From Candidatus Poribacteria bacterium (GTDB taxonomy: Bacteria > Poribacteria > WGA-4E > PCPOR2b), in the NCBI GenBank assembly GCA_028819845.1, contig JAPPKS010000015.1, positions 65,081 through 112,566 on the forward strand: a stretch of DNA of 47,486 nt, read 5' to 3'. Below the pieces are notes generated by a model. That model made no database searches and was not told the origin of the DNA. It saw only the letters and a list, made by a program, of their open reading frames with translations. The translations under genes were made by a program, and so were the position numbers. Positions 1 through 47,486 of this stretch are shown here, piece by piece (the first letter of the stretch is position 1; each line of letters begins with the position of its first letter).

Positions 1-832
1 ACGCTGTGATGAAAAGCGATTTCCAATCACCGCCGCCCCAAGCCAGATTGGCAGTAACTTCTGGTATTTCGATGATACCGAGGTGTTTACCCGATGCATC
101 GAAAATCCAAACTCCGCCAGGCCCCGTCGCATAAAGGTTGCCCCGCACGTCAACCTTCATTCCGTCCGGCACACCATTTTCTCCAGATTCCTCGGCGAAA
201 ACTCGGCCGTTTCCAAGCGTGCCGTCGGGTTGAAGGTCAAAAGCGCGAATGTGCATTCGGGCGGTATCATCAACGTATAGAATCGATTCGTCCGGCGAGA
301 AGCAAAGTCCGTTAGGGCGGTCAAAATCATCGGCGAGAAGCGTCAGAGTCCGGCAATCAGCGGACAGCCGATAGACGCCTTGGAAGCCGAGTTCTTGCCC
401 TTTGGTTTCCCCATCATCATCCATGATGCCGTAAGGCGGGTCGGTAAAGTAGATGCTCCCATCCGATTTCACAACCACATCGTTCGGGCTGTTCAACCGC
501 TTTCCGTTATAGTGCGCGGCGATTGAGATGATTGTCCCATCGGCTTCTGTTCGTGAGACACGGCGGTTCCCATGTTCGCATGCAATCAGCCGCCCCTGTT
601 TATCATAAGTCAATCCGTTCGAACTGCCCGATGGAGACCGGAAGATTGTGATTCCGGTATCGGGGCGCCACCGTTTTATCTGATTTGCGGGAATGTCACT
701 GAACAGCAGATACCCCGCCGCGGCGTTCCAGAGCGGCCCCTCGGTAAACTGGCACCCTGACCCAAGCCGTTCGGCCTGCGCGTCAGCGTCAACCAAATCC
801 AACAGTTCCGGAGATCGAACTTCAATGCTCAA
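1..832 (-). CDS. SMP-30/gluconolactonase/LRE family protein (3' end outside window)
   Basis: About 277 residues are visible and the C-terminus runs off the left edge. The family is a six-bladed beta-propeller of metal-dependent lactonases that hydrolyse sugar lactones. Seen: FTEGPLW near residue 28 (metal-ligand Glu in the EGP motif), SNGLTYD, LNSPNDVVVKSDGSIYFTDP (the PND Asn is a second ligand), RPNGLCFSPDE and DGMKVDVRGNLYATG, in the expected order and spacing. No ATG lies near the N-terminus. I chose TTG at 832-830 because AAAGGAG sits 7 nt upstream. No signal peptide is seen, so it is probably cytoplasmic. The exact substrate cannot be told from the sequence. Confidence 0.85.
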   Translation of the reverse strand, partial: MSIEVRSPELLDLVDADAQAERLGSGCQFTEGPLWNAAAGYLLFSDIPANQIKRWRPDTGITIFRSPSGSSNGLTYDKQGRLIACEHGNRRVSRTEADGTIISIAAHYNGKRLNSPNDVVVKSDGSIYFTDPPYGIMDDDGETKGQELGFQGVYRLSADCRTLTLLADDFDRPNGLCFSPDESILYVDDTARMHIRAFDLQPDGTLGNGRVFAEESGENGVPDGMKVDVRGNLYATGPGGVWIFDASGKHLGIIEIPEVTANLAWGGGDWKSLFITA

Positions 833-850
833 TACAATACTCCTTTATCG

Positions 851-973
851 GTAGGACCTACGCAATTAGTTCAAAAGTCCCCCTGATAAGGGGGATTTAG
901 GGGGTTAAAACACTGAAGTAACGACTTTTAAGTCCAATATTTCCTTTTTCTGCTCAATTCTCGTAAGCCCTAA
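851..973. repeat. MITE-like element, family A, copy 1
   Basis: About 123 bp with terminal inverted repeats: left GTAGGACCTACGCAA, right TCGTAAGCCCTAA (reverse complement TTAGGGCTTACGA). The interior holds the palindrome CCCCCTGATAAGGGGG followed by ATTTAGGGGGTTAAAACACTG. It matches the element at 3244-3360 nearly base for base across the interior. It encodes no protein. Confidence 0.7.
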
Positions 974-1094
974 TCGAGAAGCGTGACATTGCCCTGCCAC
1001 CTTCGTCATAAAGTTAGCACACCCCAAAACAATTTACAAGCCCAAACTTGATGCAGCGCTGGGCGTGTAACGGTGCAAACTCCACAACAAATTA

Positions 1095-1123
1095 TTGACA
1101 GAATTTTTATATAAGGGTATAAT
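1095..1123 (+). promoter_or_regulatory. Consensus sigma-70 promoter, antisense to tRNA-Arg
   Basis: TTGACA at 1095-1100, a 17-nt spacer, then TATAAT at 1118-1123: a perfect match to the vegetative promoter. It points rightward, so its transcript would cross the tRNA-Arg gene antisense before reaching the gene at 1398, with a leader of about 270 nt. Confidence 0.6.
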
Positions 1124-1199
1124 GGTTTTGATTTTTGAATCGGCGGGTCGATCCATACGTATGTAGACCGCAAGCCGGAAGGGTGTTGGGGAAGGCTGG

Positions 1200-1273
<74 letters not shown>

Positions 1274-1397
1274 ACCTTAAAAGCACTTTATGATAAAATA
1301 CCCGTTGATAATTGTCAAGTGAATTTCAAGCAAATCGAGCGTCGTCCCCAACCTGCAGGCTAGTAAATGGTCATCTAAATGTGAGGAGGAATGTAAA

Positions 1398-2513
1398 ATG
1401 CGCCGAACTGTCCAACGCCTGTCCATCTCGATTATTGTTGCTTTATTCTTGTTCAGTCTAAACGCCGAAGTCTTTTCGAAGGGCGGCGGCGGGTTCGGCC
1501 GATCATTCGGCAGAAGCTACAGCAGCCGCAGTTCTAGCAAATCCTACAGCCGGACAGCGTCTCGATCGTCCACCAGCCGTTCATGGTGGGGCGGCTCCCG
1601 CGCATCTACTTCCACAAGCCGGCGAGCCGCTGCGCCTGCCGGTCAACGCAGCGCCGGCAAGAGTTATGGTCAAAGCACTAGCCGACGTTCAAGCAGCACT
1701 GCGACGCGGCAGAGCAGCGCGGTACGGCAAAAACAGGGCGCTATGAGCGGCGCGAGAACTTCGTCCGCAGTTTCAACCAGAAACATGACCAGCGGCCAAA
1801 AACGCTCGCTGCGAGGCCAACGCCGCACAGAAGCGCGAAGCCTCAAAGCAGAAAACCGCAGCCTCAAACGCCAAACTCGCCAGGCGCGGCGGGAAACTGC
1901 CCGAGAGCGTCGCCGAGCCGCTGAAGCCGCTTCGCCCATCACAGTCAACAATTTCGGCGGCTTCTACCCGCTTGGAGGCTATTCCACATTCGGTCTTGCC
2001 GCAAGTATGATGTATGGGAACATGCTGGCTGGCATCTATTTCCACGACCACTATAACCATATGATGCACCGCAGCTGGCTATGGCACTATCATCACCAGG
2101 ACTATGACCGGTCGCACTGGTCGAAGGACAAGCAAGGGGAGTACGAGAAATGGCGCGCCTATTACGACAGCCAAAGTGTTGAAAAGAACCCGAATTATGT
2201 CGACCCGGGCACCAGCCGCGATGAAGACTACACGGAATCGTATGTCGAGAAAAATAGCGGCAAATTTTACGGTCCCAATGCCGCTGAAGCTGTGACCGTC
2301 GAAGAGCTTCCCGACGAAAAAGAACTCCGCGAATCGGTCTTGGCGGGCGGCGCTGAAGCTGCCGTTCAATCGCAGCCGCAGCGGGTCACGGTCGAAAGAA
2401 AAGTCGTCGTTCAGAAAAAGACATCCGGCGGCGCTTGGTTCCTCATGGTATTCGGCAGCCTGATCGTCGTCGGCATCGTAGTTTTGGTGCTGTATAACAA
2501 GGGGTACTTCTAG
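1398..2513 (+). CDS. Secreted or membrane-anchored Ser/Arg-rich protein, unknown function
   Basis: 371 aa. I do not recognise a named family. Residues 1-27 form a signal peptide (MRRTVQRLSISIIVALFLFS), followed by GGGGFGRSFGRSYSS and about 120 residues rich in Ser, Arg, Gly and Thr. Then come an Arg/Glu-rich stretch that may be helical, a hydrophobic Gly/Phe/Tyr segment, and a His/Trp/Tyr-rich patch with HDHYNHMMH. A single membrane helix lies near residues 346-368, just before the C-terminus. The opening recalls the low-complexity leader of bacterial Tim44-like proteins, but no Tim44 domain follows. The start has GAGGAG 9 nt upstream. The next gene begins 22 nt downstream, and with the DUF350 gene at 3450 the three look like an envelope cluster. 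Confidence 0.75.
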   Translation: MRRTVQRLSISIIVALFLFSLNAEVFSKGGGGFGRSFGRSYSSRSSSKSYSRTASRSSTSRSWWGGSRASTSTSRRAAAPAGQRSAGKSYGQSTSRRSSSTATRQSSAVRQKQGAMSGARTSSAVSTRNMTSGQKRSLRGQRRTEARSLKAENRSLKRQTRQARRETARERRRAAEAASPITVNNFGGFYPLGGYSTFGLAASMMYGNMLAGIYFHDHYNHMMHRSWLWHYHHQDYDRSHWSKDKQGEYEKWRAYYDSQSVEKNPNYVDPGTSRDEDYTESYVEKNSGKFYGPNAAEAVTVEELPDEKELRESVLAGGAEAAVQSQPQRVTVERKVVVQKKTSGGAWFLMVFGSLIVVGIVVLVLYNKGYF

Positions 2514-2535
2514 GTTCAGATAGAGGTGAAGGAAC

Positions 2536-3240
2536 ATGGGGTTATTTGCGCGTAAACGCAAAGCTCAACAACCGAATCGGCACGAGTTGGTAGAAATTCC
2601 TATCGGCAGTATGATTGAACTCACCGATCCAACCACGTTTGAAACCAGCGACACGCCGTCACGCACGTTTGAACTCATAGAGCGCAAGAAGTATGAAGGC
2701 GAAGGGCTCATGCGCTATATGTATACGCTTAAAGATGGGGACGAGGTCGTGATTTTAGGCGTCGACCAGATCGGGGGCACCGATGAGTTTGAAGTCACTC
2801 GATGGATAATTGACAGTGAAGAGCAGATTGATAACGGCGGCGGCAGCCCTGAAGACGAGGATGATGACGAGGACGAATATTACTTCGACGACGATGACTA
2901 CGACGATGAAGGTTTTGTCATTGATGAGGTCAATGACGATTCTGAATCGAGCGCCGATCTGCCGGATAGCATCACGCTCCACTACACCGACCCCGACGAC
3001 GAAGATTTGGAGTTTTCGGTCGAGTACCTTCGCCAAGTGGTCACGCCGGCAAACATGACCGTCGCCAACCTGAAAACGTTAGAAGAGTACGATGTCGAAC
3101 TACACGATTATAACGCCGAAGAGGGGGGATTGATGAGTGTTGAGCACTGCGGCAACTGGTTGACCTTCTATGTCGGCGAGTTAATCTCCCAATCCGACGT
3201 GAATGTATTCCCTGCCGAGGAGGAGGCAGAATATATATAA
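2536..3240 (+). CDS. Acidic cytoplasmic protein, possibly DUF4178/DUF2491-like
   Basis: 234 aa, no signal peptide or membrane segment. It begins MGLFARKRK, then a beta-rich domain with IPIGSMIELTD and YMYTLKDGDEVVILGVD. A very acidic linker of almost only Asp and Glu follows at about residues 108-135. A second beta-rich part ends GNWLTFYVGELISQSDVNVF. That layout of a charged N-terminus plus beta domain resembles DUF4178 or DUF2491 (YjfK) proteins. In other bacteria such genes sit beside DUF350 (YjfL) genes, as here (3450). The family assignment is an inference from position and weak similarity. AGGTGAAGGAAC precedes the start. Confidence 0.7.
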   Translation: MGLFARKRKAQQPNRHELVEIPIGSMIELTDPTTFETSDTPSRTFELIERKKYEGEGLMRYMYTLKDGDEVVILGVDQIGGTDEFEVTRWIIDSEEQIDNGGGSPEDEDDDEDEYYFDDDDYDDEGFVIDEVNDDSESSADLPDSITLHYTDPDDEDLEFSVEYLRQVVTPANMTVANLKTLEEYDVELHDYNAEEGGLMSVEHCGNWLTFYVGELISQSDVNVFPAEEEAEYI

Positions 3241-3243
3241 TTT

Positions 3244-3360
3244 AAGACTTTCGCAGTGAGTTCAAAAGTCCCCCTGATAAGGGGGATTTAGGGGGTTAAA
3301 ACACTGACGACTTTTTAAGCCCAATATTTCCTTTTTCTGCTCAATTTGCGTAAGTCCTAT
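3244..3360. repeat. MITE-like element, family A, copy 2
   Basis: Second copy of the element at 851-973. The left end AAGACTTTCGCAGT is decayed. The right end TTTGCGTAAGTCCTA is well preserved and is the inverted form of the family end TAGGACTTACGCAAA. The interior from TTCAAAAGTCCCCC to TTCTGCTCAATT is nearly identical to copy 1 apart from a short deletion. It separates the acidic-protein gene from the DUF350 gene. Confidence 0.7.
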
Positions 3361-3449
3361 AATTTATCAATCCCAATAACGAAGTAACATGTCCGCGAAC
3401 CCGCAATTTAAGTCACAAACATCACCTTCAACGAAGGAGGATTTTTCCA

Positions 3450-3794
3450 ATGGCAAAAAAAATCGTTATTCTCAGTTTCTGTGTCGCAATCGCTTTTATC
3501 CTCGCTGCGTCGTTCCTATCGACGACGGTTGACGCTCAAGGTGAAACATCTGAAGCGGTAGACAGCGGGGCATTTATCGACTTAAAACACCTCGCGCTGC
3601 TCATCGTTGAGAGCGTCATTTTCAGCATCGTCGGCATGATTGTCTTGGTGATCGGATATAAAATCTTCGACGCCGTCACACCGTACGATCTGAACCACGA
3701 GATTGCCGAGGATGATAATGCCGCGGCTGGAATTTCTATCGCAGGGCTGCTCATTGCACTGGGACTGATTGTGGCAGCGGCGATATCAGGCTAA
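3450..3794 (+). CDS. DUF350 (UPF0719) family inner-membrane protein
   Basis: 114 aa. An N-terminal hydrophobic segment (residues 5-28) could be a signal peptide or first membrane helix. Two further helices follow: LALLIVESVIFSIVGMIVLV, and a C-terminal helix after the family hallmark NAAAGISIAGLLIALGLI. The DUF350 pattern is T-P-Y-[DE] then a conserved N-x-AAA, and both are present (VTPYDL, DNAAAG). Function is unknown. In enterobacteria the homologue YjfL is linked to YjfK and a PspA-like protein, suggesting an envelope role. AAGGAGG lies 8 nt before the ATG. It follows the genes at 1398 and 2536 in the same direction, although a repeat at 3244-3360 separates it from them. Confidence 0.8.
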   Translation: MAKKIVILSFCVAIAFILAASFLSTTVDAQGETSEAVDSGAFIDLKHLALLIVESVIFSIVGMIVLVIGYKIFDAVTPYDLNHEIAEDDNAAAGISIAGLLIALGLIVAAAISG

Positions 3795-4462
3795 TTGGTC
3801 AGTCAATCAATCCGTTAGTTGACCGTTTATAGCCATTTAGATTTATATTTACACAAATTCAGATACCCCCCCTGATAAGGGGGGCTAGGGGGGTTGACAC
3901 CCCTTTTTGATGGCCGCAAGATTGAGCGGTGGTGTGTAACTCTTAGTCGAAGTGACTATAGCAGAAGATATGAGGGGCAATCTGTGCACTCGCGCGGATT
4001 GCCTCTTTTCAATTGTGTCAATGCAGGTTGGGTTAAGCGATCAAACGACCGAATAGTGAGCGCGATAAAGATTCTCAAGTCTATAAAACGCGGATTCTCC
4101 ACGCACCAAAGCGCCAGCGGCGCGATAGGTATATAGCACGCGGAGGCACCATATAACCAAGCCCCAGCGCGGGATCAAGCGAACGAATAGTGAGCGCGAT
4201 AGTTTTAGTATTTGTAGGTTGGGTTAAGCGGTGTTGACGTAAAAAGGTATGTATGCCCCATGCGTTTTCGAGGTTTGATGGCGTCAGATGATTTATAAAA
4301 GGTAGCGAACCCAACGCTTTTTGGTAATTGCGGATGTGGTTCGTTGAACGGAGGCGGTGCTTGTTTCGGAGAGAACTATCGCTTTTCACTAGTTTTGGGA
4401 GTTGCCCGTCTATTTAATTGAATTTATATGCGTAATTCTTAGTCGCATTGACCTAAAAACCC
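3795..4462. repeat. Gene-free, repeat-filled spacer
   Basis: No supportable gene in 668 bp. It holds a CCCCCCTGATAAGGGGGGCTAGGGGGG block at 3866-3896, like the core of family A. A partial AGGTTGGGTTAAGCG repeat lies at 4025. The motif GCGGATTCTCCACGCACCAA plus GCGCCAGCGGCGCG starts near 4090. A complete AACCCAACC-type element spans 4214-4322 (starts GTAGGTTGGGTTAAGCG, ends CGAACCCAACGCTTTTT). The same motifs recur at 5555-6500. Confidence 0.65.
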
Positions 4463-4738
4463 ATGCTATTTCCTATAATTTTCTTCATCTTAATCCCCCT
4501 CGTCGTCTGGATTGTCTTGCACACGGTTTCCAAACGGCGAGAAAAGCAAAACCCTACCGAGCAAATCGCCATGGAGGAGTGCGCGCTCTGCCACGAGGAA
4601 TTCCCCGTCGACGAACTGATGGAAAAAGAGGTCGGCGGATACAGCAGAGTTTACTGTTTTTGCGGCGGCTGTATCGAAGGACTTTACCGCGAATACAAGG
4701 CAAAAAGAGAAGCCTCGATAGACGAATCGGGAAACTGA
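4463..4738 (+). CDS. Small membrane-anchored zinc-ribbon-like protein
   Basis: 91 aa. Residues 2-20 form one membrane helix (LFPIIFFILIPLVVWIVL), followed by basic KRREKQ, so the rest probably lies in the cytoplasm. The soluble part carries five cysteines as ECALCHEEFP and YCFCGGC, a spacing that suggests a small zinc-binding knuckle. No named family recognised. Its TGA stop is directly followed by the ATG of trpC with no gap, so the two are very likely co-transcribed and translationally coupled. No clear Shine-Dalgarno sequence precedes the start. Confidence 0.7.
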   Translation: MLFPIIFFILIPLVVWIVLHTVSKRREKQNPTEQIAMEECALCHEEFPVDELMEKEVGGYSRVYCFCGGCIEGLYREYKAKREASIDESGN

Positions 4739-5533
4739 ATGAAAGAAAAACTCCCTTCAATCCTAGACACCATTGTCAACCACAAACACAAAGAACTCAA
4801 ACAAGAGCAGCGCCGCCTCCCGTTGGCTGCGTTGAAAGAGAAACTCAAGGATCAGCCGCCAACACGGGATTTTCGATCTGCCCTGTCCGTCCCGAAACGC
4901 ATCAATCTCATCGCTGAAGTTAAGAAAAAATCGCCAAGTAAAGGCGTTTTGCGCGAAGACTTCGATCCGGTTGCGATTGCCGGAACCTATGCCGCAGCCG
5001 GTGCATCTGCGGTTTCCGTGCTGACGGATGCTCATTTTTTCGACGGTCATCTCACGCATCTCACCGCGATACGCCGTGCGGTGGATATTCCGCTGTTGCG
5101 AAAAGATTTCACGGTCGACCCTTATCAGATTTATCAAGCGCGCCTCGCCGGCGCAGACGCAATTCTGCTGATTGCGGCAATCCTGACATTAGCGCAACTG
5201 CGTGAGTTTACCCAAATTGCTAAAACCCTCAACCTCGCCAGCCTCGTCGAAGTGCATACCGAGAAGGAATTAGAACTCGCGCTGCGAGCGGACGCAGAAA
5301 TCATCGGCGTCAACAACCGCAACCTCGAAACCTTCGAGACGGACATCGCAACTACTTTCCGCTTGATTGAATCCATCCCAACGGATAAAATTGTCGTGAG
5401 CGAAAGCGGCATCTACACCCGCGAGGACGTTGAAGCGCTGCACGAAGCCGGCGTCAACGCCATTCTAGTCGGCGAGTCGTTGATGCGCTCTCCAGATATC
5501 AAGCGCAAAATCAAGGAGCTTTTGGGAGACTAG
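4739..5533 (+). CDS. trpC: Indole-3-glycerol phosphate synthase
   Basis: 264 aa, full family length. It converts 1-(2-carboxyphenylamino)-1-deoxyribulose 5-phosphate to indole-3-glycerol phosphate, the fourth step from chorismate to tryptophan. All signature blocks of the TIM barrel are present in order: LIAEVKKKSPSKG (catalytic Lys, about residue 58-70), PLLRKDFTVDPYQIYQA (second catalytic Lys), ADAILLIAA, SLVEVHTEKELE (catalytic Glu), IGVNNRNL, VSESGIYTREDV and AILVGESLMRS (phosphate loop). No other trp gene is in the window, so it is detached from a classical trp operon. It shares a transcript with the small zinc-knuckle gene just upstream. Confidence 0.97.
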   Translation: MKEKLPSILDTIVNHKHKELKQEQRRLPLAALKEKLKDQPPTRDFRSALSVPKRINLIAEVKKKSPSKGVLREDFDPVAIAGTYAAAGASAVSVLTDAHFFDGHLTHLTAIRRAVDIPLLRKDFTVDPYQIYQARLAGADAILLIAAILTLAQLREFTQIAKTLNLASLVEVHTEKELELALRADAEIIGVNNRNLETFETDIATTFRLIESIPTDKIVVSESGIYTREDVEALHEAGVNAILVGESLMRSPDIKRKIKELLGD

Positions 5534-5554
5534 GGCGACTGAAATGCAGTTTTT

Positions 5555-5657
5555 GTAGGTTGGGTTAAGCGATCAACCGACCGAATAGCGAGGGATCAAC
5601 CGACCGAATAGGGAGGGCGATAGTCTTCAACAGTCTTCCGCGAACCCAACGCTTTTT
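5555..5657 (+). repeat. AACCCAACC-type dispersed element, forward copy
   Basis: Starts GTAGGTTGGGTTAAGCG and ends GCGAACCCAACGCTTTTT. It contains a short internal duplication of GATCAACCGACCGAATAG. Its two ends can pair (TTGGGTT with AACCCAA), giving a long hairpin if transcribed. Same layout as 4214-4322. Confidence 0.65.
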
Positions 5658-5703
5658 AGTGGTTGGATTGTGTTCAGATTATCGGAGTCGGATCGGGCTT
5701 ACG

Positions 5704-5812
5704 AAAAGCGTTGGGTTACGCTTTATTGATTTTCGAAATCGCGCGATTCAATATCAGTGGCGCAATTATACCATCTGTAAGAAATTGATATATGCCGCTT
5801 AACCCAACCTAC
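5704..5812 (-). repeat. AACCCAACC-type dispersed element, inverted copy
   Basis: Begins AAAAGCGTTGGGTTACGC and ends CGCTTAACCCAACCTAC, the exact reverse arrangement of the element at 5555-5657. The two copies face each other about 46 bp apart and form a large imperfect inverted repeat downstream of trpC. Confidence 0.65.
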
Positions 5813-6071
5813 AGGACTGTGGGAGAGGCTTCCTAGCCTCGATTATCGTTCAGTTTTTGTAGGTTGGGTTAAGCGATCAACTCAGCGAATTGCGAGTGAT
5901 TAGCGAGTGCGATAGAAATTCTCAGGGCTATACAACGCGGATTCTCCACGCACCAAAGCGCCAGCGGCGCGAAAGGTATATAGCATGCGGAGGCACCATA
6001 TATCCAAAGCCCCAGCGGGGCGACAAGTGTGTCTGTGAATTGTCAAGAAAACCTAGCTTTGGAGGTACATA

Positions 6072-6302
6072 ATGAGTCAAGACGAATTAAGCCCCGACAT
6101 CTACAAAGAAACACTTGAATTTCTGCGAATTGCCAATCGTGCCGTCAAAAGAGCGCAGGAAGAAAACCGCAAAAAAGGCATCCCAAACGTGTATTCTTAT
6201 AATGGTCACATCTACTACGAATTGCCGAACGGCGAACTGACCAAGGAAGATCCCCTCAAAGATGCAAATAAACCGGATGGAGATAAAAGCTATTGCAGCT
6301 AA
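6072..6302 (+). CDS. Small conserved-looking protein, copy 1 (possible antitoxin)
   Basis: 76 aa. No named family recognised. The first half is predicted helical and charged (YKETLEFLRIANRAVKRAQE). The second half has IPNVYSYNGHIYYELPNGEL, which reads as two short beta strands around an Asn-Gly turn. TTGGAGG lies 6 nt before the ATG, an unusually good ribosome site. The helix-then-hairpin pattern and size fit small antitoxin-like proteins, and the next different gene downstream is a minimal nucleotidyltransferase, but this is only a suggestion. It is identical in DNA and protein to the gene at 6581. Confidence 0.7.
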   Translation: MSQDELSPDIYKETLEFLRIANRAVKRAQEENRKKGIPNVYSYNGHIYYELPNGELTKEDPLKDANKPDGDKSYCS

Positions 6303-6580
6303 AACTCATTAATTTACTTATCGGTCTGTGGGAGAGGCTTTCTAGCCTCGATTATCAATTGGATTTTCTAGGTTGGGTTAAGCGGTCAACTGAGCGAATT
6401 GCGAGTGATTAGCGAGTGCGATAGAGATTCTCAGGGCTATATAACGCGGATTCTCCACGCACCAAAGCGCCAGCGGCGCGAAAGGTATATAGCATGCGGA
6501 GGCACCATATATCCAAAGCCCCAGCGGGGCGACAAGTGTGTCTGTGAATTGTCAAGAAAACCTAGCTTTGGAGGTACATA

Positions 6581-6811
6581 ATGAGTCAAGACGAATTAAG
6601 CCCCGACATCTACAAAGAAACACTTGAATTTCTGCGAATTGCCAATCGTGCCGTCAAAAGAGCGCAGGAAGAAAACCGCAAAAAAGGCATCCCAAACGTG
6701 TATTCTTATAATGGTCACATCTACTACGAATTGCCGAACGGCGAACTGACCAAGGAAGATCCCCTCAAAGATGCAAATAAACCGGATGGAGATAAAAGCT
6801 ATTGCAGCTAA
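6581..6811 (+). CDS. Small conserved-looking protein, copy 2 (possible antitoxin)
   Basis: 76 aa, identical base for base to the gene at 6072, including the TTGGAGG ribosome site and the flanks. It arose by the 509-bp tandem duplication. It ends 81 bp before the nucleotidyltransferase gene at 6893, so this copy is the one placed to be co-transcribed with it. Perfect identity means either a very recent event or ongoing gene conversion. Confidence 0.7.
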   Translation: MSQDELSPDIYKETLEFLRIANRAVKRAQEENRKKGIPNVYSYNGHIYYELPNGELTKEDPLKDANKPDGDKSYCS

Positions 6812-6892
6812 AACTCATTAATTTACTTATCGGTCTGTGGGAGTGGCTTCCTAGCCTCGATTATCAATCAGTCGATTTCTCCTTGTGTAATT

Positions 6893-7231
6893 ATGAACCG
6901 AATTGACTATAAAAATAACGAACACATCGCAACCATGACAGACCGCATCGTGCGAGGCTTTCGTCCCGAGCAAATTATTCTCTTCGGTTCGCATGCTCGC
7001 GGCGAGGCGCATCGGCATAGCGATGTAGATCTGCTCGTAGTCTACTCCGAATGTGCCGACAAGCGAAAAGCCGCGATTGAGATTCGACGAGTCCTTATAG
7101 ACATGCCCGTCCCTAAAGATATCATTGTTTCAACGCCGGAAGAGCTTGACCGAAAGCGAGACTGGATTGGTTCGGTGCTGCGCTACGCCCAGCAGGAAGG
7201 GATGAAACTTTACGAAAGCGATCTCAAATGA
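6893..7231 (+). CDS. Minimal nucleotidyltransferase (MNT) domain protein
   Basis: 112 aa, the usual length for the MNT half of HEPN-MNT pairs. Motif IILFGSHARGEAHRHSDVDLLVV at about residues 29-51 gives the G-S-x(2-3)-G hallmark and the two metal-binding aspartates (DVD) of the polymerase-beta superfamily. A third acidic site would lie near PKDIIVS. Such proteins act as antitoxins that transfer AMP to the HEPN ribonuclease partner. Its stop overlaps the next start as ATGA (7228-7231), the coupling normally seen with a HEPN gene, but only a 27-codon fragment follows (see 7228-7311). Confidence 0.88.
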   Translation: MNRIDYKNNEHIATMTDRIVRGFRPEQIILFGSHARGEAHRHSDVDLLVVYSECADKRKAAIEIRRVLIDMPVPKDIIVSTPEELDRKRDWIGSVLRYAQQEGMKLYESDLK

Positions 7232-7311
7232 AAACAACGAGTCGGGAACAGCAACTACCATCCCTTCATGTAGCACAACCATGCACCATGATTTATCGAA
7301 AAACTGATTAA
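7228..7311 (+). pseudogene. Possible remnant of a HEPN toxin gene
   Basis: Starts by a 4-nt ATGA overlap with the nucleotidyltransferase gene and reads MKTTSRE, a plausible HEPN N-terminus, then QQLPSLHVAQPC and a stop after 27 codons. A HEPN partner would be about 110-140 aa with an Rx4-6H motif, which is absent here. The coding signal of the next gene starts within 25 bp, so the partner was probably cut away when the following cassette arrived. This rests on position and coupling; the homology itself is too short to prove. Confidence 0.35.
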
Positions 7312-7331
7312 AGTTGCCATTGGGTATTTTT

Positions 7332-9851
7332 ATGGGACATGGAACAGTCAATATCAGGTTGAGACCAATCAAGCTAGCATTTCTAGTCAATCCTAATGAT
7401 GAGGATTCCCTACTGAAAGCCATAGAAATCAATACATTTCTTTGGGGAGGGAGGTATAACCCAATCATCCCGACCTATAAGGAAATTCCGGCACATTGGG
7501 AAGATCGCCCGTCTAAAAATCTGACTTCCCAAGACGTTGCATTTGGGTATTTGGATAACTTCGACCCGGATTATGTGGTTCCAATGGGCGAGTGTTCTGA
7601 TTATCCTTTTGATGTGGGCAATCGGCGGAAGATTGATGACGTTGAAGAAATACTTGAACCAGTTAAACAGTACGGAACACCGATGTACGGAATAGGTCTC
7701 TTTGAGGTCCTAAGTTACTTCATTGATCGGGAACTCAAATTCCAACGAAAACACCCACTGGAGGTATGTATACCTCGTTTTGGCACTGACTTTCACCCTT
7801 TTCTCGCCGGTGTTTTTGGGATATTGTCTGAAAATATTGACAACATCTTTTGGGATAACTTTGCAGTGGTTTTAGAAGCAAAAAAAATTGATTGTTCCGA
7901 TTCAAACTACGCTGAAATTCTCAAACCTGAAAACCTGTTTTTGAGACGCATGACTAACTTCTATCTTAAATCTATACCCAGTCGACCGCGCTGGGGGCAG
8001 TGTGTCTTCCTTCTTGATGCATCCAAGCTCCTTGATATTATGGATTACTGGAATCTTCGAGCTATTGGCTGGGATGTAATTCCTGTACCCAAGCAATTTG
8101 CACGATTTGACAAAACAAAGCAGCTTATACTAAATTTTATTGAACAAAATTACGTTCCTCACCACGCAAATCCCGAAATCTTTCAATATACGACCATTCT
8201 TAAGAGCCGCTCTATATCTAAAGATGAGCATAAACACTTTGTTGACTCGCTTGACATTTCTCGTCCTGATGAAAACCACAGAAGGTCAAAAGTATCGGTT
8301 CAATCTTGGTATCCGCGAATCTGGAATGAGTGGGCGAGACGTCCAGACCATGTTGAATGTTGCAATCTTGAAGCTGATGCCGAGGAGCATGATATATCAA
8401 CGAATGAGGAGATCGTTCGCTTTAAAACACTTGACCCGAAGTTCACCAGTCGCTTCGGAGGACATGGAGAAGCACGTTTTGCGAATGAAATTGATTTAAG
8501 GCTATATGACGACAAAGAGTTGTTTGCGGAGGTGGTTCCCGAGGGAGACCGAGAACTTGCTAGAGTTATCGGCGGGTTTGGTCTCCGTGATTGGCGTCTA
8601 TCTAGAAAGGGACCGGTTTACTTGTCACGGCACTCAAAATGGACAGTTTCTATTTCTCTACCTCAAGCGGAGGCGGTTGTTATAAAATGGCTGGAGTCGA
8701 AGGAATGGAGAGTCGAACTTTCACCTGCCGGTCATATTGCCAAGCAAATGATACGACAACTGGGCGGCAAAGGCGGCACTGGGATTCTAGCGAGAAAAGC
8801 AATCATTGAACTTTTGAATGAGATTAACAGCAAACAGAAACAACCGATTTTGGCTGGAACTTTATGGCAGAGAACTAAGGCGATTGCAGAACAAATTATT
8901 CCGGAAACCGCGAACTTGACAAATCTTGTGAGAGATCCTGAATTAAAGAGAGTTCAACGCAGTATCATCCAGCAATTAACTAGGAACAAAGTTCTTCAAA
9001 TAGGAATGAAAATACAGTGCCCGGAGTGCACAAAACATTCGTGGTATTCGGTGAAGAGTGCTGATTATGAGTTGCAGTGTTCAGAGTGTCTTGCAGAGTT
9101 TTCATTTCCTTCTGAATCTGAGGAGGTCAAATGGTCGTATCGCACACTTGGTCCATTCAGTTCGACTAATCAGGCTGATGGTGCTTACACAGTGTTATTG
9201 ATGCTACGGTTCTTTTCCGACTTCTCCTTGCTAGGTGGCGCGACAACCCCACTCACGAGTTTCAAAGCGAAAAGAGATGGAATAGAGCTAGAAGCCGACC
9301 TTGCGCTGTTCTTTCAAGCGTCCAAATTTGAGGATTCCAAAACGGAAGTTATTTTTGCCGAGTGTAAAACGTTTATTGACTTTCAGAAGAATGATGCGGA
9401 TAAAATGGGAAGATTGGGCGAGGCGTTTCCGGGGGCAGTTCTAGTGTTTGCCACCCTGAAAGAATCTCTGAGCAACGAAGAAAAAGCAATTTTGTGCCCT
9501 CTGGTGAATCGCTGTCGGGAATATTGGAAGAATGAACGTCCAGTTAATCCTGTGCTGATTCTTACGGGAACGGAACTTTTCGCGGAATTCGATCTGGCAA
9601 AAGCTTGGGAAGATGCTGGTGGTCTCCGTGCCACATACGCCAAGAGAATTGGACCAAGAGACCTGCTTGAACTCTGTGATATAACGCAACAGGTTTATTT
9701 GGGCATGGACTCGTGGCATCAATGGCTTGATGAGCAGAGAGAAGCACAGTTTCGGCAGCTATGTGCAGCTCGGGGGTTGAACTGGGACACAATGACTGAA
9801 ACGGAACGCCAAGACTTTGTTGACGACCTCGTCCATGAGGATCGTGAATGA
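7332..9851 (+). CDS. Large putative defence nuclease: unknown N-terminal domain, zinc ribbon, PD-(D/E)XK domain
   Basis: 839 aa from ATG 7332; an in-frame TTG at 7314 is possible. The N-terminus (residues 5-110) has an alpha/beta look, with LRPIKLAFLVNPNDEDSL and FLWGGRYNPIIPTY, and I cannot name it. A four-cysteine zinc ribbon lies near 562-585 (CPEC, then CSEC). After it, a PD-(D/E)XK-like nuclease core is visible: E654/D656 in ELEADLALF, then AECKTF with E677 and K679, followed by a helix and AVLVFATL. The final 40 residues (CAARGLNWDTMTETER, then DLVHEDRE) look like a small helical appendage. The stop overlaps the PIN gene start by ATGA. I infer an anti-phage or restriction role; the target is unknown. 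The codon and AT content is higher than in flanking housekeeping genes. Confidence 0.8.
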   Translation: MGHGTVNIRLRPIKLAFLVNPNDEDSLLKAIEINTFLWGGRYNPIIPTYKEIPAHWEDRPSKNLTSQDVAFGYLDNFDPDYVVPMGECSDYPFDVGNRRKIDDVEEILEPVKQYGTPMYGIGLFEVLSYFIDRELKFQRKHPLEVCIPRFGTDFHPFLAGVFGILSENIDNIFWDNFAVVLEAKKIDCSDSNYAEILKPENLFLRRMTNFYLKSIPSRPRWGQCVFLLDASKLLDIMDYWNLRAIGWDVIPVPKQFARFDKTKQLILNFIEQNYVPHHANPEIFQYTTILKSRSISKDEHKHFVDSLDISRPDENHRRSKVSVQSWYPRIWNEWARRPDHVECCNLEADAEEHDISTNEEIVRFKTLDPKFTSRFGGHGEARFANEIDLRLYDDKELFAEVVPEGDRELARVIGGFGLRDWRLSRKGPVYLSRHSKWTVSISLPQAEAVVIKWLESKEWRVELSPAGHIAKQMIRQLGGKGGTGILARKAIIELLNEINSKQKQPILAGTLWQRTKAIAEQIIPETANLTNLVRDPELKRVQRSIIQQLTRNKVLQIGMKIQCPECTKHSWYSVKSADYELQCSECLAEFSFPSESEEVKWSYRTLGPFSSTNQADGAYTVLLMLRFFSDFSLLGGATTPLTSFKAKRDGIELEADLALFFQASKFEDSKTEVIFAECKTFIDFQKNDADKMGRLGEAFPGAVLVFATLKESLSNEEKAILCPLVNRCREYWKNERPVNPVLILTGTELFAEFDLAKAWEDAGGLRATYAKRIGPRDLLELCDITQQVYLGMDSWHQWLDEQREAQFRQLCAARGLNWDTMTETERQDFVDDLVHEDRE

Positions 9852-10255
9852 AGCCCATAGCCGTCTATGATACAAACATTTTACTATCTGGGCTGGGTTG
9901 GAAAGGGGCTCCTTATCGCTGTATTGAACTAGCAAGACAGGGCAAAGTTGAAGGATTGACTTGTTCTGAAATACTGAACGAACTGATGGAGAAGCTAGCG
10001 ACGAAACTCAAATTTTCGCAGCCCCAAGTAACAGACACGGTCGCAGACCTACTCAGTTTTCTGCGGCTAGTCCAGATCGCTAACACGCTCAAGATAGTTG
10101 AGACCGATGCGGACGACGATAAAATAATCGAATGCGCTGTTGTCGGTTCAGCAACTCATATTGTCACCGGAGATTGCCGTCATTTATTGCCACTCAAAAG
10201 CTATCAGGGGATTCTTTTCGTCGCAGCAGCAGATTTTTTCGCCCAATTCCAATGA
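9848..10255 (+). CDS. PIN-domain putative toxin (COG1569-like)
   Basis: 135 aa, normal for the family. PIN domains are metal-dependent ribonucleases and serve as toxins of type II modules. The acidic residues are all there: D8 in VYDTNIL, E41 and E45 in SEILNEL, D90/D91 in DADDDKIIECA, and D109 in IVTGDCRHLLPL, the standard COG1569 order. The start overlaps the previous stop (ATGA, 9848-9851), so it is translationally coupled to the 839-aa nuclease. No separate antitoxin gene precedes it. The C-terminal tail of the upstream protein may fill that role (inference). Confidence 0.9.
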   Translation: MKPIAVYDTNILLSGLGWKGAPYRCIELARQGKVEGLTCSEILNELMEKLATKLKFSQPQVTDTVADLLSFLRLVQIANTLKIVETDADDDKIIECAVVGSATHIVTGDCRHLLPLKSYQGILFVAAADFFAQFQ

Positions 10256-10537
10256 AATGAGAAAAGTATCAATGTCTCAATGTCATTCACTCTTCGGAAT
10301 CTCCCTTCAATTTAGCTGTCATTGTGTCACAACCTTGGCTTAGACGTCGGTCTAAATTTCCCAGGACACTACAATTGCTAAGTCGGTTGATAATAGACAT
10401 TTTAGGAGAGCTAGTTTAATAAGCAGAAATGTTGGAGTTCTCCGTGTTCAACCAAACCTACCGAAACTAACACAGACATGGGGAAACACAGAATCAGAGT
10501 AAGTGAAAATCTTAACATAGTAAGCCTCGGTTCGGGT

Positions 10538-11974
10538 TTAGTCAAATAATGTTTTCTGCATCGCTTTGCCCGTCCACGGATTTGCCAGTGGCGGCAACCG
10601 AAGTTGGGCCCCATAGTCTCTATCGAATTTGTAGTAATCCTCAATAGAAAAGCATTGTATCGGCTCGTAGGTAGATTCGCCCATTCGGATCGGTTCTAAG
10701 TTATGCGACCAATTCCGCCGTGCCGTCTGTCTATCAAGCGTGATTAGGACACCCATCGCCGCATTGTTGTTGACGATGGTGGTTTGAAGTCTGTCGAATT
10801 TAGCTCGCTGTGAGCCTGATGCACCCGTCACTTGAACGACGATAGCTTTCCTATCCATGTTATCCGGTTTTATGAAGAATACGCCGAATCCGTCTATGCC
10901 ATCATCGCCGATTTTCTTCGGGTTAGCCGCGAATCCGTCTATTAGTGAAATTGCCCAGTCTTGGAATTTGAAGGGCTCATTTCTGGCTAGCTGTTTAGCA
11001 GTATCCATATCGACGGGGATGCCTTGCACCGGGAGCGACGCTAAACCGTTGGGAACGAGTCGTTGGCTATTTATCAACCGAAGCGCGAACGGTAGGATGT
11101 CAATACCGATGGCAAGGCGGTTGTTCTTGCATGCTGCTTCAATCGTCGTGCCGCAACCTGCAAATGGGTCAAGCACAACATCGCCGGGATTAGATGAGGC
11201 TATGATGATACGTTCTAGTAGTGCTGCTGTTTTCTGTGTGGGGTAACCTAGCTTCTCCCTTGAAAAACTTTTAATCATGATAGAATCGAGAACATCCGCA
11301 TTTGAACAATTCCACGTATCTTCTACTGGATACCCTTTTCCAGTGGGCTTCTTACCGTCTCTACGGACATAATCTGGTGCGTACGGTATATATTCTTTGT
11401 TAAAGCGTGGAATGGCTTGTTTAGACGCTACGTAATACAGAATCGTATCGTGGTTCCGTATCCAACCCCGTTTTTGTGTCTTGAATCCCGAAACCCATCC
11501 GATGCGCCAAATAATCTCATTCCGAAAGTTGTCAATTTCAAACACAGCATCCATCACCAACTTCAAATAATGACTCGCTGTTGGGTCGCAATGCAGATAG
11601 ATGCTTCCGGTATCTTTAAGAACGCGGCGCATCTCAAAAAGCCGTTGTGCCATGTAAGAGGTATATGAGAGCATGGGTGTTTCTGGGATACAGAGTTCAA
11701 AAGCGGTAATGACTTTTGATGCAGGGTTCGCTACGGCGTTTTTGATGTCTTGGACACGTTTCTCAGAATCAGCATCCCAGAGCCACATATCGTCAAATGC
11801 CTTGATTTGCACATCAATGTTGAGCCCTGACCCCTCAAATATAGTATGATATTTCTCATCTGAGTTGAACGGAGGGTCAAGGTAGATGAGATCGATGGAA
11901 TCGCTAGGAAAACTCCTCATTACTTCGAGACAATCACCGTAGTATAGAGTGTTTGGTTTATAGGTTATATCCAT
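10538..11974 (-). CDS. Site-specific DNA methyltransferase with a C-terminal restriction-endonuclease-like domain
   Basis: 478 aa. Residues 1-300 form an N6_N4_Mtase (PF01555) enzyme. DPPF at 33-36 is catalytic motif IV. The SAM-binding motif DPFAGCGTT comes later, so the order is that of the beta class, probably N6-adenine given DPPF. Residues about 330-478 resemble an Mrr/PD-(D/E)XK domain: FQDWAISLIDGF, GDDGIDGFGVFF (Asp in place) and VVQVTGASG. At the third catalytic position the usual Lys of Q-V-K is Thr383, so this domain is probably not a nuclease and may recognise DNA. It lies convergent to the nuclease-PIN pair and divergent from the HTH gene at 12322, as in a restriction-modification locus. 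Confidence 0.92.
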   Translation of the reverse strand: MDITYKPNTLYYGDCLEVMRSFPSDSIDLIYLDPPFNSDEKYHTIFEGSGLNIDVQIKAFDDMWLWDADSEKRVQDIKNAVANPASKVITAFELCIPETPMLSYTSYMAQRLFEMRRVLKDTGSIYLHCDPTASHYLKLVMDAVFEIDNFRNEIIWRIGWVSGFKTQKRGWIRNHDTILYYVASKQAIPRFNKEYIPYAPDYVRRDGKKPTGKGYPVEDTWNCSNADVLDSIMIKSFSREKLGYPTQKTAALLERIIIASSNPGDVVLDPFAGCGTTIEAACKNNRLAIGIDILPFALRLINSQRLVPNGLASLPVQGIPVDMDTAKQLARNEPFKFQDWAISLIDGFAANPKKIGDDGIDGFGVFFIKPDNMDRKAIVVQVTGASGSQRAKFDRLQTTIVNNNAAMGVLITLDRQTARRNWSHNLEPIRMGESTYEPIQCFSIEDYYKFDRDYGAQLRLPPLANPWTGKAMQKTLFD

Positions 11975-12321
11975 GCCGCGCCGTTCCGCCCCCGATTAAT
12001 AATCATCAGAACCGCTTCCTGGGATCATTCCTCGTCTGTTCGCCGCGTTTGCTGCCTGTATCCTCGCTAATTCCTGTCTCCGACACATTCGCATTCGCTT
12101 TGGATTGTGAATGCCCGTTTAAGAATTCCAGGGGTTCCTTTGCATCCATAAGGTCATTCCCATATCGGTGTTGTCCAGTTTTGAAATTATATACAATTAT
12201 TTTGTGTTAGTCAATAACAAAAATTAACACAAATAATGTCAAAATGACGAAGGGGTGCTTCTACGATAGAATAGCGAGTCAATAGATTCTCACAATTCAT
12301 GAACGACGGGGAGGCATTCCA
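11975..12321. other. Divergent promoter region between methyltransferase and HTH gene
   Basis: 347 bp without a gene. The half next to the methyltransferase is GC-neutral and featureless. The half next to the HTH gene is very AT-rich and holds the inverted repeat at 12197-12237. Confidence 0.5.
12197..12237. promoter_or_regulatory. Inverted repeat, candidate operator
   Basis: Left arm ATTATTTTGTGTTA (12197-12210) and right arm TTAACACAAATAAT (12224-12237) match as inverted repeats over about 13 bp with one extra T, around a 13-nt AT-rich centre. There is no T-run after it, so an operator is more likely than a terminator. The small HTH protein encoded just downstream is the natural candidate ligand. 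Confidence 0.5.
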
Positions 12322-12633
12322 TTGGCAAGGCAGGACGGACGCAAAATAACCGATTTGGATATGCTGGACATCATTATTAGTCGCTTGCTGGGCATTCCGC
12401 TTGAGCAGATTGCGGAAGCCTACGGCGTCTCGAAACAAGCGGTCTTATACCACGAAAACAAAGATGAAATGCTGAAGCTCCGCTCAATCGTGCTGCAACG
12501 GGCAGCGGAATCGCTTGGAGATGCCGTTGGCGAAATTATGCTCGAAAAACTCCTGGCGGCCCAGAGCGACCTACCAGAGCGCGGCGCATTGGCACGATTC
12601 GGTCGTGGAGATTCAGAGGGGGGAAGCACTTAA
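12322..12633 (+). CDS. Small helix-turn-helix protein
   Basis: 103 aa from a TTG start chosen because GGGGAGG lies 8 nt upstream; no ATG fits. Residues 25-45 (IPLEQIAEAYGVSKQAVLYH) read as a clear helix-turn-helix, preceded by a helix (LDMLDIIISRLLG) and followed by a long charged helix. The fold could be a transcriptional regulator, or a small terminase or resolvase-type HTH. Facing away from the methyltransferase gene, with an inverted repeat between them, it sits where a controller protein of a restriction-modification locus would be. No catalytic residues are visible. Confidence 0.65.
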   Translation: MARQDGRKITDLDMLDIIISRLLGIPLEQIAEAYGVSKQAVLYHENKDEMLKLRSIVLQRAAESLGDAVGEIMLEKLLAAQSDLPERGALARFGRGDSEGGST

Positions 12634-13202
12634 AATTTCTATATTGAAGTCATTGTGCGATTTGGAATAGAGAACATGAAGCGCGTGATTCCTAGCGATG
12701 TAAAAAGACAGAAACGTAGCGATGAATGGCGAGGGATTGGTTGGGGCTGCAAACGTTTGGATTTAACCGATGAGTGGGGTATTGTAGGATTTAGGGGATA
12801 GGAAGGTAGGATGATGGAAAGGATAGCGAAAACCGGAATTCATCCGTTTGTTTACGACAGTTCACCTTTTTTGCCTAGTGTTGTAGGGTGTGGGGTAAGT
12901 TCAGAACTGAATGTTGAACACTTTCATGGAGTGGTAGGTGCAATGCGCTCGCGAATTTAGTTTACTGCTGGCGTTTTCTTTGAATTATGAGGGATGATTT
13001 CGGGCGTATGCCAGTTGATTGAGTTCAACAGTAGCCAGTGCTGTAGGTTAAGTTGGACAGCGCCCGTGGGATGTGTTAAGCATTCAACTAAATTTTGAAG
13101 ATTGGGTTACGCTACACGCAACAAGTCACGAACGCCATCAACCGAACGAAACCCATTCACAATTATCCCCGTGTCAATCCAACACGGCTCAACCCAACCT
13201 GC

Positions 13203-13358
13203 AGATACTTACGAAATTCAGTTTTTAGTAGCACAATTTATTGCGCGTGCGGCAGGTCGTTCTCTTCCTCGATCTGACATAGTGTTTTATGTAGAAACGG
13301 GCAATAAATTGCCCTACTACATACCGTTGGGCGTTCAACGGCGTAACTCCTATTTTAG
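13203..13358. repeat. MITE-like element, probable family A relative
   Basis: Ends AGATACTTACGAAATTCAG (left) and GGCGTAACTCCTATTTT (right, reverse complement AAAATAGGAGTTACGCC) resemble the family A ends. The interior differs: it carries GTAGCACAATTTATTGCGCGT and, inverted, GGGCAATAAATTGCCCTACTAC, which can form nested hairpins. Confidence 0.5.
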
Positions 13359-13370
13359 TAAAGTTTGAAC

Positions 13371-13515
13371 TTTTTCATAGTTTTTCATAGTGTGGTTTTG
13401 CGTTGCGTCCGATGAAAACCGCCTGAAGATCCGTCCACGACTGGATTTCCGCCCGTTTTCTCTCCAAATCGGAACTAAATCAGAACTGCGCCAAACTATG
13501 AAAACTATGAAATTT
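13371..13515. repeat. Inverted repeat flanking 95 bp
   Basis: TTTTTCATAGTTTTTCATAGTGTGG (13371-13395) recurs inverted as CCAAACTATGAAAACTATGAAATTTTT (13491-13517) with few mismatches. Each arm is itself a doubled TTTCATAG unit. It abuts the left end of the IS element. Confidence 0.6.
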
Positions 13516-13524
13516 TTGAAAATC

Positions 13525-14421
13525 TGTAAGATCCTGTTTGAAAAGTCATTTGATTTGATTTTGCATCAAGTAAATGGAAGCGATGTACACCATAGTCTCA
13601 GCAGTCCTAGGATTTCGTTCATAATCCAAAGTCAATCGACAAAACCAACCAAGCCAAGAAAATGTGCGTTCAACAATCCATCGTAACGGGATAACTTCAA
13701 ACCTCTGCTGTCCTAGTGTAGATGCAATCTCCAGTTGACATTGATGAGCAAAATATAACCAGTCTTCCAGTTCTCCGCGATAGGCAGCATAGGCACACAC
13801 CAACTGAATCGTTATGTACCAGCTTAACACTTCTGTTAGTAACTCAATAGCTATCTGATTATCACTGACATTGGCGTCAGTGACTTCGACCAGCAATGGA
13901 ATACCCGTCGTATCCGTTACGAGATGTCGTTTGCGTCCTTTGACCTTCTTGTGACCATCAAAACCGCGAGTCGTCTCCAGTTCAGTTGTCTTAATGGATT
14001 GGCTGTCAATGATAGCAGCTGTCGGTGATGGTTGTTTGCCACCATCACAGCGTGATTGTTCGTGAAGTGCCTGATGAATTAGCAGCCATGTATTGTCGGC
14101 TTTCCACTTCCTAAAATGATAATAGACGGTTTGCCACGGTGGCATATCGTATGGTAGCATTCGCCACTGGCAGCCGGACTTGACGACATAAAAGAGGGTA
14201 TTGACAATTAAGCACATCTCCCATTTTAGAGGTCTATCTAATGGTTAAGGTGTTGGCAGAAACGGGGACAGTTTCTGCCATTGTACACCGGTCAAATCAT
14301 TAGGATGACGTTTTCGGTTCATGTTTACTCCTTTCATTGGTTCGACATCAACGGCACCAATGAGTAAACGTAAACATCAACCATTCAGAAAACTCTTTTC
14401 TTTTTCAAACAGGCTCTTACA
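13525..14421 (-). mobile_element. IS5-family insertion sequence (inactive)
   Basis: About 897 bp with imperfect terminal inverted repeats. The left end is TGTAAGATCCTGTTTGAAAAG near 13525. The right end reads, in reverse complement, TGTAAGAGCCTGTTTGAAAAA up to 14421. It holds one transposase gene broken by a stop codon. The exact target duplication could not be fixed by eye. Confidence 0.8.
13546..14322 (-). pseudogene. IS5-family transposase with in-frame stop and mutated active site
   Basis: The reading frame starts at ATG 14322 (GGAG 8 nt upstream), reads MNRKRHPNDLTGVQWQKLSP to residue 25, meets TAA at 14247-14245, then continues in the same frame to 13546 for a further 230 codons. Typical DDE motifs are visible: first Asp in IIDSQSIKTT, Glu in RWIVERTFSWLGW. 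The second Asp, expected in a D-x-A-Y-R-G motif, is Tyr (VCAYAAYRGELEDW). Both the nonsense codon and the D-to-Y change predict no activity. The downstream ATG at 14217 would give a 223-aa truncated product. Confidence 0.88.
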
Positions 14422-14470
14422 CTGTATTAGGCTTATTTCTTAAATTCTTGCGGACAATCTGAACATCATT

Positions 14471-15445
14471 TTAAAGTTTGCCAAGTAGATATTGCGCGTT
14501 GATTTTCAGCATAGAAGTAGCTTCAGACGTGAGAATATTCTCCGTTTTCGACTTCAACTTAAGGATAGCTAAGAACTCTAAAATCTGCGACCTCGCTTGT
14601 GCAACTTTGTTGCTGCTGAGAGCTGTTTGTAAAGATTTCAGCACGTCGAGCAAGGGTTGAGTTTCTCGTTCATTACTAATCCACCCCAACTCTACACTCT
14701 CCAAAAATAGAGACTCCAAACGAGCAGCAAATTTAACCGGCTGGAAGTCCTCCGGTACGGGCACCGGTCCGACGATTCTACCATGAACACTCTTGTGCTT
14801 CAAACCGAGTGGTAACTCAACTGCTTCTGTTCCCGTCCATGGTTTCGCTTGTCCCGTGATATAGGCGGTTAGAATCCCTGGTAGCCCCGGTGCCTCAATG
14901 GCGAAGTGCTTCAAGGATTGCCCCGGATGAATGTACACCTCCGGTCTGGTGTTACCGTGGGAGGAAGCGCCAAAAAACACCGAATTCACGGCATGCTTTG
15001 GTTTCGGCCCGCGAAAATGCCAGTCATCTGGAGCCATAATTGACAATTGCGTGCCTTTGGGAATCTGCATCATCACCCGGAAGGCGCGAACCGGTTGACG
15101 GCTTGTTTTGAGACTCTCGATTGTGTATTGATAGAGATACACAGGGGGATGTTCGGATGAAGACATTGTCAAAGCTTCTGGCTTCGATTCTACTGTTGAT
15201 TTGACGATGACATCCACTTTGGTTGATGGGCGAAAGACAATAGAGTCAATCTCACCATCATAGTTGCGATAGTAGATACGGTAGTCTCCGGTTTCGGGAA
15301 TCTCCTCGACACCGAGATTACCCGCCTTCAATTTCTCAATACTGAGATCGGATTTGAAGACCTTGCGTTCAGCAAAAACGGGAGAATAAGCTAGTGAGCT
15401 AAAAATCACGACAGCTAGGCTATAGGCTAAAATTTTCAAATGCAT
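14471..15445 (-). CDS. Secreted protein of unknown function
   Basis: 324 aa with a clear signal peptide, residues 1-25, ending SPVFA before ERKVF. AAGGAGG lies 7 nt before the ATG. The mature part reads as beta-rich in the first two thirds (YLYQYTIESLKTSRQPVRAF, GTQLSIMAPDDWHFRG, TAYITGQAKPW). It ends in a helical region (LESVELGWISNERETQPLLD onward) with Leu-heptad character and KSLQTALSSNKVAQARSQIL. That layout fits a periplasmic or surface protein with a C-terminal helical bundle. The family is not recognised. It lacks the WGxIK tail shared by other secreted proteins here. It stands alone between the IS element and sodC. Confidence 0.75.
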   Translation of the reverse strand: MHLKILAYSLAVVIFSSLAYSPVFAERKVFKSDLSIEKLKAGNLGVEEIPETGDYRIYYRNYDGEIDSIVFRPSTKVDVIVKSTVESKPEALTMSSSEHPPVYLYQYTIESLKTSRQPVRAFRVMMQIPKGTQLSIMAPDDWHFRGPKPKHAVNSVFFGASSHGNTRPEVYIHPGQSLKHFAIEAPGLPGILTAYITGQAKPWTGTEAVELPLGLKHKSVHGRIVGPVPVPEDFQPVKFAARLESLFLESVELGWISNERETQPLLDVLKSLQTALSSNKVAQARSQILEFLAILKLKSKTENILTSEATSMLKINAQYLLGKL

Positions 15446-15931
15446 GACAATCCTCCTTTGTGCTAACGTTGAACGGCAAATTTAATCCCAATCGACATGT
15501 ATATGGGGCGGATTTGTTTCTACCTTCACACTAGCATTCGCATTGTAAATGCGCAGAATACGTTGAAAATCCGGTCTTGTTCCACCTTGAGCCTGAACGA
15601 GTGCAACGGTAAAGCCCCAGAGAGGTGGCAGCTTATAGCTCGAACGCCCAAGAAGGGGATTGCCACCTATTTTTCAAACAGGCTCTAAAGTTGCAAAATC
15701 CCTATTGTTAAAATTTATCATTGCAACCTGCGCGTTCGCAACCCCTTTTTTTATAGACTGTAAAAACTGTAATTTTTCTGCCCCAACATCATTATTCACC
15801 GCATCAAGTGGGGAGAATGTAGCTCGACGCCTGCATCATGTGCCTCGACAGGTTTTACATTCTTGTGTTACAATTACGAGATACTTATGTGTCTTTCGAC
15901 ATTTCACTTTATAAAATGGGAGGATTTAAGC
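15446..15931. other. Intergenic region with a repeat remnant
   Basis: 486 bp without a gene of its own. It holds the family B remnant at 15609-15686; the rest is plain AT-rich sequence. The sodC frame is open upstream of 15932, but the ribosome site favours 15932. Confidence 0.5.
15609..15686. repeat. MITE-like element, family B, right half
   Basis: AAAGCCCCAGAGAGG, GCTTATAGCTCGAACGCCCA and GCCACCTATTTTTCAAACAG followed by GCTCT match the right half of the element at 26013-26142. The terminal TTTTTCAAACAGGCTCT equals the right end of the IS at 13525-14421. The left half is not recognisable. Confidence 0.55.
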
Positions 15932-16510
15932 GTGAAAGAGCGTCTCATAGTCTTTGGAAGGATAGCCTCGATGCTATCGCTGCTGGTTGGGGTTTCGGTT
16001 GTTTTGGTGAGTTGCGATGGGAAACAGAAGAAAGAGACCGCTGCGACGCCGTCAAAACAGGCGACGGCGACGATTAGTTCGGCGAGTGGCAGCGAGGTGA
16101 CCGGTACTGCGGTTTTCAAACAGAGCGGCGATTCAATCACCCTCACCGTTGAGATTCAGAACGCGGCGCCGGGACTTCACGCCGTTCATATCCACGAGGT
16201 CGGGGATTGCAGTTCGCCCGACGGGAAGTCGGCAGGCGGGCATTGGAATCCCACGGAAGTCGCGCACGGAGAATGGGGAGTCGGAGAATTTCACCTCGGC
16301 GACATCGGCAACATGACGGTCGGCGACGACGGCACCGGCAAAATCGAATTGACGACAGACAAGTGGGAGATGGGCACCGGCTCCATCCGAGACATTGTCG
16401 GAAAAGGTATCATCGTCCATGCGGACGCCGACGATTTTACGTCACAGCCGTCAGGGGCAGCGGGTGCGCGAATCGGTTGCGGGGCGATTGCGTTGGCGGC
16501 TTCGCAGTGA
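15932..16510 (+). CDS. sodC: Cu/Zn superoxide dismutase, lipoprotein
   Basis: 192 aa from GTG 15932, chosen for GGGAGG 6 nt upstream and because it yields an intact lipoprotein signal ending LVSC (lipobox Cys near residue 28). It converts superoxide to oxygen and peroxide in the periplasm or at the membrane surface. The copper ligands are in HAVHIHEVGDC. The bridging and zinc ligands are in GGHWNP, HGEWG and FHLGDIGN (His, His, Asp). The last copper His is in IIVHADADDF. The structural disulfide Cys residues lie in GDC and RIGCG. The arginine that guides the substrate is in GARIGCG. All key residues are intact. It is monocistronic. Confidence 0.95.
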   Translation: MKERLIVFGRIASMLSLLVGVSVVLVSCDGKQKKETAATPSKQATATISSASGSEVTGTAVFKQSGDSITLTVEIQNAAPGLHAVHIHEVGDCSSPDGKSAGGHWNPTEVAHGEWGVGEFHLGDIGNMTVGDDGTGKIELTTDKWEMGTGSIRDIVGKGIIVHADADDFTSQPSGAAGARIGCGAIALAASQ

Positions 16511-16565
16511 TGTGCGAGTCATGTGAAGGCGGGGGCGTTCCGATATTGCTGGCTGAACGATCAGG

Positions 16566-17048
16566 TCAATTAGAGTTCTGCCAGCCCCATACCTCGCTCC
16601 CGATTTGAGAAATCAGGTCGGTGAGTTCCGTATCGCCCGATTTTTTGGCGAGTTCAATCGCAGTTTCGTAATCATCAAGAGAGGCGAGGTTATGGTGCGC
16701 ATCACCCGTGCGTACGCCCCACTCGAACTTGGTTATCCCGCGATGGAGGTAGGCTAAAGCGTCATTTGGCTCAAGTTGAATAGCGGTGTCGTAATCAAGT
16801 ATAGCGGCGTCGTACTGTTTTAACGCCGCCTTCACGATGCCTCGACTGACATAGGCATCGGTATTGTCAGGCTCTAGTAGGATGATGGTGTCGTACTCTT
16901 GCAACTTCGCCTTCGCATCAAGCTCTTCGGGTGAGTCAGCTTGGCGTTCCACCTCGGCTTGGTAGATTCTAACACTTGCGGCAACCAGTCCGCAGACCAA
17001 GAAAACCACCGCAACACTCATCAACCACGATTTTATTTTATGCTTCAT
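16566..17048 (-). CDS. Membrane-anchored tetratricopeptide-repeat protein
   Basis: 160 aa from ATG 17048, preferred to an upstream in-frame start at 17087 because TAGGAG sits 6 nt before it. One N-terminal membrane helix (LMSVAVVFLVCGLVAASVRI) is followed by two or three TPR units: YDTIILLEPDNTDAYVSRGI, AAILDYDTAIQLEPNDALAY and a third ending SLDDYETAIELAKKSGD. TPRs are protein-binding scaffolds; the partner is not evident. It ends GSEVWGWQNSN, without the secreted-protein tail. It is convergent with sodC. Confidence 0.85.
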   Translation of the reverse strand: MKHKIKSWLMSVAVVFLVCGLVAASVRIYQAEVERQADSPEELDAKAKLQEYDTIILLEPDNTDAYVSRGIVKAALKQYDAAILDYDTAIQLEPNDALAYLHRGITKFEWGVRTGDAHHNLASLDDYETAIELAKKSGDTELTDLISQIGSEVWGWQNSN

Positions 17049-17352
17049 CTGTTCTCCTATTTTGAAAAAACCAAAATTCGTCGTCATCGGTCAACGCTAA
17101 GTCGGTAATTCTAACACAAAACGAGAGAAATTGAAAGAAAAATTTCATCCAGAATCAAAGACAATGCTCGCACTGCTATTCAATCTTTAGTCCCCGCCTT
17201 ACCTAAGGATGGCGTCGGCTCGGTAAAATAGAACGAATGAAAAACAGCTAGGGTTACATTTCGATTTCGTAGGGTGTCGCGATTCAGAGACCGCTCCTAC
17301 CCAGCGTTTTAGCTGAAGAGAACTTACAATAATCACCTCCAACAGAATAACC
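17049..17352. other. Divergent intergenic region
   Basis: 304 bp between the leftward TPR gene and the rightward phosphotransferase gene. No repeat, RNA or clear promoter seen. Confidence 0.4.
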
Positions 17353-18453
17353 TTGTCCGCTGACCTTTCCGCAACAATTGAACAGATCGCCGACCATCTC
17401 CGGGTTGATGCCGCCAGCCTCCAGATAACGTCCGTTCGACACGGCAGGCTTGAACGCAACAATGTCTGGCGGTTGAATACGCCTGAGACGGACTATATCC
17501 TCAAACAACATCTCATCGCTCACCCGGTAGGGAAAACGGCTTACTCCCCATTTCACATTGAAACTGCGGTACTCCCAATTTTGCATCGGGCTGGCTGCTG
17601 CGTCCCTCAAGTTGTATGGAAGTCTCAAGTCGATTCGATGCTGCTGTTGGAATCGTGCGGTGAAAACACGCTCGACGACCTCGCACAAGCGTCGCCCGCC
17701 GAAATCCGCGTGCCGATTACGCGGAATGCGGTTCGGGAATTCTGCCGTTTGGAAGTCGCGTTTGCCAACTGTGCAGAGGCCATCCAACCTTACATCTATC
17801 CGTCAGGTTCGCCCATCGATGATACGCTGGACGGGATGTTGGACCGTGGCAGAAAGACCATGGAGTATCTAGCTTGGTTGAACGGCGGACCGATGCGTCC
17901 GGATGAGCAGGCGATTGTGGACGAGGTTTGGGAGCACATGTCGAACTGTCTGCACAATACGGAAGCACGGTTGGGAAGCTTGGATTACAACGCGCTGAAC
18001 GTGGTGGTCAATGGGGACAGACCGGCTTTCATCGATTTTGCGAGCGTTGGTTGGGACTGGGGCGAGCGGCGCCTGGTTCAAACGTTCAGTAGTCTCGGAG
18101 CGCATCGATCGGGCGGACGGTTTGCCAGCACCTTAAACCGGGAGGTTGTCGGCGAATACGCAACCCAGTCATCGCAGGGCCGATTGGACGAGGCTGAGGT
18201 TCGAGTGGATTATCACAATATACTCTTCTACCTCTCAATCATTCATCGGCTCTTGCAGGCGATCGCTCAACCGGAGCGTGAAGCGAGCAAATCTCTGCTG
18301 GATGCGTGGGGCAATGCCGAGCCTAGACTGCGGCAGGCGATAGACCTACTTGCAGATACTCCGCTGAGCGGCAACCCGTACGCCGCACGGCTCCGAAGCA
18401 TTGTCGGCGAATGGCGATCGGCTGCCGCGAAGAGCGGCGATTGGCAGCTATAA
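17353..18453 (+). CDS. Aminoglycoside phosphotransferase-family small-molecule kinase
   Basis: 366 aa. Members (APH, PF01636) transfer phosphate from ATP to small hydroxyl substrates such as choline, homoserine, methylthioribose or antibiotics. Seen: an N-lobe with RNNVWRLNTPETDYILKQ (ATP-site Lys), a C-lobe catalytic loop SLDYNALNVVV (Asp and Asn kept; the usual H-G-D reads S-L-D), and the metal-binding IDFASVGWDWG in place of DFD. The TTG start is uncertain: no ribosome site is visible. The substrate is unknown; the neighbours do not point to antibiotic resistance. A long antisense open frame at 18476-19315 follows but belongs to the HAD gene's shadow. Confidence 0.82.
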   Translation: MSADLSATIEQIADHLRVDAASLQITSVRHGRLERNNVWRLNTPETDYILKQHLIAHPVGKTAYSPFHIETAVLPILHRAGCCVPQVVWKSQVDSMLLLESCGENTLDDLAQASPAEIRVPITRNAVREFCRLEVAFANCAEAIQPYIYPSGSPIDDTLDGMLDRGRKTMEYLAWLNGGPMRPDEQAIVDEVWEHMSNCLHNTEARLGSLDYNALNVVVNGDRPAFIDFASVGWDWGERRLVQTFSSLGAHRSGGRFASTLNREVVGEYATQSSQGRLDEAEVRVDYHNILFYLSIIHRLLQAIAQPEREASKSLLDAWGNAEPRLRQAIDLLADTPLSGNPYAARLRSIVGEWRSAAAKSGDWQL

Positions 18454-18580
18454 AAACCACTGAAATACAACAGACATGCTTCTAATTTCAAACGGCCAGC
18501 GTCCCGAAGCGCGTTTTCATCGTTGCGGTGGCATTACCCGTTCGGGATTCGGCCAGCCGTTGCTCCTGACGCCGATCGGC

Positions 18581-19297
18581 TCACGCCTCGTCACGGTGTG
18601 CCTCTGCCAGCGCGGCCATCGACTCGAATCTGAAATCACAGTGCGGCATCGTTTCCGGCGGCATGGCGGCGCCGAACCCCTCCTTCCCCGCCCTGCGGTA
18701 GACGTGACAGCTGGTGAGCCCCGCGCGGTTCGCCGGGGCGTGGTCGTGGAACATGCTCTCGGCGGTGTGCAGGATCCCCGCTGGATTTATCCCCAGCGTC
18801 GAGAGCTGCTCTATCATGTAGCTGAAGTTCCTGTCGCTCGGTTTGTAGGATCCGATGTCCTCGGCCGTGAAGACCCCGTCAAAGACGACCCCGAGCTTTT
18901 TGTTGCTCCGCGCGAAGCTATCATTGTCCACATTGCTCAGCACGAAAAGGCGGTAGTGCTCCTTCAGATACCGCAGAGCTGGAGCGGAATCGCGAAACGC
19001 GGGCCACTGCCCCACCGATTGGCCGTACCGCACGCACTCCCGCCAATCGACCGGCAGCCGCCATTGCTCGGCCAGGCGGCGATACACTACCGCCAGCAAA
19101 TCGCAGTACCGCGCAGTGGGGGTGACGCGCTGCTGTGCCGATTCGTGGCGGGCATGCGCTTCGAGCACTTTGTCCCGACTCGGCTGGGTCTCGAGCCGAG
19201 TCGTCAGCGGGCGCAGCGCTTCAATAATGCCGGTCTCCCAGTCAATGAGCGTCCCGTATACATCGAAGGTAAGGGCTTGAAAGTCTCTGAGCCTCAA
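18581..19297 (-). CDS. HAD-superfamily hydrolase, haloacid dehalogenase type II-like
   Basis: About 238 aa. The nucleophile motif FDVYGTLIDWETG lies at residues 9-21 with this start. Motif II is VLSNVDND, the motif III Lys is in GSYKPSDRNF, and the final acidic motif is weakened to ESMFHDHAPANRAG. The type II dehalogenase pattern (D-x-Y-G-T-L) is clear. Substrates may be 2-haloacids or phosphorylated small molecules. I prefer TTG 19297 (AAAGGAT 8 nt upstream, and motif I then falls at the usual place). GTG 19351 is an in-frame alternative. It ends the leftward gene run that begins at 23627, 72 nt after the methyltransferase gene. Confidence 0.85.
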   Translation of the reverse strand: MRLRDFQALTFDVYGTLIDWETGIIEALRPLTTRLETQPSRDKVLEAHARHESAQQRVTPTARYCDLLAVVYRRLAEQWRLPVDWRECVRYGQSVGQWPAFRDSAPALRYLKEHYRLFVLSNVDNDSFARSNKKLGVVFDGVFTAEDIGSYKPSDRNFSYMIEQLSTLGINPAGILHTAESMFHDHAPANRAGLTSCHVYRRAGKEGFGAAMPPETMPHCDFRFESMAALAEAHRDEA

Positions 19298-19369
19298 CTG
19301 CCGATCCTTTCCTGAAAAGCGAACTCGGGCGGCGGTCAACCGCTGTGGCACACGATATTAGCGGTCCCC

Positions 19370-20137
19370 CTAGCCACGTTCCAACTTCTGGCAAACATAG
19401 ATAATCCCCGGATAAGGAACGACTGATTCGATTAGGATTTCATCACAGACTTCTAGGTTGGCGCTGCGTATCAGTTGCCGCCACAACTCAGGTGGATGGT
19501 GGTTTGGACGAATTTGCGCCGTTACGCCATACACCCCAACGGTTCGCTTGATTCGCTCCTCGACGTTTACATAACGGTATTTCCACTGCGGCACCGTCGT
19601 GTTATCTTTAATCAGCAGAATGCCGCCCGGTTTGAGCGAATCGGCGCAGGCGGCAAGAATCTGTCCTTGGGTTTCATCGGTAAAATAGGATAGAATATCA
19701 ATTAAAAGTAGCGCATCCCCCGGCGGTACCGGTATCTGCGCCACATCGCCGCACTGAAAGGTCACTTGCCCCAATTCGCGAGCCGCCATTTTGGCGATTG
19801 CAACGCGTACCGGGGACGCTTCAATGCCGAGAATCCTTGCCTTTCGCCGCAAGGCTGCCATTAGGCTGATTAGCCCGTACCCGGAACCCAAATCCACTAA
19901 CCGCTCCGCCGTGTCCGGAACATGCCGATCTATCGCCTTCAGGATGGGTTGTAGACATATCAGACGCGCCCAAATCTTCACCCGTTCGCGGACGGCGGTA
20001 TGGGTGTAACGATTCATTAGCCAGCGTACATCAGGGAGCGCCATCGGCCCCTCTCCGAACAGATACGACAACCTGTACAGCACCGGTGCGATCACGCTGT
20101 CAATCGCTGAACGCCGCTGGCTCCGTTCTATCCCCAT
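19370..20137 (-). CDS. Class I SAM-dependent methyltransferase
   Basis: 255 aa. Rossmann-type SAM-binding motif I VDLGSGYGLISL lies near residue 82. The acidic end of strand 2 is in ILGIEASPVRV. Motif GDVAQIP follows, then DALLLIDILSYF (motif IV region) and KPGGILLIKD, all in the expected order. The substrate is unknown. The first 10 nt overlap the end of the dioxygenase gene upstream, indicating translational coupling. A hydroxylase plus methyltransferase plus HAD phosphatase-like enzyme suggests modification of one small molecule, which is an inference from order only. Confidence 0.9.
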   Translation of the reverse strand: MGIERSQRRSAIDSVIAPVLYRLSYLFGEGPMALPDVRWLMNRYTHTAVRERVKIWARLICLQPILKAIDRHVPDTAERLVDLGSGYGLISLMAALRRKARILGIEASPVRVAIAKMAARELGQVTFQCGDVAQIPVPPGDALLLIDILSYFTDETQGQILAACADSLKPGGILLIKDNTTVPQWKYRYVNVEERIKRTVGVYGVTAQIRPNHHPPELWRQLIRSANLEVCDEILIESVVPYPGIIYVCQKLERG

Positions 20138-20919
20138 CGGTTCTCCGGCGGATCGAATAGAAACCCGTGGAACAGCTTGCGGCGCTCCTCAGACAAGCGG
20201 TTGTAAAAACTCTTGTCGTAACCCCAATGCTCCGGAGACGCCATCATCCAAGGGGGCTCATAGGCGTAATACAGCATGATGCGCGCGCCGTCGTCCCGCG
20301 TCCATGGACCCGCGGAATGCCAAAGCGCGTTATGAAATAGGATGGCGCTTCCGGCTGGCGCACAGAGTTGTATCGCGCCCGGAAATAGGTCGTTTCGTTT
20401 AAGCGCCGCTGAATCCGGCTCATGCACGGCTTTGTGGCTGCCGGGAACAACACATAGGTTGCCGCGCCCCGACTCCGTCATGTCGGTCAGATAGTATCCG
20501 ATTTTAAGCTGTAGCAGGGGGATTGGGGGACCCAGGTCGCGGTATCCATAGTCGCGGCCGTCTCTATGCCAGCCCATCCCGCGATCCCTTCCGCCGTACT
20601 CAACGATTGCGTCGGAGGCGTGATGGTGCGGACGTTCATGGAGCAGTTCCGTGACGTACGTAAACATCGGCGGATAATCGAGCATGTCCAGAAACAGCGG
20701 GTCGTCGTCCAGAATATAGAAAATGCGTGTGTTGCCGCCTTGAACATCTGTACGCCCGGTGTGCGGGATGTCACGTTCCTGAAGCCCCCGCCTACGCGTA
20801 ACCGCGGCGTGCAACGCTTCCAATAGGCGCGCGACAAGGTCCTTGCTCAGGAAACTTTCTAGAACAAGGTAACCGTTGTTGTCGAAGAAGAAGCGTTCTG
20901 ATTGCGTGAGTTCGGTCAT
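20128..20919 (-). CDS. Phytanoyl-CoA dioxygenase (PhyH) family protein
   Basis: 263 aa from ATG 20919, where the protein begins in typical family style (MTELTQSERFFFDNNGYLV). GTG 20967 is possible. The family are Fe(II)/2-oxoglutarate oxygenases that hydroxylate small molecules. Iron ligands are in GWHRDGRDYG (H-x-D) and the distal His in FHNALWHSAGPW. The 2-oxoglutarate-binding Arg follows in DDGARIMLYY. VVPGSHK is another family hallmark. All are intact, so the enzyme should be active. PhyH proteins are strongly expanded in Poribacteria and most lack known substrates. It overlaps the methyltransferase gene by 10 nt. Confidence 0.93.
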   Translation of the reverse strand: MTELTQSERFFFDNNGYLVLESFLSKDLVARLLEALHAAVTRRRGLQERDIPHTGRTDVQGGNTRIFYILDDDPLFLDMLDYPPMFTYVTELLHERPHHHASDAIVEYGGRDRGMGWHRDGRDYGYRDLGPPIPLLQLKIGYYLTDMTESGRGNLCVVPGSHKAVHEPDSAALKRNDLFPGAIQLCAPAGSAILFHNALWHSAGPWTRDDGARIMLYYAYEPPWMMASPEHWGYDKSFYNRLSEERRKLFHGFLFDPPENRWG

Positions 20920-20985
20920 GTTTGTCACGATTCGTCGGTGTGCAGTGTCATGTCGGTCAACGGACACCAGAAAGTGGAAGTGATA

Positions 20986-21378
20986 CTAGTCTTTTTCCGT
21001 TGGCGCGATCGCCGATTCAAGATTACCGAGGAATTCAATCGTTTCGCCCGTTGAGGGCTTTGTGGACTGAAACTTCTGTTGGTACGCTTTCAGCGCGCGA
21101 TAGAGACGGACGAGATTGGCACGCCGATCCGCGTTTGCGTCCCGAACACTCTCAAATTGAAAACGAACTTCCGCCTCCGAGACCCCATCCGGACGATGCT
21201 TCAGCAAATGCTCCTCGACCTTGTCCACCGCGCGCCCTGCCATCCAGTATCGTGCGCCTTCAACGCCGCCGAGCCGCATGTAGAGGAATATTCCTGCAGC
21301 TAGGATTAACATCCCAAAAATCAGCAAGAAACCCAGTACCCGCCGGTAGCAACCCTTCAGCTTATCCGTCCGCGCCAT
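20986..21378 (-). CDS. Small single-pass membrane protein, unknown
   Basis: 130 aa. Residues 15-33 form one membrane helix (LGFLLIFGMLILAAGIFLYM). The rest is a charged, probably helical domain (VDKVEEHLLKHRPDGVSEAE, ANLVRLYRALKAYQQKF). No catalytic motif and no family recognised. Its start lies 3 nt after the stop of the amidohydrolase gene, so the two are in one operon and probably coupled. It may anchor or regulate a partner; there is no direct evidence. Confidence 0.75.
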   Translation of the reverse strand: MARTDKLKGCYRRVLGFLLIFGMLILAAGIFLYMRLGGVEGARYWMAGRAVDKVEEHLLKHRPDGVSEAEVRFQFESVRDANADRRANLVRLYRALKAYQQKFQSTKPSTGETIEFLGNLESAIAPTEKD

Positions 21379-21381
21379 GGG

Positions 21382-22497
21382 CTACAACTCCCCTCCCCGA
21401 ATCGTTAAGTAGGGTTGCAGTTTCTGATTCCCGATAAGCACCGTACCGTGTGTGTCGCGAAACTCAAATTCGCCGGAGATGCAGTCAAAGACTGCGACAT
21501 CGGCGACCGTTCCAATCTTAAGATGTCCGAGTTCAGCTTCGCGCCGAATGGCTTTTGCCGCAGCGATGGTCGATTTCGCAAGTACCTCATCAAGAGAAAG
21601 CCCAAGATGCAAAAATTTGGACAACGTCGTTGGCAAATCGTACACGGGTCCGTTGATGTTGCCTGTATGTAGGTCGGTGCTGATCACATCGGAGATAAAT
21701 CCCTGTTCCATAGCGCGCTGCGCGACTTCGTAAGAGAAACTGCCCATGCCGTGCCCCACATCGAATATAACGCCGTCGTTTCGCGCCGACCATGCCTCGG
21801 GAATAACGCGCCCTTTGTCATCAATGATGCTATCGCCGCGTCCTTGAAAACAGTGCGTAATCACATCTCCCGGACGCATCAGTTTTAACACATCCGGCAG
21901 CGGTACGCCAGCGCCGATGTGGCACATCACGGGGGTATTTGCAAGCTCCGCCGCCTCAATCGCCAGCTTCAACGGCTCGACCCCGTTGCCGCCGACTTGC
22001 TCTGCCCCTTGACGCACCTTGACGCCGATTGTGATGTCCGGGTTTCGCATCAGCGTTTCGGCAACTTCGCCGGGATTCGCATATTCGAGTTCGTGCATCT
22101 CGCCGACCGGTCCGTAGACCAGACCGATACCGGAGATGTGGATGTAGGAGAGTACACGGGTTCGCGCGGGTTGCACGACATATTCTCGAAGGCCGGGAAA
22201 CGTCACCCAGCTTGAACTGCCGGCATCAACGATTGTCGTAACGCCCGTTGTCGTACAAACCGGATCGGCTTTGATTCCCCATGTCGTCACCCCTGCGTAG
22301 ACATGGGCATGGATATCCACCAAGCCGGGTGTAACGAATTTTTCAGTGACGAAAACCGTCTGCTTCGCCCGATTTGCCGGGATATCGCGCTCAATCGCGG
22401 CGACTTTGCCTTTGGCGATTGCCACGTCTCGCTGATGGTGCAGTTGCTGAGCCGGATCAATAACCGTTCCGCCTTTAAGCAGTATGTCGTATTTCAT
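21382..22497 (-). CDS. Amidohydrolase/deacetylase-family metallohydrolase
   Basis: 371 aa from ATG 22497; GTG 22512 is in frame. The fold is the amidohydrolase TIM barrel with an N-terminal beta sandwich, related to dihydroorotase. Metal ligands: VDIHAHVY (H-x-H), IGVKVRQ (Lys likely carboxylated), VMCHIGAG, VITHCFQG and ISTDLHTG (the catalytic Asp). The H-x-H...K...H...H...D set is complete. COG3964-type members act on N-acyl amino acids or cyclic amides, and annotation transfer between them is unreliable. It lies between queE and the small membrane protein, all leftward with short gaps. Confidence 0.9.
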   Translation of the reverse strand: MKYDILLKGGTVIDPAQQLHHQRDVAIAKGKVAAIERDIPANRAKQTVFVTEKFVTPGLVDIHAHVYAGVTTWGIKADPVCTTTGVTTIVDAGSSSWVTFPGLREYVVQPARTRVLSYIHISGIGLVYGPVGEMHELEYANPGEVAETLMRNPDITIGVKVRQGAEQVGGNGVEPLKLAIEAAELANTPVMCHIGAGVPLPDVLKLMRPGDVITHCFQGRGDSIIDDKGRVIPEAWSARNDGVIFDVGHGMGSFSYEVAQRAMEQGFISDVISTDLHTGNINGPVYDLPTTLSKFLHLGLSLDEVLAKSTIAAAKAIRREAELGHLKIGTVADVAVFDCISGEFEFRDTHGTVLIGNQKLQPYLTIRGGEL

Positions 22498-22521
22498 CTC
22501 GCTTGCCTTCACCCCGCGCTT

Positions 22522-23202
22522 TCACACACCGCGCCGGTTCCCCCAAATATCCACGTGCACCCTCGGCGAATAGCGGAAACCGTGTTCCTTGCAGACCTCC
22601 ACTAGCCATTCCTGTTTGGGTTGCAATTCTTCGGGGGTTGTACCTTGGGGCATTAGCACAATGGTTTCAGCCGGGATTGAGATTTCCGTTTGCAGTGCGT
22701 TGATTTCTTCGAGATCTTCGGGACGGTCGACGACAAATTTGACCTGGCAGGCGTATAGGTCGAGGAACTTCCGGATGACTTCGGGGCAAATGCGTCCCCG
22801 TTCATGCCGCCGAAAGTATCGATCATCCGGACGCGGATTGGAATTCCGCAGTTTTGGGCTCATCGAAATCAGGTGAGCCGCCACAGGGGCAAAGACGGTT
22901 GCATTGGTTTCGATTGTGATATGGTGGCCCTGCCGGTCGAGCGTTTGGCACAATTCCATTAACGCCTTGGCTTGGATAAACGGCTCGCCCCCCGTAATCA
23001 CAACATGTTTGCAACCGTACCGCGTGATTGCCGCTGCCGCTTCGGGGACGGATATGTCCTTGTTCTCCGGAGCCCACGATGTGTAGGGCGTATCGCACCA
23101 GATGCACCTCAAATTGCAGTAGCTCGTCCGGAAAAAAACCGACGGCGCTCCAATGAGTTTGCCCTCGCCTTGAATAGTATAAAAGAACTCACTGAACTTC
23201 AC
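22522..23202 (-). CDS. queE: 7-carboxy-7-deazaguanine synthase (radical SAM)
   Basis: 226 aa. QueE rearranges 6-carboxytetrahydropterin to 7-carboxy-7-deazaguanine, a step towards queuosine in tRNA and deazaguanine in some DNAs. Seen: FYTIQGEGKLIGAPSVFFR at the start, the radical SAM cluster CNLRCIWCD (C-x3-C-x2-C), ITGGEP (SAM contact), IETNAT, and a C-terminal SPRVHVDIWGNRRGV typical of the family. All are intact. No queC, queD or queF lies in the window, so the pathway is completed elsewhere or the gene serves another product. It is in a leftward run with the amidohydrolase gene, 24 nt away. Confidence 0.95.
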   Translation of the reverse strand: MKFSEFFYTIQGEGKLIGAPSVFFRTSYCNLRCIWCDTPYTSWAPENKDISVPEAAAAITRYGCKHVVITGGEPFIQAKALMELCQTLDRQGHHITIETNATVFAPVAAHLISMSPKLRNSNPRPDDRYFRRHERGRICPEVIRKFLDLYACQVKFVVDRPEDLEEINALQTEISIPAETIVLMPQGTTPEELQPKQEWLVEVCKEHGFRYSPRVHVDIWGNRRGV

Positions 23203-23243
23203 ATCTCATCCCTGTTTCGCTCAGAATTTTCACCCTGCAAAAC

Positions 23244-23627
23244 TTAGGAGCGCTGAAGAAGCTCGATTTGCACGCCGTCAGGTCCCTTGATGAACGCAAT
23301 CGTGAAGGACGGATTGATGACTATCGGATCGCCTTCAAACTCGGCGCCCCGAGCTGTCAACTCTTCTACAGCCGCATCCATGTCCTCAACGGCAAACGCA
23401 ACCTGGTAGACTCCCCACCGCAATTTTCCGCTGTTCGGTTCGACATCCTCCCCTGCAAGTTTGGGAGAGAAGAACAGTCTCTGCCCGCCAACTTCAAGCT
23501 GAACGATCGGCCGCCCTTTGACTTCCACCCGCGCCAGAACCGTGCCGCCAAACACCTTAACATAATAATCAACTGTCGATTCGAGGTCATTACAACGAAA
23601 GTGGACGTGATCGAATGTATACGCCAT
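23244..23627 (-). CDS. VOC (glyoxalase/bleomycin resistance) family protein
   Basis: 127 aa from ATG 23627, chosen over 23669 because AAGGAG lies 7 nt upstream. Two beta-alpha-beta-beta-beta modules make one metal site. Candidate ligands are His8 in FDHVHFRC, the Glu in VQLEVGG, and the Glu in GVQIELLQRS at the end. YQVAFAVEDMDAAVEEL is the classical start of the second module. Members include methylmalonyl-CoA epimerase, glyoxalase I and extradiol dioxygenases, and nothing here picks one. It precedes queE by 41 nt and may lead that transcript. Confidence 0.88.
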   Translation of the reverse strand: MAYTFDHVHFRCNDLESTVDYYVKVFGGTVLARVEVKGRPIVQLEVGGQRLFFSPKLAGEDVEPNSGKLRWGVYQVAFAVEDMDAAVEELTARGAEFEGDPIVINPSFTIAFIKGPDGVQIELLQRS

Positions 23628-23806
23628 TGTGATTCTCCTTATGAATGACAAATGATGGGAATGTTTCATCCGGTTTTGCCCGCACTAAACCAAACCCCGC
23701 GGGCTTCGGAAGAATACGACTATTATAGACCAGAAGCAGAGCGAATGTAAATGGAATTCGCCCCGCCAGATTGAAGCGAAATACCTTCACTCGGACTCAT
23801 TTTTGC

Positions 23807-23835
23807 TTGACAAGACAGAAATTATCTGTTATCAT
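23807..23835 (+). promoter_or_regulatory. Sigma-70 promoter of the cobalamin riboswitch transcript
   Basis: TTGACA at 23807-23812, 17-nt spacer, TATCAT at 23830-23835. It lies about 40 bp before the riboswitch and points at it. Only one mismatch to the consensus hexamers. Confidence 0.75.
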
Positions 23836-23876
23836 TGCGCTTGTACGGCAGCATTTTAAAACTGAATATTTATTCG

Positions 23877-24052
23877 ATTCAGGTGCTAGCAATCGTTTGC
23901 GATTGCGGAGAATAGGGAAGCGCGGTGAGAATCCGCCACGGCCCCGCCACTGTGAACGACGAGTAATCGTGTCCACGATGCCACTGTCCCAGCGCGTTGA
24001 GATGGGAAGGCGGACACGGGTTGTCGGTAGTCAGGAGACCTGCCTGAAGCGA
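23877..24052 (+). ncRNA. Cobalamin (B12) riboswitch
   Basis: The conserved core is easy to read: GGTGC near 23882, GGGAAGCGCGGTGAGAATCC at about 23925, GGCCCCGCCACTGTGAA, GCCACTGTCCC, GGGAAGGCGG, and GTAGTCAGGAGACCTGCC at about 24027. TTCAGG at the start pairs with CCTGAA at the end to form P1. These are the AdoCbl-riboswitch landmarks in correct order. A strong terminator (24140-24174) lies between it and the gene, so control is probably by premature termination when B12 is plentiful. Confidence 0.97.
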
Positions 24053-24139
24053 GTTTCACACAGAGTTTTCGCGGGAAGGCTGTGAACCAGAGACTTTGCT
24101 CCTTTTGCCGAAGCGGCGGCGTAGGAATAACGAACTGCA

Positions 24140-24174
24140 CCCCAGTTTTCTAAATGAAAACTGGGGTTTTTTTT
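24140..24174 (+). terminator. Intrinsic terminator of the riboswitch expression platform
   Basis: Perfect 11-bp stem CCCCAGTTTTC-TAAAT-GAAAACTGGGG followed by eight T. It lies about 90 nt after the aptamer and 90 nt before the start codon. Confidence 0.93.
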
Positions 24175-24264
24175 GTTTCTGGAGTCCGAAAAAAGGCTGT
24201 TTCCGTTAGCAGTCCTTCCACACCTCAAACGGTATTTTCCATATACGAAAGGACAGTCGAACCT

Positions 24265-25959
24265 ATGAAGAATAGACTCCAATATGCGTCAGTATTCGTC
24301 GCCACGGCGTTGATGCTTGTTGCATTTACGGCGTCAGCCGCAAATGAGGTTCAAAATCTGGCGGTGGTCGTTAATGGATTGCGAGATTTAGAATCTCTCT
24401 CCATTGTTGACCTTGATGAACCGGATGTCGAACAAGCAGTAGAGAATGAGATTATTCCACTCGGATCTGCTCCACGCGATATTGAGATTCGAGGCGATGT
24501 GGGATATGTTGTCAACACCTGGAGTCACAATTTGCAAGTTATCGATATAAGAAATAGAGTCAGCGTCGGAACAATCCGACTTGGGGATAACACCGAACCT
24601 CAGGAAATCGCATTCGTCAGCGATTCCAAAGCGTATGTCACGTGTAGCGGGACGAATGATATCAGGGTGGTGGATGTAAATGGGCGAAGCGTTATTAACA
24701 CCATCCCCGGCGGTTTGAAACCGACGGGGATAACGATAATTAATGACAAGGCTTATGTGACAAACTCGGCGTGGGAGTTTGATGGACAGGTCACCTACAA
24801 GGACAGTAGTGTTACAGTGATTGATATAAGGACGGATACTATCTTAACCACGATTGACGTCCCGACGAACGCTACAGGCATTACAAACGACGGTGAATCT
24901 AAAGTCGTCGTAATCACGACAGGGGATTACGCCACTATCTTGGGCAATCTTGTAATTATCGACGCAAACCGCGATGAAGTTGAAAAGGTCGTTAAGCTCA
25001 GATCAACACCAGCCCATTCGCTCGTCATAAACAGTATGAATCACGCATTTTTCACCGGTGGGGACGGTTGGTTCACAAACTTAGGTCTTATGATTTACGA
25101 CCTTGAGCGCCAAAAGTGGATACGTGATCGAAACGATGCGCTTGCGGATTTCGCTGGAGGTTCAGGGATAGCCATTGATGAAAATGACAACATTTATGTC
25201 GCTGTGCCGGATTGGACCGGGGCAAGGCTGGATGAACTGCGTGTCATGGCGCCTGATGAAACGCTTGACAGAACATACCGCGTCGGCCCTGGTGCGAGCC
25301 ACGTGGCAATTGCACGGATTCAACCGCTTGAACCGCCGCCGGTTGATGTAAACAGCGACGGCGTCGTTGACGTAGCCGATTTAGTGCTCGTCGCCGGCAA
25401 TTTCGGCCAGACAGGAGCCGCAGGCGATATCAACTCGGATGGCGTCATCGACATCTCTGATTTGGTGCTCGTCGCCAAGCGTTTCGGAGAGGACGTTGCC
25501 GCCGCGCCGCCGTATCGGCAATTGCGATCCGTCAACGCCGCGGTCGATACCGCACATATTCAACGCGCGATTACTGAATTAGAATCGTACCCCGATCAGT
25601 CCCCCATCATCCGGTTTATTGCCGACTATTTACGGGCGTATCTTACATCGGCGTCTCCAACTGTGTTAAAAACAGAATTGCTCGCAAACTTCCCGAATCC
25701 GTTCAACCCGGAGACCTGGATGCCGTACCACCTCGCCCGCGCCGCCGATGTTACGCTCACTATCTATGACAAAAAAGGCGCAGTAGTCCGGGAATTGAAT
25801 GTCGGGCATCAGCCTGCAGGACTATACGCCGATACAACAAAGGCAGCGTATTGGGACGGCAAGTCGGAGACAGGCGAACTCGTCTCAAGCGGCGTCTATT
25901 TCTATCAACTTCGCGCGGGAGATTATTCACAAGTGCGCCGCATGGCAATCCTCAAGTAA
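24265..25959 (+). CDS. Secreted YVTN-type beta-propeller protein with dockerin and FlgD-like C-terminal domain (candidate B12-binding surface protein)
   Basis: 564 aa from ATG 24265 (AAAGGA 11 nt upstream); the frame is open further left, but that part lies inside the terminator. Signal peptide 1-25 ends SASA. Residues about 30-350 hold repeated blades such as NLQVIDIRNRVSVGTIRLGD, IRVVDVNGRSVINTIPGG and VTVIDIRTDTILTTIDVPTN: a YVTN/YncE beta-propeller. Residues about 357-410 form a type I dockerin with two calcium loops (DVNSDGVVDVADLVLV, DINSDGVIDISDLVLV). The end, from FPNPFNPETW, is a FlgD-like/secretion-type Ig domain (WDGKSETGELVSSGVYFYQL). The B12 riboswitch implies a role in cobalamin uptake. 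BtuG of Bacteroides, a surface B12 binder, is also a beta-propeller. The dockerin could dock to the cohesin protein encoded next. Confidence 0.92.
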   Translation: MKNRLQYASVFVATALMLVAFTASAANEVQNLAVVVNGLRDLESLSIVDLDEPDVEQAVENEIIPLGSAPRDIEIRGDVGYVVNTWSHNLQVIDIRNRVSVGTIRLGDNTEPQEIAFVSDSKAYVTCSGTNDIRVVDVNGRSVINTIPGGLKPTGITIINDKAYVTNSAWEFDGQVTYKDSSVTVIDIRTDTILTTIDVPTNATGITNDGESKVVVITTGDYATILGNLVIIDANRDEVEKVVKLRSTPAHSLVINSMNHAFFTGGDGWFTNLGLMIYDLERQKWIRDRNDALADFAGGSGIAIDENDNIYVAVPDWTGARLDELRVMAPDETLDRTYRVGPGASHVAIARIQPLEPPPVDVNSDGVVDVADLVLVAGNFGQTGAAGDINSDGVIDISDLVLVAKRFGEDVAAAPPYRQLRSVNAAVDTAHIQRAITELESYPDQSPIIRFIADYLRAYLTSASPTVLKTELLANFPNPFNPETWMPYHLARAADVTLTIYDKKGAVVRELNVGHQPAGLYADTTKAAYWDGKSETGELVSSGVYFYQLRAGDYSQVRRMAILK

Positions 25960-25975
25960 GCCCGTAAACAGCCAG

Positions 25976-26012
25976 AAGAAACCGAGTTTTTTTCTTCAAA
26001 ACTCGGTTTCTT
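25976..26012 (+). terminator. Stem-loop after the propeller gene, possible terminator
   Basis: A perfect 15-bp stem, AAGAAACCGAGTTTT and AAAACTCGGTTTCTT, with a 7-nt loop. No T-run follows on either strand, so termination may be weak or the hairpin may protect the mRNA end. Confidence 0.6.
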
Positions 26013-26142
26013 GAGAACCTGTTTGAAAATTCAATTTTTTACAGCACCGGTTGTCTTAAGCCAAAGCCCCAGCGGGGCGACAGATTATAGCCACTCAAAC
26101 GCACAAGAATGGCTTGGTCACCTATTATTCAAACAAGCTCTT
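26013..26142. repeat. MITE-like element, family B, complete copy
   Basis: 130 bp with terminal inverted repeats GAGAACCTGTTTGAAAA and TTATTCAAACAAGCTCTT. These equal the ends of the IS5-family element at 13525-14421, so it is probably an internally deleted or mobilised relative. The interior has AAAGCCCCAGCGGGGCGACA, a hairpin motif also present in the 509-bp duplication. It lies between the propeller and cohesin genes. Confidence 0.7.
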
Positions 26143-26233
26143 AACCGTGCAATTGAGAACATCGGATTTCAAGCGTTAAGTGTAGAGGATTTCAACGCTT
26201 CAACATTGAGCATTCTATTTAAGGAGAAAACTA

Positions 26234-27283
26234 ATGAAACAGTTGTTGAAGGTTACTTTTTTTGCGGCAATCGTCTGCTTGTCGATTCCAGCGTCCAGTC
26301 TTGCACAGACGGTCGTATCGTTCAATCCACCTGTAATGGAATCACCTGACGCTGCACAGCAATTTACAATTAACATTGACATTACAAATGCAACTGATGT
26401 CTTCGGATATCAAATCGCGCTTACCTTTGACTCTACCGCACTCGCATACGTCAGCGTCCAAAATGGAGACTTCCTAGTGGGATCTATCGGCCCGCCAACG
26501 CTCCCCCCAATCGTCGCAGACGGCGAAATCAAGTTCATCGCAACCCTATTAAGTGCAGTGCCCGGCGTTAATGGAGACGGAACACTCGCAACCGTTACGT
26601 TTGAAGTCGTTGCTGTGAAAGCATCTACACTTGGTCTTGATGTTAAAGTTATTGATTCAAACGACCAGCAGTTGGAATTGACAACTGAATCAGGCACGAT
26701 TACCGGCGCACCGCTCGAACCTGTGAGAACTGAACCGGAAGGTGATGTACTGTCGTTCGAAGCGTCGATTTCGAGTGCAAACACACCAGCCAAAGGCTTT
26801 ATCGCGCTATGGGAAGGGACGATGGAGGTACAGGCGGGTACGTCCATTGAATACCAGGTGATGTTCTCGGGGATTAGCGTCCACACACGAGGCGGTGTCT
26901 ACGCTCACACTGCCGACGGTAGAACCGTTGGTCTCGTTGATGATGCTGCTGGGTCGGATTGGCAACACCGCAAGGTCTCACTCGACGATATTGCCGGCAG
27001 TGAAATTGTTGCGATTACAGTCGGCACGGATAACGGAGACAATCCGGATAATCCGGCGGGGTTATTTGGAATGGTGATTGACAACGTGCAGATAACCAGC
27101 GATGCGGGTGTTTTGACGAAGGTATGGGTTGACGAAAGTACGATTGGCGGTGCGCAGGAGGCGGCTGCGCCGTTCGGCGATTCGACCGGTGTTGAGGCTA
27201 TGCGGGCATTCATTTCTGCCGTTTCTGTTGAACCCCAATCGAAGATGTTGACAAGTTGGGCTCATCTTAAAGCAGCGCGTTGA
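26234..27283 (+). CDS. Secreted cohesin-domain protein with beta-sandwich domain and WxxLK tail
   Basis: 349 aa. AAGGAG is 8 nt before the ATG. Signal peptide 1-25 ends SLAQ. Residues about 28-155 are a cohesin-type domain: FTINIDITNATDVFGYQIAL, LAYVSVQNGDFL and GTLATVTFEVVAVKASTLGL are its hallmark strands. Residues about 175-300 look like a galactose-binding or Ig-like beta sandwich with GIALWEGT-like and VYAHTADGRTVGLV strands. The C-terminus VEPQSKMLTSWAHLKAAR belongs to the tail family shared by five other proteins here. Cohesins bind dockerins, and the preceding gene encodes one, so the two products may assemble outside the cell. No catalytic motif is seen. Confidence 0.88.
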   Translation: MKQLLKVTFFAAIVCLSIPASSLAQTVVSFNPPVMESPDAAQQFTINIDITNATDVFGYQIALTFDSTALAYVSVQNGDFLVGSIGPPTLPPIVADGEIKFIATLLSAVPGVNGDGTLATVTFEVVAVKASTLGLDVKVIDSNDQQLELTTESGTITGAPLEPVRTEPEGDVLSFEASISSANTPAKGFIALWEGTMEVQAGTSIEYQVMFSGISVHTRGGVYAHTADGRTVGLVDDAAGSDWQHRKVSLDDIAGSEIVAITVGTDNGDNPDNPAGLFGMVIDNVQITSDAGVLTKVWVDESTIGGAQEAAAPFGDSTGVEAMRAFISAVSVEPQSKMLTSWAHLKAAR

Positions 27284-27637
27284 GCACGCAATCTTATTCG
27301 TAAACTATCCAAAGCCCTGCATCAGCAGATGCAGGGCTTTTTTGCGTTTTGGAAACCACTTGCAAATCTGGCTTGGCTGATTTAAAATTATGCGTGTGTT
27401 GGCTATTACCTAACGTAAAATATTGGGTGTTCAATCAACAAATATTTCTAGTCCTGCAAATTATTCAATCACATAAATCACAGTTCAGACAATAAACATC
27501 CTTACGGATGAAAGAAAACTAATGACTATGCAAATGGTTTGGCATTAAACCTAGCGTATGGTAGAATGTAAAGCCATGTCGAACCGCTCTAGCACAACGT
27601 AAGTTGAGATTCCTGAGTCGGATAGGAGAAAACGAAA
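27284..27637. other. Intergenic region
   Basis: 354 bp. It has the terminator at 27313-27343 and nothing else recognisable; the rest is AT-rich. Confidence 0.4.
27313..27343 (+). terminator. Intrinsic terminator of the cohesin gene
   Basis: AGCCCTGCAT-CAGCAG-ATGCAGGGCT stem of 10 bp with a run of T, 30 nt after the stop codon. Confidence 0.93.
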
Positions 27638-28531
27638 TTGAGTGAACAATTGGGGTTGGGAGTGTTGGGTTTCGGCACTGCGAGCTACGAAATAACCAAA
27701 GGGCTTCATTCGGAGGGGGTGGCGGACATCCGCGTCTGGAAGCGCGAGCCGTGGAGCGATGAAGTCCAAGCGCGTGCAGATGCCGCAGGCGTCATCCTGT
27801 GCAGCGAGGCAAGCCAAGTTACCGCTGCGTCGAACATTATCGTTTCGCTAGTCGCACCGACCGCGGCCCCGGACGTGGCTCGGCAGGCATGTTCCGGTAT
27901 CGCTGGTAAGTTCTATCTCGACCTGAACGCAGCGTCCCTCAAAACCAAGGAGGCGGCAGCGGCGGTAATACAAGGGGGCGGAGGCCGATTTATTGACGGC
28001 GCAATCATGGGCCCCCTGAAACGGCAACGCCACCAAGTCAGCACTGTAATCTCCGGTGAGGGGGCGGAAGAACTCGCAGGCGTACTACAGGGTTGGGGCA
28101 TGGACGTGCGGGCGATTGGAACCAAAGTTGGGCTCGCTTCAACCGTCAAAATGATTCGAAGCGTCTACACCAAGGGCTTGGAGGCAATCGTCGTGGAGTT
28201 TATGGTCGCCGCGCACCGTTACGGCGCCACCGAGCAGGTGTTTGACTCACTAGAAGAAATTCTTGAGCTGGGGCCGTTCCTGCTCCCGTTCCGGCAGATG
28301 GTCTCTGAGCTAGTTCTCGAACAAGTTGAGTTCGCGGGGCGGAGAGCTACCGAAATGGAACAGGTAGTTCTTACCATGGAGGAACTTGGCGTCGATCCGT
28401 TGATGGCGCGCGGCACTCTTCAGCGTCTCCGGTGGGTGGCGGATGAAATTAAGCTTCGTGACCGCTTTGAAGGTCGGACGCCGTCCAATTACGGGGAAGT
28501 GTTAGATGCCATTGAATCGGCGGCTAAGTAA
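27638..28531 (+). CDS. NAD(P)-dependent dehydrogenase, 6-phosphogluconate dehydrogenase-like with DUF1932 domain
   Basis: 297 aa from TTG 27638 (TAGGAG 9 nt upstream). The N-terminal Rossmann domain starts LGVLGFGTASYEITKGL, with a slightly altered G-x-G-x-x-S/A glycine loop. IIVSLVAPTAA and FYLDLNAASLKT follow as in beta-hydroxyacid dehydrogenases. The catalytic Lys is probably in STVKMIRSVYTKGLEAIVVE, which also marks the DUF1932 C-terminal helical domain. Substrates are likely sugar acids or similar hydroxyacids. The gene 108 nt downstream encodes a sugar phosphate isomerase, so both may belong to one carbohydrate degradation pathway. Confidence 0.87.
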   Translation: MSEQLGLGVLGFGTASYEITKGLHSEGVADIRVWKREPWSDEVQARADAAGVILCSEASQVTAASNIIVSLVAPTAAPDVARQACSGIAGKFYLDLNAASLKTKEAAAAVIQGGGGRFIDGAIMGPLKRQRHQVSTVISGEGAEELAGVLQGWGMDVRAIGTKVGLASTVKMIRSVYTKGLEAIVVEFMVAAHRYGATEQVFDSLEEILELGPFLLPFRQMVSELVLEQVEFAGRRATEMEQVVLTMEELGVDPLMARGTLQRLRWVADEIKLRDRFEGRTPSNYGEVLDAIESAAK

Positions 28532-28638
28532 GCGAGTTTGAAATTAACGCAAGCTCCGTTGCCCCAAATCAGGGTGACACGGCGGCGCCTTTGCCCGCGA
28601 GAGCATTCATACCAATCCTTTGCGAAAGGAGCACCTAG

Positions 28639-29466
28639 ATGGTTATTGGCAATCCTATGATTTTCCTGAAATACCCTTTAGAAGAAGCGCTGCGTTCGTT
28701 AGTCAAATTCGGGTTTGACGGCGTTGAACTTTGGCCGCCGCAAATTGAAGTGTGCAAAACGGACGAATTACGGAAGCAACTTGCAGAGCATATCTCCTCC
28801 TTGGGCCTGTCCCTCGTCGGATTGAATTGTGCAGACCCGCCTTACTTCGAGGCGCTTGACTCTCCGGACGATGTCGAAGGAGTTGTTCAAGGGTTAAAAC
28901 AGGACATTGATATCGCGGCTTCTATGGGAATGAGTCAACTCCTAAGCTGGGACGGGAGACGGCGAGAGAGTATGACGGACAGCGACCTTCACGGATGGGT
29001 ACTAGATGAAACCGTGAATATTTTCCGCGAAGCGGTTTCGTACGCTGAGACTAAGGGTATCACCATCACCGTGGAGATTCACCCTTTCACGGTGGGTATA
29101 GACGTAGATTTTGCTTGCAAGCTGTATGACCGGGTTGATTCACCGTCGTTCGGTATCACTTATGACTCTTGTCACTTCGCAGTTGGATTGCCTAACGGCT
29201 ATATTGATGCCATTCCCAAGCTTGGGCATCGCATCAACAACGTTCATTTCGCCGACAGCGACAAACACAGTTCGGAATTGCATTTCGCACCCGGAACAGG
29301 ATGTTTGGATCTCGACGCTATTGTCAACGAATTGAAGGCGATTCGCTATCAGGGGCCCATGATGCTTGACCTCTGGCTGTATCCTTTCCCGGAAGAGGGG
29401 TCAAAAATCGGTATGCCCTATATCCATGACGTGATGAAAACCTTGGGATATCCGTCTGAAGCTTAG
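28639..29466 (+). CDS. Sugar phosphate isomerase/epimerase (xylose isomerase-like TIM barrel)
   Basis: 275 aa; AAAGGAG 8 nt before the ATG. The fold is AP_endonuc_2 (PF01261). Seen in order: FGFDGVELWPPQ with metal-ligand Glu, HISSLGLSLVGLN, ITITVEIHPF with the second Glu, ITYDSCHFAVG with Asp and His, NNVHFADSDK (His), and GPMMLDLWLYP in place of the last Glu. These enzymes interconvert sugars or cyclitols such as inosose. The final Glu-to-Asp change is noteworthy but tolerated in the family. It lies behind the dehydrogenase gene in the same direction. Confidence 0.88.
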   Translation: MVIGNPMIFLKYPLEEALRSLVKFGFDGVELWPPQIEVCKTDELRKQLAEHISSLGLSLVGLNCADPPYFEALDSPDDVEGVVQGLKQDIDIAASMGMSQLLSWDGRRRESMTDSDLHGWVLDETVNIFREAVSYAETKGITITVEIHPFTVGIDVDFACKLYDRVDSPSFGITYDSCHFAVGLPNGYIDAIPKLGHRINNVHFADSDKHSSELHFAPGTGCLDLDAIVNELKAIRYQGPMMLDLWLYPFPEEGSKIGMPYIHDVMKTLGYPSEA

Positions 29467-29600
29467 TTAATGCAACCGCTTGCCGCCCGGTTTGCTTCGA
29501 GAGTGAGTCACCCCATCATGAAACTGGTACGCGTGTTTGTTTCCCCCTGAAGACTGTATTGTGATTTGCGGCAAAACCTCGTTGAGTCGATGACAATCTT

Positions 29601-29933
29601 ATGAAAAAGTTCACCTGCTATCTATTATTGATTGTTTTCCTATTGACCTCCATCTCAACTGCCCACAGCGTCAGCGTCAAAACCCGGGGGAAATTGACGC
29701 TGGCGGCAATTTTGTTCGGCATCGCGGCTTTGACGAAACATTTGGTCGATCGGGATAAACAGACTGTCGAAGCGCTCCATGCCAAGCTGGGCGAGCCGGA
29801 TCGAACTGTTGAATATGAACGCGGATTTGATGCCTGGCGAATTGAGTGGTATGGCAATCAAAAATACATCTTTCGCAATCATGTCTTCCAGAAAATGGTT
29901 GAATCGGTTCAAAGCCCCAACGGTTGCGATTGA
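29601..29933 (+). CDS. Small exported protein, unknown
   Basis: 110 aa. Residues 1-23 are a signal peptide or membrane anchor (KKFTCYLLLIVFLLTSISTA). A second moderately hydrophobic stretch (KLTLAAILFGIAALTKHLV) follows. The rest, VEALHAKLGEPDRTVEYERG then FDAWRIEWYGNQKYIFRN, reads like a small periplasmic alpha/beta domain of the kind that opens LGxPD, seen in SmpA/BamE-like proteins. That resemblance is weak. A 26-bp tandem repeat begins right after the stop. It precedes the ECF sigma pair but is not obviously in their operon. Confidence 0.6.
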   Translation: MKKFTCYLLLIVFLLTSISTAHSVSVKTRGKLTLAAILFGIAALTKHLVDRDKQTVEALHAKLGEPDRTVEYERGFDAWRIEWYGNQKYIFRNHVFQKMVESVQSPNGCD

Positions 29934-29985
29934 GTTGATGTGTCAATCTTCGGTTCGACGTTGATGTGTCAATCTTCGGTTCGAC
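29934..29985 (+). repeat. Perfect tandem repeat, 2 x 26 bp
   Basis: GTTGATGTGTCAATCTTCGG plus TTCGAC occurs twice back to back (29934-29959 and 29960-29985), starting directly after the stop codon of the gene at 29601. Two units only, so not a CRISPR array. Confidence 0.85.
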
Positions 29986-30144
29986 CCTGATACGGCTAAA
30001 AAAACTGATATGATTCGTATGCTGCTTCTACAACCCGACACAGCATGTGAAGATTTGCCCCGTTTTTTCTTGCGGATTTACCGTCTATTGGGTATCCTTA
30101 TTTGCAAATTAATAATTGGCGATTCCTAAATTCCTCAATTCCGC

Positions 30145-30783
30145 TTGGACAAATTTTTGTTGCACGAAGAAAGGCAGATTGTTTTGCGGACTTCGGATGA
30201 AGAATTGATGATGAAATGTCGAAACGGCGACATGAGCGCGTTCGAATTGCTGGTCATGCGCTATAAGGACGTAATTATCAATTTCATTTACAGATCCATC
30301 GGCGATTATCACCGCGCGGAAGATCTCACACAGGAGACATTCCTGAGAGTTTTTAGAAATTCGAGCCGCTATGAACCTAAATCAAAGTTCAAAAATTGGA
30401 TTTACCTTATTGCGACGAATCTATGCCGGAACGAAGTTCGTAATCGCAAGCGCCGAAATACAGTGTTCTTTGACGATCTGGTACCCGATGAAGACTATGA
30501 AAACTACCCTGCATTGATGCAGGATGTAAGGAATCTTCCCGACGAGCTCTACGAGAAAAAAGAACAACAGCTAATCATTCAGGAAAAAATCAACTGCCTG
30601 CCGGACAATCAACGGTTGGCGCTAATCCTTGTGACCTATCACGATTTGAGATATGAAGCCATCGCGGAAGTGCTTGACTGTTCGGTTAGCGCCGTGAAAT
30701 CCCTCATTCATCGGGCGCGGCAAAAGGTGAAAAAACACCTCGTAGAAGTGGGAATTGGAGAGAGTTCTAATGCTAAACTGTGA
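30145..30783 (+). CDS. ECF-type RNA polymerase sigma factor
   Basis: 212 aa from TTG 30145; no good ribosome site is seen, and a later in-frame start is possible. Region 2: FELLVMRYKDVIINFIYRSI, DYHRAEDLTQETFLRVFRN (core binding and -10 recognition), FKNWIYLIATNLCRNEVRNR. Region 4: IQEKINCLPDNQRLALILV, then the HTH YEAIAEVLDCSVSAVKSLIH. No sigma 3 domain, as expected for the extracytoplasmic-function group. The next gene, an anti-sigma factor, overlaps its last 14 nt, so both are made together. The controlled genes are unknown. Confidence 0.95.
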   Translation: MDKFLLHEERQIVLRTSDEELMMKCRNGDMSAFELLVMRYKDVIINFIYRSIGDYHRAEDLTQETFLRVFRNSSRYEPKSKFKNWIYLIATNLCRNEVRNRKRRNTVFFDDLVPDEDYENYPALMQDVRNLPDELYEKKEQQLIIQEKINCLPDNQRLALILVTYHDLRYEAIAEVLDCSVSAVKSLIHRARQKVKKHLVEVGIGESSNAKL

Positions 30784-31318
30784 AGATGTTCAGTCCCAGA
30801 TATCCGCTTATTTGGATCGGGAGATGCCGCTGTGGAAAATACAACTGATTCGGTTGCATCTCAAGCGCTGTTCAACTTGTGCGCATGAGACTATGCGCCT
30901 GCAGCAAACCCACAAAATTCTGGGGCAGCTTGATTCGGTCAGAACGTCCAATGAATTTCTGTCCGATGTGATGCGTCGAGTCTCAACCATCTCAAGCGTG
31001 GAGCGGCAGCGAGTTTTGCCCATCCAGCGAATCTTCCGCAGGTTGGAGTCCTCACTGACATGGCTGCGGTACCGATTCTGGACACGCCCCTCATCCTACG
31101 CCGTAGGGCTCTCGTTTGCATTGATTGTTACGATTGCGAGCATCGCGACATTCTATCAACCGTTCAAGCGTGCAAATCTGTCAGACTCAATGCACTTGTT
31201 AGCCCGATCTCAGGCGCAGGAACCGTTTATTCATGTCAACGAAATCTTCTCGGTCGATCGGTTTACAAAACCCCACCTAAATCCTAAACACCGATCAATA
31301 ATCCAAACTAATCCTTGA
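30770..31318 (+). CDS. Zinc-finger (zf-HC2) membrane anti-sigma factor
   Basis: 182 aa from ATG 30770, which has GGAG 10 nt upstream; the frame also opens at TTG 30755. The N-terminus has the anti-sigma zinc motif H-x3-C-x2-C in IRLHLKRCSTCAHE, with a further Cys at position 3. A helical linker follows, then one membrane helix (SYAVGLSFALIVTIASIATF) near residues 112-131, and a short outside part. Such proteins hold the ECF factor inactive at the membrane until a signal arrives. The external part is only about 50 residues, too short for a large sensor domain. Confidence 0.9.
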   Translation: MLNCEDVQSQISAYLDREMPLWKIQLIRLHLKRCSTCAHETMRLQQTHKILGQLDSVRTSNEFLSDVMRRVSTISSVERQRVLPIQRIFRRLESSLTWLRYRFWTRPSSYAVGLSFALIVTIASIATFYQPFKRANLSDSMHLLARSQAQEPFIHVNEIFSVDRFTKPHLNPKHRSIIQTNP

Positions 31319-31332
31319 CATTCGTAAGCGAG

Positions 31333-33249
31333 CTACATGCTATAGGTCGGTATTTTGAGCACGACACCGATCACGCCCCAAATTGAGCCTCCCACGTAGT
31401 CTCCGAGAATTAGCCCGGCAAAAAAGGGAATCGCTTTTCGATACGCTTGCAATCCGCCGTGCCGCAGCACGACAGCCTTAATTGCCCAACTCACCAGCAC
31501 GGGAAACCAGTAAAACGACATATCCCCCCACCTGCCCGTGCCGATGACGTAACCAATCGGATGGAATGGCCACCAGAAAAACCGTAGTTTCATCGCTATC
31601 AAAAACAGCGTGAAGCCCAGCCCTGTGCCCATGGCGAGCATCGCGGCATAATCCACATCCGTCAGATAAATCAACCGCGTTTGCAACGCATGAAAGGTGT
31701 GGCTCATCGGCACTAGTGTGTGACGCGCCCCGTAGCCGCCGAAATCATAAGAAAGGCCGAGATAAGTGATGAATGTTACGGGGATGCCGACTGCTAATCC
31801 TATCAGCATTGCCGCTAGGAGTTTTCTACTATCAATCCTTGCCTGACGACCGATATGAAAGGCTTCCAGTTGATTCGGCATGGGGTGTGCGGTATTGACG
31901 CGGTTCAACCAGAAAAAGAAGGACAGAACGGTTAAGCTGCTTGCACCAATCATCCGCGTTCCCAGGGCTGACACCATCGTTGCTGCGGGGTCTTTGCCAA
32001 TGACTTCGTGCATCGGCGGTCCCAAACCGGCTCGGACTTTTGTCAGGCTAATCGCCATCAGGAAGTAGATTCCGAAGAAGAGCAATACGCACCAAAGGGA
32101 AGCCCCCGCCTTATATCCAAACAGAAGGACGCAAAGTACACCGCATATCGTTCCCCAAACTGCCCATTTATACGGCATCGGTTCTGCCGAATCATCCACA
32201 TGTTCTTTCCCCGGCATCGCCTGTTTGAAAACACGCTTCAAATGCCGCCGTCCAATCCATAAAGCGAGTATCCCTAACCCAATCCATGCTCCTTCCGATT
32301 GCTCGTCAAGATAGAGGTCGGTACGCCATCCCAAAACACTCTTCAGCACGAGCAGAAATTTGCCAAAAAAGTAGAAAAACCATGAGGAAAAAGCCAAATC
32401 TAGGGGCATGAAAAACGCCAAACCTATCACAAAAGGCCGAGCAGTGAAAAGGATTGTGCCGACAGCATTCCAAGGTTTTTCTTGAAATAGGTGGGAAACG
32501 TTCTGGATCCCTATAGGGACAGAAGGAATAGCAGGATACAGAAAATTGATGCCGTTGAGGACCTCAATCCCGCCAGCGACTCCAAACCCAGCCCACATTA
32601 ACCGGTTCCTAAAGAAGCCTGTCGGGTTATTCCCCATTTCCAGCGGCAGCCAAGTGATGGGAAACGTCAACCGCTCATGTTCTGCAAACTGCTTCCTGAG
32701 TATCACATTCATGCAGATGAGGGTAACGTATAGGACAAAAATAAAGGCGGACCATACAAGGAGCGTGGCGAGCCAACCCTCGACGTACGGAGCCATAAAA
32801 AACGATGACTCTCCCTCATAAAAACCGCGCAGCACCTCCTTGTCCCGGATGGTAAACCATTGAGGGATGTGGCCGCCGAATAGCTGCAACCAGTCATTTT
32901 CCGGTGTCTCAAACCAAAAAGGGTAGGCGAGGATGTAGAGCAGGTACCCCATGTTAGTGTTCCCACTGAGCGTGGAAACCATGAGAACCATCACATAGAT
33001 GACAAGGAGTTCGGAACGGTGGAACGCATATTGAGGACACACTCGCCTCAACAAGAAATTCATGAGGACGAGCAAAAATAGGCAAAAGACGGTATTGATG
33101 AATAATGAAATATAGGTGTGCAGTATGCGTCCCGCCCACGTCGCCTCATTCAGCCAGTACGAATTTGCGATAATTAGGACGACGCCGATGCACAGCGCTC
33201 TCAGCGTCAGACCGCTTGACCCGCTGTCAGACCGAGATGCGTACTCCAT
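31333..33249 (-). CDS. DUF6785/DUF6784-type polytopic membrane protein
   Basis: 638 aa with about 12-14 hydrophobic helices from residue 15 (LRALCIGVVLIIANSYWLNE) to the end (AGLILGDYVGGSIWGVIGVV). Recognisable family stretches are SELLVIYVMVLMVSTLSG, FAEHERLTFPITWLPLEMG, VRAGLGPPMHEVIG and PFHPIGYVIGTG. These are shared with the uncharacterised DUF6785 proteins and, distantly, with OPT-type oligopeptide transporters, so a transport role is plausible but unproven. Start ATG 33249, with CAGGAG 9 nt upstream. It is convergent with the anti-sigma gene, 14 nt apart. Confidence 0.85.
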   Translation of the reverse strand: MEYASRSDSGSSGLTLRALCIGVVLIIANSYWLNEATWAGRILHTYISLFINTVFCLFLLVLMNFLLRRVCPQYAFHRSELLVIYVMVLMVSTLSGNTNMGYLLYILAYPFWFETPENDWLQLFGGHIPQWFTIRDKEVLRGFYEGESSFFMAPYVEGWLATLLVWSAFIFVLYVTLICMNVILRKQFAEHERLTFPITWLPLEMGNNPTGFFRNRLMWAGFGVAGGIEVLNGINFLYPAIPSVPIGIQNVSHLFQEKPWNAVGTILFTARPFVIGLAFFMPLDLAFSSWFFYFFGKFLLVLKSVLGWRTDLYLDEQSEGAWIGLGILALWIGRRHLKRVFKQAMPGKEHVDDSAEPMPYKWAVWGTICGVLCVLLFGYKAGASLWCVLLFFGIYFLMAISLTKVRAGLGPPMHEVIGKDPAATMVSALGTRMIGASSLTVLSFFFWLNRVNTAHPMPNQLEAFHIGRQARIDSRKLLAAMLIGLAVGIPVTFITYLGLSYDFGGYGARHTLVPMSHTFHALQTRLIYLTDVDYAAMLAMGTGLGFTLFLIAMKLRFFWWPFHPIGYVIGTGRWGDMSFYWFPVLVSWAIKAVVLRHGGLQAYRKAIPFFAGLILGDYVGGSIWGVIGVVLKIPTYSM

Positions 33250-33327
33250 CTGATAAACTCCTGTGGCGAGGCATTTCAGATGTTCCTCTCTTTTGTAAAT
33301 ATAGGCTGCGGCGGTGATTCATCCGTG

Positions 33328-33843
33328 TTAGCTTTCCTTTGCCTCCTTCATCAACTGTCCGCGCAGAACGTAGTCGTCTTTTCCAAGTCGCATGCGTTCG
33401 AGTTCTTCCGCAGTGGCATCCCGTCTAATTCGCGCCGGAATACCTACCGCCATAGATTTGGCAGGGATTTCCTGTCCTTCACGTACTACAGCGCCCGCGC
33501 CGACAATTGCACCCGATCCGATTTTGGCACCGGTGAGGATTATCGCTCCCATTGATATCATTGCGCCGTCACCAATGGAGCAGCCGTGAATAATTGCACC
33601 GTGGCCGATCGTCACATCATCGCCAATTATAGCCGGAAAGTTTTTGTCCATATGCACAACCGTGCCGTCCTGAATGTTGCTGCGCGCGCCGATTTCGATG
33701 CGGTCCACATCGCCTCGCAACACGCAATTGAACCAAACACTCGACTTTTCGCCAATGGTAACATCTCCAATAATCATTGCACCTTCGGCGATGAATGCGG
33801 ATGGATGAATTCTTGGCGTTGTGTTCTGATAGGCGGTTAGCAT
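33328..33843 (-). CDS. Gamma carbonic anhydrase-family protein (left-handed beta helix)
   Basis: 171 aa. Hexapeptide repeats run through the protein: AEGAMIIGDVTIGEKSSVWF, ARSNIQDGTVVHMD, GDDVTIGHGAIIHGCSIGDG, AKIGSGAIVGAGAVV. They form a trimeric left-handed beta helix ending in a helix (ATAEELERMRLG). The three zinc His ligands are VVH, GHG and IHGC, in the correct spacing, and the catalytic-region Arg and Gln are in LRGDVDRI and NIQDG. Related proteins include YrdA and CaiE. Carbonic anhydrase activity is often absent in this subgroup, so it is not certain here. The ABC permease gene lies 24 nt upstream, so the two may be co-transcribed. Confidence 0.93.
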   Translation of the reverse strand: MLTAYQNTTPRIHPSAFIAEGAMIIGDVTIGEKSSVWFNCVLRGDVDRIEIGARSNIQDGTVVHMDKNFPAIIGDDVTIGHGAIIHGCSIGDGAMISMGAIILTGAKIGSGAIVGAGAVVREGQEIPAKSMAVGIPARIRRDATAEELERMRLGKDDYVLRGQLMKEAKES

Positions 33844-33867
33844 TTTCCCTCCCGAATGATTGATGTT

Positions 33868-35505
33868 CTAACTCAGCAGTTTTCGCAGTGTTCGCTTTCC
33901 AGACATGTAGGATAATCCCCAAACTCCAACCATCACTGCCAACGTTGCAACCATGCCGAGTAGCTTAAGCACGCTAATCGACTCGTCGTCAAGTATTGCA
34001 ATGCCCCAAATGAGTGTTGGACTCAACAACACAGCATTAGCGGCAATTGCAAAAAAACTCGTTGCAATTCGCGCAACTGGCCTTTTTCTCGAATCCCGAT
34101 ACGATTCTCCAATTTCCGCCACCCAAGGCAGCGCCCCCATCGCTGTGTTGAATGAAATTGCAGCAGTCGTCGCAATGGTTGCCACAATTAGGATCGGCAG
34201 CCATACTTGGAAGGGCACCCGAAACAGAATCAGCCACAGGCAAAACCAAACATTTGTGAAAACAACCGAACAACAGGTCGCTATCAAAATTTTGCTCTTG
34301 AAAAGTAAGCCTGGTGAAACCGGTCCTGATTTTAGAATCCACCAGGTTTTCGCCTCGGCTTTGAACCCGCCCCATGTGAACCCTAGCGTTGTCATCACGC
34401 TAATTATCATGATTTGGATTCCAACGCCAATGTATAGCGGGATTAACTCTCCTCGAAATGTTCCACCACTGTCCCTGATTTCAGATGCTGCCGGAACCAT
34501 ACCAACTAATATGATTAGTGTAAAAATGACAAACGTCGTCACCTGCTTCCTATCCCGTACAAACACCCGAAAATCTTTTGCTAGCATCGCACGAACCTTC
34601 CCACGCCCTATGAGAGAGTCCCCGGATCGTTTTTTCTCTTTTCGGTCAGCCTTCACTTCCACACGTCTCGCATACTCCCAACTTCGATAGTAAACCTTGG
34701 AAGCAATGGGCACACTCAAAACTGATAACCCGGCACTCACAACCAATAATTGGACTGCCCAACGCAACGCGGACATTTTCGATTCAGGAAACCAACCCAC
34801 CATCATTTTTGCCACCCATAGGTGAGGAAGCCAATTGGATTCCGGCACTTTCAACCGATCAAGGGCAAATTGGGCAGCCAAATCCGGAGCAAGGAAGCTT
34901 ACTGCTATAAGAAATCCGGCGGCAAACCCAATGGCCGAACCGAGAATTTTCAAAATCCTTATCATCAGCCCGGACGAAAAAAATCGGACAATCAACATAG
35001 TTGATATGGAAATTGCGTTGACAACGATAACAAGCAAGCAGAAACACGCCGGCAGAAGCGCAAGGTAGAAATGCCAAGGCAGATGAAAAAGTTGACCGAC
35101 AGCAAACCAAGGTGGGAGTAGCCAGATGGCCATACTCAAGGAATTGGCGGCGATGATTTGGATTAATTTAAAGCCAAAAACAATAGAAGGCGGCAGGGGT
35201 GATGATAAAAGCAGCGATGTATCCGGTGCCTCGTACAATTGCTTCATTGAGCGCGTCATCGCATCCGTCATTAAGACGCAAAAACCAAGTGTCATGAAGA
35301 TATTAATTGTGCGTATTATCGTTGCATTCCCCGGTTGGATTTCCACCGCTCCGAACACAGCGCGGCCTAACCAATAGAGTGCAGCAATAAGCACGAAGAA
35401 TCCGATAATCTCTACAGCCTTTTTTCGTTTCTCGTTCGAAACGTATCGAAAACCATTCGTCCAACCGTACCAACTGGTTTTGAGTAAGATTGCTAATGTG
35501 CGCAT
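33868..35505 (-). CDS. ABC-2-type exporter permease
   Basis: 545 aa, mostly hydrophobic, with about 12 helices in two halves (first KAVEIIGFFVLIAALYWLG; last LKLLGMVATLAVMVGVWGLS). A cytoplasmic segment in the middle (RRVEVKADRKEKKRSGDSLI, then KVRAMLAKDFRVFVRDRKQV) resembles the coupling region of large putative ABC exporters. YEAPDTSLLLSSPLPPS is another stretch seen in these permeases. The ATP-binding gene lies 48 nt upstream in the same direction, so together they form an exporter. The cargo is unknown. Confidence 0.88.
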   Translation of the reverse strand: MRTLAILLKTSWYGWTNGFRYVSNEKRKKAVEIIGFFVLIAALYWLGRAVFGAVEIQPGNATIIRTINIFMTLGFCVLMTDAMTRSMKQLYEAPDTSLLLSSPLPPSIVFGFKLIQIIAANSLSMAIWLLPPWFAVGQLFHLPWHFYLALLPACFCLLVIVVNAISISTMLIVRFFSSGLMIRILKILGSAIGFAAGFLIAVSFLAPDLAAQFALDRLKVPESNWLPHLWVAKMMVGWFPESKMSALRWAVQLLVVSAGLSVLSVPIASKVYYRSWEYARRVEVKADRKEKKRSGDSLIGRGKVRAMLAKDFRVFVRDRKQVTTFVIFTLIILVGMVPAASEIRDSGGTFRGELIPLYIGVGIQIMIISVMTTLGFTWGGFKAEAKTWWILKSGPVSPGLLFKSKILIATCCSVVFTNVWFCLWLILFRVPFQVWLPILIVATIATTAAISFNTAMGALPWVAEIGESYRDSRKRPVARIATSFFAIAANAVLLSPTLIWGIAILDDESISVLKLLGMVATLAVMVGVWGLSYMSGKRTLRKLLS

Positions 35506-35553
35506 AATTAGCAGCTAGTAAACAGATGCGTTGAATTACGCCCGTTATTACAA

Positions 35554-36312
35554 CTATTCCGATAAAATCTTCACCATCTCTCTATCCTCAACGTCTCCTG
35601 TGAGTTCCAAGAAAATCTCCTCCAAGTTTCTGTCCACCGCGGTATTGTCTTGGCGTAGCTCATCCATCGTGCCGACTGTGACTAGTTTTCCCTCGTTGAT
35701 GATTCCGATTCGGTCACAGACCCGCTCAGCAATCTCTAAGATGTGTGTGCTCATGAACACTGTGCAACCGCGGTCACAAAGAAGGCGCAATATCTCCTTT
35801 ACTGTACGAGCGCTTTTGGGATCAAGTCCGCTTGTGGGTTCGTCAAGAAATAGCACACGCGGTTCATGCACGAGCACGGCGGTCAAGAGAATCTTCTTCT
35901 GCATGCCGTAGGAATAGCTTTTGATTAATTCATCTCCTGCATCGACCAAATCCAGCATCTCCAACAGCTCCGCCATGCGTCTCTCGGAGCGCTGGGAAGG
36001 TATTTCGTACAAATCTGCCATGAAACGGACATACTGGCGTCCCGTCAAGGTATCGTAGATATAGGGCGTGTCGGGCATAAGTCCTGTTAACGCCTTTGCC
36101 TGTAGCCCTTGGGTTTTAATATCATACCCGCAAATCGTCGCCGTTCCCGCCGTAGGGCGGATTAACCCGGTTAGCATGTTAATCGTAGTGGTCTTTCCAG
36201 CACCGTTCGGGCCCAAGAAACCAAAGAGTTCTCCGGATTCAATCTGCATCGTCAGGCGATCGACCGCCGTAAGCTTGCCAAAAAATTTGGTCAGATTGGA
36301 AATTGTAATCAT
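35554..36312 (-). CDS. ABC transporter ATP-binding protein
   Basis: 252 aa. Walker A GPNGAGKTTT at residues 35-44, Q-loop region TGLMPDTPYIYDTL, signature KSYSYGMQKKILL, Walker B RVLFLDEPTSGLD, switch His in FMSTHILEIAERVCD. All catalytic residues are present. The signature reads YSYGMQ in place of LSGGQ, as is usual in ABC-2 exporters of the CcmA/multidrug type. It pairs with the permease gene directly downstream. Start ATG 36312; an upstream ribosome site is weak. Confidence 0.96.
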   Translation of the reverse strand: MITISNLTKFFGKLTAVDRLTMQIESGELFGFLGPNGAGKTTTINMLTGLIRPTAGTATICGYDIKTQGLQAKALTGLMPDTPYIYDTLTGRQYVRFMADLYEIPSQRSERRMAELLEMLDLVDAGDELIKSYSYGMQKKILLTAVLVHEPRVLFLDEPTSGLDPKSARTVKEILRLLCDRGCTVFMSTHILEIAERVCDRIGIINEGKLVTVGTMDELRQDNTAVDRNLEEIFLELTGDVEDREMVKILSE

Positions 36313-36784
36313 AAGGTGATGGCAACAATGTCATTCTGCTTGAATGCTCGGATACAATTACATATCCGAACTTTCAGTATTATAAAGCCAAGTAGAAGGA
36401 TTGGACAAGTGGAAATCGCCCCCTACCATGTGAACATTCAGTGTACCCGTTTCGTTGACTATTCGGTTCCCGCCTTAATAAATTCGTTTCCGTTCGTAGG
36501 TAAAATCGAACGGAGTTAACTTCATGAGCCATTGTCGCAGATGCGTCCTGATCCGCTGCCAAATCTCACTCACTTAACCTCTCTTTTGAAATGCCCATAC
36601 CACTCTTTCGAAAGGGATTTCCTGTTGACGAGATGCGGGCAGTTGAGTATAATGTCGAAACGCTTTAAATCAGGTGGTTGCGCTGGATTGAAGGCATGGG
36701 ATTTTTTCGTACAGAATGTAGTCAGTCGGTCCGAATTCCATATAACGGTATTTTAATTCACGATATTTATCTGGAAGAATGTGT
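36313..36784. other. Divergent intergenic region
   Basis: About 470 bp without a gene. It contains the promoter at 36625-36653. No repeats of the families above are seen. Confidence 0.4.
36625..36653 (+). promoter_or_regulatory. Sigma-70 promoter of the S9 peptidase gene
   Basis: TTGACG at 36625-36630, 17-nt spacer, TATAAT at 36648-36653, pointing at the peptidase gene about 130 bp away. Confidence 0.7.
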
Positions 36785-38704
36785 ATGGTCGCACCCTACG
36801 GTTCATGGAAATCGCCAATCACTGCAGACGTTATCGTGTCTGAAACCAGCCGGTTTGGAGGACTTGCGCTTGATGGAGAGGATGTCTACTGGGTCGAGAG
36901 CCGCCCAGCGGAAGCAGGACGGTACATAATCGTTCGGCGGACCCCGGAAGGGCGGACAGAAGACATGACACCTGTCCCGTTTAATGTTCGCACGCGCGTT
37001 CACGAATACGGCGGCGGAGCCTTTGTCGTCAGTGGCGGGACAATTTACTTCTCCAACTTCGCAGATCAACGCCTGTATTGTCACAAGCCTGGCCGCACAC
37101 CGTATCCGATTACTCCCGATGCCCCGCTGCGTTATGCGGATGGTATTTTTGACCGCCGCCGCAACCGGCTAATCTGCGTGTGCGAAGACCACACTGATGT
37201 TGAAAGCGAAGCCGTCAACAGCCTCAGTACTGTGCGGCTTTCGCACACACCGGACGTACAGGTGCTTGTCTCTGGCGGTGATTTTTACGCTAGTCCTCGC
37301 CTGAGTCCGGATGGGGCTCAACTCGCTTGGCTCACTTGGAACCACCCGAACATGCCGTGGGACGGATGCGAACTCTGGGTTGGCGAGGTTAAGGAGGACG
37401 GATCCATCGGTCAAACCGTAAAGGTTGCAGGCGGGCAAGATGAGTCGATATTTCAACCCGAATGGTCCCCGGATGGCGTGCTGCACTTTGTCTCCGATCG
37501 AACCGGCTGGTGGAATCTGTACCGCAGGAGCGATGGCGGCATTGAGCCGCTGCGCCAAGTGGAGGCAGAGTTCGGGCGGGCGCAGTGGCTGTTCGGGATG
37601 TCCACCTATGCGTTCGAATCAGCCAATCGAATCATATGCACCTACAACGAGCGAGGTACCTGGCATCTTGGAAATATCAATACAACTACGGGTAAGTTTG
37701 AACGGATTGAGACGCCGTATTCAGAAATCTCCTTTCTCCGGTGTGGTTCCGGGTGCGCCGTTTTCTACGCGGGTTCGCCGACTACGCCCGAATCCATTGT
37801 CCGACTCGACCTCGCCACGCGCCAGACTCAGGTCCTGCGCCATTCAAGCAATGTAGTGATTGACGATGGATATTTGTCCGTACCCCAAGCGATTGAGTTC
37901 CCTACTGAGAATGGGTTTACAGCATACGCCTTCTGCTACCCGCCCCAAAACTGCGGCTACACCCCTCGATCCAGTGAACGGCCGCCGCTGATTGTAGTAA
38001 GCCACGGAGGCCCAACCGGGGCAACTTCGACGGCATTTGACCTGAAGATTCAATACTTGACGAGCCGTGGTATAGCTGTGTTGGACGTGAACTATGGCGG
38101 CAGTACAGGCTATGGACGCGCGTACCGCCAGCGGCTTAACGGCCAGTGGGGAACAGTTGATGTCGATGACTGCGTGAATGGCGTGCGTTACCTCGCCTCG
38201 CTCGGTGCAGTTGACGAAGGCCGGACTGCCATACGCGGCGGCAGTGCGGGAGGTTACACCACCCTCTGCGCCTTAACCTTCCGAGACACTTTCAAGGCAG
38301 GTGCAAGCTACTACGGCGTTAGTGATCTTGAAGCATTGGTACACGACACGCACAAGTTTGAATCCCGATACCTAGATAACCTTATTGGCCCTTATCCGGA
38401 GCAACGCAATCGTTACCGTGAAAAATCACCAATTCATTTCACCGATCGGCTATCGTGCCCGTTAATCTTCCTCTACGGTCTTGAGGATAAAGTTGTTCCG
38501 CCCAATCAGGCGGAGTTAATGGTTGAGGCGTTGCGCGCAAAAGGGATGCCTGTCGCATACCTGGCGTTTGAAGGCGAGCAGCACGGCTTCCGCCGCGCCG
38601 AAAATATCAAACGCGCCCTTGAAGCAGAACTATACTTTTACGCAAGGGTTTTCGGCTTTGCACTTGCCGATTCGGTAGAGCCGGTGCGAATTGAGAATCT
38701 CTAG
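36785..38704 (+). CDS. S9 family peptidase (prolyl oligopeptidase / acylaminoacyl-peptidase type)
   Basis: 639 aa from ATG 36785 (GGAAG 7 nt upstream); ATG 36779 is two codons earlier. Residues about 25-380 form a beta-propeller with WD-like strands ([40 protein letters not shown]). Residues about 390-639 are an alpha/beta hydrolase. The nucleophile Ser is in [12 protein letters not shown] (G-x-S-x-G-G). The catalytic Asp is in [14 protein letters not shown] and the His in [15 protein letters not shown]. The oxyanion segment is VSHGGPTG. No signal peptide is seen, so it probably acts in the cytoplasm on small peptides. It is monocistronic. Confidence 0.95.
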
Positions 38705-38828
38705 CGATCAACTGAGCGGGTAGCGAAGGGAAGACTATCGCGCTCCTTATCTAACCACTTGATCTGTCTACTATTAAGCGGCAAATAGGTAATTGTCTTA
38801 CGCAATACCTGAAAAAGGATGCATTCCG

Positions 38829-40313
38829 ATGACAGCTAATCGAAAATACAAACTGTATTGCAAACTATCCCTGATGCAGATTTCGATTTTTTCCTTTATC
38901 GGTGTCTGGTTTTGCCTTTCAGGTTGCGGTGAAGAGGAAACACCCGCACCAATCATTGTCAAAACGACAACGCCGCCTACGCTTATCGCTACTAATGTAC
39001 AAGGCGGCCCGATTCCTGTCAATACACCCATTATCCTCATCTTCAGTAAGAGAGTCCATTTAACCTCCGCACAACGCGGAATCTCAGTTCGCTCTGCCGT
39101 TGACGCCGAAGTTGTCAAAGGGGTTATCACCCTTGAGCAGCAGAATCGCGCAGTCAAATTCACACCTACAGAACAGATGACAGCCGGAGCTTACGTCCTG
39201 ACAGTTTTGGGTGTTGAGGATTTGGAAGACAATACATTAACCACGCCTTTTTCAATCTTTTTCAATGCGGTTGAAGTCGATATCACACAACAACCCGCAG
39301 ACGTTATACCACCCACGGTTGTAAATACTATCCCTACTGAAGGCGGCTCCGTCAAAGCAACGGGCAGTCTTGTAGTGCGTTTCGATGAAGAAGTGGATCC
39401 GGTTTCAGCCCAAGCGGGCATCGTGGTTTCCGGCATTGAAGGGGTCGTGGAGGTTGGCGGCGCTGTGGCTGTATTTAAACCGCAGAAGCCGATGGCGGTT
39501 GGTAAACACACACTAGCCGTTCTTGGCGTAAGGGATTTGGCGGGGAATGTCATGGGAACGTCCGTGCTACTTACCTTTGAAGTCATTGCACCGCCCGCTG
39601 ATGAGATTACCCCGCCCGTTTCAAGACCGCCGCTAATTACCGGTGGGCGGGTTATCTTCTGGGAGGCTGAGAATTTCACCGCGAAAAACGGAAATGGAAT
39701 TGAGGTGTTTAAACCTCCGCATCAGGACACAGGTGCAAATAACGTACAATATAAGATTGTCGAAGCGTCTAACGGCGCGTTTGTCGGTTCAGAAAACGGC
39801 ACGGGAGGTGTCTCGAACTCTTGGCTCAAGTATGTGTTTAACGCCTCAGTGGCAGGGGATTGGTATTTCTGGGGTAGGGTCATTGGCCCTCCGAATAGCG
39901 ACAATTCTTTCTTCTGGGGCGTGGATATCAAGGATGCTGATGCCAATTCAGTGGACGATGCTAACATCAACATCTGGGATTTCAATGAGGCGGCCGGCGG
40001 CTCGGTGAATTTCCCATTTGGCAATCCGGCGCCGGCGAAAATTTTACATCAGTGGGCGTGGTACCGGTTGAGCAGCCGCAGCGGACCTTTTCCGGGCAGA
40101 GGTTCATACGACAATCCAACGCCTCTGGAATTGACGGCGGGCAAGCATACGTTTCACCTCATTGATCGGGAGGATGGGGCGTATTTGGATGCTGTTTTTG
40201 CAACGACGGACAGTGCATTCGATGCCAATGAAACGCCTCCTGACGGCAGGCTCGCCGTCGAACCGCACGTCAGATTAGCAACAATGTGGGCAAATCTCAG
40301 GCGACTAAAATAA
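38829..40313 (+). CDS. Lipoprotein with two Ig-like (Big_5) domains, carbohydrate-binding-like domain and WxxLR tail
   Basis: 494 aa from ATG 38829 (AAAAAGGA 9 nt upstream). The lipoprotein signal ends CLSGC, with Cys as residue 34. Two Ig-like Big_5 domains follow: IPVNTPIILIFSKRVHLTSA to LTVLGVEDLEDNTLTTPFSI, and GSLVVRFDEEVDPVSAQAGI to LAVLGVRDLAGNVM. From about residue 285 comes the beta-sandwich domain shared with 41246, 42063, 43079 and 45118: FWEAENFTAKNG, SNSWLKYVFNASVAGDWYFW, IGPPNSDNSFFWGVDI, LELTAGKHTFHLIDREDGAY. The last residues are VEPHVRLATMWANLRRLK. It probably lies on the cell surface and binds polymer or matrix. No catalytic motif is visible. Confidence 0.87.
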   Translation: MTANRKYKLYCKLSLMQISIFSFIGVWFCLSGCGEEETPAPIIVKTTTPPTLIATNVQGGPIPVNTPIILIFSKRVHLTSAQRGISVRSAVDAEVVKGVITLEQQNRAVKFTPTEQMTAGAYVLTVLGVEDLEDNTLTTPFSIFFNAVEVDITQQPADVIPPTVVNTIPTEGGSVKATGSLVVRFDEEVDPVSAQAGIVVSGIEGVVEVGGAVAVFKPQKPMAVGKHTLAVLGVRDLAGNVMGTSVLLTFEVIAPPADEITPPVSRPPLITGGRVIFWEAENFTAKNGNGIEVFKPPHQDTGANNVQYKIVEASNGAFVGSENGTGGVSNSWLKYVFNASVAGDWYFWGRVIGPPNSDNSFFWGVDIKDADANSVDDANINIWDFNEAAGGSVNFPFGNPAPAKILHQWAWYRLSSRSGPFPGRGSYDNPTPLELTAGKHTFHLIDREDGAYLDAVFATTDSAFDANETPPDGRLAVEPHVRLATMWANLRRLK

Positions 40314-40404
40314 TCACCCCGGTTGAAGCGTTGAACTTATCCCCGTTCTTTGGATAGCCAGGAATTATATTTCAGATGAAAAATCTTGACATATAATCAA
40401 CTGA

Positions 40405-40431
40405 GTGTTAAACTTCTTTGAAGTTTAACAC
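40405..40431. promoter_or_regulatory. Perfect palindrome, candidate operator or mRNA hairpin
   Basis: GTGTTAAACTTC-TTT-GAAGTTTAACAC, 12-bp perfect arms with a 3-nt loop. TTGACA starts 13 nt earlier (40387). No T-run follows, so an intrinsic terminator is unlikely. Confidence 0.5.
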
Positions 40432-40538
40432 AACATTTTAATTTGGTTGTTTACGGGAACCCAATACCATCTCGGAGGTCATACAATGCCCACATACTTA
40501 GATTTAGCGTTTATGCTATAATGGATTATTAAGAAATC

Positions 40539-40985
40539 ATGAAAACTCGAGTTTCACTTTTTAGTGTTAGCTCAATGGTTGTGTTGATAATTTTTGTAGT
40601 ATTGGTAGTGCTGTATTCCTGCGTAATTGCAATCCCGCATGGGTTAAGTAGACAACTACCAATAAGGCATCAGATAATTGACATTACTGCGTATATTGGA
40701 AAGTTCATTCCAGTTGCCATAGTAATTACAATTATATTAGATCTGATATGGGGTTCACTGATGATACTTTGGGAATGGTACAAAGGTAGAGTTTATACAA
40801 AAGGCAAATCTGAAGGTATGTCTGAAGGTATGTCTGCAGGTATAATTGAACAACAACAGAAGTGGGAAGAGTGGAATGCCCGTCGATGCAAAGCTGAAGC
40901 TGAAGGTACTAAATTTGATGAACCCCCGCCGCATGCCCAATATGGATCGTCTATAGATGAATCTACCCATAGGAACAAAAACTAG
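40539..40985 (+). CDS. Two-helix membrane protein with charged cytoplasmic tail
   Basis: 148 aa. Two membrane helices, MVVLIIFVVLVVLYSCVIAI and GKFIPVAIVITIILDLIWGS, are followed by a hydrophilic tail. The tail has a short repeat (KSEGMSEGMSAG) and EWNARRCKAEAEGTKFDEPP. The tail pattern W-N-x-R-R-x(2)-A-E-A-x-G is one I associate with small bacterial membrane proteins of unknown function. An extended -10 promoter (TGCTATAAT, 40514-40522) lies only about 17 nt before the ATG, so the leader is very short and no ribosome site is evident. It is monocistronic with its own terminator. Confidence 0.65.
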   Translation: MKTRVSLFSVSSMVVLIIFVVLVVLYSCVIAIPHGLSRQLPIRHQIIDITAYIGKFIPVAIVITIILDLIWGSLMILWEWYKGRVYTKGKSEGMSEGMSAGIIEQQQKWEEWNARRCKAEAEGTKFDEPPPHAQYGSSIDESTHRNKN

Positions 40986-41017
40986 TTAATCCTTAAATTA
41001 CCAGTTCAAACCTCCCA

Positions 41018-41046
41018 CCGTTGGCACGTTCCAACGGTTTTTTTTA
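41018..41046 (+). terminator. Intrinsic terminator
   Basis: CCGTTGG-CACGTT-CCAACGG stem of 7 bp with nine T, 33 nt after the stop of the gene at 40539. Confidence 0.92.
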
Positions 41047-41158
41047 TTCTCTGTACAATTCACGTTGAAATTAACGCATCATGACGATTCAACTTTCCCA
41101 AAAACGCTAGCGCTAATCCTTCCTCCACTGATTAAAACCGAAAATTCTTTTATTTCAA

Positions 41159-41187
41159 TTGACCGAAATTCTGTTTTATGCTATAAT
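41159..41187 (+). promoter_or_regulatory. Sigma-70 promoter with extended -10
   Basis: TTGACC at 41159-41164, 17-nt spacer, TATAAT at 41182-41187, preceded by TGC. The sequence ATGCTATAAT recurs before the genes at 40539 and 43079. Confidence 0.75.
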
Positions 41188-41245
41188 AAGCTATTCTGTA
41201 TCGGTACAGTTTGAAATTGATAACATATTGAAAGGAGAGACATAT

Positions 41246-41965
41246 ATGCGACGAATCACCTTTTTCACATTAGCTAGTGTCGTCGCCTTAAGCCTAATCG
41301 TTTGCACGGCAGATGCACAGCATCAAAGAGGCTGGGAGGCGGAAAACTACACAGACCGCAGCGGCGATGGTATGCAGATTTTCAATTCTCCGCATTCAGC
41401 ATCAAATGGGGGTGAATACACAATTTCTGATGCTTCCGGTGGTGCATTTATCGGTTCTGACAATGGTGCAGGAGGCAGTTCAAATTCTTGGTTTAAATAT
41501 GCGTTCAACGCCCCAGTGGCAGGAGGTTGGTATCTCTGGCTAAAAGGTATCGGACCGCCAAATAGCGACAATTCTTTTTTCTGGGCGATAGATATTGCCG
41601 ATGAGGATGCTGCGTCAGCAGATAACGATCAGATAAACATTATTGATTTCAATGAAGCCGCTGGCTCCTCACAGAATTTCCCGCTTGGCAACCCGCCTCC
41701 AGAAGGCGCGATACATGACTGGATGTGGTTCCGTGCGGGAAGTCGGAGCGGACCATTTTCTGGAGTCGGTGATGCAACGCCTCTCGAATTATCCGCGGGT
41801 ACGCATACGTTGCACATTATGGATCGAGAGGACGGAGCTTATCTGGATGCCTTCTACATAACAACCGATGCTAATTTCAACGCCAATGAAACCGAACCCA
41901 TAGCCGTTGAATCGCAGGGGAAATTAGCCACAACTTGGGCAAATCTCAAGGGCAAAACATATTAA
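41246..41965 (+). CDS. Secreted carbohydrate-binding-like domain protein with WxxLK tail
   Basis: 239 aa from ATG 41246 (AAAGGAGAG 7 nt upstream). Signal peptide 1-24, MRRITFFTLASVVALSLIVC then TADA. One beta-sandwich domain fills the mature part: GWEAENYTDRSGDGMQIFNS, SNSWFKYAFNAPVAGGWYLW, IGPPNSDNSFFWAIDIAD, INIIDFNEAAGS, PLELSAGTHTLHIMDREDGA, YLDAFYITTDANFNANET. It is closest to the C-terminal domain of the lipoprotein at 38829; the phrases IGPPNSDNSFFW and DFNEAAG are shared. The tail is VESQGKLATTWANLKGKTY. It looks like a CBM6/35-type galactose-binding fold, with no enzymatic domain. Confidence 0.88.
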   Translation: MRRITFFTLASVVALSLIVCTADAQHQRGWEAENYTDRSGDGMQIFNSPHSASNGGEYTISDASGGAFIGSDNGAGGSSNSWFKYAFNAPVAGGWYLWLKGIGPPNSDNSFFWAIDIADEDAASADNDQINIIDFNEAAGSSQNFPLGNPPPEGAIHDWMWFRAGSRSGPFSGVGDATPLELSAGTHTLHIMDREDGAYLDAFYITTDANFNANETEPIAVESQGKLATTWANLKGKTY

Positions 41966-42062
41966 TTTCGCCTTTGCGTGACGTGCATAAAATATGGTAT
42001 AACCGCGAATTCCGACAAAATTGACGTTTTTCACAGTCAATTATTACTTGTGGAGGTCACAT

Positions 42063-42812
42063 ATGCGATTCATTACCTTAATCACGCTAGTTGGTCTTGC
42101 CCTCTTGTGCGTGCTTACAATCGAAGCAAGCGCCCAAGAATTTCAATTCGCCGCAGAAGACTTTATCGCGTCCAGCGGAGAACGGTGGCAGATTCTCACG
42201 CCTCCGTTCTCAACCGTGGCATCGGACAACCCGAACCGGGCTCCGGAACTTCCCGACAACCGTGAGTATACCATCACGGAGGCGATCGGAAACGCTTTCA
42301 TCGGCTGGCCTGATGGACCGGATGCGTGTTGCGGGGATGGCAGTTGGGTAAAATATTCGGTTAGCGTACCAGCAACAGGGACATGGTACCTCTGGGCACG
42401 GGCTGTCGTTGCGACGCAGGCAGATAATTCGTGGTTTTGGGCGTTCGATTTGGCGGATGACGAGGTGGTTTCTGACGACGCCAACGGTGCAGGCCCGATG
42501 AACATCTGGGATGTCCTTGAGAGTGCCGATCTGCACGACCGGTATACGCTCAATTGGACCTGGTATCCGCTAGTTAGCCGCAGAGGGCCCCATACCGGAA
42601 CGGAAGTTGGTCAGTATACCGATGATCGAGTGGGTGTGGAGCTTTCGGCTGGCACCCATACGCTCCACTTCAGCTACCGAGAACACTCCCAAATTGATCA
42701 CGTTTGGGCAACCATGGAGCAGACGCGCGACCCGAATGTGGATGCGCCGGCGTCTGTGAATCCGCGTGGGAAATTGGCTGCAAAGTGGGGAGATATCAAA
42801 GGCGGTTTTTGA
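42063..42812 (+). CDS. Secreted carbohydrate-binding-like domain protein with WxxIK tail
   Basis: 249 aa from ATG 42063 (GTGGAGG 7 nt upstream). The signal peptide MRFITLITLVGLALLCVLTI ends ASAQ. The mature part is the same domain in a second sub-type: FQFAAEDFIASSGERWQILT, CCGDGSWVKYSVSVPATGTW, YLWARAVVATQADNSWFWAF, GPMNIWDVLES, VGVELSAGTHTLHFSYREHS and IDHVWATMEQTRDPNVDAPA. The adjacent cysteines in DACCGDG are shared only with the gene at 43079. The tail is VNPRGKLAAKWGDIKGGF. A terminator follows, so it is monocistronic. Confidence 0.88.
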   Translation: MRFITLITLVGLALLCVLTIEASAQEFQFAAEDFIASSGERWQILTPPFSTVASDNPNRAPELPDNREYTITEAIGNAFIGWPDGPDACCGDGSWVKYSVSVPATGTWYLWARAVVATQADNSWFWAFDLADDEVVSDDANGAGPMNIWDVLESADLHDRYTLNWTWYPLVSRRGPHTGTEVGQYTDDRVGVELSAGTHTLHFSYREHSQIDHVWATMEQTRDPNVDAPASVNPRGKLAAKWGDIKGGF

Positions 42813-42846
42813 CCAACACACAAAACATAGTAAATTAGCTAGTCTA

Positions 42847-42876
42847 GGGTGTCCTTAACAGGACACCCTTTTTTTT
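42847..42876 (+). terminator. Intrinsic terminator
   Basis: GGGTGTCC-TTAACA-GGACACCC stem of 8 bp followed by eight T, 35 nt after the stop of the gene at 42063. Confidence 0.95.
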
Positions 42877-42880
42877 GCGC

Positions 42881-42908
42881 TTGTATTATTTTAGGTTCAT
42901 GCTATAAT
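42881..42908 (+). promoter_or_regulatory. Promoter with extended -10
   Basis: TTGTAT at 42881-42886, 16-nt spacer, TATAAT at 42903-42908, preceded by TGC (ATGCTATAAT). It lies directly after the upstream terminator and reads towards the gene at 43079. Confidence 0.65.
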
Positions 42909-43078
42909 TTAGTGCAGTTGGTGACCTCAAAATTGATACCGTCCGATTCCATTTGCAGGGCTGGGTCGACTATTCAGATCATGAGTTTCACCGTAGGGCA
43001 ACCGGTAAAACTCGTCCTATTGTGAAGGATGGGATGGTCACATTTCTAACCACTAACGTTATTACAAGGAGGAGGGCC

Positions 43079-43849
43079 ATGCGACTGCGATATCCAAATT
43101 TACTTATGTTAGTTAGCCTTGTCATATTGAACATTGTCTCTTACGAGGCGAGCGGTCAAACGTTTCAGTTTCAAGCAGAAGACTTCGTTGAGCAACAGGG
43201 GCCGAGCTGGGAAATTCTGAATGTCCCTTATACGGCAGCGGCATCGGGTCACGCCGAACGGGCGGCGGAGCTAATTGATAGTGATGGAAACAAGATACTG
43301 GAATATACCATTGACGAGGCGTTCGGCGATGCGTTTATCGGCGATCCATCGTCCGACGGCGGATGTTGCGGCGACGGTGACTGGATTAAGTATGAATTCA
43401 GCGTCCCCGCAACCGGAACATGGTACATCTGGGCAAGAGCCATTGCACCGACTAGGGCAGAAAATGCGTGGCATTGGGGATTGGATATTGATGGGAGCGA
43501 TATTGAGGCTGGCAACAACGATCAGAATCCGTCCCTAAATGTCTGGGATCTATTCGAGGGAAGCCAGTTCACTTGGTCTTCCGATTGGATGTGGTACCCA
43601 ATCAATAGCCGCAACGGTCCGTTTCCAGGCCTTGAAGTCGATCAACTCACAGAAAACCGTGTCGGCTTGGAAATCTCCGCCGGCAGCCACACCTGGCACG
43701 TCGTTGATCGAGAGCGAGCCTATATCGACATGTTCTGGGCAACAATGGAACAAGCACTGAATCCTAACGTGAATGCGCCAGATGTGGTCTCGGTAGAACC
43801 GCGAGGGAAAATAGCCGCAAAGTGGGGAAAAATTAAACGCGGTTTCTAG
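43079..43849 (+). CDS. Secreted carbohydrate-binding-like domain protein with WxxIK tail
   Basis: 256 aa from ATG 43079, which has AAGGAGGAGG 5 nt upstream; the frame is open to 42953 but lacks a ribosome site there. Signal peptide MRLRYPNLLMLVSLVILNIV ends near ASGQ. Mature domain: FQFQAEDFVEQQGPSWEILN, CCGDGDWIKYEFSVPATGTW, YIWARAIAPTRAENAWHWGL, PSLNVWDLFEGS, VGLEISAGSHTWHVVDRERA, YIDMFWATMEQALNPNVNAP. It is a paralogue of 42063 (same paired Cys, PATGTWY, and ATMEQ-x(3)-PNV-x-AP). The tail is VEPRGKIAAKWGKIKRGF. Confidence 0.88.
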   Translation: MRLRYPNLLMLVSLVILNIVSYEASGQTFQFQAEDFVEQQGPSWEILNVPYTAAASGHAERAAELIDSDGNKILEYTIDEAFGDAFIGDPSSDGGCCGDGDWIKYEFSVPATGTWYIWARAIAPTRAENAWHWGLDIDGSDIEAGNNDQNPSLNVWDLFEGSQFTWSSDWMWYPINSRNGPFPGLEVDQLTENRVGLEISAGSHTWHVVDRERAYIDMFWATMEQALNPNVNAPDVVSVEPRGKIAAKWGKIKRGF

Positions 43850-44091
43850 TCAATACTTTTCAAACGCGGCAAGGCGTAATAGGTAAACTCGATAATTACT
43901 AGATTGAAGTATACCTTCTAGCTAACGGCAAAGGTTGCACACGTTGGATATTGACATTCATCAGAGAGCGTTTAAGCGGGGCCTAAATCAATCACTAAGG
44001 TTTGACGTTCTACTTCCAACACTTCGGCTTGGCGTGCGTGCAGAGCAACGGCTCCCAAGACCACCTACTTCTACGCCCCGGTGACTGAAAA

Positions 44092-44976
44092 ATGGATATA
44101 AGTTTTCAGGCTGATGGGGTAGGTTGGAACCTTGAGAAATGCGCCGCATGGGCACAAGCAAACGACTTTGACTGTGTACGCTTGGCCGATAGCGGTGTGC
44201 TGGAGTCTGGCCGTATTCTCACCGAGGGGCCGGACAAAGTATTGGAGACACTCAATCATTACGGCCTCTATCTTGCAGCTATTACCGCACATTGCAACCT
44301 TCTCGACGACGATGAAAATGTGCGGTGGTCCGAACAGACCCGTCTGATGCAGGCGATCGAATCAGCCAACGTGTTGGAATGCCGCGTGGTAATTACCGGC
44401 AGCGGCGCGCCGGTGAAGAACGGCCGGTTCTACGGCATGTACTCATCGCCGCCTGGAAACCCTAGTGACCGCTCGGAGGAGCTAGTTGAACGCTTTGCCG
44501 AAATGTTTACGCCAGTGGTCAAATTAGCCGAGGACAAAGATATCAAGATTGCCTTGGATGTAGCTGTACGCATGGGAAACATCGGCTGCAACCCTGAAAT
44601 GTGGGACAAAATCCTGGACGCGGTACCCTCTGATCATCTTGGGTTGTCCTGCGACCCGTCACATTGGTTGTGGATGATGATTACCCCAATCGAAGACGTA
44701 ATTCGTGATTACGCTGGCAAGTGGTACTATGCGGATGTAAAAGATTGCGAAGTAAATCCGCACATGCTATATCGACAAGGAATTATTGGCAACTGGTGGT
44801 GGCAGTACCGGGTGCCGGGAAGGGGCACGTTGGATTGGGGCACAGTTATTGGTTCACTGATGGAATCAGGCTACGATTATGTGCTCTGCGTGGAGAATGA
44901 GGACCGCGAAATGCCCGGTCTGGAAGGCATCGCCTACGGTTGCCGACATCTACGCCAATTTTTGCCGCCCGGGTGA
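44092..44976 (+). CDS. Sugar phosphate isomerase/epimerase (TIM barrel)
   Basis: 294 aa. Same fold family as the gene at 28639 but only distantly similar. Seen: ANDFDCVRLADSGVLE, HYGLYLAAITAHCNLLDDDE, VLECRVVITGSGAP, IKIALDVAVRMGNIGCNP, DHLGLSCDPSHWLWMM (metal-ligand Asp and His), WYYADVKDCEVNPHM (Asp in the strand where the family has His-x-K-D), PGRGTLDWGTVIGSLMESGY and YVLCVENED (last Glu). Together these give a probable metal site. It lacks a signal peptide. The Gfo/Idh/MocA gene at 46199 is a plausible partner in cyclitol or keto-sugar catabolism. No clear ribosome site precedes the ATG. Confidence 0.88.
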   Translation: MDISFQADGVGWNLEKCAAWAQANDFDCVRLADSGVLESGRILTEGPDKVLETLNHYGLYLAAITAHCNLLDDDENVRWSEQTRLMQAIESANVLECRVVITGSGAPVKNGRFYGMYSSPPGNPSDRSEELVERFAEMFTPVVKLAEDKDIKIALDVAVRMGNIGCNPEMWDKILDAVPSDHLGLSCDPSHWLWMMITPIEDVIRDYAGKWYYADVKDCEVNPHMLYRQGIIGNWWWQYRVPGRGTLDWGTVIGSLMESGYDYVLCVENEDREMPGLEGIAYGCRHLRQFLPPG

Positions 44977-45117
44977 GCAGATTGTGACCCACCTCTCATG
45001 TCCTCAAGGAACTGCGAGTTACGAACCAACCCCGATTTGCTGGTTTTACCACCCAATCTTGTACCCTTGGTAAATGATACCGTTGTCAGCTCTCACGCAG
45101 ATACTTCAAGCTCAAAC

Positions 45118-45870
45118 CTAATACTGTTGTCTGATATTGCCCCACGTCACCGCCAGTTTCCCTTTCGGCGATACAGCTAACGATGGAAGTACCTTACTCG
45201 GGTCTTGTGACTTATTTGTGGTGGCAAAAATCACATCAATATACATCCCGTCTTCGCGGTGAACGATGTGCAGCGTATGGTCCCCGGCAGACAATCTCAC
45301 AGGTTTTGGATTTTGCCCGTTCTGCGTAGCTTCAGGTCCATTGAACGGTCCCGAACGGCTATTGATTTGGAACCATACCCAGCCGGAGGACAGTTCCCCT
45401 CGGAATTGCGCGGCTTCGTAAAAATCCCATATATTCATGTCCTTATTGTCTTCCGACACCGCCTTGTCATCGTCAAAATCCAGACCCCAATAGATTGAGT
45501 TATCGCCGACTGTCGGCGCGATAGCTCTTGACCATATGTAATAACTGCCTTCTGCCGGTACATTGAACGTATACTTAATCCATGCGCCCCCCAGAACGTT
45601 AATCCTGTCGCCTGGACCGTTGGGAATACCGATAAAGGCGCCGTTGGACGCCTCAGCGATAGAATATTTGCCTTTACCGCGAATCTCCTTTGCCATGTGT
45701 TCATGAACTTGTACCGGGGCACTAAACGGCGGCTTCAATTTCTCCCACTCCTTTCCATCGGAGTCGACGAAATCTTCAGCTTCAAAGTGGAAGGTTTCCG
45801 CATTCATCTGAACAGCAACAAAGTTCATGATGAAAAAGCCAGAAAGAAAGGTAACGGTCATAAATCGCAT
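45118..45870 (-). CDS. Secreted carbohydrate-binding-like domain protein with WxxIR tail
   Basis: 250 aa from ATG 45870 (AAGGAGG 8 nt upstream); the frame is open to 45990, but the upstream part lacks a ribosome site. Signal peptide MRFMTVTFLSGFFIMNFVAV ends QMNA. The domain reads FHFEAEDFVDSDGKEWEKLK, GGAWIKYTFNVPAEGSYYIW, SRAIAPTVGDNSIYWGLDFD, KDMNIWDFYEAAQF, PVRLSAGDHTLHIVHREDGM and YIDVIFATTNKSQDPSKV. It combines features of both sub-types and lacks the paired Cys. The tail is VSPKGKLAVTWGNIRQQY. It is the only member on the minus strand. Confidence 0.88.
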   Translation of the reverse strand: MRFMTVTFLSGFFIMNFVAVQMNAETFHFEAEDFVDSDGKEWEKLKPPFSAPVQVHEHMAKEIRGKGKYSIAEASNGAFIGIPNGPGDRINVLGGAWIKYTFNVPAEGSYYIWSRAIAPTVGDNSIYWGLDFDDDKAVSEDNKDMNIWDFYEAAQFRGELSSGWVWFQINSRSGPFNGPEATQNGQNPKPVRLSAGDHTLHIVHREDGMYIDVIFATTNKSQDPSKVLPSLAVSPKGKLAVTWGNIRQQY

Positions 45871-46198
45871 GAAAGTGACCTCCTTATCGTGTTGGGTTTT
45901 TGATGTTAGTAGACTAATTATTTTTGATAACAACACCATCAATACACATAGAAAAACCAAGAATGCACGAAATGGTTGAAGTTTTCCCATGTAGGAAAAT
46001 CAACTCGTATGACTTTTCACGGCCGGTTGAAACGGCGAAACACCACTTCGCATCGGTATCGACTAAAATCGCTACAGATGCGCGCTCGAACTTCATCAAT
46101 ATTCGCCACATATTATACAAACCAATCTTACCTTTGGCAACGACAATCTTGTTTCGAGTGCTCTAAGACCTGCCAAAGTTTACCAATAGGGAAATGAA
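45871..46198. other. Divergent intergenic region
   Basis: 328 bp between the leftward secreted-protein gene and the rightward oxidoreductase gene. It is AT-rich; no repeat or RNA recognised. Confidence 0.4.
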
Positions 46199-47293
46199 AT
46201 GCAAGGTAAAATGAATATCGGAATTATCGGCTGTGGTATGATTAGCAGTACCTATTTCGGCGCCTCCCAGAACACCGATGTTCTGAAAATCAAATCTTGT
46301 GCTGATATCAATATGGAGGCTGCTCGAAGCCAAGCGGACAAATACAACTGCCAAGCAGTAAGTGTTGACAAATTGCTAGCGGATGCAGAGATTGAACTTA
46401 TCCTCAATCTAACTGTTCCCAGAGCCCATGCGGAAGTTGGGTTGGAGGTGTTGAAGGCAGGAAAGCACGTCTATAGCGAAAAGCCTTTTGCTGTAGATAT
46501 TGAAAGCGGCGAAATGCTTCTTCGTACGGCAGCCAAACAAGGGTTACGCGTCGGCTGCGCACCGGACACATTTTTCGGGGCAGGGATTCAAACGGCCCGA
46601 AAGATTGCAGATGAAAACCGCATCGGCAAAATTATCGCCGGAACGGCATTCATGTGCGGCCATGGCCCCGAAAACTGGCATCCGAATGCTCCATTTTACT
46701 TCGATATCGGCGGAGGTCCCATGATGGACATGGGACCTTACTACATCACGGCGCTTGTAAACATCCTCGGTCCGGTCAAGCGGGTCGCGGGCATTACAGC
46801 CAAGGCATTTGACGAAAGAATACCAACTAGCGGCGCATTTAGTGGGGTGCATATTCCCGTTCACACCTCCACACATCTGGCGGGCGTAATGGAGTTTGTT
46901 TCCGGTGCCGTCGTCACAATGATTATGAGTTTTGATATGTGGAGACACAGCCTACCGTGCATTGAACTTTACGGTACAACAGGTTCGATGCAGGTCCCCG
47001 ACCCGAATAATTTCGGAGGACCAGTGCGCAATTCTGATTCCGGTGGAGATTGGTACGATGTTCCGCTCGCTTTTCCACAGAATGCCCGCATGATTGGCGT
47101 TATTGATATGGTTCGTGCAATTCGATCGGGGCGAGAGCACCGTGCCAGCGGCGCGCTAGCACACCACGTTCTGGAAACGATGCTCGCGTTTGACAAATCT
47201 TCGCAGTCCGGCAAATATGTCCAAATTCAGAGTGCGGTGGAACGCCCCGCGCCGCTTCCAATCGGCCTTAACGAATGGGAAGTGGAAAGCTGA
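46199..47293 (+). CDS. Gfo/Idh/MocA family NAD(P)-dependent oxidoreductase
   Basis: 364 aa. N-terminal Rossmann domain starting MNIGIIGCGMISSTYF (G-x-G-x-x-S) at residue 5. Then ELILNLTVPRAHAEVGLEVL and GKHVYSEKPFAVDI, the E-K-P motif with the conserved Lys, then RVGCAPDTFFGAGIQTA. The C-terminal domain has GGGPMMDMGPYYITALVNIL; the His usual in G-G-x-x-x-D-x-G-x-H is Tyr in the last position here. Such enzymes oxidise sugars or inositols. ATG 46199 has a weak ribosome site; ATG 46211 is the alternative and gives the canonical N-terminus. It is probably connected with the isomerase at 44092. Confidence 0.93.
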   Translation: MQGKMNIGIIGCGMISSTYFGASQNTDVLKIKSCADINMEAARSQADKYNCQAVSVDKLLADAEIELILNLTVPRAHAEVGLEVLKAGKHVYSEKPFAVDIESGEMLLRTAAKQGLRVGCAPDTFFGAGIQTARKIADENRIGKIIAGTAFMCGHGPENWHPNAPFYFDIGGGPMMDMGPYYITALVNILGPVKRVAGITAKAFDERIPTSGAFSGVHIPVHTSTHLAGVMEFVSGAVVTMIMSFDMWRHSLPCIELYGTTGSMQVPDPNNFGGPVRNSDSGGDWYDVPLAFPQNARMIGVIDMVRAIRSGREHRASGALAHHVLETMLAFDKSSQSGKYVQIQSAVERPAPLPIGLNEWEVES

Positions 47294-47434
47294 TATTAAA
47301 GCCTAGTATGTTTTGTAATCGTTGAGGATAGATTCCGTCGAAAGATCGCTCTTCTCACAACCATAACAAATGACAGATAGGCGTAGCGCATCGAAGGACT
47401 TTCAAGCTGGTAAGTTTGTGACTCGTTGGGCGGA

Positions 47435-47486
47435 TGGTGGGGCGTACTGGATTTGAACCAGTGACTTCTACCGTGTGAAGGTAGCG
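47435..47486 (-). tRNA. tRNA-Val (anticodon CAC), 5' part outside window
   Basis: On the minus strand: anticodon stem CTACC/GGTAG with loop TTCACAC (anticodon CAC), T-arm ACTGG-TTCAAAT-CCAGT, acceptor 3' strand ACGCCCC, discriminator A at 47438, and encoded CCA at 47437-47435. The D-arm and the 5' acceptor strand are beyond the right edge. Confidence 0.93.

Follow-up and report, generated by a model that had tools for sequence, protein, structure and literature searches.

A Short C-Terminal Tag Common to Secreted Proteins throughout Poribacteria: A Putative Sorting or Retention Signal for Surface Proteins

Introduction

In Myxococcota, the MYXO-CTERM tag of the myxosortase system is universal within the phylum and closes dozens of varied secreted proteins near the stop codon (PMC11980579). 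It is tripartite, consisting of an invariant cysteine, a transmembrane helix, and an arginine-rich end. The PEP-CTERM signal of the exosortase system is likewise short, C-terminal, and common to many diverse secreted proteins, and it combines a PEP motif with a transmembrane helix. The type A sorting domain of the type IX secretion system (T9SS; TIGR04183) also stands at the C-terminus of Sec-exported proteins, T9SS tails being Ig-like domains of ~70–90 residues. In P. gingivalis HBP35, the last 22 residues of the CTD are needed for surface translocation (PMC3120885).

Marine sponges harbor Poribacteria as dominant, as yet uncultured symbionts. How poribacterial proteins are exported across the outer membrane was a question left unsolved in 2014 (PMC3909097). 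An earlier note on a poribacterial contig had described a local expansion of one secreted β-sandwich family, with five copies in 7 kb, and had placed these genes in a context of glycan capture. In following it up, we found that all five genes share a short C-terminal tail that was absent from its observations.

Results

Five Paralogues with a CBM6-Like Fold

The window, that is, the whole stretch of 47,486 nucleotides that was analyzed, carries between positions 38829 and 45870 five paralogous genes for secreted β-sandwich proteins of a single family, divided into two sub-types, with all five ORFs open and in place. Sub-type 1 comprises gene 38829 (38829–40313, plus strand), whose product has an N-terminus of lipoprotein type (LSG|CGEEE) followed by two Big_5 Ig-like domains, a CBM6-like domain, and the C-terminal tag, as well as gene 41246 (41246–41965, plus strand), a secreted CBM6-like domain protein; the Big_5 domains and the lipobox of gene 38829 are both additions to the earlier note. 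The secreted CBM6-like domain proteins of sub-type 2 are encoded by genes 42063 (42063–42812) and 43079 (43079–43849), both on the plus strand, and a fifth such protein is encoded in inverted orientation by gene 45118 (45118–45870, minus strand). The five copies were confirmed by a whole-domain alignment with more than 40 invariant columns and by a family profile which, searched against the whole genome, retrieves exactly these five genes with E-values from 1e-100 to 1e-125 and beyond them only two weak matches; their homology is therefore not a matter of chance. The shared strings on which the note had based its two sub-types are present as quoted (DFNEAAG in 38829/41246; CCGDG, PATGTWY, ATMEQ, and PNV-x-AP in 42063/43079), and the division holds at the level of pairwise identity, with 61% within sub-type 1, 51% within sub-type 2, and 35–44% for all other pairs. 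Gene 45118, which had been called intermediate and inverted, does lie on the minus strand but is only partly intermediate, as the tree places it as sister to sub-type 2 (support 99/96). The local expansion is real; in the same tree, a deep split divides the two sub-types, which are thus old lineages and not the product of a recent burst.

Relatives of the family were found across the order, and the C-terminal tag is kept in almost all of their complete family members. Most relatives have a single strong family copy; one relative (G014) has clustered copies, with a 38829-type gene including Big_5 adjoining a second copy. The neighboring genes are not conserved.

The AlphaFold model of the 45118 product (pLDDT 78.9) has as its best Foldseek match in the PDB 5fui, a CBM6 (E 3.7e-7, probability 1.00), with TM scores of 0.72 for the target and only 0.42 for the query, followed by CBM35 matches; this agrees with the CBM6 and CBM35 folds that the earlier note had named for comparison. 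No Pfam CBM model matched the family above its cut-off, one of 13 members reaching E 0.032 to CBM_6, and we therefore speak of a CBM6-like fold rather than of a CBM6. The predicted fold of the five proteins resembles CBM6/CBM35, and their EAE start motif and terminal Asp strand are presumably those of these families; they differ from CBM6/CBM35 modules in being ~80 residues longer. The modeling thus supports an assignment of the five gene products as secreted CBM6/CBM35-type β-sandwiches, which probably bind glycans. Within the model the sandwich is confident, whereas pLDDT drops below 50 at residues 208–219, and the tag is therefore read as lying behind a flexible linker.

The C-Terminal Tag

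All five paralogues end in the motif A-V-[ES]-P-x-G-K-L-A-T-T-W-[GA]-x-[LI]-K, with the stop codon following 3–4 residues later. On the plus strand, the tags are VEPHVRLATMWANLRRLK of gene 38829 (40257–40310), VESQGKLATTWANLKGKTY of gene 41246 (41906–41962), VNPRGKLAAKWGDIKGGF of gene 42063 (42756–42809), and VEPRGKIAAKWGKIKRGF of gene 43079 (43793–43846); that of gene 45118 is VSPKGKLAVTWGNIRQQY (45121–45174, minus strand). Outside the cluster, a cohesin-domain protein of the window (26234–27283, plus strand; PF00963, E 1.2e-10) closes with the same tag, VEPQSKMLTSWAHLKAAR (27227–27280, plus strand).

An HMM built from the five tails has 103 matches in the genome, and in 100 ORFs the tag ends at most 15 residues from the stop. 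A crude signal-peptide test detects a hydrophobic N-terminal region in 89 of these 100. With the tails removed, the bodies fall into four multi-member groups that are unrelated by BLAST and nine singletons; Pfam assigns them to Laminin_G_3, PD40, Cohesin, 3keto-disac_hyd, or DUF3108_like, or finds no match. The tag accordingly closes LamG, β-propeller, cohesin, 3-keto-disaccharide hydrolase-like, and CBM6-like proteins, one LamG cluster making up 73 of the 100. Two tagged proteins, 38829 and s123, are lipoprotein-like, and a pure anchoring role of the tag would therefore be redundant in them.

Across unrelated bodies, sharing is limited to the last ~16 residues. In 99 aligned proteins, the tail columns hold V in 96, P in 79, K in 85, G/A/S in 99, L/I/M/V in 97, and K/R in 98, while W, found in 99/99, served as the alignment anchor. 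Most tagged proteins have only 2–5 residues beyond the last conserved Lys, and the logo is free of any hydrophobic stretch; neither a membrane anchor nor a cysteine nor a known sortase motif is present in the tag, and no Pfam or NCBIfam model matches it. Its strand-like periodicity exceeds that of shuffled sequences (0.359 vs 0.268). An amphipathic-helix reading was not supported, the helical moment (0.233) lying below that of shuffles (0.272). AlphaFold draws a low-confidence helix at the tag of 45118.

Within the phylum, all 85 genomes sampled (22 genera, 10 families) contain the tag, a first sample having given 25/25; outside Poribacteria, a wide search for relatives supplied 109 genomes, and the tag occurred in one of them. 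The same logo emerges from a genome of another class (G040), with 40 tails, 32 of which belong to proteins with a signal-like N-terminus. Searches of openly licensed papers for a sorting signal in Poribacteria yielded no description of the tag.

Comparison with Known Sorting Signals

Like MYXO-CTERM and PEP-CTERM, the tag is C-terminal on many unrelated secreted proteins, here 100 ORFs with several unrelated bodies. The tripartite build of motif, transmembrane helix, and basic end is not found in it: with ~16–20 residues, it has neither the cysteine and helix of MYXO-CTERM nor the PEP motif plus transmembrane helix of PEP-CTERM. The exosortase family PF09721 is absent from the genome under study and from eight of ten relatives, all of which bear the tag, and we therefore rejected sorting of the tagged proteins by exosortase.

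The T9SS tail TIGR04183, far longer than the tag, occurs in the same genome on ~45 other, larger proteins. Between the two sets there is no overlap in real matches, and their median lengths are 265 aa (KLATTW tag) and 826 aa (T9SS tail). The five tagged proteins match neither TIGR04183 nor TIGR04131 (E ≤ 1) nor any other NCBIfam sorting model, while the same library detects TIGR04183 in gene 24154 of the window. In each of the 11 genomes checked, exactly one ORF of roughly 1,950–2,200 aa matches SprA_N; that of the genome under study matches TIGR04189 (Sov/SprA) with E 5.3e-47 and a score of 159.9, below the curated cut-off of 200.

Discussion

The distribution of the tag suggests an undescribed, phylum-specific sorting or retention signal for surface proteins. 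The probable explanation of the data as a whole is, in our judgment, Sec export followed by tag-dependent sorting in the envelope or holding at the surface. What the analysis shows is the tag itself, its place next to the stop codon, its occurrence on unrelated bodies, the N-termini that accompany it, and its range within the phylum; that envelope machinery recognizes it is what we infer, together with the location of the proteins at the surface and the binding of glycans. Each of the five proteins consists of an N-terminal Sec signal (of lipoprotein type in 38829), the β-sandwich, a flexible linker, and the tag, the latter being a mobile module common to ~100 secreted proteins per genome throughout Poribacteria, many with unrelated bodies. 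The inner membrane would most likely be crossed via Sec, whereupon a phylum-specific envelope component would read the tag and cause export to, or retention at, the cell surface. Small binding domains of the LamG, CBM6-like, cohesin, and propeller kinds would in this way coat the cell. More tentatively, at somewhat under an even chance, the ~16-residue tag, free of a membrane helix, and its envelope machine would form an undescribed sorting system of their own, serving ~100 or more small surface binding proteins per genome beside a T9SS route for larger ones.

The two routes might instead converge, the tag being a minimal T9SS signal and the small KLATTW-tagged and large T9SS-tailed proteins leaving through one SprA-like outer-membrane pore. 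In both cases the signal forms the very C-terminal end of Sec-type proteins, a short stretch at this end is important in the HBP35 CTD (PMC3120885), and every genome checked has its single SprA_N ORF. We nevertheless regard such a shared pore as rather unlikely in view of the disjoint and differently sized protein sets, the lack of NCBIfam sorting matches in the five tagged proteins, and the SprA score below its cut-off; moreover, the KLATTW tag is not known from T9SS-bearing Bacteroidota. Alternatively, the tail would have no role in sorting and would come from a single old protein family, as an inherited or structural part of it. This reading draws on the LamG cluster, by which much of the count comes from one family, but it is very improbable given that propeller, cohesin, CBM6-like, and 3keto-disac_hyd bodies have only the last ~16 residues in common and that the tail of the 45118 model lies outside the sandwich, after the low-confidence linker.

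Encapsulation peptides are short terminal tags. Microcompartment genes are known in Poribacteria (PMC3909097), and the tail could in principle direct its proteins to a bacterial microcompartment or to a shell of the encapsulin kind. Such targeting is hardly conceivable, and we rejected it on the N-terminal signals: the export-type N-termini found by the crude test would not be expected of cytoplasmic proteins, and the tail lacks helical amphipathicity. The earlier note's own proposal, a dedicated locus for glycan capture whose sugars are processed by a neighboring isomerase and oxidoreductase, is improbable as well. The CBM6-like fold suits glycan binding, and an isomerase-like gene (44092) and a Gfo/Idh-type oxidoreductase gene (46199) do adjoin the family genes; however, in none of nine relative neighborhoods (L116–L124) does a homologue of either stand beside a family gene. 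The genome has 41 PF01261 TIM-barrel genes, so that one beside the cluster means little, the isomerase scores far below the NCBIfam equivalog cut-offs, and the cluster contains no recognized glycosidase or sugar transporter. Nor do the promoter and terminator counts of the region stand out clearly from those of shuffled sequences.

If it is indeed a sorting or retention signal, the tag, present in all 85 sampled genomes and often on ~100 or more proteins of a genome, would make a large part of the small exported proteins of these symbionts recognizable at once. It would also provide a starting point in the search for the sorting machinery and add to the known tags a kind without the usual membrane helix. 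Together with the SprA-like protein, it reopens the question of outer-membrane export posed in 2014 (PMC3909097).

Regulatory Features of the Cluster

The earlier note had further assigned each gene its own promoter or terminator, which is a weak claim. Regional totals stay close to those of shuffled sequences (nine terminators vs 9.4; 17 promoters vs 12.2, sd 4.2), terminators not exceeding them and promoters not doing so clearly, but individual sites of this kind exist. Two convincing terminator-like stem-loops with a T-run follow the 40539 ORF (41017–41038, plus strand) and gene 42063 (42846–42869, plus strand), and a promoter-like site, TTGACC-17-TATAAT (11/12), lies upstream of gene 41246 (41159–41187, plus strand).

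Five related proteins of CBM6/CBM35-like predicted fold

The five genes at 38829–40313 (+), 41246–41965 (+), 42063–42812 (+), 43079–43849 (+) and 45118–45870 (−), which an earlier note had described as copies of one secreted β-sandwich family spanning 38829–45870, are real and mutually homologous by alignment, and the shared sequence motifs quoted for them are found in the genes. The proposed division into two sub-types is borne out by pairwise identities of 61% between 38829 and 41246 (sub-type 1) and 51% between 42063 and 43079 (sub-type 2); in a maximum-likelihood tree of 49 rows, 45118 is the sister of sub-type 2 (support 99/96). Across the whole source genome (G000; 4.6 Mb, 35 contigs), a family profile matches these five strongly and only two others, both weakly. 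Among relatives of the same order, many carry one strong copy and some carry two, while weaker members are common. In another genome, G014, the family type bearing Big_5 domains adjoins a second family copy, and clustering of the family is thus not unique to G000.

A Pfam search assigned no family to the sandwich domain of the five proteins; 38829 additionally contains two Big_5 domains. An AlphaFold model of 45118, built from 13 aligned family members, reaches a mean pLDDT of 78.9 and a pTM of 0.78. Its top matches among solved structures are CBM6 modules (5fui, E 3.7e-7; TM 0.72 on the target and 0.42 on the query, which is longer); CBM35 and GH115 enzymes rank next. Weak sequence matches in the family to GH115_C (E 0.2) and, in one member, to CBM_6 (E 0.032) agree with these structural matches. 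By predicted fold the five proteins are hence CBM6/CBM35-like, as had been proposed, and we infer from the model that they may bind glycans. The fold half of the earlier interpretation stands and its pathway half falls: the suggested capture of a glycan with subsequent sugar processing relied on the isomerase-like neighbour 44092 and the Gfo/Idh-type oxidoreductase 46199, neither of which is conserved beside the family in the nine relative neighbourhoods compared, and G000 contains 41 genes of the isomerase family. As for the promoter or terminator ascribed to each gene, the region's counts of both are close to those of shuffles.

A C-terminal tag shared with unrelated secreted proteins

One short C-terminal motif is common to all five proteins. 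A profile built from their tails hits 103 places in G000; at these loci, 100 ORFs carry the tag at most 15 residues from the stop codon. Ninety-nine tails, aligned on the tryptophan (99/99 by construction, as the alignment anchor), give the consensus A/S-V-[ESQND]-P-x-[GSD]-K-L-[AT]-T-T-W-[GA]-x-[LI]-K, with V in 96, K at −5 in 85, P in 79 and a final K/R in 98, usually followed by 2–5 more residues, most frequently Arg. By a crude hydropathy rule for signal peptides, 89 of the 100 ORFs possess a hydrophobic N-terminal region; several of the remaining 11 are fragments or have doubtful starts. Without tails and N-termini, the bodies fall into more than one family: LamG (73), β-propeller (11), the CBM6-like family (5), a cohesin pair (2) and nine singletons, with Pfam matches to Laminin_G_3, PD40, Cohesin, 3keto-disac_hyd and DUF3108_like. 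Of the Laminin_G_3 ORFs in G000 (84 matches), most small ones are tagged and nearly all large ones (over about 390 aa) are absent from the tagged set. Tandem runs of at least three tagged LamG genes occur on contigs C26, C35, C22, C4 and C10, so that the local expansion in the window reflects a general tendency of the tagged genes of G000.

With a profile of 82 tails, the tag was found in all 25 genomes sampled across Poribacteria, at 54 to at least 150 matches per genome (lower bounds in many genomes), and, in a wider search, in 85 of 85 Poribacteria genomes spanning 22 genera and 10 families. In G040, a genome from a different class, 40 ORFs display the same logo, their additional bodies being unrelated to those of G000. 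Outside the phylum, one of 109 genomes (G154) has two matches, with E about 6e-4; the contigs that bear them are 11.2 and 7.4 kb long. Both matches are truly C-terminal, four residues before the stop, on long secreted-type proteins. These proteins (L157, L158), lamin-tail-like by our reading, end in RLKGHIGAAGKLTSTWGELKSSNE or a close variant, without the V-x-P part. Because either contamination by poribacterial contigs or gene transfer may explain G154, we call the tag nearly restricted to Poribacteria. One member of the family (L068), from a 3.7-kb contig assigned to a Dehalococcoidia MAG, shows no tag in any reading frame immediately past its end; the contig may be poribacterial and misbinned, or the tag may truly have been lost.

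A probable role in surface sorting or retention

The tail gave no Pfam or NCBIfam match in any protein tested. It is none of the known kinds of tag compared here: it has neither a transmembrane helix nor a cysteine, no exosortase was found in G000, and the T9SS sorting domains do not match it. A short, conserved, C-terminal module that is freely recombined on Sec-type proteins is characteristic of a signal for sorting or retention. In the 45118 model the stretch before the tag (residues 208–219) has a pLDDT below 50, so that the tag appears to be displayed and not to form part of the domain. AlphaFold renders the tag itself as a low-confidence helix; by residue periodicity, an extended strand fits better than an amphipathic helix. 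We consider it probable that the tag would be read by a phylum-specific envelope component, leading to sorting to, or retention at, the surface.

The main rival, use of a T9SS-linked route, appears rather unlikely to us and overlaps with the sorting reading, because a tag that depended on SprA would likewise count as a sorting signal. A short T9SS signal is conceivable, given that P. gingivalis needs the final 22 residues of the HBP35 CTD for translocation (PMC3120885). A translocon probably exists in Poribacteria, judging by one SprA_N-matching ORF of roughly 1,950–2,200 aa in each of 11 genomes checked and by the match of the G000 representative (2,188 aa; L115:3439-10005, contig C12) to the Sov/SprA model TIGR04189 (E 5.3e-47, under the curated cut-off); this ORF has no sequence match in the PDB. 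Kamke et al. 2014 reported TIGR04183 in Poribacteria, yet no structural Por genes (PMC3909097). In G000, about 45 proteins, of median length 826 aa, end in the T9SS tail TIGR04183; the tagged proteins, with a median of 265 aa, form a distinct set.

Further observations on tagged and T9SS-tailed proteins

Two tagged proteins, 38829 (window 38829–38960, CGEEE) and s123 at L075, also of G000 (CGDDEDE), have a lipobox followed by an acidic run, which recalls the lipoprotein export signal of Bacteroidota. At 24154–27283 in the window, a T9SS-tailed dockerin protein adjoins a cohesin protein bearing the new tag, and the two could assemble at the surface via cohesin–dockerin contact; a near-identical cohesin copy (contig C8, L156) has no evident dockerin neighbour. 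At 23864–25959, the gene for a β-propeller protein of the YncE type, which has two dockerin repeats and a T9SS tail, is immediately preceded by a cobalamin riboswitch (Rfam RF00174, 105 bits). The relatives of this protein in the PDB are surface-layer proteins and members of the YncE family, among them BtuG, the Bacteroides protein that binds vitamin B12, and the riboswitch-preceded propeller is likely a surface B12-capture protein.
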